In this document: piece by piece, positions 1 through 64,000 of the stretch
Numbering within the stretch: position 1 is the first letter of the stretch
Layout of the letters: each line of letters starts with the position of its first letter
DNA from: Streptosporangium sp. NBC_01495
GTDB lineage: Bacteria; Actinomycetota; Actinomycetes; Streptosporangiales; Streptosporangiaceae
Assembly: GCF_036250735.1 (NCBI RefSeq)
Contig: NZ_CP109430.1
Location: 5,828,001 to 5,892,000 of the forward strand
DNA: 64,000 nt
Reading direction: 5' to 3'
Program-made: the position numbers and the translations under genes
Notes under the pieces: generated by a model
The model's input: the letters and a program-made list of their open reading frames with translations, nothing else
Databases searched by the model: none
Told to the model about the DNA's origin: nothing

Positions 1-441
1 GGCGAACAGCAGGGCCTCCGCCGAGGACTGGTCCAGCCAGTGGGCGTCGTCGATCAGGCACAACAGGGGTCGCTCCTCCGCCAGGTCCGCGAGCAGGGTG
101 AGCACGGCCAGACCGACCAGGAAGCGATCACCTCCGGCGGCCGATCCCAGCCCGAGGGCCGCCCGCAATGCCTGCGCCTGCGCTGCCGGGAGGCAGTCGA
201 GGCGGCCGGTGAGCCTGCGCAGGAGCTGGTGCAGGCCGGCGAAGGGCAGTGTGCTCTCGAACTCGACCCCGGCGCAGCGCATCACCCGCATGTCGGCGGC
301 CGCCGCGGCGGCATGGTCCAGCAGCGCCGACTTGCCGATCCCCGCTTCACCTCGGATCACCAGCACGCCGCTACGGCTGGAACGGGCATCGGCGAGCACC
401 TGGTCGATCGTGGCCTTTTCCGCGCTCCGCCCCATCAGCAT
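1..441 (-). CDS. LuxR-family AAA ATPase regulator, N-terminal part (runs off left edge)
   Basis: The minus strand from an ATG at 441 (alternative ATG at 435) reads MLMGRSAEKATIDQVLADA and continues open to the window edge. A Walker A motif (GEAGIGKSALL) lies near residue 30 and a Walker B segment (PLLCLIDDAHWLD) near residue 130, the usual layout of large LuxR-type ATPase regulators that carry a C-terminal HTH. The HTH is outside the window. It is transcribed away from the redox/MFS operon that starts 100 bp to the right, so it could regulate that operon; this is inference from position only. Confidence 0.8.
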   Translation of the reverse strand, partial: MLMGRSAEKATIDQVLADARSSRSGVLVIRGEAGIGKSALLDHAAAAAADMRVMRCAGVEFESTLPFAGLHQLLRRLTGRLDCLPAAQAQALRAALGLGSAAGGDRFLVGLAVLTLLADLAEERPLLCLIDDAHWLDQSSAEALLFA

Positions 442-540
442 GCCCGAAATCCTACTGCTCGGGCATCTGCCGACCGGGTCGGCGGAACCCAGTCAATCGA
501 CAGAGGCCCCGGTCATGGGACCGCTCCTAGCGTTGCTGCC

Positions 541-1197
541 ATGGACCCCAAGGTCAATGTGCAGATGGTCTTCGACATCCCGTGCGTGTGGTCGTACTTC
601 ACCTACGCCCGCCTCCAGCGGGCCCTGGCCCACTTCCGTTCCGGTGGCGGCCGGGCGGAGCTGACCTTCCGTCCGTACCAGCTGGTTCCGGACGCGACAG
701 TCGAAGGCCGGCTCAATGTTGACGTGCTCCGGCACGCGTTCGGCGACGACGCCGAGCACTCCATCGGCCGGATCGCCGCCCTCGCCTCGGACGAAGGGCT
801 CACCTTCCACCCCGAACGGGCGGTCCACTCCAATACCTTCCACGCGCACCGGCTCATCGCGGTGGCGAGCGCACAGGGCTGCGGCGAGGACATGGCCGAG
901 CGGCTGTTCCGCGCACACCACACCGACCAGCTCAACCTCGCCGACCTCGACACGCTGAAGACGCTCGCCGCCGAGATCGGTGTCGGCTGGAGCGACGAAG
1001 GCATCGCGCGGACCCGCGAGGCGCTCGAGTCGACCCGGCGCCTCGGCGTTCACGGCATCCCGATCCTCCAGTTCGAGGACCGGCCCGCGCTGACCGGCAC
1101 TCCATCCGAAGACTCCCTGCTGGCGGCGCTGCACTCGGCCGTCGGCAGGCGCCGAGTGGCACCCGAATTCACCACCACAGACAGGAGACCCTCATGA
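541..1197 (+). CDS. DsbA/FrnE-family thioredoxin-fold protein with CxxS site
   Basis: This 218-residue protein resembles the DsbA-like FrnE family of 2-hydroxychromene isomerase/disulfide isomerase proteins: an N-terminal beta strand ending in the active-site turn, a helical insert (FHAHRLIAVA, AERLFRAHHTD) and a cis-proline loop (HGIPILQF near residue 180). Typical FrnE proteins carry CPWCY. Here the site is CVWSY (C15, S18), so the resolving cysteine is replaced by serine and a monothiol mechanism or glutathione/mycothiol transferase role is more likely than dithiol oxidation. There is no signal peptide, so it is probably cytoplasmic. Its TGA overlaps the ATG of the MFS gene downstream (ATGA), indicating translational coupling. 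The ATG at 541 is chosen because homology begins there. Confidence 0.8.
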   Translation: MDPKVNVQMVFDIPCVWSYFTYARLQRALAHFRSGGGRAELTFRPYQLVPDATVEGRLNVDVLRHAFGDDAEHSIGRIAALASDEGLTFHPERAVHSNTFHAHRLIAVASAQGCGEDMAERLFRAHHTDQLNLADLDTLKTLAAEIGVGWSDEGIARTREALESTRRLGVHGIPILQFEDRPALTGTPSEDSLLAALHSAVGRRRVAPEFTTTDRRPS

Positions 1198-2714
1198 CCA
1201 CGATCGCCACACCCCGAGCGGGCAGGAAGGAGTGGATCGGCCTGGCGGTGCTGGCCATGCCGACCCTGCTCGTCGCGATGGACATGACCGTGTTGCACCT
1301 GGCGGTTCCATCCCTGAGCGCCGACCTGCAGCCGAGCACCGCGCAACTGCTGTGGATCATGGACATCTACGGATTCCTGGTCGCGGGCCTGCTCATCACC
1401 ATGGGGACACTCGGCGACCGCATCGGACGGCGAAAGCTCCTGCTGGCAGGCGCCGCCGCCTTCGGCGTGGCCTCGGTGGCGGCCGCCCTGTCCAGCAGTG
1501 CCGAGATGTTGATCGCGACCCGGGCGCTGCTCGGAATCGCCGGCGCGACGTTGATGCCCTCCACGCTTTCCCTGATCCGCAACATGTTCCACGACGCGTC
1601 GCAGCGCACGGTCGCCATCAGCGTCTGGATGACCGCCTTCGCGGTCGGCGGCGCGCTGGGCCCCCTGCTCGGCGGATTCCTGCTCGACCACTTCTGGTGG
1701 GGGTCGGCGTTCCTGGTCGGCGTCCCGGTCATGGCGATCCTGCTCGTGCTCGGCCCGGTGCTGCTGCCCGAGCACCGCGACCGCGAGGCGGGCCGGATGG
1801 ACCTGGCGAGCGTCGCACTGTCACTGGTGGCCGTGCTCTCGGTGGTCTACGGACTCAAGCTGACGGCCGAGCACGGCTTCGGCTGGTCACCTGTCGCGTT
1901 CGTGGTGTCGGGACTGGTCGCCGGGTTCGTCTTCATCCGCCGCCAGGGCAGGCTCGCCGACCCGCTGCTCGACCTCAGGCTGTTCCGCGATCGCACCTTC
2001 AGCGCCTCCGCCGCCCTGCTCACCATCGGCATTCTCGTGATGGCCGGCTCTCAGCTGTTCACGTTGCAGTACCTCCAGCTCGTGAACGGGCTCTCCCCGC
2101 TGCAGGCCGGTCTCTGGTCGCTGCCCAACGCGGCCGGTCTGATGGTCGGCGCCATGACCGCTCCGGCTCTGGCGGCCAAGCTGCGCCCCGGCTTCGTCAT
2201 CGCGGCGGGCCTGCTCCTGGCAGCCGCCGGTCTCGGGATGCTCCTGCTGGTCAGCTCGACCGCCGGGTTGGGAATCCTGGTCGCGGCATCCGCGGTGATG
2301 GGCCTGGGACTGGGGCCGATGGCGGCCCTGGGCACCGACCTGATCGTCGGGGCGGCCCCGCCGGAGCGCGCCGGCGCGGCGTCCGCGATCTCGGAGACGA
2401 GCACCGAACTCGGGGCCGGGCTGGGCATCGCGGTGCTGGGCAGCATCGGCTTCGCCGTCTATCGCGGCCGGATCGCCGACACCATGCCGATCGGCGTGGA
2501 CGACGAGGCCGCGCGCGAATCGCTCGGCGGCGCGGTGGCGGTGGCCGGAGAACTCTCCGGAGAGGCGGGGGCGGCACTGCTCACCGTCGCCCGTGAGGCC
2601 TTCGTCCAAGGACTGCACACGACAGCCGTCGTCGGAGCCGCCGTCGCCGTCGCGCTCGCGGTCCTGGCGGCGACCCTGCTGCGGAACGTCCAGCCCGGAT
2701 CCGGCGAGCACTGA
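1194..2714 (+). CDS. MFS exporter, DHA2 (14-TM, EmrB/QacA type)
   Basis: The 506-residue protein has about 14 hydrophobic segments. The motif-A loop GDRIGRRKLLL follows TM2 and the DHA2-type motif C (GGALGPLLGGFLLDHFWW) lies in TM5. This family exports drugs and toxic organics by proton antiport at the plasma membrane. The ATG at 1194 overlaps the stop of the CxxS protein, and a second CxxS protein follows 19 bp after its own stop with an AGCGAGCA..GGAGA ribosome-binding region. The three genes therefore form one operon, suggesting detoxification of a thiol-reactive or self-made compound with export by this pump. The substrate cannot be read from sequence. Confidence 0.88.
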   Translation: MTTIATPRAGRKEWIGLAVLAMPTLLVAMDMTVLHLAVPSLSADLQPSTAQLLWIMDIYGFLVAGLLITMGTLGDRIGRRKLLLAGAAAFGVASVAAALSSSAEMLIATRALLGIAGATLMPSTLSLIRNMFHDASQRTVAISVWMTAFAVGGALGPLLGGFLLDHFWWGSAFLVGVPVMAILLVLGPVLLPEHRDREAGRMDLASVALSLVAVLSVVYGLKLTAEHGFGWSPVAFVVSGLVAGFVFIRRQGRLADPLLDLRLFRDRTFSASAALLTIGILVMAGSQLFTLQYLQLVNGLSPLQAGLWSLPNAAGLMVGAMTAPALAAKLRPGFVIAAGLLLAAAGLGMLLLVSSTAGLGILVAASAVMGLGLGPMAALGTDLIVGAAPPERAGAASAISETSTELGAGLGIAVLGSIGFAVYRGRIADTMPIGVDDEAARESLGGAVAVAGELSGEAGAALLTVAREAFVQGLHTTAVVGAAVAVALAVLAATLLRNVQPGSGEH

Positions 2715-2733
2715 GAGAACGGAGATTCCCCAC

Positions 2734-3360
2734 ATGGAACGAACCGAGACCAAGAGCGTCAAGGTCGAGATCGTCCTCGACGTCATCTGCGCGGCTTCCT
2801 ACATCGCGTTCGTACGGCTGAGGCGAGCGATCGAGAGGACACGGGCCGACGGCGCAAGGGTCGAGGTGGCCGTCAAACCCTTCCGGCTCGCCCCCGACGC
2901 GGGCTTCGACGGGAAACCACTGCTGGACGTGCTGACCGCCAAATTCGGGGAGCACGTGGTGGCGGAGACACGACAGGCGACGGCGGACGCGGTGCGAGAC
3001 GGTGTGATTCTGGCCTACGAACGGGCGGTGGCCGCGGACACCTTCGAGGCACACCGCCTCATCGCCTCGGCCGCGGCCCGCGGCCTGGCCGAGCCCATGG
3101 TCGAGCGGCTGTTCAGAGCACATTTCACCGACGGACTGAACATCGCCGATCTCGGCACCCTGGAGCGGCTGGCCGCCGAGATCGGGGTCGATCGGAACGA
3201 CGCGGCAGCGGACGGGGTGCGCGCCGAGCTCGTCGGCGTTCACGAACGGGGCATCCGTTCCGTACCGCGGATCTCCTTCGGCGAAGGTCCCACGATGGTC
3301 GGAGCACGGCCCGAGAAGGCGTACCTTCAGGCCTTGCGAACCGCCGGCGCCGGAGGCTGA
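2734..3360 (+). CDS. second DsbA/FrnE-family protein with CxxS site
   Basis: This 208-residue paralogue of the protein at 541-1197 shares the EAHRLIASAAARG and VERLFRAHFTDGLNIADLGTL-type helical segments. The active-site turn is CAASY (C19, S22), again lacking the second cysteine, and the cis-proline loop reads SVPRISF. No signal peptide is seen. A GGAGA ribosome-binding site lies 9 bp upstream of the ATG at 2734. The two paralogues flanking one exporter may have arisen by duplication, but their sequences have diverged widely, so separate substrates or a heterodimer are possible. The operon ends at the strong hairpin at 3368-3399. Confidence 0.8.
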   Translation: MERTETKSVKVEIVLDVICAASYIAFVRLRRAIERTRADGARVEVAVKPFRLAPDAGFDGKPLLDVLTAKFGEHVVAETRQATADAVRDGVILAYERAVAADTFEAHRLIASAAARGLAEPMVERLFRAHFTDGLNIADLGTLERLAAEIGVDRNDAAADGVRAELVGVHERGIRSVPRISFGEGPTMVGARPEKAYLQALRTAGAGG

Positions 3361-3367
3361 ACCCGCG

Positions 3368-3399
3368 GCCCGTGAGCCCGGGCAACTGGGCTCACGGGC
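3368..3399 (+). terminator. hairpin terminator after CxxS-MFS-CxxS operon
   Basis: A perfect 12-bp stem (GCCCGTGAGCCC / GGGCTCACGGGC) with an 8-nt loop starts 8 bp after the stop of the second DsbA-like gene. It lacks a U-run, as is common for actinobacterial terminators. Confidence 0.75.
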
Positions 3400-3453
3400 T
3401 GGATGATCACGTGGTTGCCCTCTTCACGCCACCTCAAGGATCAAGATCGCGAA

Positions 3454-4746
3454 GTGTCGGGGAAGTACCAAACGACGGGAACGCAGAAGATGGCGGGACT
3501 CGGCAGAGGTTTCAACACGTTGTGGGCGGCCACCATCGTCTCCAACATCGGCGACGGCATAGCGGCGGCCGCCGCGCCGTTGCTCGTCGCCTCCGTCACC
3601 GATGATCCGGTGCTGGTCGGCCTGGCCGTGTTCGTCCAGCAGTTGCCCTGGGTGTTGTTCTCGCTGGTCAGCGGCGTCTTCGTGGACCGCCTAGATCGCC
3701 GTTGGCTGATCGTGGTGGTCAACGTGCTCCGCGGCCTGGTCGTGGGCGTGCTGGCGCTGGCGGTGTGGCAGGACATGGCGACGATCCCGGTCATCTACGC
3801 CGCGGGGTTCCTGCTCGGCACGTGCGAGACCCTCAGCGACAACGCCTCGGGGACGCTGATTCCGATGATCGTGAAGTCGGCGGATCTCCCGCGCGCCAAC
3901 GCGCGCATGCAGACGGCCTTCTTCGCGGTCAACCAGTTCGCCGCACCGCCGCTGGGCGCCGCCCTGTTCGTGATGGCGACGGCGCTGCCGTTCGGGATCA
4001 ACGCCGTGACGTTCGTGCTGGCGGCCGTGCTGTTCTCCACCCTGCGCGGGGTACGACGAGCCGCTCCGGCCGAGCGGCGATCGGTACGCGCCGACATCGG
4101 CGAGGGCCTGCGCTGGCTGTGGAACCACTCCACGCTCCGGATGCTCACAGTCGTGTTGTTCCTGATGAACATCACATACATGGCGGGCTTCTCGATCCTC
4201 GTGCTCTACAGCCGAGACCGGCTCGGGCTCAACGAATACGGCTACGGCCTCCTCATCACGGCGTACGCGGTCGGCGCACTGACCGGTGCGATGATCGCCC
4301 CTCGCCTCCAGAGGCGGTTCTCCGACTCGCTGCTGCTGCGGGCCGGCCTGGTCGTCGAGACGTTGACGCACGTCGGGCTGGCACTCGCCGGCACGGTGTG
4401 GGTCGCCGGGCCGGTCCTGATCGTCTTCGGCGTCCACTGCTCGATCCTGGGCGCGGTCAGCGTCACGCTGCGCCAGCGGACCGTACCCGACCAGCTGCGA
4501 GGCCGCGTCCAGAGCGTGTACATGATGTTCGCCGTCGGCGGCTTCGCGCTGGGCTCCCTGGTCGGCGGGCTCATCGCCCGATGGATCGGCATCACCGGGC
4601 CCTTCTGGGTGTCAGCGGTGGTGATGGCCGTGCTCATGGGCGTGGCCTGGCGCCCCTTCGGCCGACGGCTCTTCCCCTCCGGCGCGGACAGGGGGGAGGA
4701 CGGCCATGACGGCAGGCGCGACAGTCAGGCACCCGTGGCTCGGTGA
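3454..4746 (+). CDS. MFS exporter, MFS_3 / EntS-like (macrolide-efflux type)
   Basis: This protein of about 430 residues has 10-12 hydrophobic segments and begins with the family signature LGRGFNTLWAATIVSNIGDG. It carries the loop motif DRLDRRWLIV after TM2 and the repeated C-half motif RLQRRFSDSLLLRAG, matching MFS_3 exporters that pump macrolides or siderophores. The start is uncertain: GTG at 3454 with AAGGA upstream, ATG at 3490 (best match to family N-termini) and ATG at 3403 are all in frame. A terminator hairpin separates it from the upstream operon, so it probably has its own promoter. The C-terminus (GADRGEDGHDGRRD) is a hydrophilic tail. The substrate is unknown. Confidence 0.85.
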   Translation: MSGKYQTTGTQKMAGLGRGFNTLWAATIVSNIGDGIAAAAAPLLVASVTDDPVLVGLAVFVQQLPWVLFSLVSGVFVDRLDRRWLIVVVNVLRGLVVGVLALAVWQDMATIPVIYAAGFLLGTCETLSDNASGTLIPMIVKSADLPRANARMQTAFFAVNQFAAPPLGAALFVMATALPFGINAVTFVLAAVLFSTLRGVRRAAPAERRSVRADIGEGLRWLWNHSTLRMLTVVLFLMNITYMAGFSILVLYSRDRLGLNEYGYGLLITAYAVGALTGAMIAPRLQRRFSDSLLLRAGLVVETLTHVGLALAGTVWVAGPVLIVFGVHCSILGAVSVTLRQRTVPDQLRGRVQSVYMMFAVGGFALGSLVGGLIARWIGITGPFWVSAVVMAVLMGVAWRPFGRRLFPSGADRGEDGHDGRRDSQAPVAR

Positions 4747-4784
4747 AGCCCATGGCCTTCGTGTCGGCCTTACGCCGATCCAGG

Positions 4785-5019
4785 GGGAGCAGCACACCGC
4801 CCCGGTGCACTTCGTCCAGATGTGGGTGGACTCACCCCCGGGTACGAACAGCTGGAGATCGACTCCGAGCTGCTCGGCGGCGCCCTGATCCCGGTCGCCT
4901 CCGGTATGGCCAGGGACGAGGGCCGCAGCGCCATCCGGATCGACAACAGGTACGCCGCGCCGCACGTGGCCAGGCTCCAGCCGGGCCAGAGCGTGGAGCT
5001 GCCCGAGGCCCCGTTCCCG
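4785..5019 (+). pseudogene. pirin-family remnant (internal fragment, frameshifted)
   Basis: Two reading frames join to give a piece of a pirin-family protein. One frame (about 4785-4842) reads GEQHTAPVHFVQMWV; the next (about 4831-5010) reads LTPGYEQLEIDSELLGGAL, then IPVASGMA, AIRIDNRYAAPHVARLQPGQ and SVELPEAP. This is the typical pirin middle (VHFVQMWV..PGYEQLDI..PVASG..LPEAP). The N-terminal cupin half and the end of the family are missing and the frames differ, so it is a decayed fragment. Its second frame happens to run open into the nucleotidyltransferase gene downstream, which would mislead a gene caller into an over-long start at 4822. Confidence 0.7.
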
Positions 5020-5082
5020 CAGGGGCCTCCCGCGCGCGAAAACCCGTACCCGCGCCGGGAGCGGGCCTGGCAGGCTATGCGG

Positions 5083-5733
5083 ATGGATGTACGGTACGTC
5101 CCGGATCACTCGGTGCTGTCGGTGGTGGTCGGTTCGCGGGCATATGGGCTGGATACCGAGGAGTCGGACGTCGACCGGCGCGGGGTCTTCGTGGCGCCGA
5201 CCCGGCTGTTCTGGCGGCTGGCCAAGCCGCCCACGCACGTCGACGGGCCACTGCCCGAGCAGTTCTCGTGGGAGGTCGAGCGGTTCTGCGGTCTCGCGCT
5301 GGAGGCCAACCCGACGGTCCTGGAGTGCCTGTGGTCGCCGATCGTCGAGCACACCACCGCGGCGGGCGAGGAACTGCTCGCCATCCGGGACGCCTTCCTG
5401 TCCGAACGCGCCAACCAGACCTTCGTGAGATACGCCGGCGCCCAGTTCCGCCGCCTGGACCCCGCGCGCCCCAAGTGGAAGCAGGCCATGCACATGATCC
5501 GCCTGTTGCTCAGCGGCCTGCACCTGTCCCGCCACGGCGAGCCGCTGGTCCGGATGGACGCCCACCGGGACCGGCTGCTCGCCGTACGCCGGGGAGAGCT
5601 CCCCTGGGAGGAGGTCGACCGCTGGCGCTCCGAGCTGACGGCGAGGTTCGACGACACCGGCGTGCTGCCCGCCGAGCCCGACCGGCGGCGCGTGGAGGAG
5701 TACCTGGCGAGCACGAGGGAGGCGGCGCTGTGA
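5083..5733 (+). CDS. RlaP-type nucleotidyltransferase (DNA polymerase beta superfamily), copy 1
   Basis: This 216-residue protein starts MDVRYVPDHSVLSVVV and shows the nucleotidyltransferase signature GSRAYGLDTEESDVDRRG (GS, then DxD metal ligands), followed by a helical domain. Such proteins belong to the COG3541 / RlaP group named for its link to RNA repair operons; their exact substrate is not established. The ATG at 5083 is preferred (GGCAGG 8 bp upstream; ATG 5077 also possible). The open frame continues upstream only because it runs into the pirin remnant. The stop overlaps the GTG of a second, related gene (GTGA), so the two are translated together. Confidence 0.8.
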   Translation: MDVRYVPDHSVLSVVVGSRAYGLDTEESDVDRRGVFVAPTRLFWRLAKPPTHVDGPLPEQFSWEVERFCGLALEANPTVLECLWSPIVEHTTAAGEELLAIRDAFLSERANQTFVRYAGAQFRRLDPARPKWKQAMHMIRLLLSGLHLSRHGEPLVRMDAHRDRLLAVRRGELPWEEVDRWRSELTARFDDTGVLPAEPDRRRVEEYLASTREAAL

Positions 5734-6494
5734 CGGTCACCCCGCCCCCCTGGCTGGCCGAGATCCCCGCCGGGCAGACGCACCCCGCCGCCTTCGCCAC
5801 GGTCAGCGGGGCGCACCTGTACGGCTTTCCCTCGGCCGACTCCGACGTGGACCTGCGCGGCGCGCACCTGCTGCCGCTGGAGGAGGTGGTCGGCCTGCGG
5901 ACGGGCGAGGAGACCCTCACCCGCTCCTGGGTCCGCGACGGCGTCGAGGTGGACCTGGTCACCCACGACCTGGCCAAGTTCTGCCGCCTGCTGCTGCGCC
6001 GCAACGGCTACGTGCTGGAGCAGTTGCTCTCCCCGCTGGTGGTGTCCACCTCGCCGGTCCACCAGGAGATGATCGCCATCGCCCCCGGCTGCGTCACCCG
6101 CCACCACGCCCACCACTATCTGGGTTTCGCCCGCACCCAGTGGCGGCTGTTCGAGCGCTCCGGCGAGCTCAAGCCCCTGCTTTACACCTTCCGCGTGCTG
6201 CTCACCGGCATCCACCTGATGCGCACCGGGGAGCTGGAGGCCGATCTCACCCGGCTCTCCGGTGGCCCGCCGTATGTCGGTGACCTGGTGGCAGCCAAGC
6301 GCTCCGTCGAGTACGGCCCGCTGCCGGCGGGCGCACCCGGCCCGGAGCGGCTGGCGGACGACGTCGCCCGGCTGACCGGGAAACTGGAGGAGGCCCGGGA
6401 GTCCTCCCGTCTTCCCGACATCGCGCCGTCGGCGGACGCGGTGCACGATCTCGTCGTCCGTACCCGCCTGTCGGCGAGGACCCCCGGGGCCTGA
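5730..6494 (+). CDS. RlaP-type nucleotidyltransferase, copy 2
   Basis: The 254-residue product begins VTVTPPPWLAEIP from GTG 5730, overlapping the preceding stop by 4 nt. The catalytic signature is SGAHLYGFPSADSDVDLRG, retaining DxD, followed by the conserved VDLVTHDLAKFCRLLLRRN-like segment and helices containing LLTGIHLMRTGEL, which align with LLSGLHLSRHGEP in copy 1. The two proteins are therefore diverged paralogues and may form a heterodimer. They add nucleotides to an unknown acceptor. No ligase or RtcB gene lies beside them; the only other RNA-repair type gene in the window is kptA at 58.7 kb. Confidence 0.8.
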   Translation: MTVTPPPWLAEIPAGQTHPAAFATVSGAHLYGFPSADSDVDLRGAHLLPLEEVVGLRTGEETLTRSWVRDGVEVDLVTHDLAKFCRLLLRRNGYVLEQLLSPLVVSTSPVHQEMIAIAPGCVTRHHAHHYLGFARTQWRLFERSGELKPLLYTFRVLLTGIHLMRTGELEADLTRLSGGPPYVGDLVAAKRSVEYGPLPAGAPGPERLADDVARLTGKLEEARESSRLPDIAPSADAVHDLVVRTRLSARTPGA

Positions 6495-6521
6495 GGTCCC
6501 GGGGCGTCGCGCACCCGCCGG

Positions 6522-7724
6522 TCAGAGCCTGGGGTCGGAACCCAGGGGTGGGGAGGCCCGCACCGGCGGCGGCACCTGCCGGAGCCGGCGGGAGGTCTCG
6601 CCGCCGTGCAGCATCTCCCACCAGCTCTCCAGCATGGGCACGTCGGCGGTGTCGACGCGCTCGCCCGGACGGGGAACGGCGATGCGGACGTCGCGGGCCT
6701 TGGCCTCGCGCCACAGGCGGTCGACCGGCTCGGCCCACGGGTGCGTGGCCAGGGCGAAGGTCGCCCAGTGGACCGGGAGGAGCAACCCGCCGCCCAGGTC
6801 GAGGTGGGCGTTGACCGCCTCCTCGGGATCCATGTGGATGTCGGGCCAGGCGGCGTTGTAGGCGCCGATCGGCATGAGCGTGAGGTCGAACGGGCCGTGC
6901 GCGGCGCCGATCCCCGCGTAGCCGTCGAAGTATCCGGAGTCGCCCGCGTAGAAGACCTTCTTCTCCCCTGCCGCGATCACCCAGGAACCCCACAGGGTGT
7001 CGTTGCGGTTGAAGGTGCGGCCGGAGAAGTGGCGGGCGGCGGTGGCGACGAACCGCAGGCCCGCGACGATCGCCTCCTCGTCCCAGTCGAGCTCAATGAT
7101 CCGCGAGGCGGGCACGCCCCACCGCTCCAGGTGGGCGCCGATGCCCAGCGGCACCAGGAACGGGGCGGCCTGCAGCGCGGTGAGCCCGCGGACCGTCGCG
7201 CGGTCGAGGTGGTCGTAGTGGTCGTGCGAGATGACGATCGCGTCGAGCGGAGGAAGACCCGCCAGCGGCCCCGGCACCGGGTGCAGACGCCGCGGGCCGA
7301 CCAGCTGGGAGGGCGAGGCACGCCTGCTCCACACCGGGTCGACGAGCACGCGGCGGCCCTCGATCTCCAGCAGCGCGGTGGCGTGGCCGTACCAGATGAC
7401 GCTCAGCCCCGCCGGGGACGGCCCGCCGGCCGGTGAGGTCACCACGGGGATCGGCGCGACCGGGCGGCGCTCCTCGCGGTTGCGGAACATGTTCCAGGCG
7501 ATCTCCCGCGCGCTCTGCGGGGAGGGCACGAAGCCTCCGGGCGTGGAGTTGTGGAAGACGCCGTCATGGAACCGCGGCGAGCGGCGCATCCGCTCCAGCC
7601 GCTCTCCCTCGGCCTTGCCCCCGAGCTCCGCGGGGATGTCCTTCAGCGCCCACCCGGCGGCGGCCAGCGCCAGCCCGCCCGCGAGGAGACGCCCGATCGA
7701 TCTGCTGCCCGCCATGCGGTTCAC
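6522..7724 (-). CDS. metallo-beta-lactamase fold hydrolase, NAPE-PLD/UlaG-like
   Basis: A 400-residue protein with an N-terminal hydrophobic segment (SIGRLLAGGLALAAAGWAL, residues 8-26) that could act as a membrane anchor or signal. The MBL metal-binding motif HDHYDHLD is present with upstream WYGHATALLEI, downstream FYAGDSGYFDGYAGIG and a late histidine in LLPVHWATF. This is the arrangement of N-acyl-phosphatidylethanolamine-hydrolysing phospholipase D-like and UlaG-like hydrolases. Substrate not known. It is convergent with the nucleotidyltransferase pair (27-bp gap). Confidence 0.85.
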   Translation of the reverse strand: MNRMAGSRSIGRLLAGGLALAAAGWALKDIPAELGGKAEGERLERMRRSPRFHDGVFHNSTPGGFVPSPQSAREIAWNMFRNREERRPVAPIPVVTSPAGGPSPAGLSVIWYGHATALLEIEGRRVLVDPVWSRRASPSQLVGPRRLHPVPGPLAGLPPLDAIVISHDHYDHLDRATVRGLTALQAAPFLVPLGIGAHLERWGVPASRIIELDWDEEAIVAGLRFVATAARHFSGRTFNRNDTLWGSWVIAAGEKKVFYAGDSGYFDGYAGIGAAHGPFDLTLMPIGAYNAAWPDIHMDPEEAVNAHLDLGGGLLLPVHWATFALATHPWAEPVDRLWREAKARDVRIAVPRPGERVDTADVPMLESWWEMLHGGETSRRLRQVPPPVRASPPLGSDPRL

Positions 7725-7978
7725 GCTCCTGAAGTCGCCCGTGCCTGCAGAACGACCCCGGTCCCGCCGGTGTTCCCGTTACGCTCTGGGCGAGACCGGC
7801 TCACCCGGACCACGAGAACACGCGGGGACGAAAGACCCCCTCGGGGCACGAAACACCGCGTGACGCCGACGAGACACCGCAGGCGCGTCTTCCGGCCGCG
7901 AAGGACGTCACGGGCCGCCGGGGAACGGGCGCCGGCGGGTGACCGGCGCGCGTCGCGCGTTCCCGGAAGCGAAGGGCG

Positions 7979-8281
7979 TCACGGGGCGAGGTGCCGCTCG
8001 ACGGTGGCGACCTTGGTCTCCAGGCGGCCCCCCGACCCCTCGCGGATGTCCGCCTTGAGGACGAGGCTGACCCGCCCGGCGCGGGCCTCGACCGCCGCGA
8101 CGGCGTCCTTGACGACGGCCATGACCTCGTCCCAGCTCTCGCCCTCGACCGTGGTGAACATGGCGTCGGTCCTGTTGGGCAGGCCGGAGGCGCGGACGAC
8201 GCGCACCGCCTCGGAGACGAGCTCGCCGACATCCTCCCCCGCTCCGATGGGGGTCACGCTGAACGCCACGAGCACCGACAT
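7979..8281 (-). CDS. MTH1187/YkoF-family thiamine-binding protein
   Basis: This 100-residue protein starts [17 protein letters not shown] at ATG 8281 and contains the typical family stretch [20 protein letters not shown] and a C-terminal [11 protein letters not shown]. The family (UPF0045) binds thiamine or its precursors in the cytoplasm with a ferredoxin-like fold. An upstream in-frame extension to 8323 has no homology and is disregarded. It stands alone, with about 250 bp of non-coding DNA on either side. Confidence 0.85.
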
Positions 8282-8447
8282 GTATCGCCCTTTCCCCGAA
8301 TCCCCGCGCCTCTCCCCACGCACCCTAGTTTCCCGCCGGACCGACGGGCAATCCGGCGGGACGGGGACCGGGGACGCCGTACCGGACGGGACGAGGCGGG
8401 TGGGGCGGAGGCAGGCGGGGCGGTGGCGGACAGAACCGTGGTGGACA

Positions 8448-8578
8448 GAGCAGCGATGAGGGATCAGAGGTGACCGGGAGCGACGGTGGCGCGGTCACCG
8501 GGACCGGCACGGAAGCGAGCGGAGCAGCGGTGCGGGATCAGAGGTGGCCGGGGGCGGCGGTGGCGCGGTCACCGAGGC
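8448..8578. repeat. 57-bp imperfect direct duplication spanning a stop codon
   Basis: Copy A (8448-8504) and copy B (8522-8578) begin GAGCAGCG and end GTGGCGCGGTCACCG plus a few bases, differing at about 7 of 57 positions. Copy B contains the last codons and stop (8538) of the MOSC gene, so the end of that gene has been copied into the adjacent intergenic space. Confidence 0.7.
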
Positions 8579-9308
8579 GGACGGTGCCGGGGCGGGTGAC
8601 CCGCATGATCACGCCGAACTTGTTCTCGTGCTTGCCGATCAGCCATTTCTGCAGGTCAGGCCAGCGCTCACGTCCCTCGGGGTCCCAGCTGGGCACGACG
8701 CACCTGATACAGGGTCCCGCATGGTCGCCCGTGACGGTGAGTTCGGCCTCGCCCGCGGTGACCGTGGTGCCGGGTGTCCAGCCCTCCTCGTCGAACGCGG
8801 GCATGTCGGTCGCCAGGTGCAGGTTGGGCCGGAACCTGAGCAGGTCCACCGGCCTGCCGAGCTCGTCGCCCAGGGCCGCCAGGGACGCCTCGAAGGTGAC
8901 CAGCACGGTCGGGCCCCGGTCCTGCTGCCCTTCGGCGGCGCGCAGGCTCAGCGGCCGGCCGAGCGACTCCGCCAGCGCGTCCGCCAGGCCGGGGGCGTCC
9001 CACCGCCACGTGGCGCCGTCGGGCCCGGTCAAGGTCGGCGCGTCGCCGTCTCCTCGGGGGCCGCTCCCGTGGGGCCCGCTCTCCGGGGAACCGGGGGAAC
9101 CGTAGGTGGCGCGCCAGTGCAACATCTCCGCCCGCCGCCGTACGGTCAGCACCGTGCCCGCGTGGTTCTCCCGTTCGTCGACGAGCGAGTAGGCCCGGTC
9201 GCCGGCCAGTCCCCGGTCGTCGAGACGCGCCTCCCGGAGCTCCTCGCCCCGCAGCGACTTCACCGGCCACCGAAGAATCCGATGAACAGTACCGAAATAT
9301 GACGTCAT
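8538..9308 (-). CDS. MOSC domain protein
   Basis: The 256-residue protein has an MOSC N-terminal beta-barrel region (residues 1-60, GTVHRILRWPVKSLRGEEL, RGLAGDRAYSLVD) and a MOSC domain with the conserved cysteine (GPCIRCVVPSWDPEGR near residue 210), as in the C-terminus of molybdenum cofactor sulfurase and YiiM/YcbX-like proteins. These carry sulfur or act with molybdoenzymes. A Gly/Pro-rich stretch near residues 70-90 is a low-complexity insert. It is divergent from endonuclease V, its ATG at 9308 lying only 26 bp from that gene's ATG. Confidence 0.88.
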   Translation of the reverse strand: MTSYFGTVHRILRWPVKSLRGEELREARLDDRGLAGDRAYSLVDERENHAGTVLTVRRRAEMLHWRATYGSPGSPESGPHGSGPRGDGDAPTLTGPDGATWRWDAPGLADALAESLGRPLSLRAAEGQQDRGPTVLVTFEASLAALGDELGRPVDLLRFRPNLHLATDMPAFDEEGWTPGTTVTAGEAELTVTGDHAGPCIRCVVPSWDPEGRERWPDLQKWLIGKHENKFGVIMRVTRPGTVRLGDRATAAPGHL

Positions 9309-9334
9309 ACTATAAAAGTAGCGATCATGGAGTC

Positions 9335-10039
9335 ATGAAGGTACAAATGCCGCGCACTGTCACGGAGGCCAAGGCCATCCAGGACGAGCTCAGGGCACTG
9401 CTCGACCTGACCGGTCCCGGACCCCGCCGGCCCGCGAGGATCGCGGGAGTGGACGTCGCCTACGACAGGGACCGGCTGGCGGCGGCGGTGGTCGTCCTGG
9501 ACGGGACGACGCTGGAGATCGTCGAAGAGGTCGCCGTGGCCGGGAGGGTGACCTTCGACTACGTTCCGGGGCTGCTCGCCTTCCGCGAGGTCCCCGCGCT
9601 CCTGGACGCCCTTGAGCGACTGTCCGCACCTCCCGACCTGGTCGTCTGCGACGGATACGGCCTGGCGCACCCGCGCCGCTTCGGCCTGGCCTGCCACCTC
9701 GGCGTGCTCACGGGACTGCCCACGATCGGGGTCGGCAAGACCGCCTTCGTCGGCACCTACCCCGAGCCCGCGCCCGAGCGGGGCTCGTGGACCGACCTGA
9801 CGCTGGACGGCGACGTCGTCGGCCGCGTGCTGCGCACCCGGGACGGGGTGAAACCCGTCTTCGTCTCCACCGGTCACCGCGTCGACCTCGACACCGCCTG
9901 CCACAACGTGCTGAACCTGACACCCCGCTACCGCCTCCCCGAAACCACCCGCGCCGCCGACCGCCTCTCGCGACGAACCCTGACCGAGAACTGTCGTACG
10001 GACCTGGTTGGATCCGCACAGCACGACAAGATGGGATAA
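9335..10039 (+). CDS. nfi: endonuclease V (deoxyinosine 3' endonuclease)
   Basis: The 234-residue protein carries the endonuclease V signatures GVDVAYDRDRLAAAVVVLD, FDYVPGLLAFREVPALLDAL, DLVVCDGYGLAHPRRFGLA and PTIGVGKTAFVG. The family cuts the second phosphodiester 3' to deoxyinosine in DNA. ATG 9335 is chosen; ATG 9347 with GAAGG 6 bp upstream is an equally good start, and an upstream ATG at 9299 lies inside the divergent gene's start. The stop is 2 bp before the GTG of the ankyrin gene, so the two are probably cotranscribed. Confidence 0.9.
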   Translation: MKVQMPRTVTEAKAIQDELRALLDLTGPGPRRPARIAGVDVAYDRDRLAAAVVVLDGTTLEIVEEVAVAGRVTFDYVPGLLAFREVPALLDALERLSAPPDLVVCDGYGLAHPRRFGLACHLGVLTGLPTIGVGKTAFVGTYPEPAPERGSWTDLTLDGDVVGRVLRTRDGVKPVFVSTGHRVDLDTACHNVLNLTPRYRLPETTRAADRLSRRTLTENCRTDLVGSAQHDKMG

Positions 10040-10041
10040 AA

Positions 10042-11007
10042 GTGGGCGAAGACGAGTGGGCCGAGAACGTCGACGCGTGGCGTGACACCAACCTGGCGCA
10101 GATCCGCCAGCGGCTGGCGAACGGGTTCGACCCCGGCCGGCGGCTGCCGTGGCTGCGCACGACCCCCATGCACCAGGCCGCCCAGGAGGGCGCCACCCAG
10201 GTGATCGAGCTGCTGCTGGCGTCGGGCGCGGAGGTCGACCCCGTCGACGCCGACGGCGCCACTCCGCTGTGGGAGGCCGTCCGCCACGGCTGGGACGACG
10301 CCGTGCGAGTCCTGCTCGCCGCGGGCGCCGACCCCTGGCGGCCGTGCATCGCGGGTCGCTCCCCCGGCGCCCAGGCCCTCTTCACCGAGATGGCCGGCCT
10401 GTTCGCCCACCTGCCCGGGGCCCCCAGCGTGAGCCCCAGGTTCCGTGAGCTTCAGGAGACCGTCGACGCGATGATGTTCTCGTACGAGGACTACAACGAG
10501 GAACTGTGCGTGGCCTTCGTCGGCGAGGTGCCGGAGGACGAGGTCATCCGGCGCCTGGGCGCCGCGCCGGAGTCGTGCCCGCCACTGGAGACCGGCGAGC
10601 TGCGGGGCGCGGAGCGGTCCTCCCCCGTGGAGGTCCTGCGCGTGGCCAGCCCGCCGGGGGGCGGGGTGGCGCTCTTTCAGTCCGGCGGCATCCTGCCGGT
10701 GCGCGACGGGGTCGGCCGGGCGGTCACCTCGGGCGGCGGGGTGCTGGCCGGGGCGTTCCCGTCCACCAGCCCGTCGGTCGACATCTGGCGGGACGGGTTT
10801 CCCGCGGGGCGGCCCTCGGTCCACGAGCAGCTCTCCGACGACAGCATGTTCGAGCTGTGGATGTGCCGCTTCGGCGACTGCGGCGCCCACCCCTCCACCG
10901 CCACCGAGCGGGCCCTGGGCCTGATGACCCTGCTGACCTCCACCTACATCACCGAGGAGTGGCTGTGGAGCGCTCCCATGAGGCTGGTCCCGGTCATGCT
11001 GCGGTGA
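10042..11007 (+). CDS. ankyrin-repeat protein coupled to endonuclease V
   Basis: A 321-residue protein from GTG 10042. Residues 35-100 form two recognisable ankyrin repeats (TPMHQAAQEGATQVIELLLA, ATPLWEAVRHGWDDAVRVLLA) and the remaining 200 residues show no family I recognise. Ankyrin repeats mediate protein binding. The gene starts 2 bp after the endonuclease V stop, suggesting translational coupling, but a functional link is unproven. Confidence 0.8.
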   Translation: MGEDEWAENVDAWRDTNLAQIRQRLANGFDPGRRLPWLRTTPMHQAAQEGATQVIELLLASGAEVDPVDADGATPLWEAVRHGWDDAVRVLLAAGADPWRPCIAGRSPGAQALFTEMAGLFAHLPGAPSVSPRFRELQETVDAMMFSYEDYNEELCVAFVGEVPEDEVIRRLGAAPESCPPLETGELRGAERSSPVEVLRVASPPGGGVALFQSGGILPVRDGVGRAVTSGGGVLAGAFPSTSPSVDIWRDGFPAGRPSVHEQLSDDSMFELWMCRFGDCGAHPSTATERALGLMTLLTSTYITEEWLWSAPMRLVPVMLR

Positions 11008-11043
11008 CGGGACCCGGGACCGGGACGGGTCCGGAATGGATCG

Positions 11044-11110
11044 ACTGTTCTTGTCCCGCTACGCGGGACAGTCCGCTTCACCCCCGGCTTGAAGGCCGGA
11101 GCACTACGGA
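11044..11110. repeat. hairpins resembling an IS200/IS605 element end
   Basis: A perfect 7-bp hairpin (GTCCCGC TAC GCGGGAC, 11053-11069) is followed by CCCCCGGCTTGAAGGCCGGAG (written here as the imperfect stem around TTGAAG). The second hairpin has the GCCTGAAGGC-like architecture seen at both ends of the TnpB element at 30-31.4 kb. It may be a remnant end, or simply the terminator of the ankyrin gene. Confidence 0.35.
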
Positions 11111-11134
11111 CGAAACCGGTAGAGTCGCACGACG

Positions 11135-11683
11135 ATGAGAAAGCACACGATCACCGCCCTGTGGGAAGAGGTCCCCGACGGCGCCGACGACCTCGTCCTG
11201 GTGCGTGGCGGGTTCCGGACCTATCTGTGCGTGTGCGGAAAACAGCTGGCCGACCGGACGGCGGCGGAGTCGCACGCGTCTGAGACCGACCAGTGCACCA
11301 CCTGCCTGGGCACCGCCGTCGAGGACATCGTGCCCGGCTTCTCCCAGAAGTGCACCTCCTGCGCCGGGACCGGCCGGCGCATGGCTCAGCTGACCTGGCA
11401 GCTCGCCCAGGTCGAGGCCGAGTCGGTGATCACCGTTGAGATCGTCCGCGGCCTGATCGCCGGTTTCGCCGAGCCGTTCCGGCTCTCCCAGGTCGCCGAC
11501 CTGGTCCGCGAGACCCTCCACCTCCCGGCGGGCCGCCTGCCGGTCGGCCCGCGCGTCCGCGACATCCTGCGCGGCCTGGAGGCGGAGGGCGAGCTCGTGC
11601 TGGTCTCCGCCCCCGACGAACTGCTCCGCGGCACCTCGGTCATGCTCTACCGCGACCCGTACTGGGAACACGCCACCGGCTGA
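11135..11683 (+). CDS. hypothetical protein with DnaJ-like zinc-finger cysteines
   Basis: I do not recognise this 182-residue protein as a named family. It has an N-terminal CVC pair (residues 29-31) and two CxxC(x)GxG-like knuckles, CTTCLGTA near residue 52 and CTSCAGTG near residue 71, like those of the DnaJ cysteine-rich region; together these could bind zinc. The C-terminal half is predicted helical then beta (LVRETLHLPAG, GTSVMLYRDPY). The ATG at 11135 is the only strong candidate start. It is flanked by short gaps and appears monocistronic. Confidence 0.65.
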   Translation: MRKHTITALWEEVPDGADDLVLVRGGFRTYLCVCGKQLADRTAAESHASETDQCTTCLGTAVEDIVPGFSQKCTSCAGTGRRMAQLTWQLAQVEAESVITVEIVRGLIAGFAEPFRLSQVADLVRETLHLPAGRLPVGPRVRDILRGLEAEGELVLVSAPDELLRGTSVMLYRDPYWEHATG

Positions 11684-11830
11684 GCGCCCGCCGGACAGGC
11701 CCGGAGGCCTCGTGATCCTCGAGCCGGTTCCCTGTCGCGCGGCCTCCCGTTGGAGACCGCGTCGGCCGGTCGGAACGTCACGTACCCCGAGCGCCGGACG
11801 GCCGGGGGCCGTCGGATCCGACGGCACCGT

Positions 11831-12319
11831 TCACAGGGCGGTGTAGCCGAAGAACGCCAGCAGGGGATGTTCCGCTCCGCTGCCGAAGCACGCGGCGAGC
11901 GCGTAGCCGATGGCGGCCTCCTCCGGGCTCGGCGGGGCGATCCATTCGGCCCTGACCTCGCCGTCGGCGAGGGTGGTGAACTCCCCGAGGCCGTGCTTGC
12001 CACGGAAAAGGCCACTGGACACCTCGGAGATGGGAACCAGGGTGTAGGTGCTTCCCGCGTGGTCCACCTCGGCCCGGTAGGAGTGGCGCGTGACACGGCC
12101 CGGCGCGGGACGCAGCGGAATCTCGGTGCCGTCGAGGTTCATGGTCAGGTGCTCGGGCCCCCGGGTGCCGATGGGAATGTGCGGCTGCGCGACGGCTTCG
12201 GCCGATCGGCGCACGACGACCGCGGGAATCGCGTCACCCTCGACCCTCATGGTGCCGCCGTCCCGATCCAGCGTGAGCGTCAGCTCTCCCACGGTCGCGT
12301 CAGTGATCTGTACTTCCAT
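11831..12319 (-). CDS. hypothetical protein, 162 residues
   Basis: The protein starts MEVQITDATVGELTLTLDRD at ATG 12319; an in-frame GTG at 12346 gives a 9-residue extension. It is beta-rich in the first two thirds (strands such as TMRVEGDAIPAVVV, TYTLVPISEVSSGLF) and ends in a helix-like AAIGYALAACFGSGAEHPLLAF. No signal peptide or catalytic motif is visible and I do not recognise the family. It stands alone. Confidence 0.6.
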   Translation of the reverse strand: MEVQITDATVGELTLTLDRDGGTMRVEGDAIPAVVVRRSAEAVAQPHIPIGTRGPEHLTMNLDGTEIPLRPAPGRVTRHSYRAEVDHAGSTYTLVPISEVSSGLFRGKHGLGEFTTLADGEVRAEWIAPPSPEEAAIGYALAACFGSGAEHPLLAFFGYTAL

Positions 12320-12801
12320 GGCTGCAAGTATGCGAGCCCTCTCCACGCCTTGCCACGGAACAGGGCGAAGATCCTCGCCCTGCTCGCCCGGGGAACCGCC
12401 CGGCGGTCAGGAGCCGTAGGCGGAGAGATAGGTGACCATCGAGAAGTGGCCGACCTGGGTGGTGCCCTTGTGGCAAATGACGTACCGGATGTTCAAGGCT
12501 CTTGATAACCCGCGGCCGGGCTCTTGAGAAGACCCAATCTCGCGAGGCTTCCCGACTCCGGTAATTCTCCCGAGTCGCGGAACGGCGGGCGCGATCCCGC
12601 CCGCCCCGAGAACGCTCCCGCGCAGGTGAGCGCACTACCGGAGGGTCCACGCCGGTACGCGCAGCAGCCCATATCACGACGTTATGGAATTTTGTGAGGT
12701 ATTCCTCCGCCCCTCTCGGTGTCAACTTTAGGTGGCCCGGACTCTTAGGGCTCCTTGCATCCCTCCTACCCCCCCAGGGACATCGAGAGGAGTCACCCCG
12801 C
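12320..12801. other. gene-poor interval upstream of M4 protease
   Basis: No convincing gene is seen. A short minus-strand frame near 12410-12500 ends NIRYVICHKGTTQVG and then HFSMVTYLSAYGS before a stop, but it has no clear start or homology. The right half presumably carries the promoter and leader of the protease; GAGAGGAG at 12784-12791 is its ribosome-binding site. Confidence 0.5.
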
Positions 12802-14409
12802 GTGAATCCGAAGGTCAAGCTTGGCGCCGTGGCCGTACTGGCCGTCGCCGCCATGATCACCCCCACGGCGGTGAACGCCGCCACCCCGGCGGACAACGCC
12901 GCAGCCCGCACCGCGTCAGCCGAGCCGCCGGTGTTCGCACCGCCGGACGCGGAATCGCGCAACCGTGCGGTCGCCACCGCCAACACGACCCTCGCCGCCA
13001 GGTCCGAAGCCGTCCTCAAGGGACGGAACGAGAAGTTCACCCTGGCCAGGAACATCGCCGGTGCCTACGGCCTGCAGTACCTGACCTACGCGCGCACCTA
13101 CCGTGGGCTGCCTGTCTACGGCGGTGACGTGGTCGTCTCCACCGACAGGGCCGGAGAGCTCGTCGGGACCGTGAGCTCGGGCCAGCAGGCCAGGATCACG
13201 ATCGACGTCGCGAGCAAGGTGGACGCCGCCACCGCGGCCGCCACCGCCCGCGCGCAGTTGCCCGTCGTGGAGACCGTGGCCACGCCCAAGCTGGTCGTGC
13301 ACGCGACCACCACCACGCCCAAGCTGGCCTGGGAGGTGGTCGTCAACGGCGCCACCGCCGAGGCCCCGAGCGTCCTGCACGTCTTCGTGGACGCCCTCGA
13401 CGGATCGATCGTCGACTCCTACGACGACGTGCACGCCGGAACCGGCAACAGCCACTACAACGGCAACCCGGTGACCATCCAGACCTCGGGTTCGGGCAGC
13501 TCGTACTCGATGACCGACACCACCCGCCCCGGCCTGCGCTGCGGCGGCCAGAACGGCACCGCCTACACCGGGACCGACGACTCCTGGGGTAACGGCTCGG
13601 GCACCAACCTGGAGACCGCCTGCGTCGACGTGCTGTACGCGGCCCAGACGGAATGGAACATGCTCAGCGGCTGGCTGGGCCGCAACGGGTTCAACGGCTC
13701 CGGCGGCGCCTTCCCCGCCCGGGTCGGCCTGACCGCTGTCAACGCCTACTGGAACGGCAGCTACACCAGCTTCGGGCGCAACAGCGCGAACACCAAGCAG
13801 GTCACCCCGATGGACGTGGTCGGCCACGAGTACGGCCACGCCATCTTCCAGACCTCCGGCAGCGGCGGCGGAGGCAGCGGCAACGAGTCCGGCGGCCTGA
13901 ACGAGTCGACCGGCGACATCTTCGGCGCGCTGACCGAGCACTACGCCAACCAGCCCGCCGCCCTCGACCCGCCGGACTACCTGGTGGGCGAGGAGGTCAA
14001 CCTGACCGGCGCGGGCGAGATCCGCAACATGTACAACCCCTCGGCCAAGGGACACCCGAACTGCTACAGCTCGTCCATCCCCTCCACCCCGGTGCACGCG
14101 GCGGCCGGGCCGCAGAACCACTGGTTCTACCTGCTCTCCGAGGGCACCAACCCGGTGGGCAAGCCGGCCAGCTCCGTCTGCTCGGGCCCGACGAGCCTGA
14201 CCGGTATCGGCATCCAGAAGGCCGGCCGCATCTACATGGCCGGGCTGAACACCAAGACCGCCCCGTGGACGCACGCGAAGGCGCGGAGGGCCACCGTGGC
14301 CGCCGCCAAGTCACTCTTCCCGAGCGGCTGCGTCGAGGTCAACGCGGTCAAGGCCGCCTGGAGCGCGGTGAACGTCCCGGCCACGAGCGGCGAGGTGTCG
14401 TGCCCGTGA
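12802..14409 (+). CDS. secreted M4-family (thermolysin-like) metalloprotease
   Basis: The 535-residue precursor starts at GTG 12802 with a signal peptide (KVKLGAVAVLAVAAMITPTAVNA, cleavage after NAA). A FTP-like propeptide follows (about residues 60-200, LTYARTYRGLPVYGGDVVVS), then the peptidase domain. The zinc motif HEYGH is at residues 342-346, the third ligand glutamate in GGLNESTGDIFG near residue 368, and the late catalytic histidine in HAAAGPQNHWFYLL. Paired cysteines suit an extracellular enzyme. The protein is a neutral endopeptidase acting outside the cell. GAGAGGAG upstream supports the start, and a 14-bp terminator hairpin follows at 14483. Confidence 0.93.
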   Translation: MNPKVKLGAVAVLAVAAMITPTAVNAATPADNAAARTASAEPPVFAPPDAESRNRAVATANTTLAARSEAVLKGRNEKFTLARNIAGAYGLQYLTYARTYRGLPVYGGDVVVSTDRAGELVGTVSSGQQARITIDVASKVDAATAAATARAQLPVVETVATPKLVVHATTTTPKLAWEVVVNGATAEAPSVLHVFVDALDGSIVDSYDDVHAGTGNSHYNGNPVTIQTSGSGSSYSMTDTTRPGLRCGGQNGTAYTGTDDSWGNGSGTNLETACVDVLYAAQTEWNMLSGWLGRNGFNGSGGAFPARVGLTAVNAYWNGSYTSFGRNSANTKQVTPMDVVGHEYGHAIFQTSGSGGGGSGNESGGLNESTGDIFGALTEHYANQPAALDPPDYLVGEEVNLTGAGEIRNMYNPSAKGHPNCYSSSIPSTPVHAAAGPQNHWFYLLSEGTNPVGKPASSVCSGPTSLTGIGIQKAGRIYMAGLNTKTAPWTHAKARRATVAAAKSLFPSGCVEVNAVKAAWSAVNVPATSGEVSCP

Positions 14410-14482
14410 CGCAGGGCGGTCCCCCGCACCGACGGTGATCGCACCGTCCGGGGGGATTCACCGGCCATACCCGGACGGACCG

Positions 14483-14516
14483 GTGCGGCGGGCGGCGATG
14501 GGGCCGCCCGCCGCAC
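14483..14516 (+). terminator. strong hairpin terminator of M4 protease gene
   Basis: A perfect 14-bp stem (GTGCGGCGGGCGGC / GCCGCCCGCCGCAC) with a 6-nt loop lies 75 bp after the protease stop. Confidence 0.75.
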
Positions 14517-14716
14517 TTCCGTACGTGGCACGTGGCAAGCCCGACCCCTGGCCCTCGCGGGCGCGTCTCCGAGGGCCGGATTGCGAATTGAGAAGTCGGA
14601 AAAGGGTACGTATGCGCTGCTGAAAGGTGGAGAGCTCAACCGGAGACGGGGAACGAGGCGGTCATGACGATCCTCAGCCGGCCAGGGGCCGGGGCACCGC
14701 TCCCCCACGCGGCCGG

Positions 14717-16168
14717 ATGAGCACCGGACCGGACAGGGTGACGTCCTCCTGTGACCACGGGGGAGCGGATCCGCGCCGCTGGAAGGCGCTGACCGTCTGC
14801 CTCGTCGCCGGTTTCATGACCCTGCTGGACGTCAGCATCGTCAACGTGGCGCTGCCCTCCATACGCACCGGGCTGGACGCCCCGCAGAGCGCCCTGCAGT
14901 GGGTGGTCTCCGGGTACGCGCTCACCTTCGGGCTGGTACTGGTCCCCGCCGGGCGGTTCGGCGACATGCACGGCCGGCGCGACGCGTTCGTCTTCGGCGT
15001 CGTACTGTTCACCGTGGCCAGCGCGGCGGCCGGAATCGCCCAGAACCCGACCCTGCTGGTCGTCGCGAGACTCGTGCAGGGAGTGGCCGGCGGAGTGATC
15101 AACCCGCAGGTCAGCGGGCTGATCCAGCAGCTCTTCCGGGGAGCGGAGCGAGGCAGGGCGTTCGGGATGCTGGGCACCGTCATCGGCGTCTCGACCGCGA
15201 TCGGCCCGTTGCTCGGCGGGATGCTCATCAACCTCGGCGGCGACACCGACGGGTGGCGCCTCGTCTTCTACGTCAACGTGCCGATCGGCATCCTGGCCGT
15301 GGTCCTGGCGTACCGCTACATCCGGCCCCCGGTGAGCGGGGCGCGCCCCCGGGAGAACATGGACCCCGTGGGCGTGCTGCTGCTCGCCACCGGTGTCGTC
15401 CTGGTGCTCCTGCCGCTCGTCGAGGGGCAGGAGTGGGAGGCCTCGGCGAAGTGGCCGACTCTGCTCGCCGGACTCGCCGTACTAGCCGCCTTCACGGCCT
15501 GGGAGCGCCGGTACGGGCGGCACCACCAGCCGGTCGTCGACCTGTCCCTGTTCCGCAGGCGCTCGTACGCGCTCGGCGCCCTGCTCGGGGCGCTCTACTT
15601 CGCGGGCTTCACCGCGATCTTCTTCATCCTCACCCTGTACCTGCAGAACGGCCTGGGCTACTCGGCCCTGGAGGCGGGGCTGGCGACCACGCCGTTCGCG
15701 GCGGGGTCGGCGGTGACCGCCCTGTTCGGCGGCAGGATCGTCACCCGGCTGGGCCGCCCGCTGGTGGTCGCCGGGCTGGTGCTGGTCGCGGTCTCCCTGG
15801 CCGTCACCGCGCTCGCCGTGGAACTGGTCCCCGGCACGCACGTGGCCTGGGCCACCGCGGTGCCGCTGCTCCTCGCCGGCCTGGGCAGCGGCCTGGTGAT
15901 CTCCCCGAACCAGACGCTGACCCTGTCCGAGGTGCCGGTCCCCAGGGCGGGCGCCGCCGGGGGCGTGCTCCAGACGGGACAGCGCATCGGCGCCGCCGTC
16001 GGCATCGCGGCGATCGGCTCGGTGTTCTTCTCCGAGGTCGCCTCCTCGCACGGCGACTACGCGACGGCCTTCCGGCACTCGCTGCTGGTCACCATCGCCT
16101 TCGTGCTGGTCGCGCTGGTCGTGGCCGTCACCGACGTGATCACCTCCCGCCGAACCACCCGGCCCTGA
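14717..16168 (+). CDS. MFS exporter, DHA2 (14-TM)
   Basis: A 483-residue membrane protein beginning MSTGPDRVTSSCDHGGADP, with DVSIVNVALPSIRTGL in TM1, motif A GDMHGRRDAFVFG after TM2 and motif C IGVSTAIGPLLGGMLINL in TM5. These are hallmarks of the EmrB/QacA drug-efflux family. The ATG at 14717 fits; a longer frame to 14627 reads without homology. It appears monocistronic, with the XRE gene convergent on the other side. Substrate unknown. Confidence 0.88.
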   Translation: MSTGPDRVTSSCDHGGADPRRWKALTVCLVAGFMTLLDVSIVNVALPSIRTGLDAPQSALQWVVSGYALTFGLVLVPAGRFGDMHGRRDAFVFGVVLFTVASAAAGIAQNPTLLVVARLVQGVAGGVINPQVSGLIQQLFRGAERGRAFGMLGTVIGVSTAIGPLLGGMLINLGGDTDGWRLVFYVNVPIGILAVVLAYRYIRPPVSGARPRENMDPVGVLLLATGVVLVLLPLVEGQEWEASAKWPTLLAGLAVLAAFTAWERRYGRHHQPVVDLSLFRRRSYALGALLGALYFAGFTAIFFILTLYLQNGLGYSALEAGLATTPFAAGSAVTALFGGRIVTRLGRPLVVAGLVLVAVSLAVTALAVELVPGTHVAWATAVPLLLAGLGSGLVISPNQTLTLSEVPVPRAGAAGGVLQTGQRIGAAVGIAAIGSVFFSEVASSHGDYATAFRHSLLVTIAFVLVALVVAVTDVITSRRTTRP

Positions 16169-16321
16169 TCGGCACCTGGTGGACGGTGGCCACCCCGGGC
16201 TTGATCAGCTCTCCGACGGTGGTCATCGGCAAAAAAGACTCTCGCGAACTTCACCCCATCCGCCTGGCTCACCGTCGTCACACTCCCGGACGGTTCGCCG
16301 CCCATGAAAGATCGCACCTGG

Positions 16322-17701
16322 TCAGGCGGCCAGCTCACTGTTCAGGTGATCGCGGAACTCGCGAACCATCACGCTGTCCTCGTACGGCTCAAGCTGTCCG
16401 GCGAACTGGCGGGCAAGCTCCACCGTGCGGGCGGAAGTCAGCGTTTTGGTCGCCGGGATCGCGGCTCGGGCGGAATCGAGAGCCTGCTCCAGCTCCCCCA
16501 TACCGAGGTAGGCCTCGGCGGCATGCATCTGGTTGAACTGGGCGGAGCGAGGAAGGCGCGCGCTGAACTCGGCCACGACCTCTTCCGCACAGGCCGCTGC
16601 TCGCTGATGGTCACCCAGCAGACTCCAACAGCGCCCCGCCTGGGCCTTCAACTCCACCGCCTCAAACCTGTCGACCCACGTCGGATCGCGATCGGTGATT
16701 CCTTGAGCATGAGCGCGCTCGGCCTCGACAAGCAGGCGCTCGATCTGCCCGGCGCTGTGCCGATCCTGGGTCTCGGCCGGTCTGGCCTGCACGGCCATTG
16801 CCCTGGCCTCCCCGGCCAGCACCAACGCCATGACTCGCGGAGGTGCCTGCGCCCGGCGGGCCGTGTCGACGGCGGCTCGGGCCAGCCACACGGCCCAGGC
16901 CCCCTGCTCCAGGTGAATGGCCTGGCGGGTCAGCGTCGCCAGCACCCAGGCGCCGGTCAGCGGGTCGTCACCGCTCTTGGCCAGCCGCAGCGCCTGCCCG
17001 AAGTGCTGCTGTGCCTGGCCGTGCCGGTTCAAATCGAAGGCCGTCCAGCCCGCCAGCCAGGTCATCCCGGCCGCCGCCGTCATCAGCTCGGAGCCAACCC
17101 GGTCGTCGTAGCGGCCCCGCAGCAACGGCGTCACACTCTCGTTCAGGTATTTGACCACCACCGGGCGCACCAGCCCGGCCCCGAACCGCTGGTCTATCTG
17201 GCCGAACGCCTTCTGTGCCTCGACGATCCGCGCCACGTCGGCGAGACCCACCACACGCCCCGCACCCTCCTGCTGGGCGGCCGACGCGATCGGAGTGCCG
17301 TAGTTCCAGGAGACCAGCCACTCCCCCAGGGCTCCGGGCACGAACGGCAGCGAGGCCAGCAGGTGACGCCGGGACGGATCCATCTCCAACCTCCACAGAA
17401 GCGCGGCCGACCTCACGGTAGCCGCCGGTGAGCCGTCGCCACAGCCCGCGATCGGCCACGATGATGTCTCCCCGTAGGACCAGCCGTCTATCCACCGCTC
17501 GACCTCGACCGCCTCGACCTCGAACACGGCGGCGATCCGCGGCCGGTAGCAGGCACGCACCCCCTGCTCGCCGCGCTCCCACCGCGCCCAGGTCGTCGGC
17601 GTCACCCCGAGAGCCTCCGCCGCCGCCTCCTGGCTCATCCCCCGCCGCACCCGCGCCCTCACCAGCTCAGGACGCTCCTTACGACTCCGTGACCCACCCA
17701 T
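16322..17701 (-). CDS. XRE-family regulator with long TPR-like C-terminal domain
   Basis: The 459-residue protein carries an HTH at residues 12-42 (LVRARVRRGMSQEAAAEALG, TTWARWERGEQ), followed by a long alpha-helical region that resembles TPR sensory domains (e.g. LKAQAGRCWSLLGDHQRAAA, AAEAYLGMGELEQALDSA). This is a common actinobacterial architecture in which peptide or metabolite binding to the helical part controls DNA binding. It is divergent from the small HATPase gene at 17911, a pairing of HTH regulator and anti-sigma-type ATPase frequent in actinomycetes. Confidence 0.85.
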   Translation of the reverse strand: MGGSRSRKERPELVRARVRRGMSQEAAAEALGVTPTTWARWERGEQGVRACYRPRIAAVFEVEAVEVERWIDGWSYGETSSWPIAGCGDGSPAATVRSAALLWRLEMDPSRRHLLASLPFVPGALGEWLVSWNYGTPIASAAQQEGAGRVVGLADVARIVEAQKAFGQIDQRFGAGLVRPVVVKYLNESVTPLLRGRYDDRVGSELMTAAAGMTWLAGWTAFDLNRHGQAQQHFGQALRLAKSGDDPLTGAWVLATLTRQAIHLEQGAWAVWLARAAVDTARRAQAPPRVMALVLAGEARAMAVQARPAETQDRHSAGQIERLLVEAERAHAQGITDRDPTWVDRFEAVELKAQAGRCWSLLGDHQRAAACAEEVVAEFSARLPRSAQFNQMHAAEAYLGMGELEQALDSARAAIPATKTLTSARTVELARQFAGQLEPYEDSVMVREFRDHLNSELAA

Positions 17702-17910
17702 GCCACTCTCCTTTGGTAGCCGAATGACTACCCATTGTGATTAAGGAGAGTCGCCGCGCACCACCCCACCCCGGGAAACGACCAGGGATCGACCATCCTC
17801 GCCACGCCGATCTTCATTCCGTCCCGAACGAGCAGGCTTCGACGTTCATCCCACTCCGCCCATCGCGTTTCCTGCTGTCCACGGCTACCGACAGCGAACG
17901 GAGTGTGCTC

Positions 17911-18522
17911 ATGCGGCCATCCGGCGGCATCCCCCATGGTGCTCACGGCCACCCCGGCGAGGATCTGACCTTCCCCGCGAATCACGACCGAAGAGGCACC
18001 GGCTCAGCGGGACAGGACGCCGACATGGTGAGATGTGGCGACGTTCACGCGCTGGTGAAGGTCCTTCAGCCGGGCTCGGCCTCGCGCCGCGCCCGCGCCG
18101 TGGTCCGGGAGGTGCTCCGGGAAGCCGGTCTGGACGACGACGCCATCGCCGACGCGGAGACCATCGTGGCGGAACTGGCCGCCAACGCCGAGAGGCACGC
18201 CCGTCCCCCGTACGAGCTGCGCGTCCTCAGCCTGGACGGCGTCCCCGCCTGGTGCGAGGTCGTCGACGGCGACCCAGACCTCCACGAGGTCCGCATCATT
18301 CTCGGCCTCCTCCACTCGGTGGAGGAGATCGGCCTGCCCCTGCTCGCTGAGAACGGTCGCGGCCTGCTCCTGGTCCACCGGCTCTCCCAAGGGCGGTGCC
18401 ATGTCCACCCCACCACGACCCACACCACCGGCACCCCCGGCAAGGCCGTCACCTTCGCCCTCCCCCGCCTGACCTTCCCCGCTCTCCCCGGCTCCGGTAG
18501 TGATGGGGATCCGTCCGCCTGA
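17911..18522 (+). CDS. small HATPase_c (anti-sigma/RsbW-like) ATP-binding protein
   Basis: A 203-residue protein from ATG 17911 (CGGAG 8 bp upstream). Residues 60-180 resemble a GHKL ATPase: ADAETIVAELAANAERHA is the N-box region, EVVDGDPDLHEV the D-box, and LPLLAENGRGLLLVHRLSQG the GxGL segment. Proteins of this kind bind regulators or sigma factors and sit beside XRE/DUF397 genes in actinomycetes. It may act with the divergent XRE regulator. The D-box reads DGDPDLHE rather than the usual DxGxG, so ATP binding may be altered. Confidence 0.78.
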   Translation: MRPSGGIPHGAHGHPGEDLTFPANHDRRGTGSAGQDADMVRCGDVHALVKVLQPGSASRRARAVVREVLREAGLDDDAIADAETIVAELAANAERHARPPYELRVLSLDGVPAWCEVVDGDPDLHEVRIILGLLHSVEEIGLPLLAENGRGLLLVHRLSQGRCHVHPTTTHTTGTPGKAVTFALPRLTFPALPGSGSDGDPSA

Positions 18523-18584
18523 AGGTTCAGGCCCCTCGATCACGCTAACTCCTGGTGGCCCTGAAAACAGAAAGGAGCCTGTCG

Positions 18585-18794
18585 ATGAAGCGCCCTATCG
18601 CTGCCCTGACCCTTGTTTCGGCCCTTGCCCTGAGCGGGTGCACAGGCGATGAGACCTTCGGCAACCCCGCTACGGCCCAGATCGCCCAGGGGAATCACGA
18701 AGCACTCGACGTCTCGATTCTCCGGGTCGCGGCGTCCGACTTCCAGGCCCTGCCCTCACCGGAGGCACTGGCCCGGCCTTACAGGGTGCCCTGA
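18585..18794 (+). CDS. small lipoprotein, 69 residues
   Basis: ATG 18585 follows a good ribosome-binding site (AAAGGAG, 18571-18577). The product has a classic lipoprotein signal (MKRPIAALTLVSALALSGC) with lipobox LSGC, then a 50-residue tail with no recognised domain. It should be anchored outside the membrane. The next exported protein starts 28 bp later and is probably in the same operon. Confidence 0.7.
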   Translation: MKRPIAALTLVSALALSGCTGDETFGNPATAQIAQGNHEALDVSILRVAASDFQALPSPEALARPYRVP

Positions 18795-18822
18795 CGGTCC
18801 TGGGGACCTCGATAATCTTCGG

Positions 18823-19683
18823 ATGCTGCGATTGCTGCGATTATTGGTGACGCTCCTGACGGTGACTGTGCTTGTCGGCGGCGACCACCTCCCCAGACGG
18901 CTCACATTCGATGATTACGCCGCCCGTGCCGTCTGGACCTGGCAGGCCGGCGGCGCGGCGGAGATCTGGCGCAACGGCTTCGTCCCGACGGAGGACCTGA
19001 GCCAGATGCGGCAGGACGTGGAGAAGCAGATCTCCAGTGATGAGGAGTACGGCTTCGCCGTGGCCGGACCGCTCCCCGTAACCCCGAAAGAGGCGCGAAT
19101 CCGCTGGGATGACGGCTCCACCATGCGGGTCCCCGTGATCGGTGCACGCCAGGCGCTGATCGCATTGTCCCCCTTCGAGATGGAGGCCTCCGCTCAGGAC
19201 GATCGGGCGTACAAGATGACCGCCGCCACCTTCACGACCATGCGCCTGCGGACCCTGCGCGGCATGGCCACCGTCCCGGCGTGGCGGTTGTCCTTCTCGA
19301 ACCTGCCCGGCCCGATCGACCACGTCGCGGTCGACCGGGCCACGCTCGGCACCGTCGAGGACGCCGTCGGTGACCACCTGGCCCCCGATGTCAGAGGCTT
19401 CGAGGTGCTCGACGAGCGCACACTGCGGGTGAGCTACGACTACGGCGTCTGCGACAGCCGAGAGACGCCGACCGTCCACCTCCGGACCGACGAGCGGCCC
19501 GACGTCGTGGTCCTCGGGATCAAAGTTCGCAAGCGCATCGGTAACGGCTTGTGCGCGGGCGTCGGCGCATCCGGTGAGGGCGTCGTCCGGCTCCAGGAGC
19601 CGCTGGGCAGCCGGGTGGTGCTGGATGCGAAGAGCCGGCTTCCCATCTGCCTCCATTGGCCGGGCCCTTGCCGCGCCGGGTGA
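18823..19683 (+). CDS. hypothetical exported or membrane-anchored protein
   Basis: A 286-residue protein from ATG 18823 with a hydrophobic N-terminus (MLRLLRLLVTLLTVTVLVGG) that is either a signal peptide or anchor. The remainder is soluble, with three to four cysteines in the C-terminal third (YDYGVCDSRE, GNGLCAGVG, LPICLHWPGPC), suggesting extracellular disulfides. I do not recognise the family. It follows the small lipoprotein by 28 bp, so the two may work together on the cell surface. Confidence 0.65.
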   Translation: MLRLLRLLVTLLTVTVLVGGDHLPRRLTFDDYAARAVWTWQAGGAAEIWRNGFVPTEDLSQMRQDVEKQISSDEEYGFAVAGPLPVTPKEARIRWDDGSTMRVPVIGARQALIALSPFEMEASAQDDRAYKMTAATFTTMRLRTLRGMATVPAWRLSFSNLPGPIDHVAVDRATLGTVEDAVGDHLAPDVRGFEVLDERTLRVSYDYGVCDSRETPTVHLRTDERPDVVVLGIKVRKRIGNGLCAGVGASGEGVVRLQEPLGSRVVLDAKSRLPICLHWPGPCRAG

Positions 19684-19739
19684 CCTGGGGCGCGTCCTGG
19701 CACTGACCGCCGCCATCGGCGGCCTCCGGGTCTCGGGCC

Positions 19740-19880
19740 GTGGGTAAGACTGGTGCACCAGGTACACACGATCGCTATCGCCGGACAGCGCATCGGCATC
19801 GGCCACGCCGGAGCGACATTGATCGTGGTCGTCGTCTTGCTGACGCCTTCTGGTTGGCGACGGCCGTGGTTCAGGCGCCA
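19740..19880 (-). pseudogene. ParA-family ATPase remnant, frameshifted
   Basis: Reading the minus strand across three frames gives TTAVANQK, then GVSKTTTTINVA, then GVADADALSGDSDRVYLV. Joined, they match the N-terminal deviant Walker A of ParA/Soj ATPases (AVANQKGGVGKTTTTINLAAALAD..VLLVD). No single frame encodes it and the rest of the gene is absent, so it is a decayed fragment, probably of plasmid or integrative-element origin. Confidence 0.6.
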
Positions 19881-20236
19881 ACACCAGAGGAATGGGGACT
19901 GTTCATGCGCGCACCGTAGCGCCAGACCGCACAACGTGTCTCCGGTGGGACTGTACGGTTTTCGGCTCTGGCTCACTTTCGGCGGTGACCGAGCGTGGTC
20001 ACAGGTGATGAGAGCGCGCTGGGGACGAATCAGCCGGTCAAAAGGGTGCCGTGGCGCGGTCCGGCGAACAGGCGCACGGACGATCGCGCGGTCCTGCGGG
20101 CGTCTGGTGAGGAACCCGCCCAACTCCACGACGTCAGCTTGAAGCGCACGTTCCCTTACCACCGGAAGTGAGCCAGAGCCGTTAACTGGACAGACCCGGC
20201 GGGCTCGTCGAACGCGGGCCGGAGTGGCTCGCCCGC

Positions 20237-20626
20237 TTACGCCGGGCTGGCGTGGGCGGCCAGGATGCGCCACCCGTGCTCGTTCGTGTGAACCCACGTC
20301 CGCGTGTAGCTCATCCGTCCGGCGAATGGCGTTCCGGCGAAGCTGCCTTCCAGCGTGCCGAGGAAGCAGGTGACGCCGGTGTTCCCCACAACGAGCACGG
20401 TGAGGTCTTCCTGGAGGAGTTTCGTCAGGACCAGTGTTCGTGAGCGGTGATTGTGGAGATCGAGCTGCTTGGCATCCGGGTGGCACTGGTTGTCCGGCGG
20501 TCCGGTGAAGACGAGCCGCTCATCGAGCAGCCGGTCCAGCTCTTCGACGTCTCCGGCGAGCTGTGCCGCCTGCAGGCGCTGTTCGGCCTTGGCCAGTTCG
20601 TCAATGAGGGTGGTGTGGTCGGCCAT
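20237..20626 (-). CDS. DUF4440/SnoaL-like (NTF2-fold) protein
   Basis: The 129-residue protein begins MADHTTLIDELAKAEQRLQA and shows the DUF4440 pattern: a long first helix, LDRLLDERLVFTGPP, a central strand LTVLVVGNTGVTCFLGTLEG and the end MSYTRTWVHTNEHGWRILAAH. The NTF2-like fold is used by small enzymes and ligand-binding proteins; no specific function can be assigned. It lies among decayed fragments and appears intact. Confidence 0.82.
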   Translation of the reverse strand: MADHTTLIDELAKAEQRLQAAQLAGDVEELDRLLDERLVFTGPPDNQCHPDAKQLDLHNHRSRTLVLTKLLQEDLTVLVVGNTGVTCFLGTLEGSFAGTPFAGRMSYTRTWVHTNEHGWRILAAHASPA

Positions 20627-20740
20627 GAGGAACCCTCTCCAGCGATCGATCCCGCGCGAAGTGAACAGAGTAGTGCTTTAAGGGGTGGACCGCAGCCCGG
20701 GTCGGCGCTCATAGGAAACGTCGTGGCTTAACAGTGTTGC

Positions 20741-20806
20741 TAGAACGTACGGCGAGGGCGGTCTTGCCGTAGGCCGGCGGTGCCGACGATCAGCGCCAGG
20801 GTCATC
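20741..20806 (-). pseudogene. P-loop ATPase fragment, frameshifted
   Basis: A minus-strand ORF reads MTLALIVGTAGL and then loses the motif. Skipping one base restores GTAGYGKTALAVRS, a clear Walker A. Only about 20 codons remain, so it is a fragment of a P-loop NTPase broken by a single-base insertion and truncated. Confidence 0.45.
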
Positions 20807-21184
20807 TCGGGACCCCTCCCCAACGAGGGAGTCGAGCTCCAATCGGCGCGGCGCCCACGTCGGCGAGCCTGTGTCGCGGTCCCGCGAGCGCGTCGGCGAC
20901 CCGTCCGGAACGGCACAAAGCCAGACGTTCGCGCCCGCACGTACCCCGAGGTTGAGCACCTATAGGAAGCTGGACCTCTCGGCGACAACACCGTTGCCCT
21001 TGCTCTTGTTATCGATCAAGGTCGCCTGCATGGCCTTCTCCGCGTTCGACGCTGAGTTCGATGCAGACCGGGTTGGTTTGAGCCTCGGCATCCAGGCCAA
21101 CTCGACCTACTTGAAAGAAGAGATCATCGCTCTCCGACCTGCAGGAAGAGTCCTCCGGCCCTAGATAAACACCCGATGTCTGGT
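20807..21184. other. gene-poor interval
   Basis: No convincing gene. A plus-strand frame near 21013-21164 reads KVACMAFSAFDAEFDADRVG and ends at a TAG, but it has no ribosome-binding site or recognised homology and may be another decayed fragment. Confidence 0.4.
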
Positions 21185-21325
21185 TCACCCGAACCCCGCG
21201 CGGAGCGGATCACCGGGAGGCGGCACCGTGCTGCGCTGGTCGTAGCCCGTGGCGGGGACGTCCCATACCAGGATGCGCCAGTCAGTGCCGTACTCCTGAT
21301 ACTCCTCATCCAAGAAGTACTCCAC
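21185..21325 (-). CDS. 46-residue ORF coupled to HExTHNYQ proteins
   Basis: A GTG at 21325 directly follows the TGA of the upstream 551-residue gene with zero spacing, giving a 46-residue acidic, aromatic peptide (VEYFLDEEYQEYGTDWRILV, then WDVPATGYDQ and a proline-rich end). No family is recognised. The position at the end of the two-metallopeptidase unit suggests translation by termination-reinitiation; it could be an inhibitor, an adaptor or a degraded tail of a longer gene. Confidence 0.45.
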   Translation of the reverse strand: MEYFLDEEYQEYGTDWRILVWDVPATGYDQRSTVPPPGDPLRAGFG

Positions 21326-22981
21326 TCAGGTCGGGATGGTGGCCAGGCCGCGGCGCGCGATCAGCTCGCCGAGCACCCGCCGCGTGCGATCGACCTCCGT
21401 CAGGGCCGCACGCTCTCTCTCCTTGGCCTGCCGGTAGAGGGCGTAGGTGCGTTCGCACGCCTCCGCCTCTTCGGACAGTCCCGCCTCACGCAGTTTCCAC
21501 ACCATCGCCGCGTGCGCGAGGTCCGCCGTGCTCTCGGCGTGGTCGCTGACCGCGGCGGCCTCCCCGGCCAGCCAGGCCAGGTTCAAGTAGTACGGCGCCT
21601 CTTTGATCCGGTTGATCTCCGCCTCGACGCGCTCCGTCTCCCGCGACTCGGGGACGGATCCGCCCAGGTCCCGGATCACGGACGCGGCGAGGTCGGTGAA
21701 GAGGGCGGCGTGGTCCGCGTCGAGGAACCGGGCCGAGAGCCGATCCCAGTGGGCCGCGAGGCCTCGCGCGCGGATCTCCGCGCCCAGCTCGGCCAGCGCG
21801 TCACCGAGCGCGTCGTCGCTCAGCGCCGGGTCGGTGACCAGAGGAATGATCCTGTTTCGGTCGACGGACGTGGCACCCGGATCACTGCCGAGGCCCGCCG
21901 CCCGCTCGACCAGGTGAAGACGCCGCTCCGGCTCGGAGGGACGGGGCTCCACGTCCGGCAGGTACCGTCGCGCCTGCTCCATCAACCGGTAGATCGCCGA
22001 CGACGAACTCCCGTTCATGGCCGCGTGCAGTTCCTCCCGTATCCGGCCGGCCTCCGGCGTCTCACCCACCTGTTCCAGCGCCTCGTACACCGCCGCGCCC
22101 GCCATGAGGGCCTGGTCGAGGAAGTAGACCTGTGCGTCGTCTCCCACCGCCATCGCGTGCAGTTCGACCGGTTGCGACAGGTAGGACTCCCGGTCACCGC
22201 CGTCGCCGTCGTTCAGGTACGCGGCGAAGTTGCCCTTGAACGCCCCGGCCTGCTTCTCCCTGGGGTCACCGGCCAGCCGTCCCGCGTCCAGATCGGCGAC
22301 CAGGCTGTACTGGTAGTTGTGCGTGCCCTCGTGCAGCACGGTGTTCACCGCTTCGTGGAATTCCTCCCAGCCGGGCGCCTTCGTGATGAGTTCGAGCACT
22401 CTGTCGGCCTCGAAGTACTGGCCCATGCTGTTGCCGGGGATGGGCTCCGGCCCGTCCCCCAGGAGCTCCACCGTGGGCATCCGGTCTCGGCCCATCCCCA
22501 ATACCTGGCACTGGACGTCGAGGATCGAGCGGACGATGTCCCCGCGTTCCTTCGTCGAGGCGTTCCGCCAGCGGCGCGGCGCGTCCGGCAGCTGCTCGGC
22601 GACCGCCTCCAAGACCTGCAACTGCCTGAGCCCGTCGTCCTCCGCGAAGCCGGGGTCGAGCGTCTTCATACTCCGGTAGAGGCTGCCCAGCTGCGCCGGG
22701 TACCGGCCGACGGGGTCGGGTTCCGACGCCATCGAGCTCAGCAGGGAGAACTTCCGGTCGAGGGACAGGGTGTGCAACCCCTCCTGCCCACGGTCGATGA
22801 AGACGGCCGCCTCCTCCTGCGTCTGCGGGCCGCGCGTCCGGACGCCGCCCGGGCGGGGCGTGGCATCGGGATTCGCCTCCCCCGGGCGGATCTGGGGTGC
22901 CGGAGAGCGCAGCTTCTCGCGCTTGGTCGTCTGCAGGAGGGCGGGAGCCGACTGCGATCTCGGCCTTCGGGGGGTGGTCAT
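21326..22981 (-). CDS. putative zinc metallopeptidase with HEGTHNYQ motif
   Basis: The 551-residue protein begins at ATG 22981 with a basic, proline-rich disordered tail of about 70 residues (MTTPRRPRSQSAPALLQTTK). A central domain carries HEGTH at 217-221 followed by NYQ, then DAGRLAGDPREKQAGAFKGN and YLSQPVELHAMAVG, whose E273 is the likely third zinc ligand. This HExxH..E pattern is that of gluzincin-type peptidases; HExTHxxQ also resembles the HELTHVVQQ signature of the DUF4157 domain found in contractile-injection-system cargo. The C-terminal 200 residues are helical. No signal peptide. The ATG overlaps the stop of the upstream paralogue (ATGA). Confidence 0.75.
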   Translation of the reverse strand: MTTPRRPRSQSAPALLQTTKREKLRSPAPQIRPGEANPDATPRPGGVRTRGPQTQEEAAVFIDRGQEGLHTLSLDRKFSLLSSMASEPDPVGRYPAQLGSLYRSMKTLDPGFAEDDGLRQLQVLEAVAEQLPDAPRRWRNASTKERGDIVRSILDVQCQVLGMGRDRMPTVELLGDGPEPIPGNSMGQYFEADRVLELITKAPGWEEFHEAVNTVLHEGTHNYQYSLVADLDAGRLAGDPREKQAGAFKGNFAAYLNDGDGGDRESYLSQPVELHAMAVGDDAQVYFLDQALMAGAAVYEALEQVGETPEAGRIREELHAAMNGSSSSAIYRLMEQARRYLPDVEPRPSEPERRLHLVERAAGLGSDPGATSVDRNRIIPLVTDPALSDDALGDALAELGAEIRARGLAAHWDRLSARFLDADHAALFTDLAASVIRDLGGSVPESRETERVEAEINRIKEAPYYLNLAWLAGEAAAVSDHAESTADLAHAAMVWKLREAGLSEEAEACERTYALYRQAKERERAALTEVDRTRRVLGELIARRGLATIPT

Positions 22982-25113
22982 CGCGGGTCCTCGCTCTTCG
23001 CGTTCGCGCCGCGCGCGGCCGCGCGCACCGCCTCGGCCTGCGATTGTGCCAATACCTCGGCCCTGGCCGCCCCAGCGGCGCGGGTCGTCGCGGCGAGGTA
23101 CGCGATCGACCCGTGGGCGAGGTCCGCGTACGCGTGCGCGGCCCGGGCCGCGGCGACCGCAGCGTCGCGGAACAGCTGCGCCTCGGCCGACGCGTCCGCC
23201 GCCTCCGCCTCGTTCGCGGCGGCCTCGGCGTGGGTGATGATCCTGCGGGCGGCGGCGGTGGCGGCCAGCGCCGCGGCCTGCTCGGCGCCATCGGCGAGCT
23301 CGGTGGCCGAGGCCGCCTGAGCCCGCGCGGCCGCGACCGCCGACTGGACGGCCTCGTCCATGACCCTCTGGCCAAGGTCTCGCGCGCGGGCCACCGCCGT
23401 GGCCGCGTCCTCGGCGGCGGCCCGCGCTGCCTTGGCGGCATCGCCCGCGAGGCCGTCCTGCCGCTCCGCGGCCAGCCTGAGCCGCTGGAAGGCGCCGCTC
23501 TCGGCGCCATGGGCCTGGGTATCGAACATCCGCCTGAGCGGGCCCTCCCGATGGTCGGAGTCGAGCAGGGCGCGGACCGGCGCGAGCTCCTGATCCGTGA
23601 AACCGGGCCGCTCGTCGAGCCACTGCAGGATCTCGACCTTGAAGCGCTCGACGGGGTTCTTCGCCGCCAGGTACCGGGCGGTGAGGTCCATCGCGGTGAC
23701 CATCGGGGCCGCGACCTCGCCTCCGAGCGCCGCGCCGAACCGCCGCAGCATCGCCTCGGGCGGACGGGGGGAGGCGGCGAGCGCCACCTCGAAGAGTGCC
23801 CGTCCCTCCTGCTGGAGGGCGGCGGTGAACGCGTACCTGGCCTCCAGCCCGGCCTTTATCGCCTGCCGTTCCAGGGGCTGGTTCAGGTACGCCAGGTGGT
23901 CGCCGCCGCCGGGCCGGGTGCGCACGTACCCGCGGCCGATGTTGACCGCGAACAGCTCGGCCTGCAGGTACCGCGGGTCCGCCGGATCGAGCCGGCCGGC
24001 CCGCAGCTCGCCTATCAGCCAGCCCTGGTAGTTGTGCGTGTTCTCGTGCACGAGGGCCTCGACGACCAGCGGGAACGACTCCCACATCGGGGTCCGGGTG
24101 TTCATCTCGATCGTCAGGCGGGCGTCGACGAACGCCGCCAGATCGGTCACGGACCGCTCGCCGTCGCCGACGTCGACGGAACCCTCGCCGAGCACGATCC
24201 GGGGCAGGCGCCCCAGGATGCCCAGCCGCTCGCAGTGGAGCCGCACCGCCTTGTTCAGGACGCCGGCGCGTTCCTCCGCCGGCATCCCCGGCCATCGGCG
24301 GGTGACTCCGGAGAACTCCGCCACCAGGGCGGCGCGTGCCTGAGCGCGCAGCGGGTCGTCGACCTTCTCGAACTCCGGGTCGAGCGGCGTGTCTTGCAGG
24401 ATCCGTACGCGCGCGGCGTGCGCGGCCTCGGATACGGGCAGGCCCCCGCCGAGCAGGTCCGTGAGCAGGCCACGCCGCTCAGCGAGCGTGAGCTCCCCCT
24501 CCCGCTGTGCCCCGGCGATAGCGGCCTCCCGCCGGGCGGGTGCCCCGGCGGCGGCCTTCTCCAGCACCGCCGCGATCATCTGGGCGTCCTCAACGCTCGT
24601 CGCCGACTTCATGAACTTCGCGACGGACGGGATGTCCAGCGGCCGATCGGCGAGCACCGCCGGCAGCGCCTCGGCCACGTCGAGCATCGCGTAGTACCGC
24701 TCCGACTCCATGAGCCGGAGCTGGTAGCCGTCGGAACCGAGGTCGGGGGGCTCGCGGAACCTCTCCGACTGCCCGGGGAAGGCCTCCTTCAGGGGGACCA
24801 GCCGGCCCTCCTCCAGTGCCTGCGCGAGGTCCCACAGCATCGAGGCCAGCGACAGGGCCGGCGTGGCGTCCCGCGGAACATCCTGGGAGGCGGCGGACGG
24901 GGCCGGCAGATCGCGCTTCGACTTGACCCAGTCCGGCGCGGCCGGGGGAACACCGTTCGTGCGGTCGTCCGCACCCGTCGCACCGTCCGCGCCGTCCGCA
25001 CCGTCCGCACTCGTCGCGCCGGTCAACGGTGCGCGCGGGCGTACGACCGGTTTCGTGTCGGGAGGCGCGGGGGCGAGTGTGCGTGGCGAGGTCGCCCGGG
25101 GATTCTTCTTCAT
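22978..25113 (-). CDS. putative zinc metallopeptidase with HENTHNYQ motif and Ala-rich coiled tail
   Basis: This 711-residue protein starts at ATG 25113 with a disordered N-terminus (KKNPRATSPRTLAPAPPDTK, then an ADGADGADG run). Its middle carries HENTH at 356-360 followed by NYQ, RAGRLDPADPRYLQAELFAVN and YLNQPLERQAIKAG (E415, likely third ligand), aligning with the next gene in the operon. The last 180 residues are an alanine-rich helical region (ARAAAEDAATAVARARDLGQ) that should form a long coiled coil or helical rod. There is no signal peptide. It overlaps its paralogue by 4 nt. The two proteins are clearly related only around the HExTHNYQ core. Function unknown. Confidence 0.75.
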   Translation of the reverse strand: MKKNPRATSPRTLAPAPPDTKPVVRPRAPLTGATSADGADGADGATGADDRTNGVPPAAPDWVKSKRDLPAPSAASQDVPRDATPALSLASMLWDLAQALEEGRLVPLKEAFPGQSERFREPPDLGSDGYQLRLMESERYYAMLDVAEALPAVLADRPLDIPSVAKFMKSATSVEDAQMIAAVLEKAAAGAPARREAAIAGAQREGELTLAERRGLLTDLLGGGLPVSEAAHAARVRILQDTPLDPEFEKVDDPLRAQARAALVAEFSGVTRRWPGMPAEERAGVLNKAVRLHCERLGILGRLPRIVLGEGSVDVGDGERSVTDLAAFVDARLTIEMNTRTPMWESFPLVVEALVHENTHNYQGWLIGELRAGRLDPADPRYLQAELFAVNIGRGYVRTRPGGGDHLAYLNQPLERQAIKAGLEARYAFTAALQQEGRALFEVALAASPRPPEAMLRRFGAALGGEVAAPMVTAMDLTARYLAAKNPVERFKVEILQWLDERPGFTDQELAPVRALLDSDHREGPLRRMFDTQAHGAESGAFQRLRLAAERQDGLAGDAAKAARAAAEDAATAVARARDLGQRVMDEAVQSAVAAARAQAASATELADGAEQAAALAATAAARRIITHAEAAANEAEAADASAEAQLFRDAAVAAARAAHAYADLAHGSIAYLAATTRAAGAARAEVLAQSQAEAVRAAARGANAKSEDPR

Positions 25114-25337
25114 TCGGCCTCATATGACGTGGAACGTTCCCTGATCATCCGCCCCAAGATAGGTGACACCCAACATGCCGTACAGACCCGTTATCGGTGG
25201 CTCGTCCGCACCCATTGTCGGGGCCAGAGCTCGATCACGGATCTTGATTGCGTCAGGGGCAGAGCGTCGTTGGGGCAAGCCTGGCCGACGGCTCGGGTCG
25301 TCCGGGTGTGCCCACTCCTGAACAGTCCGTCTGCGGC

Positions 25338-25652
25338 CTACGGAAGGTCATCCGCGTCCGGGATCCACCGCGCCCGTATCTGTTGAGCGGCGTCCAGGGC
25401 AGCCTGTCCTGCTACCTTGCCCGACTCGTCGTCGGTGGTGTCCAGCACGACATAGATCGCGGCTTCGACGGTCTTCCACTCCTGCTCGAGTTGCCGCCGG
25501 GTCAGCCCGTCGTGCCACTCCAGCTCCCGGTAGATCCGGCGGATCTGGCGCATCAGGTCCTCGTAGGTCGCTGCTGCTGAGTCCGGTGTCTCCTCCATGG
25601 CTCCCACGTTGCCACCCTCTGTTGCGCCCTGCTGGTCAGATCTCGTCGTCAT
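25338..25652 (-). CDS. small hypothetical protein beginning inside Tn3 remnant
   Basis: A frame of up to 104 residues (MTTRSDQQGATEGGNVGAME) from ATG 25652; a shorter start at ATG 25598 (MEETPDSAAATYEDLMRQIR) leaves 86 residues. It is mostly helical and charged (REWHD-like YRELEWHDGLTRRQLEQEWK, then KVAGQAALDAAQQIRARW). I do not recognise a family. The longer start overlaps the last codons of the Tn3 transposase tail, so the shorter one is safer. Confidence 0.55.
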   Translation of the reverse strand: MTTRSDQQGATEGGNVGAMEETPDSAAATYEDLMRQIRRIYRELEWHDGLTRRQLEQEWKTVEAAIYVVLDTTDDESGKVAGQAALDAAQQIRARWIPDADDLP

Positions 25653-25860
25653 CCTCCGCTGCGTCCGGGTCGCGTAGGTCGCGGACGGCGCCGGACGCGA
25701 GGTCGGGCAGGGCGAAGGTGTAGGTGCCGTGGACGCCGAGGTGGGAGTAGTGGACGAACGGCGAGAGCCGGGCCATGTCCTCTTCCCGGACGGGGTAGTC
25801 CTGGGCTTTGAGCTGGTGGACGGCGGCATCGAGGTAGACGGTCGTCCAGAGGAGCGCGGT
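25636..25860 (-). pseudogene. Tn3-family transposase C-terminal remnant
   Basis: The minus strand reads TALLWTTVYLDAAVHQLKAQ, DYPVREEDMARLSPFVHYSH, LGVHGTYTFALPDLASG and VRDLRDPDAAEDDDEI before a TGA at 25636. This is the characteristic end of Tn3-family (DDE_Tnp_Tn3) transposases. A TGA lies in frame just upstream (about 25876), and the rest of the transposase and inverted repeats are not visible, so only a tail survives. Confidence 0.85.
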
Positions 25861-26048
25861 CGGCGCGGTCGCTCGTCACGCAGCGGCCGCCGGGCGGGGG
25901 GTGGCTCGGGTGGCAGCCGCGTCGCGCTGCATCCGCAGGTAAGCACGAGCGGCTTGGTGGTCGGCGCGGCCGCGGTGATCGCGCGGGTAGCGGGCCTGGT
26001 TGGGGTTCAGCCAAGGTGAGCCCAAAAGCCGCAATACATGATCGTTAA

Positions 26049-26249
26049 GTGGCTTCCAGGCGACGGCCCATCTGGAGTGGGTGGACGGCCTCGGCGACCC
26101 GGCGTGTCTCCGGAGCGTGGGCCGCGCTCAGCGCCGCCTGCCACCACCACGGCTACGAGCTCAGCCCGACAGCCGGTGAACTGCGGGCCCTTTACAACGA
26201 GGTGCGTCTCCTCACCGAACACCTCGGCCCGGTCTCTCCGCCGACCTGA
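26049..26249 (+). CDS. possible 66-residue ORF of unknown nature
   Basis: From GTG 26049 the frame ends GAWAALSAACHHHGYELSPT, AGELRALYNEVRLLTEHLGP and a stop. The last 40 residues look protein-like (amphipathic helix), but the first 25 (SRRRPIWSGWTASATRRV) do not, while another frame there reads TAHLEWVDGLGDP. It may be a frameshifted fragment near the Tn3 tail. Low confidence. Confidence 0.3.
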   Translation: MASRRRPIWSGWTASATRRVSGAWAALSAACHHHGYELSPTAGELRALYNEVRLLTEHLGPVSPPT

Positions 26250-26264
26250 CCGGGCCGCCCGGCG

Positions 26265-26549
26265 TCAGGCGGGCGCGTACGTGAGGCAGTCGATGTCTTG
26301 CTGCGCGTAGCCGACGACGATGCCGGAGGCCTGGCACTCGTACTGGACGTTGTGCTGGCAGTTGGCCATCTTGCAGGCGCCGACGCGGCCGGTGGCGGCC
26401 GGGTCGCCGCCCTTCGACGGGACCTTGAAGAAGGTCTCGCACTCCGCGTGGCTGCTGTTGCCGACCGTGATGGCCAGGGCGTGGCAGATGTGTTCCGTGT
26501 TGTACGCGCACGCCTCGACCTGGCACTCGTTGACCGCGGGCATCTCCAT
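26265..26549 (-). CDS. DUF1540 cysteine-rich protein
   Basis: The 94-residue protein contains two DUF1540 repeats: CQVEACAYNTEHICHALAIT (residues 9-28, with the following VGN) and CKMANCQHNVQYECQASGIV (residues 59-78). Each has the C-x4-C-x7-C pattern expected of a small metal- or disulfide-stabilised knuckle; further cysteines lie at ECETF and IDCLTY. The family is widespread in Gram-positives with no defined role. ATG 26549 is well placed; the gene stands alone. Confidence 0.85.
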   Translation of the reverse strand: MEMPAVNECQVEACAYNTEHICHALAITVGNSSHAECETFFKVPSKGGDPAATGRVGACKMANCQHNVQYECQASGIVVGYAQQDIDCLTYAPA

Positions 26550-27077
26550 GGCTGAACTCTCCTAGGGCTCGGGCCGGTCCCGGGCTCGACGAGCCATCGC
26601 CGGGGCCATCACCCATTGGTTTGTCTGGTTGTCACCGCTTGGCAGCGTCGGCACATCCGGCCGGCGCTCTGGTCGTCGAGCTGCTCACGCGCCGTGTCCC
26701 GATCACGATCTTCGATTCGCGGTCGGACGGACGCGGCCTGTGCCCGCAGCACGGGCACAGGACTACCCGTCTAAATACCGCGCCGGAATCGCCTTCACGC
26801 TCATGCCGATCTCAAGGCTTCTCCAAGAGCGGCCTCCCCGGACGGCCGGGTGCTCTCCGGGAACCGGGAGACGCCGGGACGGGCCGCGACCGCCCCGGCC
26901 ACTGCGGCGACAGCCATCGGCCGGCACCACCGTACGGTCCCCGGTGGTCACGGCCGTGGCCGCCGTACGAGCGCGGAGGTCACCGGCCGAGACCCCCGCG
27001 CGGACGCCAAGGGGCGCCGACCGAAGCGCCGTACGGGCGCCGGAGTCACCGGCCGAGGCGTCGTACGGGCGCCGGGG
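26550..27077. other. gene-poor interval with degenerate direct repeats
   Basis: No gene is supported. The right half (26932-27089) contains about four degenerate copies of GTACGGGCGCCGGGGTCA followed by (C/T)(C/T)GGCCGAG-like sequence, at 26932, 26965, 27031 and 27063. The last copy includes the stop codon (27078) of the beta-helix gene. Confidence 0.6.
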
Positions 27078-28790
27078 TCATCTGCCGAGCAGGTGGGCGT
27101 AGCCGGGTTCCAGTCCCGCCCGCGCGGTGATGGCCGCCGCACGGGCCTCGAAGTCCTTCTCGTCGGCAGGCGTCACGTTGTCCTCCAGGGTGACGCCCTC
27201 CGGCGGGTCGTCCAGGCCCACGGGGTCGGCGTCCCAGATGTTGCCGCGGAGGACGACGTTCTCCAGCGGCGGCCAGACCTGCAAAGTGGCGGTGTTGTCG
27301 GCGCGCTGGACGGCGTTGCCCTCGACGGTGACCCAGGCGGCGCCATAGTCGGTGTAGAGCGCGAAGTTGTACGGCGTGAGGGTGTCGCGCACGACGTTGC
27401 CGCGGATCACCGCGCCGTTGTCGTGGGAGTCGCCCTGCGGCCCCGACAGGTAGACGCCGCCGCCGTCGGCCAGCACCTTCAGCGTGTTGAAGGTGAGGTT
27501 GCGCAGGACCCGGGTGCTCTTGCCGGGGCCGAGCACGATGCCGCAGTGCGGGACGTCGTTCACCTGGTTGTGCGCGAGCGTGGAGTCCTCGCTCGCGGTC
27601 ACCGCGATGCCGGGCGAGCCGGAGTACTCCAGGCCGATGTCGTGGATCCAGTTGTTCTCGATCCTGGCGCCACGGCTTTCGCCGATCGAGACACCGCCGC
27701 CGCAGACGTCCTCGAACACGTTGCCCCGCACCAGAATGCCGGTGCCGCCGGAGAAGCACAGGGCCGTGGCGCCCAGCCCGGTGAAGCGGCAGCCTTCGAC
27801 CGTGACTCGCTCGGTGCCCTCGAACACGACGTTCGCGGGAATCGTCAGCGACTCCCCCGGCACCGTCACCCACGCCCCCTCGGCGAACGAGATCTTCTCG
27901 ATGGGGCCGCCGTCGTAGTAGCCGGTGCCGTGGTAGTGCAGGAAGCCCTCGGGACTGCTCGGCCGCATCCAGGTGGCGTCGGCGAAGGTGATGCCCAGGA
28001 AGGCGACGTCGCGGGCGCCGGTGACCTTGACCAGCTCCTCCAGTGCGGGCGCGACGACCTCCGTCCGCCCGGGATCCTCGCCGGGGCGCGGCCGGTAGCG
28101 CAGGACGTGGTGGCCGGGGCGGGACCTGTCGAGGGCGAAGGTGCCCGGCTCGGTCAGGAAGCCCACGCCGTTCTCCACCCGGGTCGGCAGGCCGGGGCCG
28201 TAGGACTCGCCGCCGCCCTCCCACGGGACGACCGAGTTGTAGAGCTTGATCGCCCAGCCGAAGGCGGGCTGGGCCATGGTGATGGTGGTGGAGTGCTCGT
28301 CTCCCTCGACGGCGGCGACGCCGAGGCGGGCCTCCGTCCACGGGTAGACGCCGCGCAGGACGAACTCGACGTCGCCAGGGTTGCCCCAGCTCTGCGGGGC
28401 CGTGCTGTCGGTGACATAACCCGTGTCGGTTCTGGTGGCGTTCCCGGGAACGGTGTCGATCGCGGACCGCTCGGCCCTGCGGCCGTCGACGTGGAGCCGG
28501 CGGGTGTCGAGGTCGCCGACCTCGGCCAGCCAGACGCCGTCCCGCTCGCGCCAGCCGGTGATCCTCCGGCCACCGCTGACGACGGCCTCGCCCTCGGCCC
28601 GGTAGGTCACGCCGGAGTCGGCCTCGGTGAGATGGAAGGTTTCGGCGAGCCGGTGGGTGCCCGCCAGCAGGTTGACCACGGCACCCGTGCCACGGGCCAG
28701 ATCACGGGCGCGGGTGAGGGTCGCGAGGGGCTGTTCGCGGGTGCCGGGCCAGGCGTCGTCACCGGAGGGAGAGACGTAGAGCTCTTTCAA
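27078..28790 (-). CDS. right-handed parallel beta-helix protein (carbohydrate-active type)
   Basis: The 570-residue protein begins LKELYVSPSGDDAWPGTREQ from TTG 28790, which has AGGAG 5 bp upstream; a GTG at 28796 is in frame but overlaps that site. The N-terminal YVSPSGDDAWPGT and the long run of short beta-coil repeats (e.g. GILVRGNVFEDVCGGGVSIG, RIENNWIHDIG, RVLRNLTFN, VVLRGNIWD) are typical of Beta_helix proteins, a fold shared by pectate-lyase-like and glycosidase enzymes. No signal peptide is seen, so it would act inside the cell. It is divergent from a TetR regulator across a 70-bp palindromic promoter region, which probably controls it. Confidence 0.85.
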   Translation of the reverse strand: MKELYVSPSGDDAWPGTREQPLATLTRARDLARGTGAVVNLLAGTHRLAETFHLTEADSGVTYRAEGEAVVSGGRRITGWRERDGVWLAEVGDLDTRRLHVDGRRAERSAIDTVPGNATRTDTGYVTDSTAPQSWGNPGDVEFVLRGVYPWTEARLGVAAVEGDEHSTTITMAQPAFGWAIKLYNSVVPWEGGGESYGPGLPTRVENGVGFLTEPGTFALDRSRPGHHVLRYRPRPGEDPGRTEVVAPALEELVKVTGARDVAFLGITFADATWMRPSSPEGFLHYHGTGYYDGGPIEKISFAEGAWVTVPGESLTIPANVVFEGTERVTVEGCRFTGLGATALCFSGGTGILVRGNVFEDVCGGGVSIGESRGARIENNWIHDIGLEYSGSPGIAVTASEDSTLAHNQVNDVPHCGIVLGPGKSTRVLRNLTFNTLKVLADGGGVYLSGPQGDSHDNGAVIRGNVVRDTLTPYNFALYTDYGAAWVTVEGNAVQRADNTATLQVWPPLENVVLRGNIWDADPVGLDDPPEGVTLEDNVTPADEKDFEARAAAITARAGLEPGYAHLLGR

Positions 28791-28801
28791 GAGCACTCCT
28801 C

Positions 28802-28836
28802 GTTTATAATGTAAACAGTGATATACAGCATAAACA
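28802..28836. promoter_or_regulatory. candidate TetR operator between beta-helix and TetR genes
   Basis: The AT-rich intergenic region contains GTTTATAATGTAAAC (28802-28816, inverted repeat GTTTA/TAAAC with 5-bp spacer) and a further half-site ATAAAC at about 28830. Such a site centred between divergent genes is the usual place for a TetR-family repressor. Confidence 0.6.
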
Positions 28837-28872
28837 GATATTGGGGTCGAGCGTCAAACCGAAGGAGGACGA

Positions 28873-29904
28873 GTGGCCGTCGAGGAGGATCCGGAGCGGA
28901 CGGTCGAGTTGCTGTGGCGGGAACCGCGGGACGCCGCCCCGAGACAGGGGCTGAGCCTCGACGCGATCGTGCGCGCGGCCGTCGAGATCGCCGACGTCGA
29001 CGGGATCGAGGGGCTGTCCATGCGCCGGGTCGGCGAACGGCTCGGTTTCACCAGCATGTCGCTGTACCGGCACGTACCGGGCAAGGCGCAGCTCGTCGAC
29101 CTGATGTGCGACGCGGTGATGGGCAATGTCGCGACAGACGCCGTACCGGGCGATGTGGCGACGGACACGACGGCGAACGCGGTACCGGGCGACGTGGCGA
29201 CGGACACCGCGACGGACACCGCGACGGACGCGATGCCGGGCGACATGGCGGCGGGCGCGGCGAGGAACGAGGCGGGCGGCGGCGGCGCGGCGGGCACGCC
29301 GCACGGGTGGCGCGAGGCGGTTGAGAGGTGGGCGCGGCGCGGCTGGGCCCTGTGCCACCGCCATCCCTGGCTGGCCGGGGCACGCGGCACCCGGCACGTT
29401 CCCGGCCCGAACTCCATCGCCCACTTCGAGTACGCGCTCAGCACCGTGGCGGGGATCGGCCTGAAACCCTCCGAGATGGTCGCCGTGGTGGGCCTCGTCG
29501 GCCGGTTCGTGGACAGCGAGGCGGCCAGGGCCGCGGAGATCTCCAGGGTCGAGCGGCACACCGGAGTCTCCGAGGAGGAATGGTGGGGCGCCAGGAGCTC
29601 CCTGTACGAGAAGCTCCACCTCTATCCCACGCTGACCCGCGTCTGGGAGGCGGGCGGTTACGACGAGCCGGAGGACTCCTTCGAGTTCGGCCTGCGGCGC
29701 GTCCTGGACGGCGTCGAGGCACTGGTTCGCGAGCGTGACGTAATACGTGACGAAAGTGCCGTGTGCGCGATGTGCGGAACGAGCATGGACCAGGCCGAGA
29801 CGGGCCGCCCTCGCGCCTACTGCTCACGGGCCTGCCAGCAGCGCGCCTACCGCAGGCGCCACCGCTCCACATCGGGACCGGGTGACCTCCCTGGCCGGAA
29901 ATGA
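28873..29904 (+). CDS. TetR-family regulator with low-complexity insert and C-terminal zinc-knuckle tail
   Basis: The 343-residue protein starts at GTG 28873 after a strong AAGGAGGACGA site. The HTH lies at residues 27-72 (LDAIVRAAVEIADVDGIEGL, GERLGFTSMSLYRHVPGKA) and a TetR_C-type ligand domain covers about 145-290. Residues 84-142 are a repeat-rich insert (NVATDAVPGDVATDTTANAV and variants) that splits the two domains. The C-terminus (CAMCGTSMDQ..YCSRACQQRAYRRRHR) is a cysteine knuckle seen in some actinobacterial regulators. It probably represses itself and the divergent beta-helix gene via the palindrome at 28802. Confidence 0.87.
   Translation: MAVEEDPERTVELLWREPRDAAPRQGLSLDAIVRAAVEIADVDGIEGLSMRRVGERLGFTSMSLYRHVPGKAQLVDLMCDAVMGNVATDAVPGDVATDTTANAVPGDVATDTATDTATDAMPGDMAAGAARNEAGGGGAAGTPHGWREAVERWARRGWALCHRHPWLAGARGTRHVPGPNSIAHFEYALSTVAGIGLKPSEMVAVVGLVGRFVDSEAARAAEISRVERHTGVSEEEWWGARSSLYEKLHLYPTLTRVWEAGGYDEPEDSFEFGLRRVLDGVEALVRERDVIRDESAVCAMCGTSMDQAETGRPRAYCSRACQQRAYRRRHRSTSGPGDLPGRK
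29122..29298. repeat. in-frame minisatellite inside the TetR gene
   Basis: Imperfect repeats of the form GTACCGGGCGA(C/T)GTGGCGACGGACAC encode (V/M)PGD(V/M)ATD units three to four times, interspersed with ACGGACACCGCG triplet-multiple repeats (DTATDTATDA). All changes are multiples of three, so the frame is preserved. Confidence 0.7.
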
Positions 29905-30094
29905 CCTGCCTGGACGAGCTCCGGCCGAACCGGTTCTCGCCGAGCGGGTCCGGGCCGGGTGGGTTCCGGGTCGGCGGAGCCCGATCGGCCAGGCGGACCC
30001 GGCCGGTCAGGCAGGTTCCACCTCCGAGCGGATGCCTGCTTCCGAACGCTTGTCTTCCCTGACGCCTACTTCCGCGAGTCGCTCAGCACCTTGG

Positions 30095-30133
30095 CATCCT
30101 CCCCTGCCTGAAGGCGGGGGATTCCAACGGCAA
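30095..30133 (-). ncRNA. candidate TnpB guide RNA (omegaRNA) 3' region at element right end
   Basis: In TnpB elements the guide RNA is transcribed from the 3' end of tnpB through the right end, with the guide copied from flanking DNA. Here the right-end hairpin lies immediately after the tnpB stop (30134); on the minus strand it is followed by GGATGCCAA and then host sequence beginning about GGTGCTGAGCGACTC, which would be the guide. This is inference by analogy. Confidence 0.4.
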
Positions 30134-31327
30134 CTACCCCACGGAGAGGAGGTCGCGTTGAGGTTCACGGTTCGCAGGCCCGCCCAACGGCAAGCCTCCC
30201 CGCGCAGCCACCGCGTGCCCCGCGGCGGTATCTCGAATGTTCCGCGCCGCGTTCACATCGGCGTTGACCCGATGCCCGCAGCCCACACACGAGAAGAGCG
30301 CTTGGCTCTCGCGACTCTCCCCGGCACGGTGCCCACAGGCGTTACAGGTCTGCGACGTGAAACGCGGATCGATCCTCCGAACCCGGCCCGGCGCCTTCTG
30401 CTCCAACCGGACCACGAGCCGACCCCACCCGGCGGCGAGAATACCCCGGTTCAAGCCCGCCTTCTGCCGAACATTACGGCCCGGCACCTCAAGGGTGCCC
30501 TTAGCCGACCGGGTCATCGCGGAGACCTTCAACTCCTCGACCGCGATCACCTCGAAACGGCGCGCCAGATCGGTCGAGGTCTTCTCCACCCAGTCCTTAC
30601 GCCGATCAGCCTCACGAGCCTTCAAACGGGCGATGGCGAGCTTCACCTTCGCCCGCCGCTTCGACCCCCGCTTGGCTCGCGCGAGCTTGCGCCGCAGCCT
30701 CAGCAACCGTTTCCTCTCGGTCTCACGCAGGGCGGGCACGCTCAGCAACTCACCCGTGGACAGCGCCGCGCTGACCGTCACCCCTCGATCCACTCCGACG
30801 ACCCCACCCGCACCCGGCGCGGGGATCGGCTCGGGAATCGCGGCGAACGCGACATGCCAGCGGCCCGCCGTATCCCGGGTGACCCGGTAGGATTTCGCCT
30901 GCGCGACGGGGCGCGACCAGCGAAACCGCACCCACCCCACCTTGGGGATCTTCACCTCGCCGACATTGCGCGACACCCGCCGCACATCACCGGGCTTGAC
31001 CGCGACGATCCGGAAACCCTCGTTGCGTCCCCGGCCGCGCCAGGTGGGCTTGCGGTGGGTTTTACCGAAGAAGTTCGCCATCGCCTGGTGAAAATCCTTG
31101 AGCGCCTGCTGCTGCACCGTCACCGACCCGGCACCCAACCACGCGAACGCGGCCCGCGCCTCGGTGAGCTGACGACACTGCTCGGCGAACCCCGGCGCCG
31201 ACCCCCGGCCCGGCCTCCAGTGAGTGTGCTGCTCCAGCGCGAGATTCCACACAAACCGGGCATGCCCGCAATGCTCCAGCAACACCCGCTCCTGAGCGGG
31301 CGAGGGCTGAAGCCGAAAACGCGACAC
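30134..31327 (-). CDS. tnpB: TnpB-family RNA-guided nuclease (OrfB)
   Basis: About 397 residues from GTG 31327 (VSRFRLQPSPAQERVLLEHC); the open frame extends further upstream through the left-end hairpin but is not homologous there. RuvC-like catalytic residues are seen as D in GVDRGVTVSAALSTG, E in IAVEELKVSAM and D in NADVNAARNIRDT, and a zinc knuckle reads CNACGH..CVGCGH. The family cleaves DNA guided by omegaRNA at a TAM and helps retain the transposon. All residues appear intact, so the enzyme may be active. Confidence 0.92.
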   Translation of the reverse strand: MSRFRLQPSPAQERVLLEHCGHARFVWNLALEQHTHWRPGRGSAPGFAEQCRQLTEARAAFAWLGAGSVTVQQQALKDFHQAMANFFGKTHRKPTWRGRGRNEGFRIVAVKPGDVRRVSRNVGEVKIPKVGWVRFRWSRPVAQAKSYRVTRDTAGRWHVAFAAIPEPIPAPGAGGVVGVDRGVTVSAALSTGELLSVPALRETERKRLLRLRRKLARAKRGSKRRAKVKLAIARLKAREADRRKDWVEKTSTDLARRFEVIAVEELKVSAMTRSAKGTLEVPGRNVRQKAGLNRGILAAGWGRLVVRLEQKAPGRVRRIDPRFTSQTCNACGHRAGESRESQALFSCVGCGHRVNADVNAARNIRDTAAGHAVAARGGLPLGGPANREPQRDLLSVG

Positions 31328-31491
31328 GCCGACCAACCTACCGACACCCCCCGACAAAACCGGGAGACCACCATGCTCGACCGTTCCGCGACTCCTCCCC
31401 GCCCTGAAGGACGGGACATCCACTCTGCAAGGACTTGGTGACCGCGCTCACCTCCGGGCGGTCGAGGGTCCCGCCGCGGCCGCCCGGGTGT

Positions 31492-32601
31492 TCACCGTGG
31501 GACGGGCGCGGCGGCGAACCGGGGAAGCACGTTCTCGCCGAACCAGTACGACTCCTCCAGGTGGGGGTAGCCGGACAGGACGAACTCCTCGATACCGAGC
31601 GAGGCGTACTCCTCGATCCGCTCGGCGACCTGGGAGTGGCTGCCGACCAGGGCGGTTCCGGCACCGCCCCTGACCAGACCGACCCCGGCCCAGAGGTTCG
31701 GGTGGATCTCCAGGTCGCGGGCGGTGCCGCCGGCGAAGCCCTCGTGCAGTTCCAGCATGCGCTTCTGGCCGACCGACTCGCTGCGGCCCAGCAGCTTCCT
31801 GGCCGAGACGATGTCGGCCGGGTCGATGGCGGCCAGCAGCCGCTCCGCCTCCGCCCAGGCGTCGCGCTCGGTGTCGCGGGTGATCACGTGCAGCCGGATG
31901 CCGAAGCGGAGCTTGCGGCCCCGCTCCTCGGCCAGCCCGCGGACCCACTCGATCTTCTTCGCCACCTGCTCCGGGGGCTCGCCCCAGGTGAGGTAGACGT
32001 CCACGTGCCTGGCCGCGACCGGTCCCGCCGCCTGCGAGGAACCACCGAAGTAGATCTCCGGGACGGGGTCGGGCGTCTCGGACACCATCGCGCCGTCGAC
32101 GCGGTAGTGCGTGCCGTCGAAGTCGTACGGGGTGCCGCTCCACGCGCCGCGCACGATCGACAGGAACTCGTCGGTGCGCTCGTAGCGTTCGTCCTTGGAC
32201 AGGTGGTCGCCGAACCTGGCCTGTTCGACGGTCTCCCCGCCGGTCACCACGTTGAGCAGGAGCCTGCCGCGCGAGAGCCGCTGGTAGGTGGCGGCCATCT
32301 GCGCGGCCAGTGTCGGGGACATGAAGCCCGGCCGGAACGCGACGAGAAACTTCAGCCGCTCGGTCTCGCGGGTCAGCGCGGCGGTGACCAGCCAGGCGTC
32401 CTCGCACCAGGTGCCGGTCGGGGTGAGGACCGCCTCGAAGCCGAGCTGCTCGGCGGAGCGGGCGACCTGCGCCAGGTACTCGATGTCCGGGGGACGGAAC
32501 GCCGCCGCCTCGGAGCGGCCGTGCCCTCTGGCGAGGCCGTGGCCGCCCCCGGTGAGGACCCGGCTGTCACCGGCGGTGGGCAGGAACCAGTGGAATTTCA
32601 T
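31492..32601 (-). CDS. ssuD: FMNH2-dependent alkanesulfonate monooxygenase (SsuD-like LLM)
   Basis: The 369-residue protein starts MKFHWFLPTAGDSR at ATG 32601 and has the SsuD pattern: LGFEAVLTPTGTWCEDAW, LKFLVAFRPGFMSPTLAAQM, RLLLNVVTGGETVEQARFGD, GSHSQVAERIEEYASLGIEE and FVLSGYPHLEESYWFGE. SsuD uses FMNH2 and O2 to release sulfite and an aldehyde from alkanesulfonates during sulfur starvation. It is followed in the same direction (upstream in transcription) by the SsuA/B/C transporter genes, a complete uptake and desulfonation module. No flavin reductase gene (SsuE-like) is visible nearby. Confidence 0.9.
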   Translation of the reverse strand: MKFHWFLPTAGDSRVLTGGGHGLARGHGRSEAAAFRPPDIEYLAQVARSAEQLGFEAVLTPTGTWCEDAWLVTAALTRETERLKFLVAFRPGFMSPTLAAQMAATYQRLSRGRLLLNVVTGGETVEQARFGDHLSKDERYERTDEFLSIVRGAWSGTPYDFDGTHYRVDGAMVSETPDPVPEIYFGGSSQAAGPVAARHVDVYLTWGEPPEQVAKKIEWVRGLAEERGRKLRFGIRLHVITRDTERDAWAEAERLLAAIDPADIVSARKLLGRSESVGQKRMLELHEGFAGGTARDLEIHPNLWAGVGLVRGGAGTALVGSHSQVAERIEEYASLGIEEFVLSGYPHLEESYWFGENVLPRFAAAPVPR

Positions 32602-32641
32602 CGGGTGCCTCCGGACCTCGGAAGGGACGTCGCGAGGGGCG

Positions 32642-33640
32642 TCACGAGGGGTTCTCCAGGGTGGCGTCGAACCGGGTGTCGACGACGTCGGCGAACTTGA
32701 CGGGTACCGGGATGAGCTTGGCCTCGCTGAAGGCGTCGGCCACGAGTTGCTCGCGCTCGACGACGTCCCCGGCGAGCTTGAGGTCCTTGAACGAGCTGCG
32801 CTTGATCGCCGTGCCGACGATCCCCGGGTCCAGCCCGGTGAGCTCGGAGTAGACCTTGGTCCACTCGTCCTGGTGGTCGTTGGCCCACCGGTGCGCCTTG
32901 CGGATCCGCGACACCCAGTCGCCCAGCGCCGCCGCGCGGGCCGGGTCGGCGAGGGAGTCCTTGCCCGCGATCTGGAACTCGAAGCCGTTGGCGTAGCCCT
33001 CACCGTCGACCAGGATGCGCGCCTTGGTCTGGGACTCGGCCTGGGCGGTGTAGGGATCCCAGATGGCCCAGGCGTCGATCTTGCCGGAGGAGAGCGCGGC
33101 GAGGGCGTCCGGCGGCTGGAGATACTGGGGCTGGATGTCGCCGAAGCCCAGGCCCTCCTTCTTCAGCACGGCCAGCAGGTGGAAGTTCGCGGAGCTGCCC
33201 TTGGCCACGGCGACACGCTTGCCGCGCAGGTCGGCCGGGGTCTTGATGGGCGAGTCCGCCGGGACGACGACGGCCTGGCCGCCGACGCCCTTCTCCGCGA
33301 CCGCGACGATGGAGATCTTCGCCCCGGCGGCTGCGGCGAAGACCGGCGGGGCGTTGCCCACCGCGCCGAAGTCCAGGGAACCGGCGTTGATGGCCTCCAG
33401 GATCGGCGGCCCCGAGGTGAACTGGGACCAGGTCACCTTGTACTTGACGTCGTCGAGCTGTCCGGCCGCCGTCAGCAGCGCCTGGAGGCCCGTGCCCTTC
33501 TGGTCGCCGACGCGCAGCGTCACCTGGGACAGGTCGACCGAGCCGTCGGCGCGGACGCCCTGTTCCTCCTCCGCTCCGCAGGCGGCGGTGACGGTGAGGA
33601 GCAGTGCCGCGGCGATCAGGGCGGTGACACGACGTTTCAT
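32642..33640 (-). CDS. ssuA: sulfonate ABC transporter substrate-binding lipoprotein
   Basis: A 332-residue protein from ATG 33640 with a lipoprotein signal (MKRRVTALIAAALLLTVTAA, lipobox TAACG). The NMT1/SsuA fold signatures are KGTGLQALLTAAGQLD, TSGPPILEAINAGSLDFGAV, ADLRGKRVAVAKGSSANFHL and LAALSSGKIDAWAIWDPYTA. It captures aliphatic sulfonates outside the membrane and delivers them to the SsuC/SsuB pump. The start overlaps the stop of the ATPase gene by 4 nt (ATGA). Confidence 0.9.
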   Translation of the reverse strand: MKRRVTALIAAALLLTVTAACGAEEEQGVRADGSVDLSQVTLRVGDQKGTGLQALLTAAGQLDDVKYKVTWSQFTSGPPILEAINAGSLDFGAVGNAPPVFAAAAGAKISIVAVAEKGVGGQAVVVPADSPIKTPADLRGKRVAVAKGSSANFHLLAVLKKEGLGFGDIQPQYLQPPDALAALSSGKIDAWAIWDPYTAQAESQTKARILVDGEGYANGFEFQIAGKDSLADPARAAALGDWVSRIRKAHRWANDHQDEWTKVYSELTGLDPGIVGTAIKRSSFKDLKLAGDVVEREQLVADAFSEAKLIPVPVKFADVVDTRFDATLENPS

Positions 33641-34476
33641 GCGGTTCCTTCCGGGGTGACGCCCAGCCGGTTGAGCAGGGTGGAGCGCAGTGCGATGAGA
33701 TCGGGGTGGTCGCGGTGGCGGGGTCGGGGCAGCTCGATCCTGGACTCGTGGGCGATGGCGCCCCCGTCGAGCACCAGGACACGGTCGGCGAGCAGCATGG
33801 CCTCGTCCACGTCGTGGGTGACGAGCAGGATGCCGGGGCGGTGCCTCGCCCACAGGTCGAGCACGAGCCGGTGGATGGTGATGCGGGTCAGCGCGTCCAG
33901 GGCGCTGAACGGCTCGTCCAGCAGGAGCAGCCCGGGTTCGCGGACCAGCGCCCTGGCCAGCGAGGCCCGCTGGGCCTCGCCGCCCGACAGGGTGAGCGGC
34001 CAGGCGTCGCGGAGGCCGCCGAGGCCGACCTCCTCCAGCGCGGCGAGCGCGGCGGCGCGCGGGTCGGGGGCGCGGAGGCCGAGGGCGACGTTGGCCAGGA
34101 CCCGCTTCCACGGCACGAGCCGGGGTTCCTGGAAGGCCACGGCGACGGTGCCACCGACCTCGACCTCGCCCTCGGCGCCGGGGTCGAGCCCCGCGAGCAC
34201 CCGCAGGAGGGTGGACTTGCCCGAGCCGCTGCGGCCGAGCAGGGCGACGAACTCGCCCCGGGCGATCTCCAGGTCGACCCCGTCGAGGACCCGCCGTTCC
34301 CCGAAGTCCCGGGTGAGCCCCCGTACGGCCGCCACCGGAGCCGCCGTGCGGGACGGGGTCTCCGTGGAGGGCCGGGGCTCCGTGCGGGGCGGGGCCGCCG
34401 TGGAGGACCGGGAATCGGTGCGCGCAGGCGCCTCCGTACGGGACGAGGTCAGCGTGACAGGAAATTCTGCCGCCAT
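33637..34476 (-). CDS. ssuB: sulfonate ABC transporter ATPase
   Basis: The 279-residue protein has Walker A GRSGSGKSTLL, Q-loop AFQEPRLVPWKRV, signature LSGGEAQRASLARAL, Walker B LLLLDEPFSALD and H-loop VTHDVDEA, all intact. The AFQEPRLxPW segment is typical of nitrate/sulfonate/taurine importers. The first 45 residues are a Thr/Ser/Arg/Pro-rich repeat (SSRTEAPARTDSRSSTAAPP) absent from most SsuB proteins. It overlaps ssuC upstream by 28 nt and ssuA downstream by 4 nt. Confidence 0.92.
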   Translation of the reverse strand: MAAEFPVTLTSSRTEAPARTDSRSSTAAPPRTEPRPSTETPSRTAAPVAAVRGLTRDFGERRVLDGVDLEIARGEFVALLGRSGSGKSTLLRVLAGLDPGAEGEVEVGGTVAVAFQEPRLVPWKRVLANVALGLRAPDPRAAALAALEEVGLGGLRDAWPLTLSGGEAQRASLARALVREPGLLLLDEPFSALDALTRITIHRLVLDLWARHRPGILLVTHDVDEAMLLADRVLVLDGGAIAHESRIELPRPRHRDHPDLIALRSTLLNRLGVTPEGTA

Positions 34477-35291
34477 GACAGGGCCCTCCTCTCCAGCAGG
34501 CGCACCAGCGCGTCCGTCAGCAGGCCGAGGATCGCGTAGACGATCAGGCCGACGACGATCACGTCGGTGCGCAGGAACTCCCGGGCGTTGTTGATCATGT
34601 ATCCCAGCCCGGCGTCCGCGTTGATCTGCTCGGCCACGATCAGTGCCAGCCAGGCCACGCCCAGGCTCTGCCGCAGGCCGACGAGGGTCTGGGCCAGCGC
34701 GCCCGGCAGGACGATGTGGGTGACCGTCTCCGTACGGCTCAGCCGCAGCACCCGGGCCACCTCGGCGAGTTTGCCGTCGACGCCGCGGATCCCGGAGAAG
34801 GTGTTGAGGTAGAGCGGGAAGACCACACCGAGGGCGACCAGGGCCACCTTGGGGGTCTCCCCGATGCCGAACCAGAGGATGAACAGCGGGATCAGGCCGA
34901 ACAGCGGGAGCGCCCGCAGCATCTGCAGCGGCGGGTCGACGGCGTTCTCACCGACGCGGCTGAGCCCGGCGACCAGGGCGAGGCCGATTCCGGCGACCGC
35001 GCCGAGGGTGAAGCCGATCACGGCCCGCTGGAGCGAGACGGCGATCGCCTCGGGCAGGACGCCTTCCTGGACGAGCCCGGCGGCGGTGGTGAGGATCTTG
35101 AGGGGCGAGGCGAGGAGCCGCTCCGGGAGGAGTCCGGTGGTGCTGGCGACCTGCCACACGACGACGATGACCAGAGGACTGGCGAGGCGCTGCCAGGCGG
35201 TGGCGGAGAGCAGGGGGACGCGTGACCGTGTTCGCACGGCCCGTTGTCGCATCCCCGCGTCGACGGCGGGAGCGGACACGGAAGACCTCAT
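34449..35291 (-). CDS. ssuC: sulfonate ABC transporter permease
   Basis: The 280-residue protein from ATG 35291 has about six TM segments (e.g. LVIVVVWQVASTTGLLP, AVIGFTLGAVAGIGLALVAG) and the cytoplasmic EAA loop (GVDGKLAEVARVLRLSRTET, then HIVLPGALAQTLVGLRQSLG) of BPD_transp_1 permeases. It forms the channel for SsuB. It is the first gene of the ssu operon; the regulatory interval with a 9-bp inverted repeat lies just upstream. Confidence 0.92.
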   Translation of the reverse strand: MRSSVSAPAVDAGMRQRAVRTRSRVPLLSATAWQRLASPLVIVVVWQVASTTGLLPERLLASPLKILTTAAGLVQEGVLPEAIAVSLQRAVIGFTLGAVAGIGLALVAGLSRVGENAVDPPLQMLRALPLFGLIPLFILWFGIGETPKVALVALGVVFPLYLNTFSGIRGVDGKLAEVARVLRLSRTETVTHIVLPGALAQTLVGLRQSLGVAWLALIVAEQINADAGLGYMINNAREFLRTDVIVVGLIVYAILGLLTDALVRLLERRALSWRQNFLSR

Positions 35292-35346
35292 TCACGGCTG
35301 GAGGCTGGGTTCCCGCCAATCGTCTGGCAAATAACCCACAAAGTCA

Positions 35347-35371
35347 ATCGGTAATACGGGTAATTACCGAT
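35347..35371. promoter_or_regulatory. perfect 9-bp inverted repeat between ssu operon and antiporter operon
   Basis: ATCGGTAAT and ATTACCGAT are exact complements separated by 7 bp, in the AT-rich spacer between divergent ssuC (start 35291) and the TrkA-C gene (start 35447). It is placed to act as an operator for one or both. Confidence 0.65.
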
Positions 35372-35446
35372 GGCGCGCTCCGGTGCCCCGGTTGGTAGGT
35401 TTTCCGGAAAGGACAAAACGCACGCGTACGCGGAGGAGCTGGCACG

Positions 35447-35929
35447 GTGGAGGTCGAGCAGACGGCACTGCCCGGTATAGGACTGCGACACGAGTTCACG
35501 ACGCGGTCGGGCAGGCGCATCGGGATCGTCTCTCATCGCACCGGCCGCCGCGACCTGGTGATATACGACCCCGACGATCCCGACCGCGCGTGCGAGACCG
35601 TCAAGCTGAACGACGAGGAGGCCGACGCGCTCGCCGAGCTGCTCGGCGCCCCGCGCATCGTGCAGCGCCTCAACGCCCTGCACCGCGAGGTCGAGGGCCT
35701 GGTCAGCCTGCAGCTGCCGATCGTGCCCGGCTCTCCGTACGCCGGCCGGCCGATGGGTGACGCGCGCGTCCGCACCCGCACCGGCGCCTCCATCGTGGCC
35801 GTGGTGCGCGAGGGTCAGGTGTTCGCCAGCCCCGCCCCCGACTTCACGCTGTTCGAGGGTGACGTGGTGGTCGTGGTGGGCAGCCCGGAGAGCACATCCG
35901 CCGTCTCCGACATCCTTTCCGGCGGGTAG
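35447..35929 (+). CDS. TrkA-C domain regulatory subunit of cation/proton antiporter (KhtT-like)
   Basis: A 160-residue protein from GTG 35447 (CGGAGGAG 8-16 bp upstream). The C-terminal 75 residues form a TrkA-C (RCK_C) domain (ARVRTRTGASIVAVVREGQV, PDFTLFEGDVVVVVGSPEST). The N-terminal half resembles the KhtT-type domain (LPGIGLRHEFTTRSGRRIGI). Such proteins gate K+/H+ antiporters in response to nucleotides or pH. The antiporter gene begins 8 bp later. Confidence 0.88.
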   Translation: MEVEQTALPGIGLRHEFTTRSGRRIGIVSHRTGRRDLVIYDPDDPDRACETVKLNDEEADALAELLGAPRIVQRLNALHREVEGLVSLQLPIVPGSPYAGRPMGDARVRTRTGASIVAVVREGQVFASPAPDFTLFEGDVVVVVGSPESTSAVSDILSGG

Positions 35930-35937
35930 GGCACCGG

Positions 35938-37095
35938 GTGCACACTGCGATTCTTTTCCTTGAGCTCGGTGCTGTCCTTCTCGGGCTCGGCATACTGGGA
36001 GCACTCGCTCTGAGGGTGGGCATCTCGCCCATCCCCCTCTATCTCATCGCCGGTCTGGCCTTCGGCACCGGCGGCATCCTGCCCCTCGCCACCAGCGAGG
36101 AGTTCATCTCGGTCGGGGCCGAGCTCGGCGTGATCCTGCTGTTGCTCACCCTCGGCCTGGAGTACAACGCCGACGAGCTCGTGACGAGCCTGAAGGGCAA
36201 CGCGCGCGCGGGCGTCGTCGACCTGGTGCTCAACGCGGCACCGGGCGCGATCGCCGCGCTGCTGCTGGGCTGGGGTCCGGTGGCCGCCATCGCCATGGCC
36301 GGTGTCACGTACGCGACCTCCTCGGGCATCACCGCGAAGGTCCTGTCCGACCTGGGGTGGATCGGTAACCGCGAGACGCCGGTGGTGCTGTCGCTGCTGG
36401 TCTTCGAGGACCTGACGATGGCCGTCTACCTGCCGATCCTCACCGCGGTGCTGGCCGGAGTGAGTTTCGCCGGCGGCGCGGTCACCGTGGCGATCGCGCT
36501 GGCCACGGTCAGCGTCGTGCTGCTGGTCGCGCTCCGCTACGGCAGGTTCATCGAGGCCTTCGTCTCCAGCCCCAACTCCGAGGTGCTGCTGCTGAAGGTC
36601 GTCGGCCTCGCGCTGCTGGTCGCCGGGGTGGCGCAGCAGCTGCAGGTCTCGGCCGCGGTCGGCGCCTTCCTGGTCGGCATCGCGCTCTCGGGCGAGCTGG
36701 CCGAGGACGCGCAGGCGCTGCTCACCCCGATCCGCGACCTGTTCGCCGCGGTGTTCTTCGTCTTCTTCGGCCTGCAGACCGACCCGGCCAAGATCCTGCC
36801 GGTCGCCGGGCTGGCCGCGCTGCTCGCCCTGGTCAGCATGATCACGAAGCTGCTCACCGGCGCCTACGCCGCCCGCAGGGCGGGCATCGGCAAGGCCGGG
36901 CGGGCGCGGGCCGGTATCGCGCTCATCCCCCGGGGCGAGTTCAACATCGTGATCGCCGGACTCGCCGTGGCCGCCGGGGTGCATCCCGACCTGGGCCCGC
37001 TGGCCGCCGCGTACGTCCTCATCCTCGCCGCGTTCGGCCCGCTGGCCGCGCGGCTCGTCCAGCCCTTCATCACCGCCATCGCCAAGCGCGCCTGA
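35938..37095 (+). CDS. CPA2-family K+(cation)/H+ antiporter (KhtU/KefB-like)
   Basis: A 385-residue membrane protein from GTG 35938 with about 12 TM segments, including LGVILLLLTLGLEYNADELV, AMAGVTYATSSGITAKVLSD, FEDLTMAVYLPILTAVLAGV and ALIPRGEFNIVIAGLAVAAG, which are CPA2 (Na_H_Exchanger) signatures. It exports K+ or another cation in exchange for protons under control of the upstream TrkA-C subunit. The last 26 bp overlap the end of the convergent SARP regulator. Confidence 0.9.
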   Translation: MHTAILFLELGAVLLGLGILGALALRVGISPIPLYLIAGLAFGTGGILPLATSEEFISVGAELGVILLLLTLGLEYNADELVTSLKGNARAGVVDLVLNAAPGAIAALLLGWGPVAAIAMAGVTYATSSGITAKVLSDLGWIGNRETPVVLSLLVFEDLTMAVYLPILTAVLAGVSFAGGAVTVAIALATVSVVLLVALRYGRFIEAFVSSPNSEVLLLKVVGLALLVAGVAQQLQVSAAVGAFLVGIALSGELAEDAQALLTPIRDLFAAVFFVFFGLQTDPAKILPVAGLAALLALVSMITKLLTGAYAARRAGIGKAGRARAGIALIPRGEFNIVIAGLAVAAGVHPDLGPLAAAYVLILAAFGPLAARLVQPFITAIAKRA

Positions 37096-40000
37096 GTCCT
37101 GCCCGGCCCGCCGGAACGGCGGGCCGGGCAGGAAACCGAAGATCGCCTTCCAGGGATTCGATCGTGTCCGTAAGGCGATCGAGCATGGCGCCTCGCGTCG
37201 CCGCCGTGATCCGGTCGACGTCGCCGCGCTCGCCCTCGGGGAGCGGGGCCCCCACCGACTCGCGCGCCGCGGCCGCCGCTTTCAGCAACCGGACGGCGTG
37301 ACCGGGGTGCCCGGCGAGAGCGCGGGCACCGGCCAGGCCCTCCAGCGCGAGGGCGATCGCCCGCGGGTCGCCGGTGGCGCGGGCGGCGGCGTGTCCTTCC
37401 AGGTGCAGAGCCAGCGCCCCCTCCGCGTCCCCGCGCAGCTCGGCGACGAAGCCGAGCTCGGCCAGGATCAGCGCCGTCCCGTTGTCGGGGTCGATCCGCC
37501 TGTTCCAGTCGAGCCACCGGTTCAGATGCGCCTCGGCCTCCGCCAGCCTGCCCTGGCGCCTGGCGCCCAGGCCCAGCCCGATCTCGGCGTGCTCCTCCGC
37601 GAGCCGGTTCGACTGCTCGGCGGCCAGCCGCATGGCTCGCAGGTGCAACCGCTCAGCCGCCGCGAAGTCGCCGGTCAGCAACGCGATCCTGCCGAGCCCG
37701 GACAGCCGGTAGGAGACCTCACTCCACAGCCCGAGCTCCTCGGCCATGCGCAGCCCGTCCGCACGCAGCCGCCTGGCCCGCTCGTAGTCCCCGGTGACCT
37801 CGGCCAGCATGCCCAGTAGATCCGCCGCCTGCCCCTGGCCCCAACGATCCCCGAGTTCGCCGAACAACGCGAGGCTCTGCGCGCCGTCGCGGCTCAGCGC
37901 GGCGAGGTCGCCCCTGACCAGCGCCTGCTTGGCCAGGCCCAGCAGCGCCGCCGCGCTGCCCCATCGGTCGTCAAGCGTCCGGAACCGCGCCAGCGCCTCA
38001 CTCATCTTCCGCTCACTGGCCGCCAGCTCGCCGAAGTCGATCTCCGCGAACGCCACGAACCACTCCGCCCTGGCCCGCCCGCACAGCGCGCCGGGGCCGG
38101 CCTCGTGCATCGATCCGGTACGGCCGCGTGCCGCTCCGTTGAGGCCGTCGCCCGCCAGCATCGTCGTACCCGCCAACCATGCCTCGGCCGTGCCCCACTC
38201 GGCGGACCCCGCCTCGTCGGCGGGGTGGCCCAGCGCCAGCGCCGAGGCCAGCGCCCTGCGGCCCTCGCCAAGCCTGCCGCGCAGGATCCAGTACCACGCC
38301 AGCGCGTTGACCAGCCGCAGCGCGAGCTCGCTGTCATCGTCATGGGCGGCGTGCTCGAGCGCGACCCGCAGGTTCGCGGTCTCGGCGTCCAGCCGGCGCA
38401 GCCACCGGTTCTGCTCGTGCCCGCGCAGGTGCGGCTCGGCACGCTCGGCCAGCGCCGCGTAGTAGCCACCGTGCCGGCGCTTCATGATCGCGAACTCGCC
38501 GGCCTCGTGCATGCGCTCGGAGCAGTAGGCGGCCACCGATTCGAGCAGCCGGTAACGGAGGCCGTCGGCGCCGTTCAGCACGACGACGAGCGATCGGTCC
38601 ACCAGACGGGCCAGGATGCCGAGGACGCCGGTCGCCGGTACGCCGTCCCCGGCACAGACCTGCTCGGCCGCCTCCAGCGTGCAACCGTCCGCATGCACCG
38701 CCAGCCGGCGCAGGACAACGCGCTCGGATCCGGTCAGCAGCTCCCAGCTCCAGTCGATCATCGCCCGCAGGGTCCGCTGCCGCGCGGGGGCGTCCCGCCT
38801 CCCGGCGGCCAGCAGCCGGAATCGATCGTCCAACCGGGCCGCGAGCTCCCGTACGCCGAGCGCCCGGACCCTGGTCGCGGCCAGCTCCAGGGCGAGCGGG
38901 ATGCCGTCGAGGCGTCGGCAGATCGCCGCCACAGCCTGAGCGTTCTCGGCGTCGAGCGCGAACCCCGGCGCCGCGGCGGACGCCCGCACGGCGAACAGCT
39001 GAACCGCGCCGAACTCCAGCAGGGCCGTGGGTGGCATCTCGGCCTCGGGGCCGGGCGCCTCCAGCGGCGGCACCACCTGCAGGAACTCACCCGACAGTTC
39101 CAGTGGCTCCTGGCTGGTGGCCAGGATGTGGAGTCCGGGCGCGGCCTTGAGCAGCCGTTCGGCCAGCTCGGCGACCGGCTCGACCACGTGCTCGCAGTTG
39201 TCCAGCAGCAGCAGCAGTTCCTTGGCGCGCAACGCGCCGCCAAGGCGCGCCACCGGCCCCTGCGCGGCGCGGGGGCCGGTGGCGTCGTCACGGATGCCCA
39301 GAACCGCGGCCACCACCTCGGCCATGCCGTCCACCGAGACCGAGCGGTCCAGCGCCGCCAGCTCGACGACCCACACTCCGTCGGAGAAGGTGTCGGCGGC
39401 CTGGGAGGCCGCCTCCAGAGCGAGCCGGGTCTTGCCGACCCCGCCGGGACCGGTGAGCGTCACCAGTCGTTCCCGTCCGAGCAGCGAGCGCACCCGCGTG
39501 ACCGCCTCCGTCCTGCCGACGAGCTCGGTGAGCTGTGCGGGCAGGTTCGTCCTGACCTGGCCGGCCGGCAGGGGTTCGAGGTTCAGGGCCTGGTCCTGCT
39601 CCAGGATCGCCTGGTGCAGCGCGACCAGCTCAGGGGCCGGGTCGAGACCGAGCTCTCCTGCCAGCCGTACGCGCAGGTCGGTGTAGGTTTCCAGCGCCTC
39701 GCTCTGCCGGCCCGCGCGGTACAGGGCACGCATGTGCGCGGCGCGCAGCCGTTCCCGCAGGGGATGCCCGGCCACCAGGTCTCCGAGTTCACCGACCAGC
39801 AGGTTGTGCTCGCCGAGCTCCAGTCGCGCCTCGGCCAGCTGCTCCAGCGCGGTCAGCCTCTGCTCCGCCAGCCGGGTGATCGCGGCTCGGGCGAACTCCT
39901 CGTCGGCGAAGTCGGCGAACGCCGTCCCCCGCCACAGCGACAGGGCCTCTGTCAGCAGCGCGGCCTGAGCCCGCGGAGTCGCGGTCCGGTGCGCGCGGGA

Positions 40001-40327
40001 CAGGAGGGTCTCGAACCTCTCCGCGTCGACCTCCGCGCCGGCCCACAGCAGGTATCCCGGCGGGTGCGAGGCCACGAGCTCCCGGCCGCCGGGCTCGGCG
40101 TCCTCCAGCACGCGGCGTAGCTGCGAGACCTTGGTCTGCAGGACCGCCACGGGGTTGGCCGGGAGCTTGTCCCCCCACAGGTCGTCGATCAGCCGGTCGG
40201 CGGGCACCGGCCGTCCCCGGTGCGCCAGCAGGTCGGCCAGCAGCGCGCGGACCTTCAATTCCGGCACCCGGACCGGCTGCCCGTCCGTCGTCCACACCGC
40301 CAGCGGACCGAGCACCCCGAATCGCAT
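37070..40327 (-). CDS. AfsR/SARP-type regulator: BTAD-NB-ARC-TPR, 1085 residues
   Basis: Residues 1-90 form an OmpR-like winged helix ([40 protein letters not shown]), 95-240 a bacterial transcriptional activation domain (BTAD), about 275-560 an NTPase module with Walker [15 protein letters not shown] and [18 protein letters not shown], and the remainder TPR-like helices. This matches AfsR-type SARP regulators controlling secondary metabolism. SARPs bind 11-bp direct repeats; three copies sit in the divergent promoter at 40380. The C-terminal 20 residues ([18 protein letters not shown]) are encoded across a hairpin and the antiporter's 3' end. Confidence 0.92.
37098..37132. terminator. bidirectional hairpin between antiporter and SARP genes
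   Basis: A perfect 15-bp stem (CCTGCCCGGCCCGCC / GGCGGGCCGGGCAGG) with a 5-nt loop begins 3 bp after the antiporter stop. It lies inside the coding end of the convergent SARP gene, so terminator and codons are shared. Confidence 0.7.
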
Positions 40328-40379
40328 GTTGCGACGTTATCTCAGCAGATCGACCGGCTCGGCGCTCAGGTGGGAGGTC

Positions 40380-40417
40380 GGAAGTCCACCGGAAGTCCAC
40401 CAGAAGTCCGCCGGAAG
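40380..40417. promoter_or_regulatory. 11-bp tandem direct repeats, candidate SARP box
   Basis: GGAAGTCCACC, GGAAGTCCACC, AGAAGTCCGCC and a partial GGAAG follow one another with exact 11-bp period, i.e. one DNA turn. SARP proteins bind such heptamer repeats at 11-bp spacing near the -35 region. The site lies between the SARP gene (start 40327) and the SDR operon (start 40569). Confidence 0.75.
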
Positions 40418-40568
40418 CGCGCACCCGCAAGGTGGGGACCGACGAAAGGGTCTGCCTTGTACTCCACCTCCGTGCTCGCCCTCGTCACCCTCCGCCACAT
40501 ACGCCCCAGCGGCGAAACCGTACCTGACGGGGAATCCCGCTAGATCCATCGAGAAAGAAGGAAATTTC

Positions 40569-41330
40569 ATGAGCAAGTACGCAGGCAAGAAGGCCGTCGT
40601 CACCGGCGGGACGCACGGCATGGGACTGGCGATCGTCAAGGCGCTCCTGGAAGGGGGAGCGGAGGTCCTGCTCACCGGCAGGAACGAGCGGAAACTGGAG
40701 GAGGCCAGGACCGAACTCGGCTCCCAGGCGGCGCACGTGGTGCGCTCCGACGCGGCGAGCATGGCTGACATCGACCACCTCGGCGCGCTTGTCGAAGACA
40801 GGCTCGGCCGGCTCGACGCGGTGTTCGTCAACCACGGCATCGCCGAATTCGAAGCGCTGGAGCAGGTGACCGAGTCCTCCTTCGACCGGCAGTTCGGCAT
40901 CAACGCCAAGGGCTCCTTCTTCACGGTGCAGCGCCTGGCGCCACTCGTCAACGATGGCGGCTCCTTCGTCTTCACCACCGTGGCCAACGACCTGGTCTTC
41001 CCCGGAATGAGTGTTTACTCCGGCTCGAAGGAGGCGCTGCGGGCGTTCGCCCATGTGTTCGCCGCCGAGTTCCTGCCCCGGCGGATCAGGGTCAACTCGG
41101 TGGCGCCCGGCTTCATCAAGACGCCGACCATGGGCGTCGCCGGGCTGTCGGAGGAGGAGCGGGCGCAGTTCGAGAAGCAGGGGAACGAGATGACGCCCCT
41201 CCAGCGCAACGGCACGATCGAGGAGGTCGCCACCGCGGCGCTCTTCCTCGCCTTCGACGCGACCTTCACCACGAACGTCGAGCTGGCCGTCGACGGCGGT
41301 TTCGCGCAGGGCCTGACCGCTTCCCACTAG
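40569..41330 (+). CDS. SDR-family NAD(P)-dependent oxidoreductase
   Basis: The 253-residue protein begins [19 protein letters not shown] with the cofactor glycine motif TGGTHGMG (residues 12-19). The active site is S (FTTVANDLV region), Y and K in [12 protein letters not shown], and NHG appears in [14 protein letters not shown]. The C-terminal [13 protein letters not shown] fits classical SDRs. The substrate is unknown. It is immediately followed by a nitroreductase-family gene; both are probably controlled by the divergent SARP regulator. Confidence 0.9.
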
Positions 41331-41795
41331 TTGTCCGCCTCGCCGATTGGAACCGACGTGACGCCGGAAGAAGTTGTGATCGACAGCCCCGACCCGTCGG
41401 TGGCCGAGCACGTCCACCGCTACCTGGCGACCGACGGCGCGGACGGCTACCTGGAGGGAGGCATGACCAACCTGGTGCTCACCGTCAGGGGCCGGAAAAC
41501 GGGCAGGCTGTACCGCACGGGCCTGTTCTTCGGGGAGGACGAAGGCCGCTACGTTCTGGTGGCCTCCGGCTCGGCCGTCACGCACACGCACCCTTCGTGG
41601 TTTCTCAACGCGATGGCGAATCCCGAGGTGTGGGTGCAGGTCCGCGCGGACAGGTTCACCGCCAGGGCACGCGCCGCCGAAGGGGAGGAGAGGGCGCGAC
41701 TCTGGCGCGAGATGACCCGCCTCGCGCCGGTCTATCACTCCTACGAGGCCAGGTCCCGGCGCGTGATACCGGTCGTCGTCCTCGAACGAATCTGA
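41331..41795 (+). CDS. F420/FMN-dependent nitroreductase (Ddn)-family protein
   Basis: The 154-residue protein contains the Ddn-type split-barrel pattern MTNLVLTVRGRKTGRLYRTG, LVASGSAVTHTHPSWFLNAM and NPEVWVQVRADRFTARAR. These actinobacterial proteins reduce quinones or nitro compounds with F420H2. The frame opens with TTG directly after the SDR stop; GTG 41358 (VTPEEVVIDSPDPSV) is an equally likely start. The two genes form an operon ending at the hairpin at 41826. Confidence 0.82.
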   Translation: MSASPIGTDVTPEEVVIDSPDPSVAEHVHRYLATDGADGYLEGGMTNLVLTVRGRKTGRLYRTGLFFGEDEGRYVLVASGSAVTHTHPSWFLNAMANPEVWVQVRADRFTARARAAEGEERARLWREMTRLAPVYHSYEARSRRVIPVVVLERI

Positions 41796-41825
41796 TCGAG
41801 GACGGCGGGACGCTCGGAGCGGTCT

Positions 41826-41855
41826 GACGGCCACCCGCCACGGCGGGTGGCCGTC
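41826..41855. terminator. hairpin between convergent genes
   Basis: A perfect 14-bp stem (GACGGCCACCCGCC / GGCGGGTGGCCGTC) with a 2-nt loop lies 30 bp after the nitroreductase stop and 20 bp before the end of the convergent secreted protein gene; it can terminate both. Confidence 0.75.
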
Positions 41856-41874
41856 TCAGCCGTGGGGGTGGGGC

Positions 41875-42222
41875 TCAGCGGATCACGCGGCAGAGCAGCG
41901 CCTCGTACGGGCCGGGCAGGGCGCTCATCACCACGTCGGTGGTCAGGTACTTGCACGCCAGGTACGGGTCTCCCTGCCCGAGGTATCCCGACCCGTGGCA
42001 GCTGATGCTGTTGTTCCGGTAGAAGCCGATGTAGGCCGCCGAGTTCACCTTGGCCCTGCAGTAGTCGCCGACGTACAGCGGGCTGAAGACCAGGTCGACC
42101 GTGACGAGCGACGCGGCGCTCCGGGCGGGACCGGCCGCAGCCTGTGCCGGGGAGCCGAGTGTGAGCACGGCGGCACCGGCGAGCACGGCGCAGGCGGCCG
42201 TCGCGAGGACGCGTCGGAGCAT
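41875..42222 (-). CDS. small secreted protein, 115 residues
   Basis: From ATG 42222 (GGAGGTCCCC just upstream) the product has a clear signal peptide (MLRRVLATAACAVLAGAAVL, ending SPAQA). The mature part of about 85 residues has four cysteines (DYCRAKVNS, SISCHGSGY, LACKYL, LLCRVIR), likely two disulfides. No family is recognised. Its promoter region carries the perfect palindrome at 42409. Confidence 0.75.
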   Translation of the reverse strand: MLRRVLATAACAVLAGAAVLTLGSPAQAAAGPARSAASLVTVDLVFSPLYVGDYCRAKVNSAAYIGFYRNNSISCHGSGYLGQGDPYLACKYLTTDVVMSALPGPYEALLCRVIR

Positions 42223-42408
42223 GGGGACCTCCTTGGAGCGGGGAATGGCTGTGGCATGTCTCGATGCGAAAGCCCTCCTCGCGGCGGTCCGGCCGGGACG
42301 GGAGGTCACCGGGTGGGCGACCGGTCGGGGACGTCGGCTCACCGGGCGGTGTACCGAGGGCGCGAGGGGTGAGATTGAGGGGGACTGGCCTGCTCATCGC
42401 AGTATTCA

Positions 42409-42425
42409 ATAGGAAAGTTTCCTAT
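42409..42425. promoter_or_regulatory. palindromic operator ATAGGAAA-G-TTTCCTAT
   Basis: A perfect 8-bp inverted repeat with a 1-bp centre lies in an AT-rich patch about 185 bp upstream of the secreted-protein gene and 180 bp beyond the end of the LLM operon. Such AGGAAAGTTTCCT palindromes recall operators of carbohydrate-responsive repressors of secreted enzymes; the regulator is not in the window. Confidence 0.6.
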
Positions 42426-42552
42426 GCAATCCCTCGCGGCCCGGTTCCGCGCGATGCCCCGTCCGTGCGCACCGGAGGCCCGGTTTCGGACCGGCCGGAA
42501 GGACGCGAAAGACATACGAGGCTGCGGCTCGCGCCCCGTTCCGACACCGGTC

Positions 42553-42596
42553 GTGCCCTGTCGGCGCCACCGGATCCGGTGGCGCCGACAGGGCAT
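42553..42596. terminator. 42-bp perfect palindrome, terminator of the LLM operon
   Basis: Bases 42554-42595 form a perfect palindrome with no loop, centred on GGATCC (left arm TGCCCTGTCGGCGCCACCGG plus A). It starts 10 bp after the last LLM stop (42606 on the minus strand), so it is well placed to end that operon. Confidence 0.75.
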
Positions 42597-42605
42597 GACG
42601 GGAGC

Positions 42606-43739
42606 TCAACGTCCGGTGGCGGGTCCCTCCCACTCCTCGGCGAGCAGCTCGTAGGAGCGGACCCGGTCGGCGTGGTCGTGGGTCATGGTGGTGACGAGCA
42701 GCTCGTCGGCGCCGGTGACGTCACGCAGCACGCGCAGTTTCTCCGCGACGGTCCGCGGGGAGCCGACGAACTGGGTGGCCAGCCGATCGGCGACCAGCGC
42801 GCGGTCCTCCTCCGTCCACTCGTGGGCCGCGGCCTCGGCCGGTGTCGGGAACGGCATCGCCCCGGTGCCGGTGCGGATGCTGCGGACCCAGAGCCCGTAC
42901 GGGGACGCGAGCTCCCGGGCCGTCTCGTCGTCCTCCGCCACGACGACGTCGGCCGAGACGACCAGGTAGGGCTCGGCGAGGACCTCCGAGGGCTTGAACG
43001 CCTCCCGGTACGCCTCCGCGGCGTCCAGCACCCCGGACGGGCTGACGTGGTAGTTCGCCGCGAACGGCAGTCCCCGCTCCCCCGCCACCTGCGCGCTCTG
43101 CCCGCCGCTGCTGCCCAGGATCCACAGCTGCAGGTCCGCCCCCTCGCCCGGCACCGCGTGCGCGGCCACCCCCTCCGGGGAACGGTAGGTCCCGGCCAGC
43201 AGCGCCGCGATGTCGTCCACCTGGTCGGCGAAGTCGGGGCTCTCCGCGCCCGGCTGCTGCAGCAGCGCGCCGTACAGGGAGAACAGCGGCGACTTCGCGA
43301 GCGCGGCGAAGGAGAAGGCCTCCGGGATGAGCAGCCCGTCCACGACCCTGGCGGGTTTCGGCGGGGGCGGCGCCTTCTTCGCCAGTTCGGCGAACTCGGC
43401 CTTGCGCTGGCCCGACCGGCCCAGGCCGAGATCGACGCGGCCCGGGTGGAGCGCCTCGACGAGACCGAACTGCTCGACCACGGACAGCGCGGTCTGGTGG
43501 CCGACCTGGACGGCTCCCGAGCCGACCCTGATCGTGCTGGTCGCGGCGGCCACCAGGCCGATGAGCACGGCGGGGGCTGCGCTGGCGACGCCGGGCGCGA
43601 GGTGGTGCTCGGCCACCCAGTAGCGGTGGTAGCCGAACCCCTCGGCCCGCCGGGCCAGGTCCAGGGTGTTGCGCAGCGCGTCGCCGGCGGTGCCGCCGGA
43701 GGGGATGGGGGCCAGGTCGAGGATCGACAGGGAGGTCAT
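42606..43739 (-). CDS. LLM flavin-dependent oxidoreductase (MsnO8/luciferase-like)
   Basis: A 377-residue TIM-barrel luciferase-like protein: [72 protein letters not shown] and [19 protein letters not shown] are the hallmarks of the MsnO8-type LLM subfamily. These enzymes use reduced flavin and oxygen; the substrate is unknown. It is the last of four overlapping LLM genes, joined to the previous one by ATGA at 43736-43739. Confidence 0.88.
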
Positions 43740-44914
43740 GGCCGCCTCTCGTCCCGCGCGTCCTCGTGCCGCGAGCCGTCGCGTCGCGAACTCCCGAGGC
43801 TCGGGCTCCCGTGCCGCTCGGAGACCTCGTGCCGCGAACCCCCGAGGTCGCCGTGCTGCTCGGAGTCCTCGTGCCGGGGGAACGGCCTGCTGGGGATCTC
43901 CGCGCGCAGCACGGGGGCGATGTCGCTCTGGAAGAGCTCCAGGGCCGCCCGGTGCTGCTTGTCGGTGAGGCCGTCCGCGTCGGCGTGCAGGTGCATGACC
44001 TCGTGCCCGAGCCGCTCGTGGTAGCGGTGGACCTTGTCGATGATCTGCTGCGGGCTGCCGACCAGGATCGAGCTGCGCTCGATCGCGTCCTCCAGGGTGT
44101 GGAAGACCGGGGTCACCCCGACCTTCCTGAACAGCTCCAGCCTGGCGTTGAAGATCGGCCGGTAGGTCTCGATCGCGTCCTGGGAGTTCTTGGTCGCGTA
44201 GTAACCGGCGGTGCCCGCGCCCACCAGCGCGTCGGCGGGGTCGTGACCGTGGAACTCCCAGCGTTCCCGGTAGTGGCGGACCAACTCGGCGTACGGCTCG
44301 ACCGGGTTGCTGACGTTGGCGGAGAAGAGCGGGTCGCCGTACAGGGCTGCGAGCTCCACCGACTCCTCGCTGGTGGCGCTGCCGTGCCAGACGCGGACGG
44401 GCCGCTGCAGCGGGCGCGGCCAGGTCTCCGCGTCGGTCAGGGACGGCCGGAACTTACCGGACCAGGTCACCTTGTCCTCCCGCCACAGGCGGCGGAACAG
44501 CTCGTAGCCCTCCCGGTTGCGGTCCCACTGGTCCTCGCCGGTCACGTGGAACAGCTGGGCCTGCGCGGCGCCGTTGCCCTTGCCGATGATGAGTTCCAGG
44601 CGCCCGCCGGAGAGGTGGTCGAGGGTGGCGTAGTCCTCGTAGGCCCGTACGGGATCCAGCAGGCTCAGCGTGGTGACCGCGGTGAACAGCCTGATCGTGG
44701 ACGTCCTGGCCGCGATGTGGCTGAGCACGACCGGCGGGGACGAGGAGATGAACGGGCGCTCGTGCCGCTCCCCGACGCCGAAGCCGTCAAAGCCGAGCTC
44801 CTCGGCCAGTACGGCGTTCTCGACCACCTCGCGCAGGCGCGCGTTGGTCGACTTGAGCTCGCCGGTGATGGGGTCGGGACCGTGGACGATCAGGGTGATG
44901 GCCAGAAATTTCAT
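43736..44914 (-). CDS. LLM flavin-dependent oxidoreductase, second of coupled set
   Basis: The 392-residue protein begins [20 protein letters not shown] at ATG 44914 and has [40 protein letters not shown] and [20 protein letters not shown], typical of bacterial luciferase-like monooxygenases of the F420/FMN LLM class. The last 45 residues are a His/Arg/Ser-rich repeat ([20 protein letters not shown] and similar) encoded by short direct repeats of CTCGTGCCGCGA type and probably disordered. Coupled at both ends by 4-nt overlaps. Confidence 0.88.
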
Positions 44915-46236
44915 CGTTCGCTCTCCAGGCCGAGGTGGCCGCGCAGCGTGGTGGTCTCGTACTCGGCGCGGAAGACCCCGCGCTCCTGCAGCAGCGGCAC
45001 GACCGTGTCGACGAAGGCGTCCAGACCGCCGGGGGTGAGGTGCGGCACCAGGATGAAGCCGTCGGAGGCGTCGCCCTGCACGAACTCGTTGATCTCCTCG
45101 GCGACGCGCGAGGGCGAGCCGATGAAGGACTGCCTGCCGGTCACCTCGATGATCAGGTCGCGGATGCCGAGCTTCTTGGACTCGGCCAGGGCCCGCCACT
45201 CCGCCGCCGCCTTGAGCGGGTCGCGGTACATCCGGGTCCGGCCCTTGATGATCGAGTCCTCCGAGACGTCGGGGTCGATCTCGGGCAGCGGGCCCTCGGG
45301 GTCGTAGGCCGACAGGTCGCGGTTCCACAGCTGCTCCAGCAGCAGGATCGCGGTCTGCGGGCTGACCTGCTGGCGGCGGATGTGGTCGGCGTTCTCCTGG
45401 GCCTCGGCGTCGGTGTCGCCGAGCGCGAACGTGACACCGGGCAGGATCTTCAGGGAGTCGGGCGACCGGCCGTGCGCGGCCAGCCTCGACTTGATGTCCC
45501 GGTAGAAGGCCTGCCCCTCCTGGAGCCTGCTGTGCCGGGAGAAGATGGCGTCGGCGGTGGCCGCCGCGAAGGCCCTGCCCCCCTCGGAGTCCCCCGCCTG
45601 GATGGTCAGCGGGCGGCCCTGCGGGCTGCGCGGCACGGTGAAGTGGCCGCCGATGTCGAAGTGGGTGCCCCGGTGGGCGAACTCCCCCGCGTCCGCCCTG
45701 GCGAACGTGCCCGCCGACGGGTCCGCGACGAGGTCCTCGGCGGCCCACGAGTCCCAGAGCTCGTTGACGGTCCGCACGAACTCCTCGGCCCGCTCGTAGC
45801 GCTGCGCGTGCTCCAGGAAACCGCCCCGGCGGAAGTTCTCCCCGGTGAACGCGTCGGAGGAGGTGACGACGTTCCACCCGGCCCGCCCGCCGGACAGGTG
45901 GTCGAGGGTGGCGAGCTTGCGGGCGAGCTCGTACGGCTCGTTGAAGGTGGCGTTGATCGTCCCGGCCAGGCCCAGGTGGTCGGTGACCGCGGCCAGGCCG
46001 GACAGCACGGTGAGCGAGTCGGGGCGGCCGACCACGTCGAGGTCGTGGATCTTGCCGCGCTGCTCGCGCAGCCGCTGCCCGTCCACGAGGAAGAAGAAGT
46101 CGAACCTCCCCCGCTCGGCGGTCCGCGCCAGGTGGGTGAACGAGGCGAAGTCGATCTGGCTGCCCGAGGCGGGATCGCTCCAGACCGTGTGGTTGTTCAC
46201 GCCCGGGAAGTGGGCGGCGAGGATGACCTGCTTCAT
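44911..46236 (-). CDS. LLM monooxygenase, NtaA/SnaA/DmoA-like
   Basis: The 441-residue protein starts MKQVILAAHFPGVNNHTVWS and shows the NtaA/SnaA/DmoA family features [60 protein letters not shown] and HFTVPRSPQGRPLTIQAGDS. Family members oxidise nitrilotriacetate, dibenzothiophene sulfone, dimethyl sulfide or pristinamycin precursors with FMNH2. With the ssu module 10 kb away, a sulfur-compound substrate is a reasonable guess. Overlaps both neighbours by 4 nt. Confidence 0.9.
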   Translation of the reverse strand: MKQVILAAHFPGVNNHTVWSDPASGSQIDFASFTHLARTAERGRFDFFFLVDGQRLREQRGKIHDLDVVGRPDSLTVLSGLAAVTDHLGLAGTINATFNEPYELARKLATLDHLSGGRAGWNVVTSSDAFTGENFRRGGFLEHAQRYERAEEFVRTVNELWDSWAAEDLVADPSAGTFARADAGEFAHRGTHFDIGGHFTVPRSPQGRPLTIQAGDSEGGRAFAAATADAIFSRHSRLQEGQAFYRDIKSRLAAHGRSPDSLKILPGVTFALGDTDAEAQENADHIRRQQVSPQTAILLLEQLWNRDLSAYDPEGPLPEIDPDVSEDSIIKGRTRMYRDPLKAAAEWRALAESKKLGIRDLIIEVTGRQSFIGSPSRVAEEINEFVQGDASDGFILVPHLTPGGLDAFVDTVVPLLQERGVFRAEYETTTLRGHLGLESER

Positions 46237-47441
46237 CGTCGGCTCCCTGCGTAGCGGCTGGCGGGTCGGGGCAGGTGGAGGTGGCCGCGGAGGGTGTCGG
46301 CCTCGTACGCGCGGCGGAAGGCGCCGCGTCCCTGGAGCTCGGGCACCAGGCCGCGCGTGATCGCGTTCAGGTCGGTCGGCAGCACGGCGGGCCGGAGCCT
46401 GAAGCCCTCCAGGCCGGCCGCGCGCCACTCCAGGAGCAGGTCGGCGAGCTCGCCGGGCGTGCCCGTGAAGATCGCGGCGTCGGAGGTGTACGCGGCACCG
46501 TCGAGCTCGTCGAGCCGGGCCCTGCGCCCGCGGGCCTCGTCCCCGTCCTCTCCCAGGAACACGACGAGGTCGGCGAAGACCTTCAGCTCCCCGGCGTCCG
46601 GGTCGCGCACCTCTCCCGCGATCTCGCGCACCTCGCCCACGATGGCCCGTACCTGCTCGGTGTCGTGCGGCGTGACGTAGACGACGTCGGCGCCGCGCGC
46701 CGCGAACTCGTACGGCAGCCGGGCGTGGGCCAGTGCGGTGACCAGCGGCTGCCCCTGGGGCGGTCGCGGCACGATGGAGGGTCCCTTGACGGTGAAGTGC
46801 TCGCCCTCGAAGTCGACGTAGTGGAGTCTGTCGCGGTCGACGAACCTGCCGGTGGCCACGTCGCGGATGACCGCGTCGTCCTCCCAGCTGTCCCAGAGGC
46901 GCCGCACCGCCTCCACCGCGTCGGCGGCGTCGCCGAACAGCTCCCGCACCAGGGGTGCCTTGTCGATGTCGGCGAGATTCTCCGGCCTCAGCTCGGGAAC
47001 CTCCCGGCGGCCGAAGTGGGCGGCCTCGGTGTGGCGCCCGGAGATCTGGGCGCGCCATCCGGCCCGTCCGGAACTGACGTAGTCGAGGGTGGCGATGGAG
47101 CTGGCGACGTGGAAGGGCTCGGTGTGCGTGGTGGTGACCGTGGGCACCAGACCGATCCTGCTCGTCAGCGGGGCGATCCTGGAGGCCACGAGGACGGCGT
47201 CGAGACGCCCGCGCACCTGGTCGGTACGGCCGTCGTGGCCGTCCAGGCGCGTGGTCTGCAGGGCGAGGGAGTCCTCGATGGTGACGAAGTCGAGGAGGCC
47301 GTGCTCGGCCTCGGCCACCAGGGCGGCCCAGTAGGCGGCGGTGAACAGGGCTTTCGGGGAGGCGGCGGGGTCACGCCAGGCCGCGGGATGCCATCCGGCG
47401 CCGTCGAGTGCGACGGTGAGATGCAAGGGAACTGCCGACAT
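46233..47441 (-). CDS. LLM monooxygenase, NtaA-like, first of coupled set
   Basis: A 402-residue protein from ATG 47441 with HLTVALDGAGWHPAAWRDPA, LDFVTIEDSLALQTTRLDGH, TTTHTEPFHVASSIATLDYV and SSGRAGWRAQISGRHTEAAH, which place it in the LLM monooxygenase class near NtaA. It is the promoter-proximal gene of the four-LLM operon; the AT-rich stretch at 47442-47490 should carry the promoter. No transporter or flavin reductase is joined to this operon. Confidence 0.88.
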   Translation of the reverse strand: MSAVPLHLTVALDGAGWHPAAWRDPAASPKALFTAAYWAALVAEAEHGLLDFVTIEDSLALQTTRLDGHDGRTDQVRGRLDAVLVASRIAPLTSRIGLVPTVTTTHTEPFHVASSIATLDYVSSGRAGWRAQISGRHTEAAHFGRREVPELRPENLADIDKAPLVRELFGDAADAVEAVRRLWDSWEDDAVIRDVATGRFVDRDRLHYVDFEGEHFTVKGPSIVPRPPQGQPLVTALAHARLPYEFAARGADVVYVTPHDTEQVRAIVGEVREIAGEVRDPDAGELKVFADLVVFLGEDGDEARGRRARLDELDGAAYTSDAAIFTGTPGELADLLLEWRAAGLEGFRLRPAVLPTDLNAITRGLVPELQGRGAFRRAYEADTLRGHLHLPRPASRYAGSRR

Positions 47442-47541
47442 ATGACGACAATAACACCAAAACCCTTAATCTCTACATGTTTAGTTGGTTATGTCGCGGA
47501 AGTTGGCTCGCCGGCACCGGGATCTGATAGGCATTCATCCC

Positions 47542-48543
47542 GTGACGCGTTTTCTGGTAGCCCTCGCGACAGTTCTCCCGCTTATCGCGGTCCCGGCTCC
47601 GGCTTCGGCCGCCGCCCCCGGCAAGCCGCACGTCCCGGCGGGGGTGACGGCCGGGTACGTGGTCTTCGACCGCCAGGCGGGGAAGGTGACCGAGTACCGC
47701 AACGCGCACCGGAGGTTCCGGTCGGCGTCGGTGGTGAAGATCCTCATCGCGATCGACTATCTGGAGTCGCGCAAGAGCGTTCCCAAGGGGGACCTGGCGC
47801 TGCTCAAGGTCATGCTGCGGGTCAGCGACGACGGCGCCGCGACGTCCTTCTGGACCCGGGGCGGCCAAGGCCGGATCGTCCAGCGGATGGCGCGCAAGCT
47901 GCGGCTCACCGACACCGCTCCCCCGCCGGCCGACAAGCCGGGCTTCTGGGGCTACACCTCGCTCAGCGCGATGGACGTCGTCAAGACCTACCGCTACCTG
48001 CTCGACCAGGCCGACCCCAAGGTCAGCGGCCTGATCCTGGGCCACCTGCGCAGGTCGGGGCAGTGCGGCTCCGACGGCTTCGACCAGTACTTCGGCATCC
48101 CCCGCGCGGTGCGCGGGCCGTGGGCGGTCAAGCAGGGCTGGTCGGGGTACGGCTCCACGCCCCCGGTCCGCTGCCGCCCCGCGACCTCCCCCGCGTCCGC
48201 CACCGGGCCCGCGAGCTCCGTGACCCCGACGACCTCGGACTCCACCGCATCCACATCCGCATCCACGCCCGCCGCCCGGCCCGCGTCCGGCGGCGACGTC
48301 CCGCTCACCGCGCGTCCCGCGTCCGCCACCGGCTCCACGCCCGCCGCACAGGTCGTACCCGCCCACGCCGGACCGGTGCCCGACCTGGGGCGCCCGGTCC
48401 TGCACACCACCGGGCTCGTCGGCCCCAAGGAGCGCTGGATCATGGTCCTGCTCACCGCCCACCCCGCGGGGAGCACCTGGCAGCGCTCCACCGCCCAGAC
48501 GACGAAGCTGGCCCGGGAGGTCCATCTCAGCGGAACCTCCTGA
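47542..48543 (+). CDS. secreted serine hydrolase (class A beta-lactamase-like fold)
   Basis: A protein of about 333 residues from GTG 47542 (an upstream ATG at 47488 is in frame). The signal peptide FLVALATVLPLIAVPAPASA precedes an SxxK motif in FRSASVVKILIAIDYLES and an SDD motif in LRVSDDGAATSFW, the nucleophile-lysine and second active-site elements of penicilloyl serine transferases. Residues about 205-280 form a Thr/Ser/Ala/Pro-rich insert (PATSPASATGPASSVTPTTS) that splits the domain from its last strands (VGPKERWIMVLLTAHP). No KTG triad is obvious, so the substrate is uncertain. Confidence 0.78.
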   Translation: MTRFLVALATVLPLIAVPAPASAAAPGKPHVPAGVTAGYVVFDRQAGKVTEYRNAHRRFRSASVVKILIAIDYLESRKSVPKGDLALLKVMLRVSDDGAATSFWTRGGQGRIVQRMARKLRLTDTAPPPADKPGFWGYTSLSAMDVVKTYRYLLDQADPKVSGLILGHLRRSGQCGSDGFDQYFGIPRAVRGPWAVKQGWSGYGSTPPVRCRPATSPASATGPASSVTPTTSDSTASTSASTPAARPASGGDVPLTARPASATGSTPAAQVVPAHAGPVPDLGRPVLHTTGLVGPKERWIMVLLTAHPAGSTWQRSTAQTTKLAREVHLSGTS

Positions 48544-48607
48544 TCACCGGCTCTCCGAGATGGGCGGCCGCGAGCCTCTTGGGCGCGGCCATCCGCCATA
48601 GCCGTGG

Positions 48608-49039
48608 TCATCGCGCCGACTCGTCGAGGGAGGCGATGACGCGGCGCAGGGTGTGCTGCAGGTCGAGGACCTCGGCGGGGGTGAGACCGGCCGCCTCGAA
48701 GATCTGGGCGGGGACGTCGCACGCCCGCTCCCCCAGCTGGACGCCCTTGGACGTGAGCCGCACCAGCACGGATCGCTCGTCGTCGGCGCTGCGCTCGCGG
48801 CGCACCAGGCTCGCCGCCTCCAGCCGCTTCAGCAGCGGGGACAGGGTGCCCGAGTCGAGCCGCAGCCTGACGCCGAGCTCCTTGACCGTCACCGGCTCGC
48901 GCTCCCAGAGCACCATCATGACCAGGTACTGCGGGTAGGTCAGGCCGAGCTCGCTCAGCACCCTGCGGTAGACGGCGTCCAGCGCGCGGGACGCCGCGTG
49001 CACGTCGAAGCAGACCAGATTCTCGACGGAGATCTTCAC
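48608..49039 (-). CDS. ohrR: OhrR-type MarR peroxide-sensing repressor
   Basis: The 143-residue protein from GTG 49039 begins VKISVENLVCFDVHAASRAL; the N-terminal cysteine (C10) and the following AASR are the redox-sensing segment of OhrR. The winged helix is LTYPQYLVMMVLWEREPVTV, LGVRLRLDSGTLSPLLKRLE. Organic hydroperoxides oxidise the cysteine and release DNA. It is divergent from ohr across a spacer with a 26-bp operator. Confidence 0.9.
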   Translation of the reverse strand: MKISVENLVCFDVHAASRALDAVYRRVLSELGLTYPQYLVMMVLWEREPVTVKELGVRLRLDSGTLSPLLKRLEAASLVRRERSADDERSVLVRLTSKGVQLGERACDVPAQIFEAAGLTPAEVLDLQHTLRRVIASLDESAR

Positions 49040-49069
49040 GTCACCAATTGTACTGAGCTTGACTGCTAT

Positions 49070-49095
49070 CAACTGAATTGTGCACAATTGAGTTG
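49070..49095. promoter_or_regulatory. OhrR operator, 26-bp inverted repeat
   Basis: CAACTGAATTGTG and CACAATTGAGTTG are complementary except for one position, centred at 49082/49083, between divergent ohrR and ohr. The core AATTGTGCACAATT is a perfect 14-bp palindrome. It lies 24 bp before the ohr ATG. Confidence 0.8.
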
Positions 49096-49118
49096 TCCAA
49101 AACCGAGAGAGGATCCCG

Positions 49119-49529
49119 ATGAGCACGCTCTACACCGCCATCGCCACCGCCAACGGCCGGGAAGGACGGGCGGTCTCGTCCGACAAGCGCCTCGACGTGG
49201 CCCTCACGCCACCGAAGGAGATGGGCGGCTCCGGCGAGGGCACCAATCCCGAGCAGCTGTTCGCGGCCGGATACGCCGCCTGCTTCGCCAGCGCGCTCCA
49301 GCTGGTCGGCCGGAAGCGGAAGGCCGACGTCTCCGAGGCCTCGGTGACCGCCGAGGTGAGCCTCGTTCCCGAGGGCAAGGGCTTCGCGCTCACCGTGACG
49401 CTGCGCGTCGAGCTGCCCGACGAGCTGCACGGGGAGGCCGGCACCGCCCTCGTGGAAGCCGCCCACCAGGTCTGCCCCTACTCCAACGCCACCCGGGGCA
49501 ACATCCCGGTCAACCTGGTGATCGAGTAG
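49119..49529 (+). CDS. ohr: organic hydroperoxide reductase Ohr
   Basis: The 136-residue protein has both catalytic cysteines in the expected contexts, GYAACFASAL and AHQVCPYSNATRGNI, plus the arginine loop (GREGRAVSSDKRLDV). Ohr reduces organic hydroperoxides with lipoylated proteins as electron donors. It is controlled by the divergent OhrR repressor. Confidence 0.95.
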   Translation: MSTLYTAIATANGREGRAVSSDKRLDVALTPPKEMGGSGEGTNPEQLFAAGYAACFASALQLVGRKRKADVSEASVTAEVSLVPEGKGFALTVTLRVELPDELHGEAGTALVEAAHQVCPYSNATRGNIPVNLVIE

Positions 49530-49560
49530 TCGGGCGCCCGGGAGTCCCCTGGGAACGTGG

Positions 49561-49923
49561 TCAGGGAAGGGGTCTGCGACCGGCGAAGCCGAGCTCGTCT
49601 CGGTGGTACCACACCAGCTCGCGGTCCCCTTCGAGCCAGCACAGCCGCACCCGCACCCCGTCGAGCACCGCGGGGAAGTCGACCAGCAGGGGCGCGACGC
49701 CCTTGACCTCGATACCCCGCTCCTCGAACCAGCCGAGGATCTCCTCCAGCCTGGCCTCGTAGGCCTTCGCCTCCGCCAGCCCGCCGGCCTCGGAGGTCCC
49801 GGTGCTGCGGAGCTCGTACGCGAGCTCGGCCAGCTCACCCCGCATCGCCACGAACGCGGCGGCCCGCTCCAGCAGCACGGGCATGAGCGCCCGCGCCTCC
49901 TCGACGGTGAAGATCCTGTCCAC
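49561..49923 (-). CDS. DUF2203 family protein
   Basis: The 120-residue protein from GTG 49923 starts VDRIFTVEEARALMPVLLER and ends LVDFPAVLDGVRVRLCWLEG, DRELVWYHRDELGFAGR, a conserved pattern for DUF2203. The first half is a helical hairpin. Its function is unknown in the family. It is convergent with ohr (31-bp gap). Confidence 0.85.
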   Translation of the reverse strand: MDRIFTVEEARALMPVLLERAAAFVAMRGELAELAYELRSTGTSEAGGLAEAKAYEARLEEILGWFEERGIEVKGVAPLLVDFPAVLDGVRVRLCWLEGDRELVWYHRDELGFAGRRPLP

Positions 49924-49974
49924 CCCTGCACGCTAGCGTGTCCCCGCCCGGAGCGCGGCGAGGCATCGGAATGT

Positions 49975-50020
49975 TGTCAGCAAGTGCTGACAAAAGTGAA
50001 TCTGTCAGCTTATGCTGACG
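49975..50020. promoter_or_regulatory. two 18-bp operators TGTCAGC-N4-GCTGACA
   Basis: Site 1 at 49975-49992 (TGTCAGCAAGTGCTGACA) is perfect; site 2 at 50003-50020 (TGTCAGCTTATGCTGACG) has one mismatch. Their centres are 28 bp apart and the second ends 2 bp before the HTH gene ATG, so binding would block transcription or initiation. Autoregulation by that HTH protein is likely. Confidence 0.75.
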
Positions 50021-50022
50021 TC

Positions 50023-50250
50023 ATGGGATCGCTGAACGAGTTCGCCGAGGCCGTCGACGGCGAGGATCCGGTGGTGGCGCTGGCGGCCGTGGCGGCGCTG
50101 CGCAGGCTCCTGGAGGAGCTCGAGGCCGCGCACGTCATCGAGGCCAGGAACCGGGGCTCGTCCTGGGAGGTCATCGCCGCGGCGCTCGGCGTCAGGCGGC
50201 AGACGGCGCACCGTAAGCACGCACACCGGATCACCGAGGGCGGGAGCTGA
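50023..50250 (+). CDS. small HTH protein paired with Clp-N protein
   Basis: A 75-residue protein (MGSLNEFAEAVDGEDPVVAL) with a C-terminal helix-turn-helix (NRGSSWEVIAAALGVRRQTA, HRKH). It is a short homodimer-sized DNA-binding protein found beside Clp N-domain genes in actinomycetes. The next gene starts 2 bp after its stop. The tandem operators immediately upstream suggest autorepression. Confidence 0.82.
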   Translation: MGSLNEFAEAVDGEDPVVALAAVAALRRLLEELEAAHVIEARNRGSSWEVIAAALGVRRQTAHRKHAHRITEGGS

Positions 50251-50252
50251 CG

Positions 50253-50804
50253 ATGTTCACGAGATTCACCCCCGAAGCACGGCGGGCCACGGTCCGCGCC
50301 GGACTGCTCGCGCTCGACCACGGCCGCACCTCGCTCGACGAGGACATGTTCCTGCTCGCCCTGGCCGAGTCGTGGCCGGTGGCGGGTTTCGCGATCACCC
50401 CGGAGGCGGTCGGCGCGGAGATCGGGAACCGCGAGGCCGCGAGGGGCCGGGCGGGCGACCGCGAGCTGCTGGCCTCCATCGGCGTCGACCTGGACGAGAT
50501 CAGGCGGCGCCTGCCGACCCGGCGGGAAGACCCCCTGGCGTGGCGGCTGACGCGCTCCCGGCTCCGCCCGCTGAACGTGACGCTCAGCGGCCCGGCCGGT
50601 GACCTGCTCCTCACCGCCAGGGCGAGGAAGGTCGTCGAGGTCGCCCTGCACACCTCCGGCACCGGCTCCGAGGTGACCGGCGAGGAGTTGCTGAAGGGCC
50701 TGCTGGCCGACGGCTCGAACGCCTCGGTCTCCATTCTGCGCGGCCTCGGCGTCGACATTCGCGGCCTCGCGGCGGGCATCGGCTTCCTGCGTGAATCGGC
50801 CTGA
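50253..50804 (+). CDS. Clp N-terminal domain protein (stand-alone ClpC-N repeat)
   Basis: The 183-residue protein has two Clp_N-like repeats: FTRFTPEARRATVRAGLLAL at the start and LTARARKVVEVALHTSGTGS, VTGEELLKGLLADGSNASVS, LRGLGVDIRGL later. There is no AAA+ domain, so it may act as an adaptor or bind the same degrons as ClpC. It is cotranscribed with the HTH protein and its stop lies within the 18-bp repeats at 50796. Confidence 0.82.
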   Translation: MFTRFTPEARRATVRAGLLALDHGRTSLDEDMFLLALAESWPVAGFAITPEAVGAEIGNREAARGRAGDRELLASIGVDLDEIRRRLPTRREDPLAWRLTRSRLRPLNVTLSGPAGDLLLTARARKVVEVALHTSGTGSEVTGEELLKGLLADGSNASVSILRGLGVDIRGLAAGIGFLRESA

Positions 50805-50867
50805 GGACGCGGGTCGGCCTGAGGACGCGAGTCGGCCTGAAGGCGCGGGGCAGCTTGAAGGCGCGGG
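50796..50867. repeat. 18-bp tandem repeat, four copies, starting in stop codon region
   Basis: TCGGCCTGAGGACGCGGG (50796-50813) is followed by three diverged copies (50814, 50832, 50850). The first copy contains the TGA of the Clp-N gene; each copy repeats the CTGA. Confidence 0.8.
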
Positions 50868-50903
50868 GCAGCCCAAAAGCGAGAACGAGCGGGAGCGGGC
50901 GGG

Positions 50904-51746
50904 TCAGTCCTCGATGCCGTAGAAGCGCGCGGCGGTGCCGCCGAGGACGGCGTCCCTGCCGGCCCCGTCGAGACCAGACAGCAGCACCCCGGTCTCCTCC
51001 CAGACCTTGGCGTAGTCGCCCGCGAGAACGGCCACGGGCCAGTCACTGCCGAACATCAGCCGCTCGGGGCCGAACACCTCAAGCGCGTGGTCGACGTAGG
51101 GGCGCAGGTCCTCGGCGGTCCAGGTCTCGGGGTCGGCGGCGGTGTTGAGGCCGGACACCTTGCCGTACACGTTGGGGTGCTCGGCGGCGCGGGCGATCAG
51201 CGACGCCCACGGCTCCCAGCCCTTCTCCCTGATCGGCGGCTTGGCCAGATGGTCGATGACCAGCCGTAGCCCGGGGACACGCTCGGCGAGGAACGGCACG
51301 TGCTCCAGGTGCCTGGGCAGCACCGCGACCACGTCGAACGGCAGCCCCGCCGCGGCGAGCAGGCCCAGGCTCTCGACCACCGTGTCCTGGACGACCCAGT
51401 CGGGGTCGGGATCGTCGTGGATGAGGTGCCTGATCCCGGCGAACCTCGGATGCCTGCCGTAGCGCTCCAGCGCCTCGGCCGCCTCGTCAGGCCGGTTCAG
51501 CGGCACCCATCCCACCACGGCGGCGATGAAGTCGTGGGTGTCCGCCTGCGCCAGCATCGCGTCGGTGTCGGCGTAGGTGTCGGCGGCCTGGACCAGCACG
51601 GTCCGCTCCACACCGGCGGCGGCGAGCTGCGGGACGAGCTCCTCGGGGGTGAAGGTGCGGTAGAGCGGCCCCGCCTCCGGCGTCAGCCAGGAGTAGGAGC
51701 CCGTCTCCAGGTTCCAGAAGTGCTGGTGGGCATCGATGACGGCCAT
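50904..51746 (-). CDS. amidohydrolase_2 / lactonase-type metal-dependent hydrolase
   Basis: A 280-residue TIM-barrel hydrolase starting MAVIDAHQHFWNLETGSYSW at ATG 51746; a longer frame to 51791 is possible but lacks homology. Metal ligands are the HxH in DAHQHFW, histidine in LRLVIDHLAKPPIRE and aspartate in RLMFGSDWPVAV. The GIRHLIHDDPDPDW stretch and overall pattern match sugar lactonases (L-fuconolactonase-like) and related aromatic decarboxylases. The specific substrate is unclear. Confidence 0.88.
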   Translation of the reverse strand: MAVIDAHQHFWNLETGSYSWLTPEAGPLYRTFTPEELVPQLAAAGVERTVLVQAADTYADTDAMLAQADTHDFIAAVVGWVPLNRPDEAAEALERYGRHPRFAGIRHLIHDDPDPDWVVQDTVVESLGLLAAAGLPFDVVAVLPRHLEHVPFLAERVPGLRLVIDHLAKPPIREKGWEPWASLIARAAEHPNVYGKVSGLNTAADPETWTAEDLRPYVDHALEVFGPERLMFGSDWPVAVLAGDYAKVWEETGVLLSGLDGAGRDAVLGGTAARFYGIED

Positions 51747-52171
51747 CCACCGCTCCCCTTCGATTTCTCGATCAATCGTCTGAGCCTGCACAAACTAGGG
51801 CGCCGCGACAAAGGTGTCAACGCCGTCGGCCTGCGGGAAGCCGGTGACCGTACGGTCCGCGGACCCGCCCTCGCGCGCGCGGACCCGGAGGGCGCTCCCT
51901 CACGCGTACGAGATCGGTGGCGCGCTCTCACACAGACCCGGCGGAGACTCCCTCACGCCTACCGGCCGGTGACGGGCGCTCTCATAAGCCCGCCCTCGCG
52001 TGTACGGGCGGGGGCGAGCGCTCTCACGAGCCTGCCCTCGCCTGTACGGGCCGACGGCGAGCGCTCTCATAAGCCCGCCATCGCCTGTACGGGCCGGCGG
52101 TGGACGCCACCCGAGAAGAGCGTCCGCCACCGGCCCGTACGCCCGTCGAAGGGCCGCCGTCGCTACCCCGG
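51747..52171. other. gene-poor interval with ~43-bp tandem repeats
   Basis: No gene is supported between the amidohydrolase start and the dctA stop. The stretch 51976-52104 holds three tandem copies of a 42-44 bp unit beginning GCGCTCTCATAAGCCCGCC and containing CTGTACGGGC; weaker copies extend leftwards to about 51880. Confidence 0.65.
51976..52104. repeat. three ~43-bp direct tandem repeats
   Basis: Units start at 51976, 52018 and 52061 with GCGCTCTCA(T/C)(A/G)AGCC and end near GGCGA. Successive copies differ at about 5 positions each. Confidence 0.75.
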
Positions 52172-53527
52172 CTACACCGGGGACAGGGCCGGGTCGTCCG
52201 ACCGCGTGGTGGGCGGCGGGGTGTCGTCGCCGTCCTCGTCGTCGTCGAGGAGGGTCGTCTCGTCGAACGGCGCCTTACCCGTCAGCACCTCGGTCGCGCG
52301 CTCCCGGTCGAACTCGCCCGTCCAGGTACCGATCAGGACGGTGGCGACCGCGTTGCCCGCGAAGTTGGTCAGCGCGCGCGCCTCGGACATGAAGCGGTCG
52401 ATGCCGACGATGAGGCCGACGCCGTCGACCAGGTCGGGGCGGTGGGACTGCAGGCCGCCCGCGAGGGTGGCCAGGCCCGCTCCGGTGACCCCGGCGGCGC
52501 CCTTCGACGCGATCATCATGAAGACCAGCAGGGAGACCTGCTCGCCGAAGGCGAGCGGGGCGCCGGTGGCGCTCGCGACGAACAGCGTGGCCATGGTGAG
52601 GTAGATGGCCGTGCCGTCCAGGTTGAAGGAGTACCCGGTCGGCACGGTGATGCCGACGACGGGCTTGCTCACGCCGAGGTGCTCCATCTTGGCGATCAGG
52701 CGGGGCAGGGCCGACTCCGACGACGAGGTCGACAGGATCAGCAGGAACTCCCTGCCCAGGTAGCGGAACAGCGAGAACAGACCGACCCGCGCCACCAGCC
52801 AGAGCATCGGGCCGAGGATGACGAACACGAAGAGCACGCAGGTCAGGTAGAAGGCGAGCATGATGACGCCGAGGCTCCTGAGCGCGTCCATGCCGGTGGC
52901 GCCGACGACCGCGGCTATCGCGCCGAAGGCGCCGACCGGGGCGGCCCACATGATCATGGCGAGGATCCGGAAGACGAGCCGCTGGATGTGCGTGATGCCG
53001 TTCAGGATGGGCTTGGCGCGCTCGCCCATCGCCTGCAGGGCGAACCCGGTGAGCAGCGCGACCAGGAGGGTCTGCAGCACCTGGCCCTCGGTGAACGCCG
53101 ACACCAGCGTGGTGGGGATGATCCCGAGCAGGAACGTCACCGTGTCGGTCTCACCTCCCTTGGCCGCCTCGGCCTCGGCGGCCTTGCGGAGCTCGTCGGT
53201 GAGCTGCAGGCCCTGTCCGGGGTCGACCAGGTTGCCCACGAGCAGGCCGATGCCCAGCGCGACGGTCGACATGGCGATGAAGTAGCCGAGCGCGAGGCCG
53301 CCGACCCGGCCGACCTTCGCGGCCTTGGTGACCGATCCGACACCGAGCACGATGGTGCAGAAGATGATGGGGCTGATCATCATCTTGATCAGGGCGACGA
53401 AGGCGGTGCCGAGCGGCTTCAGCGCTATGCCGACGTCGGGGGCCACGAACCCGATCGCGATACCGATGACCACGGCAACGATGACGGCTATGTACAGGTA
53501 ATGTGTTTTATCTCGGGCCGCGCTCAT
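52172..53527 (-). CDS. dctA: dicarboxylate:cation symporter DctA
   Basis: The 451-residue protein has the SDF (glutamate transporter-fold) signatures LIKMMISPIIFCTIVLGVGS, the serine-rich hairpin ILSTSSSESALPRLIAKMEH, the NMDGT-like motif VPTGYSFNLDGTAIYLTMAT and the HP2 region ASKGAAGVTGAGLATLAGG. It imports C4-dicarboxylates (succinate, malate, fumarate) with protons or sodium. The divergent two-component system at 53616 is of the DcuS/CitA type that regulates such transporters. The C-terminus is acidic (LLDDDEDGDD). Confidence 0.93.
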   Translation of the reverse strand: MSAARDKTHYLYIAVIVAVVIGIAIGFVAPDVGIALKPLGTAFVALIKMMISPIIFCTIVLGVGSVTKAAKVGRVGGLALGYFIAMSTVALGIGLLVGNLVDPGQGLQLTDELRKAAEAEAAKGGETDTVTFLLGIIPTTLVSAFTEGQVLQTLLVALLTGFALQAMGERAKPILNGITHIQRLVFRILAMIMWAAPVGAFGAIAAVVGATGMDALRSLGVIMLAFYLTCVLFVFVILGPMLWLVARVGLFSLFRYLGREFLLILSTSSSESALPRLIAKMEHLGVSKPVVGITVPTGYSFNLDGTAIYLTMATLFVASATGAPLAFGEQVSLLVFMMIASKGAAGVTGAGLATLAGGLQSHRPDLVDGVGLIVGIDRFMSEARALTNFAGNAVATVLIGTWTGEFDRERATEVLTGKAPFDETTLLDDDEDGDDTPPPTTRSDDPALSPV

Positions 53528-53615
53528 GCGTGCTCCACCGCGCTAGAAGAAGAATCCGGTCGAGCGACTATGGCCCGGCCCTGTGATCTAAGTCACCATT
53601 GCGTACATTTCGTTC

Positions 53616-55436
53616 GTGAACTTGCGGAAACTCCCCAGACGCATACGCGACTGGAGTCTCGCCAGGCAGATGCTGGCGCTCCAGATCGTCGTCGTAGGCG
53701 TCACCGTGACCGGTGGCGCCCTGCTGGCGTTCCTGCAGATGCGTGACCTGCTCGTCGAGGAGGCCGTCGGCACCGCCAGGGCGGTGACCGTCAGCGTGGC
53801 CGACTCCCCCTCCGTCCTCGCCTCGCTGGGCGACTCCGCGGCCCTGCAGCCGTACGCGGAACGGGTGCGGCGGGAGACCGGGGTCGACTTCGTCACGATC
53901 ATGAGCCTCGACGGCGTGCGCTACACGCACCCCAACCCCGCCCAGATCGGCCACCGGTTCCTCGGCAACATCGCGCCCGCCCTGGCGGGGCAGATCTTCA
54001 CCGAGACCTACACCGGCACGCTCGGCCCCTCGGTCCGCGCCGTCGCCCCGGTCCGCGACGCCCGCGGCGAGGTGAAGGCCCTGGTCAGCGCGGGCATCAC
54101 CATCAGCAAGATCAGCGTCAGGCTCCGCGGGCAGATCACCGGCGCCGTGCTGATCGGCCTGCTCGGCCTGTCCGTCGGCGGGGTGGGCACCTACCTGGTC
54201 GGTGCCCGGCTGCGCCGCCAGACGCACGGGATGGGCCCCGCCGAGCTGAGCCGGATGTACGAGTACCACGACGCGATCCTGCACGCCGTACACGAGGGGC
54301 TGCTGCTCGTCGACGACGCGGGTACGGTGACACTCTGCAACGACGGCGCCAGGGAGCTCCTGGGCCTGTCGGGCGAGGTGAACGGCAGGCACGTCGGCCG
54401 GTTGGGCCTCCCCTCCTCGCTGAGCGAACGGCTCTCGGCGGGCGAGAACCGTACCGACGAGATCCACATGACCGGGGAGCGGACGCTGGTGGTGAACGTG
54501 GCGGTGGTCCGCTCCGGCAGCCGCTCGCTCGGCATCGTGGTCACCCTTCGCGACCACACGGAGCTGCAGTCCCTGACCGGGCAGCTCAACGCCGAGCGCG
54601 GCTTCGCCGACTCCCTGCGGGCCGCCGCGCACGAGTCGGCCAACCGGCTGCACACGGTCATCACCCTCGTCGAGCTGGGCCGCGCCGAGCAGGCGGTGGC
54701 GTTCGCGACCGAGGAGATCAAGGCCGCGCAGCAGCTCACCGACCGGGTGGTGGGCGCCGTACGCGAACCCGTGCTCGCCGCGCTGCTGCTGGGCAAGAGC
54801 GCCGAGGCCGGGGAGCGGGGGGTGGAGCTGGCGATCACCCCGGACAGCGAGCTCGACGACCTCGGCCTGGACACCCGCGACCTGGTGACGATCGTCGGCA
54901 ACCTGATAGACAACGCGGCGGACGCGGCCATGTCGGGCACCCGGCCCGCGCGGGTGGAGGTGCGGCTGCGCGCCGACGAGACGACCTTCGTGATCAGCGT
55001 GGCGGACAGCGGCCAGGGCCTCGACCCGGCGACGGCGGGCGAGGCCTTCCGGCGGGGATGGACCACCAAGGGCGACGGCCGTGGCCTCGGCCTGGCCATG
55101 GTCGGCCAGGCGGTCCGCCGCATGGGCGGGACGATCGAGGTCGGCGGGGCGATCGAGCAGGGCCAGGTGACCGAGAGGGACCGGATCACGGAAACGGACC
55201 CGGTCGGGGCGGATCAGCCGGTCGGAGTGGGTCGGCCGGTCGAGCTGGACCGGGCCGGGGTGGCGGGGCGGGCCGGGGTGGCGCGGACGCTCGAGCCGGG
55301 GCTGCCCGTACCGGGCCCGACCGCGGAGGCCGCTCTCGCGGTCGCGGGCGAGGGAGACGCCGAACGGCCGGCGGAGAGCGGGACGGGCGCGGTGTTCACC
55401 GTACGGCTGCCACTGCGCGAAAGGGGCACCCCATGA
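53616..55436 (+). CDS. DcuS/CitA-family sensor histidine kinase with C-terminal insert
   Basis: A 606-residue membrane kinase from GTG 53616. TM1 (LALQIVVVGVTVTGGALLAF), a periplasmic PAS-like sensor (about residues 45-165, RETGVDFVTIMSLDGVRYTH), TM2 (GAVLIGLLGLSVGGVGTYLV), a cytoplasmic PAS (HAVHEGLLLVDDAGTVTLCN), a SpoB-like phosphoacceptor RAAAHESANRLH (H339), and an ATPase domain with IVGNLIDNAADAAM, VADSGQGLDP and GRGLGLAMVGQAV. About 75 low-complexity residues (GVGRPVELDRAGVAGRAGVA) are inserted before the last strand (AVFTVRLPL). It probably senses C4-dicarboxylates and controls dctA through the coupled response regulator. Confidence 0.9.
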   Translation: MNLRKLPRRIRDWSLARQMLALQIVVVGVTVTGGALLAFLQMRDLLVEEAVGTARAVTVSVADSPSVLASLGDSAALQPYAERVRRETGVDFVTIMSLDGVRYTHPNPAQIGHRFLGNIAPALAGQIFTETYTGTLGPSVRAVAPVRDARGEVKALVSAGITISKISVRLRGQITGAVLIGLLGLSVGGVGTYLVGARLRRQTHGMGPAELSRMYEYHDAILHAVHEGLLLVDDAGTVTLCNDGARELLGLSGEVNGRHVGRLGLPSSLSERLSAGENRTDEIHMTGERTLVVNVAVVRSGSRSLGIVVTLRDHTELQSLTGQLNAERGFADSLRAAAHESANRLHTVITLVELGRAEQAVAFATEEIKAAQQLTDRVVGAVREPVLAALLLGKSAEAGERGVELAITPDSELDDLGLDTRDLVTIVGNLIDNAADAAMSGTRPARVEVRLRADETTFVISVADSGQGLDPATAGEAFRRGWTTKGDGRGLGLAMVGQAVRRMGGTIEVGGAIEQGQVTERDRITETDPVGADQPVGVGRPVELDRAGVAGRAGVARTLEPGLPVPGPTAEAALAVAGEGDAERPAESGTGAVFTVRLPLRERGTP

Positions 55437-56104
55437 TCTCGGTACTGGTCGTCGAGGACGAGGAGATCACCGCCGAGGCGAACCGGGTCTTCGTGGAGCG
55501 GGTGCCCGGCTTCAGGGTGGAGGGGGTGGTCAGGTCCGGCGGCGACGCGCTGCGCTTCCTGCGGCGCCACCCCGTCGACCTGATCCTGCTCGACCTCTAC
55601 CTGCCGGACATGCACGGGCTGGAGGTGTGCCGGGCGCTGCGGGCGGCGGGCGTGATGTCGGACGTCATCGCGGTCACCTCGGCGCGGGACCTGTCGGTGG
55701 TCAGGTCGGCGGTCTCCGTCGGCGTGGCCCAGTATCTGCTCAAGCCGTTCACCTTCGCCTCGCTGAACGAGAAGCTCACCCGCTACGCCGAGTTCCGGTC
55801 GTCGGTGGAGGGCGTGGGAGAGGCGAGCGGCCAGGGCGAGGTGGACCGCGCGCTGGCGGCCCTGCGGGGCCCGGCGCAGAACCTCCTGCCGAAGGGGATG
55901 ACGCAGGCCACCCTCGACGCCGTGCTGGCGGAGCTGCGCAGGGCACCCGGCGGCCTGTCGGCCCAGACCGCCGGGGCGGCGATCGGCGTCTCCCGGGTGA
56001 CCGCCCGCCGCTACCTGGAGCATCTGACGGAGAGCGGGATCACACACCGGGTGCCCCAGTACGGTGGACTCGGACGGCCCGAGCTGCTCTACCGGATCAT
56101 TTGA
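55433..56104 (+). CDS. DcuR/CitB-family response regulator
   Basis: The 223-residue protein has a receiver domain (ISVLVVEDEEITAEANRVFV, phosphorylatable D54 in LILLDLYLPDMHG, K in QYLLKPFTFA) and a C-terminal HTH of the CitB type (LSAQTAGAAIGVSRVTARRY, LEHLTESGIT). It starts with ATG 55433 overlapping the kinase stop. Likely target: the divergent dctA promoter. Confidence 0.92.
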   Translation: MISVLVVEDEEITAEANRVFVERVPGFRVEGVVRSGGDALRFLRRHPVDLILLDLYLPDMHGLEVCRALRAAGVMSDVIAVTSARDLSVVRSAVSVGVAQYLLKPFTFASLNEKLTRYAEFRSSVEGVGEASGQGEVDRALAALRGPAQNLLPKGMTQATLDAVLAELRRAPGGLSAQTAGAAIGVSRVTARRYLEHLTESGITHRVPQYGGLGRPELLYRII

Positions 56105-56185
56105 GGCCCCGTCGGGGCACGGTGGCCTCGGAACTGGTAGGAAAAAGGCAGCCCGCCCTGCCACCCGCGGGCAAAGGAGCGCAGC

Positions 56186-56530
56186 ATGGCCTTTTTCACG
56201 GTCTCATCGAGCCTGCTCGGGACGGTGTTCGTCGTCCGGGCGCTCGGAGAGCTCGACTATCAGCACTCCCCCGCCCTGCGTGCGGAGATGGACAAGGCGT
56301 GGGCCGCCGACACGCCCTCCGTGGTCGTGGCCGACGTCACGGGCCTCACCTTCTGCGACTCCACCGGGGTCGCGGAGCTGATCCTGGCGCTCCGGCGGAG
56401 CCGCACCCTGGGCATCCGGCTCGCCCTCGTCGGCGTGCACGGCACCCTGGAGCGGATCCTCACCATCACCGGCCTGCGCCCCTCCTTCGAGGTCTTCGGC
56501 TCCGTCGAGGAGGCGCTGCAGGAGGCCTGA
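56186..56530 (+). CDS. STAS-domain anti-sigma factor antagonist
   Basis: A 114-residue STAS protein (VFVVRALGELDYQHSPALRA, VVVADVTGLTFCDSTGVAEL). The serine in DSTG is the phosphorylation site of SpoIIAA/RsbV proteins, which release sigma factors from anti-sigma kinases when dephosphorylated. No cognate kinase lies next to it. AAAGGAGC precedes the ATG at 56186. Its stop directly abuts the convergent gene. Confidence 0.9.
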   Translation: MAFFTVSSSLLGTVFVVRALGELDYQHSPALRAEMDKAWAADTPSVVVADVTGLTFCDSTGVAELILALRRSRTLGIRLALVGVHGTLERILTITGLRPSFEVFGSVEEALQEA

Positions 56531-56758
56531 TCAGCTGTTGCCCTGGTCCATCGGCACGCGGGGCGCGTCGATGATGACGTCCGAGAAGATGTCGACCGCC
56601 AGGGCGATCACGCCGCCGATCGCGACGATCCCGGCCCCCACCCAGAAGAACGTCCAGTTGGGGCCGAGGCACAGGGCGACGCCCCCCACGGTGAACCCCA
56701 GCAGGATGACGATCACCGCGAGCCAAGACTTGGGGCTTCCCCCGTGACTTCCAGCCAT
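56531..56758 (-). CDS. HGxxPAAW-family small membrane protein
   Basis: A 75-residue protein with HGGSPKSWLAVIVILLGFTV (residues 5-24), the motif HGxSPxxW defining this actinobacterial group, and two TM segments (LAVIVILLGFTVGGVALCLG, FFWVGAGIVAIGGVIALAVD). Function unknown. Ends exactly where the convergent STAS gene ends. Confidence 0.82.
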   Translation of the reverse strand: MAGSHGGSPKSWLAVIVILLGFTVGGVALCLGPNWTFFWVGAGIVAIGGVIALAVDIFSDVIIDAPRVPMDQGNS

Positions 56759-56795
56759 GAGCCTTTCCTCTCCCTGTCCTCTGATTCTCCGCGAA

Positions 56796-57242
56796 TCAGT
56801 GATGCGTGCCGTCCGCCGCGGCGATCACCCGCGTCAGCGACCGGTGGAGCTCCTGGAGCTCCTCCAGGTTCATGCCCAGACGCTTGACGATCGCCGGCGG
56901 AACCTTCTCCGCCTCGCCCCGCAGCCCGCGGCCCTCCGGTGTGAGCGAGACGGCCAGGACACGCTGGTCCTGGCTGTCACGCCGCCTCCGGATGTAGCCG
57001 ACGGCCTCAAGACGCTTCAGCAGCGGGGACAGCGTACCGGGGTCGAGTCTCAGTAGCTTGCTCAGCTCCTTGACCGACAGCGGTGCCCGCTCCCAGAGGG
57101 CGAGCATGACCAGATACTGGGGGTGGGTGAGCCCCATCGGCTCCAGCAGGGGCCGGTAGAGGCCGATGACGTTGCGCGAGGCGATCGCCAGGGCGAAGCA
57201 CACCTGGCGGTCCAGGCTCAAGGGGTCGACCATGTCACTCAC
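56796..57242 (-). CDS. OhrR-like MarR-family regulator
   Basis: About 148 residues from GTG 57242, which has GGAGG 7 bp upstream (ATG 57233 and 57263 also in frame). The N-terminus LDRQVCFALAIASRNVIGLY carries the OhrR-type cysteine and aromatic segment and resembles the ohrR at 48608; the wHTH is LTHPQYLVMLALWERAPLSV, LSKLLRLDPGTLSPLLKRLE. No ohr gene is adjacent. It is divergent from a 60-residue membrane protein and may control it. Confidence 0.86.
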   Translation of the reverse strand: MSDMVDPLSLDRQVCFALAIASRNVIGLYRPLLEPMGLTHPQYLVMLALWERAPLSVKELSKLLRLDPGTLSPLLKRLEAVGYIRRRRDSQDQRVLAVSLTPEGRGLRGEAEKVPPAIVKRLGMNLEELQELHRSLTRVIAAADGTHH

Positions 57243-57323
57243 GTGCGCGCCTCCAACCGACATAGTACGATAATTAGTGTACAAACCATTATCGCCCCAA
57301 TCATCGGCGAGCAAAGGATCCCC

Positions 57324-57506
57324 ATGTTTCACAGCAAGCCGATCGAGGAGCGGATCGCCGAGCGCCAGGCCAAGCGTTCCACCCTCAAGGAGGGCCGGCA
57401 CTTCGAGCACGGCCCGGCGAAGTTCGTCTTCGTCTTCGTGATCGCCTTCGTGGTCGTCGGCCACCTGGCCGGCCTGCTGCTGATGATGGCCCTGGGCATG
57501 CACTGA
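57324..57506 (+). CDS. 60-residue membrane protein
   Basis: ATG 57324 follows AAAGGATC. The product has a charged N-terminal half (MFHSKPIEERIAERQAKRST) and one C-terminal TM segment (FVFVFVIAFVVVGHLAGLLL). No family is recognised. It lies 80 bp from the divergent OhrR-like regulator, which may respond to redox stress and regulate it. Confidence 0.6.
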   Translation: MFHSKPIEERIAERQAKRSTLKEGRHFEHGPAKFVFVFVIAFVVVGHLAGLLLMMALGMH

Positions 57507-57667
57507 CACATGCGTCGGCGAGGCTCGCGGCACGCGTCCTTTTCGCCCCTTTCATCCCCTTTCTCGCAAAGCCGAAGCGGGGGGCCTGCACGCCGGAAGG
57601 TTCCAGATGAGAGGATGATGATCCTGTTGGTCGGGGTTGGACCGCCCGATAGATCAGGAGGTCTGTA

Positions 57668-57871
57668 ATGTCTGACGTCACGCCGGAGCCCGAAGGTTCC
57701 GAAAGTTCCGACGACGAGCTGAAGCGCAAGTTCCGCGAGGCACTGGAGCGTAAGAAGCTCGCCCAGGCGGACGCGGGCGCCGGGGGCAAGGGGAAGAACT
57801 CCTCGAAGATCCACGGTGCTCACGGCCCGGCTGCGGCCAAGCGCTCCTTCCGCCGCAAGAGCGGCGGCTGA
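57668..57871 (+). CDS. DUF5302 family protein
   Basis: The 67-residue, highly charged protein contains DDELKRKFREALERKKLAQA, the DUF5302 core, and a basic C-terminus (AAAKRSFRRKSGG). It has no signal or TM segment. The family is restricted to actinobacteria with unknown role. AGGAGG 7 bp upstream of ATG 57668 supports the start. Confidence 0.85.
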   Translation: MSDVTPEPEGSESSDDELKRKFREALERKKLAQADAGAGGKGKNSSKIHGAHGPAAAKRSFRRKSGG

Positions 57872-58163
57872 GCCGTCTCCGAACCAGGTTCCGGATAGGG
57901 CGCCCGCCCACCCGGACCTCGGCCGCCCTGCTGGCACCCGGCCAGCGGGCGGCGCGCCTCCTCCACCGGCCTCCGGCCGCCCCCTCCGCGCCCGAGCCGT
58001 TCCTACCACCGCGCCTTTCGCCCCCTCCGCGCCGTTTCCGGCCTTCCCGCACCGCCCCCTTCCGCTTTCGGCGCCGGATCGCCCGCACCTTCCCCGTACC
58101 GCCCTCCGAAGGGCCGCACTTCGGCCGCCCCCCTTGGAGGGCCACCGGGCCCTGCAATAGGCT

Positions 58164-58613
58164 GTGCGCGTGCGTGATCTTGGCGAGGACCCCCGACCGG
58201 CTCGAGGCGCGGTCAGCGAGGTCTACCGCGTCGACCGAACCGCGACCCTGAGCTACTCCCCCGACCTCGACGGGCTCGCCGACCCCGGCGAGATCGTCTG
58301 GGCCTGGGTCCCCTACGAGGAGGATCCGGACCGGGGCAAGGACCGGCCGCTGCTGGTCGTCGGCCGCCACGGGCGCAAGCTGCTCGCGCTGATGCTGTCC
58401 AGCCGGGCCGGCGGCGGCGATCCCGGCGACTGGCTGGAGATCGGCCCCGGCCAGTGGGATCGGGAGAACCGGGTCTCCTACCTGCGCCTGGACCGGGTCT
58501 TCGCCCTCGGCGAGGGCGACATCCGGCGCGAGGGCTCCGTCCTCGACGGGGCGCGCTTCGCCCGCGTGGCCGCCGTCCTCAAGCGCACACACGGCTGGGC
58601 CGCCGACGGCTGA
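58164..58613 (+). CDS. PemK/MazF-family protein
   Basis: A protein of up to 149 residues from GTG 58164 (GTG 58170 also possible). It contains LADPGEIVWAWVPYEEDPDR, GKDRPLLVVGRHGRKLLALM and LDRVFALGEGDIRREGSVLD, the SH3-like barrel pattern of PemK/MazF endoribonucleases. No antitoxin gene is next to it, so it may not be a standard toxin; orphan copies of this sort are common in actinomycetes. Confidence 0.8.
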   Translation: MRVRDLGEDPRPARGAVSEVYRVDRTATLSYSPDLDGLADPGEIVWAWVPYEEDPDRGKDRPLLVVGRHGRKLLALMLSSRAGGGDPGDWLEIGPGQWDRENRVSYLRLDRVFALGEGDIRREGSVLDGARFARVAAVLKRTHGWAADG

Positions 58614-58744
58614 GCCGTTACCGGTCCCGGGCGACCGTCCGGAAGCCACGAGGACGCGAGGGCGTCCGGATACGCGGCCCCGGCCGGAGCACCGGGCGTG
58701 AATCCGGTGGAAAACAGCGGTGCGAGTCACCATCCTGGTGTCCC

Positions 58745-59287
58745 ATGGACGACAAACGGCTCGTTCGAGTCTCCAAATACCTTTCCAAGCACCTCAGGCA
58801 CCAGCCCGAGCGCATCGGGCTGATCCTCGGCCCGCAGGGCTGGGCGGACATCGACGCCCTGCTGGGCGCCGCCGCGCGGCACGGCTTCGCGATCACCCGT
58901 GACGAGCTCGCGCTGGTGGTCGCGGGCAACGACAAGCGGCGCTTCACCGTCGAAGGCGACCGGATCCGCGCCAACCAGGGCCACACGGTCGACGTCGACC
59001 TGGGCCTTCCCCCGGTCGAACCACCCGAGATCCTGTTCCACGGAACGGTGGGCGCATACGTGGGCGCCATCCGGGAGGAGGGCCTGCGGCCGATGAACCG
59101 GCACGCCGTGCACCTGTCCCCCGACAGGGAGACCGCGACCCGCGTGGGCGCGCGCCGGGGCAGGCCGGTCGTGCTGGTCGTCCGCTCGGGGGAGATGCAC
59201 CGGGCGGGTCACGAGTTCCGGGTCAGCGCCAACGGCGTCTGGCTGGCCGCCCACGTGCCGCCCGCCCACATCTCGTTCCCCGGCTGA
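58745..59287 (+). CDS. kptA: RNA 2'-phosphotransferase (Tpt1/KptA)
   Basis: The 180-residue protein begins MDDKRLVRVSKYLSKHLRHQ and contains the family elements LILGPQGWADIDALL, VAGNDKRRFTVEGDRIRANQ, GHTVDVDLGL, LFHGT and HLSPDRETATRVGARRGRPV. It removes the 2'-phosphate left by RNA ligation, transferring it to NAD+. It is monocistronic here, with no ligase nearby. Catalytic R, H, R, R residues appear conserved. Confidence 0.93.
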   Translation: MDDKRLVRVSKYLSKHLRHQPERIGLILGPQGWADIDALLGAAARHGFAITRDELALVVAGNDKRRFTVEGDRIRANQGHTVDVDLGLPPVEPPEILFHGTVGAYVGAIREEGLRPMNRHAVHLSPDRETATRVGARRGRPVVLVVRSGEMHRAGHEFRVSANGVWLAAHVPPAHISFPG

Positions 59288-59633
59288 GAGAAACCCCCGA
59301 TCACGGGGGAGCCCTCGGCGACGAGGGAGCCCCGTAACACTCCCGGACCCCCTCCTCCGAGGAGGCGCGGACCACCCGCCCCCGCCAAGGACCTCGCACC
59401 GGGAGAACCCGGATCGCCACCTCACCCCGCGCCGAGGGTCAAGGGAATTCCAACGCATTCCAAAATCTGGGCCAACCGCGGCCCCGCTCCCGCCCGAACC
59501 CCCACCCCCAGGCAGGCACCTGGGGTTTTTTCATGTTCATGCCGGTTTGATGGGAAGTCAACCCATTGACCTTCCAACACATTCGGGTGTAAATAAAGCT
59601 GAAACAACACTGAAACGGTGGTGAATCAACAGC
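59288..59633. other. intergenic interval with intrinsic terminator
   Basis: No gene is seen. A U-tract terminator at 59506-59531 lies 220 bp after kptA; its distance leaves room for a small RNA or leader. The AT-rich last 60 bp carry the DeoR promoter. Confidence 0.5.
59506..59531 (+). terminator. Rho-independent terminator with T6 tract
   Basis: CCCCAGG, a 6-nt loop, CCTGGGG and six T residues form a textbook intrinsic terminator, unusual in this GC-rich DNA. Confidence 0.8.
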
Positions 59634-60395
59634 ATGTACGCCGAGGAGCGGCAACAGGAGATCCTGCGCCGGGCGCGGACCGTCGGACGGGTGGACGTGG
59701 TGACGCTGGCGGAGGAGTTCGCCGTCACCACGGAGACCATCCGCCGCGATCTGACCGCGCTGGAGCGCTCCGGGATGCTGCGGCGCGTGCACGGCGGCGC
59801 GATCCCGGTCGAGCGGCTGGGGTTCGAACCCGAGCTGGCCGCCCGCGACGAGGTGATGATCGCGGAGAAGGAGCGCATCGCCAAGGCCGCGCTCGCCGAG
59901 CTCCCCGAGGACGGCGCGATCATCATCGACGCCGGCTCGACGACCGGCAGGCTGGTGCAGGCGCTCCCGGTCGACCGGGAGCTGACCGTGATCGTGAACT
60001 CCCCGCCGCTGGCGACGGCGATGGCCACCCGCCTCAACCTGACGGTGATCATGCTGGGCGGGCGGGTGCGCGGGCGGACCCTGGCCACCGTCGACGACTG
60101 GGCGCTGCGCCCTCTCGCCGACCTGCACGTGGACGTGGCGTTCATGGCGGCCAACGGGTGCTCGGTGGCCAAGGGGCTGACGACACCCGACCCGGCCGAG
60201 GCCGCCATCAAGCGGGCGATGATCGGCGCGGCGCAGCGGTGCGTGCTGCTCGCCGACCACACCAAGTTCGCCAACACCTACCTGGCGCGCTTCGCCTCGA
60301 TCCAGGAGATCGACGTGGTGATCAGTGACACCGGGCTCGACACCGGGGTCGCGGCCGAGATGGCCGCCGCCGGGCCGGAGGTGGTCCGGGCGTGA
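59634..60395 (+). CDS. DeoR/GlpR-family sugar-phosphate-responsive repressor
   Basis: The 253-residue protein has an N-terminal HTH (EERQQEILRRARTVGRVDVV, FAVTTETIRRDLTALERSGM, LRRVHGGAI) and a DeoRC sensor domain (IIIDAGSTTGRLVQALPVDR, LGGRVRGRTLATVDDWAL, LLADHTKFANTYLARFASIQ). It should repress the downstream PTS operon and be relieved by a sugar phosphate such as fructose 1-phosphate or a hexitol phosphate. It is the first gene of the operon. Confidence 0.9.
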   Translation: MYAEERQQEILRRARTVGRVDVVTLAEEFAVTTETIRRDLTALERSGMLRRVHGGAIPVERLGFEPELAARDEVMIAEKERIAKAALAELPEDGAIIIDAGSTTGRLVQALPVDRELTVIVNSPPLATAMATRLNLTVIMLGGRVRGRTLATVDDWALRPLADLHVDVAFMAANGCSVAKGLTTPDPAEAAIKRAMIGAAQRCVLLADHTKFANTYLARFASIQEIDVVISDTGLDTGVAAEMAAAGPEVVRA

Positions 60396-60540
60396 TCATC
60401 CCCCTGTCCCCCACCCCCCACAGGGAAGCCGCGATCGAGGTGCTCCGGGCTCCGGGCGTGACCGTCACCCAGCCCCTCAACCTCCACCGGGAAGCCGCGA
60501 TCGAGGTGGTCCGGGCGTGATCGTCACCCTGACCCTCAAC
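60383..60540. repeat. triplicated junction of DeoR and PfkB genes
   Basis: GAGGTGGTCCGGGCGTGA, the last codons and stop of the DeoR gene plus the GTG start context of the kinase gene, recurs in diverged form at about 60437 and again exactly at 60504; GGGAAGCCGCGATC precedes the second and third copies. The start of the kinase (GTGATCGTCACCCTGACCCT) has echoes at 60393 and 60458. Confidence 0.7.
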
Positions 60541-61458
60541 CCCAGCCTGGACCGTACGATCGAGGTCGGGTCACTGACCCGCGGGACCGTCATCCGGGCC
60601 GCCGCCGCCCACCTCGACCCCGGTGGCAAGGGCGTCAACGTCTCGCGGGCGCTGCTGGCCAACCAGGTCCGCTCGTGCGCGGTCGTCCCCTTCGGGGGCG
60701 ACGAGGGACGGCAACTGGTGAGCCTGCTCTCGTCCGAGGGCATCGAGATGATCACGGTTCCGGTCGCCGGGACCACCCGGTCGAACGTCGCGCTGGCCGA
60801 GCCCGACGGCACGGTCACCAAGATCAATGAACCGGGAACGGCCCTGTCGCCGGCCGAGCTCGACACCATCGCCGAGGCCGTGCTCGGCGCGGCCAGCTCC
60901 GCGGACTGGGTGGTCGCCTCGGGCAGCCTGCCGCCGGAGGTGCCCGCCGACGTCTACGCCCGCCTGTGCGAGCGGTTCAGCGAGGCGGGCATCAACGTCG
61001 CGGTCGACACCAGCGGCCCCGCGCTCGTCGCGGCGCTCGCCGAGACCCCGGCCCTGGTCAAGCCCAACCGGGAGGAGCTGGGCGAGGCCACCGGGATCGT
61101 CATCTCGTCCCTGGGTGACGCCATCAAGGCCGCGGAGAACCTGCGGGCGCGAGGCGCGGGCACCGTCCTGGCCAGCCTGGGCGCCGACGGCGCGATCCTC
61201 CTGCAGGACGACCAGATCTGGTACGGCCAGTGCCCGGTGGCCGAGCCGCGCAGCACCGTCGGCGCCGGCGACGCCATGCTCGCCGGGTTTCTCGCCGGCG
61301 GGGCGCGAGGCGAGAGCGCGCTGATCGAGGCGCTGGCCTGGGCGACCGCCGCGGTCGGGCTGCCGGGAAGCCGGATGCCCTCCCCACACCACATCCACCG
61401 TGACGACGTGCGCGTCACCGGAGCCGATCCCGCCCTGCCGCTGCGGTCCGGGGGCTGA
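60517..61458 (+). CDS. fruK: 1-phosphofructokinase / PfkB-family sugar kinase
   Basis: A 313-residue kinase from GTG 60517 (VIVTLTLNPSLDRTIEVGSL). Signatures are the N-terminal GGKGVNVSRALLANQVRS and the ATP/catalytic motif RSTVGAGDAMLAGFLAGGA with the aspartate base. Fructose 1-phosphate and tagatose 6-phosphate kinases share this pattern, so the exact sugar phosphate is not fixed by sequence. The frame extends upstream into the repeated junction, which is why the start is set at 60517. Its position before a mannitol-type PTS suggests a hexitol or ketohexose phosphate pathway. Confidence 0.86.
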   Translation: MIVTLTLNPSLDRTIEVGSLTRGTVIRAAAAHLDPGGKGVNVSRALLANQVRSCAVVPFGGDEGRQLVSLLSSEGIEMITVPVAGTTRSNVALAEPDGTVTKINEPGTALSPAELDTIAEAVLGAASSADWVVASGSLPPEVPADVYARLCERFSEAGINVAVDTSGPALVAALAETPALVKPNREELGEATGIVISSLGDAIKAAENLRARGAGTVLASLGADGAILLQDDQIWYGQCPVAEPRSTVGAGDAMLAGFLAGGARGESALIEALAWATAAVGLPGSRMPSPHHIHRDDVRVTGADPALPLRSGG

Positions 61459-61523
61459 CAGCGGCACAGATCCACCCCCCAGGCCCGGCCGTCCGCCGGC
61501 CACCCCGGAAGGAGCAGAATCAC

Positions 61524-62639
61524 ATGAGCGAATACACCCCGACTGTCACAGGAACCGGGGCAAGAGCGAACATCCAGCGTTTCGGCGGATATCTCGCTGG
61601 GATGATCATGCCGAACATCGGCGCGTTCATCGCCTGGGGCCTGATCACCGCTCTGTTCATCCCCACCGGCTGGCTTCCCAACGCGGAGTTCGCCGTCCTG
61701 GTCGATCCGATCGTCAAGGTGCTGCTGCCCATCCTGATCGGCTACACCGGCGGACGGATGGTCCACGGCCAGCGCGGCGCCGTGGTCGGCGCCGTCGCCA
61801 CCATGGGCGTCGTCGTCGGCGCCGAGAGCCCGATGTTCCTCGGCGCGATGATCATAGGGCCGCTCACCGCGTACCTCCTGAAGCTGTTCGACGGGCTCGT
61901 CGCCGACCGCGTCAAGTCCGGCTTCGAGATGCTGGTGGACAACTTCAGCGCGGGCATCATCGGCGGCGCCATGGCTCTGGTGGGTCTCAAGGCCGTCGGT
62001 CCCGTCGTCACCGAGGTCACCCGTGTCGCGAGTGAAGCGGTCGCCTGGCTGATCGGCAACAACCTGCTGCCGCTGGCCTCGGTCGTGATCGAGCCCGCCA
62101 AGGTGCTGTTCCTCAACAACGCCATCAACCACGGCGTGATGGGCCCGCTGGGCGTGGCGCAGGCGGCCGAGGCGGGCAAGTCGATCCTGTTCATGCTGGA
62201 GTCGAACCCCGGCCCCGGCCTCGGCCTGCTCCTGGCCTTCATGTTCTTCGGCCCCCGCGCGCTGCGCCCCAGCACCCCCGCCGCGATCATCATCCAGTTC
62301 TTCGGCGGCATCCACGAGATCTACTTCCCGTACGTGCTCATGAAGCCCCGGTTGATCCTCGCGGTCATCGCCGGTGGCGCCACGGGCGTCCTGGTCTTCA
62401 TCGTGACCGGAGCCGGGCTGGTGGCCACGCCGTCACCCGGCAGCATCTTCGCCTTCCTCGCGGTGACCCCCAGGGGCGGATGGTTCGGCACCATCGCCGG
62501 CGTCCTCGCCGCGACCCTCGTCTCCTTCGCCGTCGCGTCGGCGCTCCTCGGCTTCGGCAGGGGTAAGGACGAGACCGAGGAGCCCCCTGAGGAGACCATC
62601 GAGGAATCGCCGACCGCACCCACCGTCAAGGAGGCCTGA
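61524..62639 (+). CDS. mtlA: mannitol-type PTS enzyme IIC
   Basis: The 371-residue membrane protein begins with the MtlA IIC pattern NIQRFGGYLAGMIMPNIGAF and has GYTGGRMVHGQRGAVVGAVA, LFLNNAINHGVMGPLGVAQA, FGPRALRPSTPAAIIIQFFG and GIHEIYFPYVLMKPRLILAV. It is the membrane channel of a hexitol phosphotransferase system. IIB and IIA, fused in enteric MtlA, are separate genes downstream. GGAAGGAG lies just upstream of ATG 61524. Confidence 0.92.
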   Translation: MSEYTPTVTGTGARANIQRFGGYLAGMIMPNIGAFIAWGLITALFIPTGWLPNAEFAVLVDPIVKVLLPILIGYTGGRMVHGQRGAVVGAVATMGVVVGAESPMFLGAMIIGPLTAYLLKLFDGLVADRVKSGFEMLVDNFSAGIIGGAMALVGLKAVGPVVTEVTRVASEAVAWLIGNNLLPLASVVIEPAKVLFLNNAINHGVMGPLGVAQAAEAGKSILFMLESNPGPGLGLLLAFMFFGPRALRPSTPAAIIIQFFGGIHEIYFPYVLMKPRLILAVIAGGATGVLVFIVTGAGLVATPSPGSIFAFLAVTPRGGWFGTIAGVLAATLVSFAVASALLGFGRGKDETEEPPEETIEESPTAPTVKEA

Positions 62640-62642
62640 CCG

Positions 62643-62951
62643 ATGCCCAGCATCGAGAGCAAGGACATCCACAAAATCGTCGTCGCCTGCGACGCGGGCA
62701 TGGGCAGCAGCGTCATGCTCGCCAGCCAGCTCCGCAAGCAGTTGAAGGCCCAGAACATCCAGGTGGAGCACACCCCGGTCAACACGATCCCCGCCGACGC
62801 CGACGTGGTGGTCTGTCACGCCGGCCTGGCGAACCGGGCCAGGGCCGGAGCTCCGGACAAGGTGCTCATCTCGTTCCAGGTCTTCATCGGGGATCCCTCG
62901 GTGACCAAGCTGATCAGCACGATCAAGAGCGGCGGCACCGTCAATGCCTGA
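62643..62951 (+). CDS. mannitol-type PTS enzyme IIB
   Basis: A 102-residue IIB protein with the phosphorylatable cysteine in KIVVACDAGMGSSVMLASQL. It takes phosphate from IIA and passes it to the sugar on IIC. It starts 3 bp after the IIC stop and overlaps IIA by 8 nt. Confidence 0.92.
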   Translation: MPSIESKDIHKIVVACDAGMGSSVMLASQLRKQLKAQNIQVEHTPVNTIPADADVVVCHAGLANRARAGAPDKVLISFQVFIGDPSVTKLISTIKSGGTVNA

Positions 62952-63399
62952 GACGGCGCCGCTGCCGCTGGACCCGCGCGCCATCCGGCTGGCGGCCTCG
63001 GCCACCGACCGCGACGACGCGATCAGGCAGTGCGGGGAGGCCCTGCTCGCCGTCGGCGCGGTGGAGAGCGCCTACATCGACACCATGCTCGAACGGGAGC
63101 GCTCGATCTCCACCTACGTCGGCGAGGGGGTCGCCATCCCGCACGGCACCCTGGCCGCCAAGGACGCCGTCCGGCACGACGCCGTCAGCGTCGTGCGCTT
63201 TCCCGGCGGCGTCGACTGGGACGGCGACCGGGTGACGGTGTGCATCGGCATCGCCGCCAAGGGCGACGGCCACGTACGGCTGCTCGCCGAACTCGCCCAG
63301 ATCCTGATGGATCCCGACCAGGCCAGGGCCCTTCGCGAGGCGACGGAGGTCGCCGAAGTGGTCCGGCTGCTGCAACCGAACGAAGAGGACGAAGCATAG
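62944..63399 (+). CDS. mtlF: mannitol-type PTS enzyme IIA
   Basis: The 151-residue protein has the IIA histidine in YVGEGVAIPHGTLAAKDAVR and the region VCIGIAAKGDGHVRLLAELA, LAQILMDPD typical of MtlF/FruA IIA domains. It accepts phosphate from HPr, which is not encoded in this window. Its stop overlaps the GTG of the dehydrogenase by one base. Confidence 0.92.
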   Translation: MPETAPLPLDPRAIRLAASATDRDDAIRQCGEALLAVGAVESAYIDTMLERERSISTYVGEGVAIPHGTLAAKDAVRHDAVSVVRFPGGVDWDGDRVTVCIGIAAKGDGHVRLLAELAQILMDPDQARALREATEVAEVVRLLQPNEEDEA

Positions 63400-64000
63400 T
63401 GAAGGTCGCCCGTTTCTACGCCCCTGGCGACATCCGCGTCGAGGAGGCGCCGGAACCCGTCACCGGACCAGGCGAGATCAAGATACGCGTGCGCAACTGC
63501 TCGACCTGCGGCACCGACGCGAAGATCCAAAAGCACGGCCACCACCACATCAAGCCGCCCAGGGTCATGGGGCACGAGATCGCCGGCGAGGTGGTCGAGG
63601 CCGTCGACGCGGGCGAGTGGGCGCCGGGCGACCGGGTGCAGGTGATCGCCGCGATCCCCTGCGGGACGTGCGAGGAGTGCCGCCGGGGCCGGATGACCGT
63701 CTGCCCGAACCAGGAGTCGATGGGCTACCACTACGACGGCGGTTTCGCCGAGTACACGATCATCCCGGCGAAGGTCCTCGCGGTCGACGGCGTCAACCGC
63801 GTCCCGGACGGGGTCGGTTTCGCCGAGGCGTCGGTGGCCGAGCCGCTGGCCTGCGTGCTCAACGGCCAGGAGCTGGCCCGCGTGGGCGAGGGCGACGACG
63901 TGGTGATCATGGGCTCGGGCCCGATCGGCTGCCTGCACGTGCGGCTGGCGCGGGCGCGGGGCGCGGCGCGGGTCTTCCTCGTCGACATCAACGCCGGGCG
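63399..64000 (+). CDS. zinc-dependent alcohol dehydrogenase (hexitol-phosphate type), truncated by window edge
   Basis: From GTG 63399 (VKVARFYAPGDIRVEEAPEP) about 200 residues are visible. The catalytic zinc ligands C37 (CSTCGTDA) and HEIAGEVVE are present, the structural-zinc cysteines appear in CGTCEECRRGRMTVC, and the Rossmann motif begins at VVIMGSGPIGCLHVRLARAR. It resembles sorbitol/galactitol-phosphate dehydrogenases of the MDR superfamily. In this operon it probably oxidises the imported hexitol phosphate to a ketose phosphate for the PfkB kinase. The end lies outside the window. Confidence 0.88.
   Translation, partial: MKVARFYAPGDIRVEEAPEPVTGPGEIKIRVRNCSTCGTDAKIQKHGHHHIKPPRVMGHEIAGEVVEAVDAGEWAPGDRVQVIAAIPCGTCEECRRGRMTVCPNQESMGYHYDGGFAEYTIIPAKVLAVDGVNRVPDGVGFAEASVAEPLACVLNGQELARVGEGDDVVIMGSGPIGCLHVRLARARGAARVFLVDINAG

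Follow-up and report, generated by a model that had tools for sequence, protein, structure and literature searches.

We analysed two adjacent genes, A and B, on the minus strand of the window, by which we mean the whole 64,000-nucleotide stretch of Streptosporangium sp. NBC_01495 DNA. The features of the locus were as follows, with the basis of each assignment in brackets:

22978..25113, minus strand: gene A, 711 aa, with a disordered N-terminus (1-85), a helical region (86-243), a zincin-like core (about 244-487) and an Ala-rich helical tail (about 551-711, low confidence) (ORF call, homology, predicted structure)
24913..24924, minus strand: KSKR of A, the family-wide motif in the disordered N-terminus (motif comparison)
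24025..24048, minus strand: HENTHNYQ of A, residues 356-363, with H356, E357 and H360 as proposed zinc ligands and catalytic Glu (sequence, alignment invariance)
23869..23880, minus strand: QPLE of A, with E415 as proposed third zinc ligand (alignment invariance)
22978..22981, minus strand: ATGA overlap of 4 bases between the A stop and the B start (sequence)
21326..22981, minus strand: gene B, 551 aa, with a disordered N-terminus (1-50), a zincin-like core (about 104-345) and a helical C-terminus (ORF call, homology, predicted structure)
22919..22930, minus strand: TTKR of B, the K[ST]K[RQ]-like motif of its N-terminus (motif comparison)
22310..22333, minus strand: HEGTHNYQ of B, residues 217-224 (H217, E218, H221) (sequence, alignment invariance)
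22163..22174, minus strand: QPVE of B, with E273 as proposed third zinc ligand (alignment invariance)
21185..21325, minus strand: 46-codon mini-ORF, remnant of an unrelated gene (congener match, no ribosome-binding site)
21190..21291, minus strand: DNA matching, at 94-96% identity, an internal part of a 190-codon gene in a congener (G014:C3)

The two reading frames, their lengths, their strand and the ATGA overlap given in the initial annotation were all borne out by the sequence. Both frames were intact, GAGG stood upstream of both starts, and third-position GC was coding-like (0.92 in A, 0.90 in B). The overlap suggests that translation of A and B may be coupled. In the AlphaFold models, pLDDT was below 50 over residues 1-89 of A and 1-55 of B, and the helical C-termini proposed for both proteins agreed with the predicted models. 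The N-termini had been described as disordered and basic; disorder held for both, whereas the basic character held for B (17 K+R vs 11 D+E in the first 110 residues) and not for A (14 vs 14). Neither a hydrophobic segment nor a recognisable signal peptide was found in A or B.

The catalytic core and the family that carries it

A and B showed 31% identity over 249 aa (E 1e-27). The HE(N/G)THNYQ cores proposed earlier, with H, H and E as putative ligands, were present in both proteins, and H356/H360/E415 in A and H217/H221/E273 in B were invariant in 4-row alignments. The H, E, H, Q, QP, E, A and G positions were also invariant in a 12-row alignment that included distant relatives, with HExxH kept in 12/12 homologues and QPxE in 12/12 sequences. 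The QPxE Glu lies inside predicted helices (413-447 in A, 271-305 in B) and probably binds zinc. In the proposed mechanism, which follows the usual roles of HExxH residues in catalysis, zinc would be held by both His of the HExTHNYQ motif together with the QPxE Glu, and the HExxH Glu would activate water to cut a protein substrate. The core is preceded by the helical region and by the disordered N-terminus with its conserved K[ST]K[RQ]-like motif, an arm that may serve to dock the protease on a carrier or a target.

Pfam, NCBIfam and PHROG models did not match A or B; Pfam returned 0 families both for the two whole proteins (E up to 5) and for their cores and a third paralogue (E up to 10). 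A PDB sequence search, BFVD at E 0.001 and PADLOC (run with A, B and the related protein L018) gave no match either. The AlphaFold cores weakly resembled solved zincins, with no significant Foldseek match, and PprI and a DPC-repair protease were among the structural rows for the cores (VIA-align); we take 6mdw to be SprT-like. The analysis supports the reading of A and B as two paralogues of zincin-like type (HExxH + Glu) with long disordered N-termini that belong to none of the families scanned.

The third paralogue is encoded elsewhere on the chromosome of the same strain, and single homologues were found in Nonomuraea spiralis (G230) and Streptosporangiaceae bacterium NEAU-GS5 (G135). Carriers thus numbered 3 of the 341 family genomes searched, a count that may include misses because the searches scored only part of the first-look candidates. 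An earlier scan of genome contigs found no relatives, and a contig search with five sequences returned the same two homologues. Core identity was 25-42%, and a K[ST]K[RQ]-like motif was present in the predicted disordered N-terminus of 5/5 family proteins. No relatives were found on plasmids, where the tblastn queries were A, L018, the third paralogue and the homologue from N. spiralis, in phages (A as sole query) or on viral contigs, and megablast of window positions 17500-27000 against plasmids gave no match. When 16 window genes were compared with loci L013-L015 by tblastn, the only match apart from the family genes was an ABC transporter. One distant relative lies inside a PP2C / VWA-like / kinase-like cluster.

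The related core in genus g107

WXG-bearing proteins from another actinobacterial genus (g107) carry the core of A and B in their C-terminal part. Profile comparison by hhalign gave 97.8% over 144 columns and a score of 92.7, against a maximum of 29.0 in 100 shuffles that kept the HExxHxxQ region. In g107 (loci L067-L076), the gene belongs to a four-gene module, comprising the WXG-bearing zincin and three conserved companions (a small partner, a DUF4919-like gene and a WD40 lipoprotein, named by the usual lipobox and WXG conventions); the module models were built partly from loci later matched (4/10 for the partner, 7/10 for the other three), and no model drew on L070, L072 or L076. The g107 zincin has the same HExxHxxQ...QPxE..A signature as A and B, but it bears a WXG N-terminus that they lack. 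Neither the window nor loci L013-L017 gave a match at E up to 1 to the WXG-bearing N-terminus, the small partner or the DUF4919-like gene, and one weak match to the lipoprotein model was the sole companion-model match near A and B. Pfam DUF6782 (PF20573), a putative metallopeptidase family, spans the HExxH region of the g107 relatives; it scored above cut-off in 1 of the 5 scanned (29.7 vs 27 bits) and did not match A, B, the third paralogue or either homologue.

The initial annotation had made joint conservation of the two genes a test of its proposal. Against it, more than one match occurred only in the window's genome among the 341 family genomes; in its favour, adjacent paralogue pairs with the same core were present in 7 of 28 positive g107 genomes, as scored with profile A8, one of whose members is the L018 sequence from G418.

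In its make-up the g107 module resembles a type VII effector set and is possibly secreted, though the evidence for export is weak. The small partner gave EspC/WXG100 matches below cut-off, and EccB did not lie beside the module; for these two reasons we rated an effector role lower and a cytoplasmic one higher. Among the carriers of the A/B family, EccB was found in the window's genome and in N. spiralis and not in NEAU-GS5. Because the core is common to the WXG-bearing proteins of this type VII-like module, we nevertheless consider it most likely, at a probability of about 0.47, that A and B belong to an unnamed family of zinc metallopeptidases, probably endopeptidases, and would act as conflict-type effector proteases.

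Pfam holds models for the Tox-MPTase1-5 and ALF-like peptidases of polymorphic toxins, which share the HExxH zincin trait with A and B, whereas A and B lack any Pfam match. According to PMC3482391, these peptidases are HExxH zincins in delivered proteins, some of them WXG-led. More broadly, zinc-protease domains recur as bacterial weapons and regulators, and the A/B core falls outside the curated families scanned; the orphan pair is now joined to a conserved gene module of another genus. A further reading, which we consider rather unlikely, would make the core the mark of a new superfamily of actinobacterial effector proteases delivered in either of two formats, type VII and, in Streptosporangiaceae, orphan. 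The type VII format would consist of a WXG-bearing leader, a small partner, a DUF4919-like immunity or chaperone protein and a WD40 lipoprotein; in the orphan format, the disordered N-terminus with K[ST]K[RQ] would be a loading signal for an export route as yet unrecognised. No description of the A/B family or of the g107 module was found among the matches listed from open-licence papers.

Alternative explanations and the surrounding DNA

A possible, though less probable, explanation is that A and B are intracellular regulatory or quality-control proteases of the IrrE/ImmA or SprT type, tethered by the arm to a nucleic acid or protein partner and never exported. It is favoured by the lack of a hydrophobic segment, by PprI and the DPC-repair protease among the fold rows, by SprT-like and M78 matches of the related g107 core (below cut-off), by the absence of any tested export machine common to all carriers and by the distant relative in the PP2C / VWA-like / kinase-like cluster. 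M78 IrrE/PprI and SprT-like peptidases resemble the predicted A and B cores in zincin core arrangement in the VIA-align rows, but differ in that no Pfam, PDB-sequence or significant Foldseek match links them, and the M78 / IrrE model PF06114 did not match A or B. Moreover, presence in 3/341 family genomes with 25-42% core identity would be unusual for a housekeeping role, and no cleavable adjacent regulator was recognised.

That A and B are catalytically dead zincin scaffolds or decaying genes would fit the rarity of the family and the gene scrap adjoining the B stop, but we judge it improbable, given catalytic residues invariant in 12/12 aligned sequences, intact frames and coding-like third-position GC.

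Equally improbable for this genome is that A and B serve an extracellular contractile injection system as cargo or as its releasing peptidase, a link suggested by an earlier comparison with DUF4157. DUF4157 (the PVC metallopeptidase) and A/B have HExxHxxQ and a downstream Glu in common, and N. spiralis and NEAU-GS5 both encode sheath and DUF4157 matches (sheath PF04984 was positive in 4 of 18 genomes, these two included). In PMC3482391 the PVC metallopeptidase is described with the HExxHxxQ...E signature. However, the Glu lies 55-64 residues past the first His in the A/B family and apparently nearer in the DUF4157 sequences inspected. DUF4157 / eCIS_core (PF13699) had no Pfam match in A, B, their cores or the third paralogue, and the window's genome, with three family genes, had no sheath or DUF4157 match. 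We take LQQQAGNAAV to be typical of injection-system cargo. The resemblance did not extend beyond the HExxHxxQ motif, since hhalign gave 2.7% over 14 columns and a score of 22.8, at the level of shuffled profiles (median 22.2), with only five sequences on the DUF4157 side.

It is scarcely credible that the 46-codon ORF, read earlier as a coupled gene, serves A and B as an immunity or partner peptide: it starts at the base directly after the B stop, but it has no ribosome-binding site and no second copy in its own genome. The loci around the third paralogue and around both homologues held nothing that matched it significantly (best E 2.0). Over window 21195-21291, 93 of 97 bases are identical to the interior of the 190-codon gene, which lies on a 224-kb contig of the congener. 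We rejected it as a functional part, and with the injection-system link two misleading features are removed. The Tn3 and ParA remnants reported around the genes were not recovered in the 30 window frames scanned with Pfam (two overlap in one frame). An IS605/TnpB-type transposase lies 5 kb away, at 30134-31423.

A coupled gene pair of an unnamed zincin-like family

The window, which lies on a 10.7-Mb contig of genome G000, carries two adjacent paralogues.

Gene A: 22978-25113, minus strand, 711 aa
Gene B: 21326-22981, minus strand, 551 aa

The two genes overlap by 4 bases, each is preceded by GAGG, and their products share 31% identity over 249 residues. The initial annotation of two adjacent paralogues is borne out. 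Neither gene was matched by a Pfam, NCBIfam or PHROG model (E up to 5). Gene A and gene B are a coupled pair of a real, unnamed zincin-like family. An M4 thermolysin-like metallopeptidase is also encoded in the window (12694-14409, plus strand); it belongs to a Pfam family that neither A nor B matched.

A 46-codon ORF directly after the stop of gene B had been counted as part of the same unit. This assignment did not hold, since no GAGG-type site precedes the ORF and 93 of the 97 bases in its region match the interior of a congener's gene, located on a contig of 224 kb:

190-codon gene: L023 (G014:C3), 6168-6740, no Pfam match, interior matched by the mini-ORF

The mini-ORF is what survives in the window of this gene's interior. 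None of the 30 window frames scanned showed the proposed Tn3 or ParA remnants; an IS605/TnpB-type transposase lies at 30134-31423 on the minus strand.

A genome search of the host's family revealed members in 3 of 341 genomes, and a search of the host's genus in 1 of 16. The window chromosome bears a third paralogue (529 aa) 2.7 Mb from the pair, and Nonomuraea spiralis and Streptosporangiaceae bacterium NEAU-GS5 gave one match apiece. When 16 window genes were compared with the loci of these three members, nothing matched beyond the family genes themselves and a single ABC transporter. In a 12-core tree with a midpoint root, gene A grouped with the third paralogue and the two homologues (support 96/95), leaving gene B outside; provided the root is correct, the pair did not arise by recent duplication in place. 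In N. spiralis, about 200 bases separate the family member from a preceding RamC-like lanthipeptide cluster, which includes an S9 peptidase and ABC transporters (L013:1-8262).

Distant core relatives and a four-gene module in genus g107

In a class-wide search (394 genomes), L018 (E 5e-6) was the only distant protein that could be used. Profile comparison linked the Streptosporangiaceae core to the L018-type core at 96.3%, and at 97.8% over 144 columns with nine L018-type proteins. The real score was 92.7, compared to a maximum of 29.0 for 100 profiles in which HExxHxxQ and its neighbours were kept and all other columns shuffled. Of 294 genomes searched in L018's family, 28 carry the core; these belong without exception to one genus (g107), and 7 of them have adjacent zincin pairs.

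All 10 g107 loci read (L067-L076; nine genomes) contained four genes together, encoding a small partner, the zincin, a DUF4919-like protein of about 165 aa and a WD40 lipoprotein:

Module example: L069:5084-9585

W-x-G occurs at about residue 46-56 in 8 of 9 g107-type zincins; WXG models matched none of the four scanned. The small partner matched EspC and WXG100 models in one of three cases, below cut-off. DUF4919 was matched over cut-off in one of two proteins scanned, as was WD40 in the one lipoprotein scanned. All seven module genomes tested (of nine) gave an EccB match; one of these exceeded the curated cut-off, and none lay next to the module. The natural reading is a putative type VII secretion effector module, and this conserved arrangement is a better discovery than the original finding. 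Around the window pair and at the remaining Streptosporangiaceae loci, no module companion was matched, with one weak exception for the lipoprotein model (window 18549-18791, E 0.0012).

A phylum-wide search (396 genomes) added two distant relatives, in G1026 (E 1.6e-19) and G1291 (E 2e-5). At L082:4164-10244, the G1026 protein (HEGRHAFQ...YWDQPVEADAR) has as neighbours a PP2C gene matched over cut-off, VWA-like and kinase-like genes that stayed below it, and a gene identified by eye as P-loop. The weaker G1291 relative (L079:949-2217) combines an LQQQAGNAAV stretch and HEARHCEQ with a peptidoglycan-binding match below cut-off.

Proposed function and the N-terminal motif

The family probably acts by zinc-dependent protein cleavage, in which zinc would be held by a pair of His together with the QPxE Glu, and the Glu of HExxH would activate water to cleave a protein substrate. 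An effector role is favoured because of the core shared with the g107 module, the rarity of the family and its divergence. The main rival is a cytoplasmic regulatory protease, since no signal peptide was seen and none of the export machines tested was common to the three carrying genomes. The suggested injection-system link was rejected for the window genome, which gave no contractile sheath (PF04984) or DUF4157 match, and the DUF4157 profile was no closer to the family core than shuffled profiles.

N-terminal disorder is predicted for the gene A and gene B proteins, and we infer it for the other three. None of the five contains a membrane-like stretch (19-residue hydropathy maximum 1.32), though the first 60 residues of the N. 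spiralis protein include a modestly hydrophobic patch. The N-terminal 110 residues of all five contain [KT][ST]K[RQ] (KSKR, TTKR, KTKR, KTKQ and KTKR), with the NEAU-GS5 occurrence depending on our choice of start codon. None of 20,000 shuffles reached five carriers of this motif, which was picked after inspection and may serve as a signal for docking or loading.
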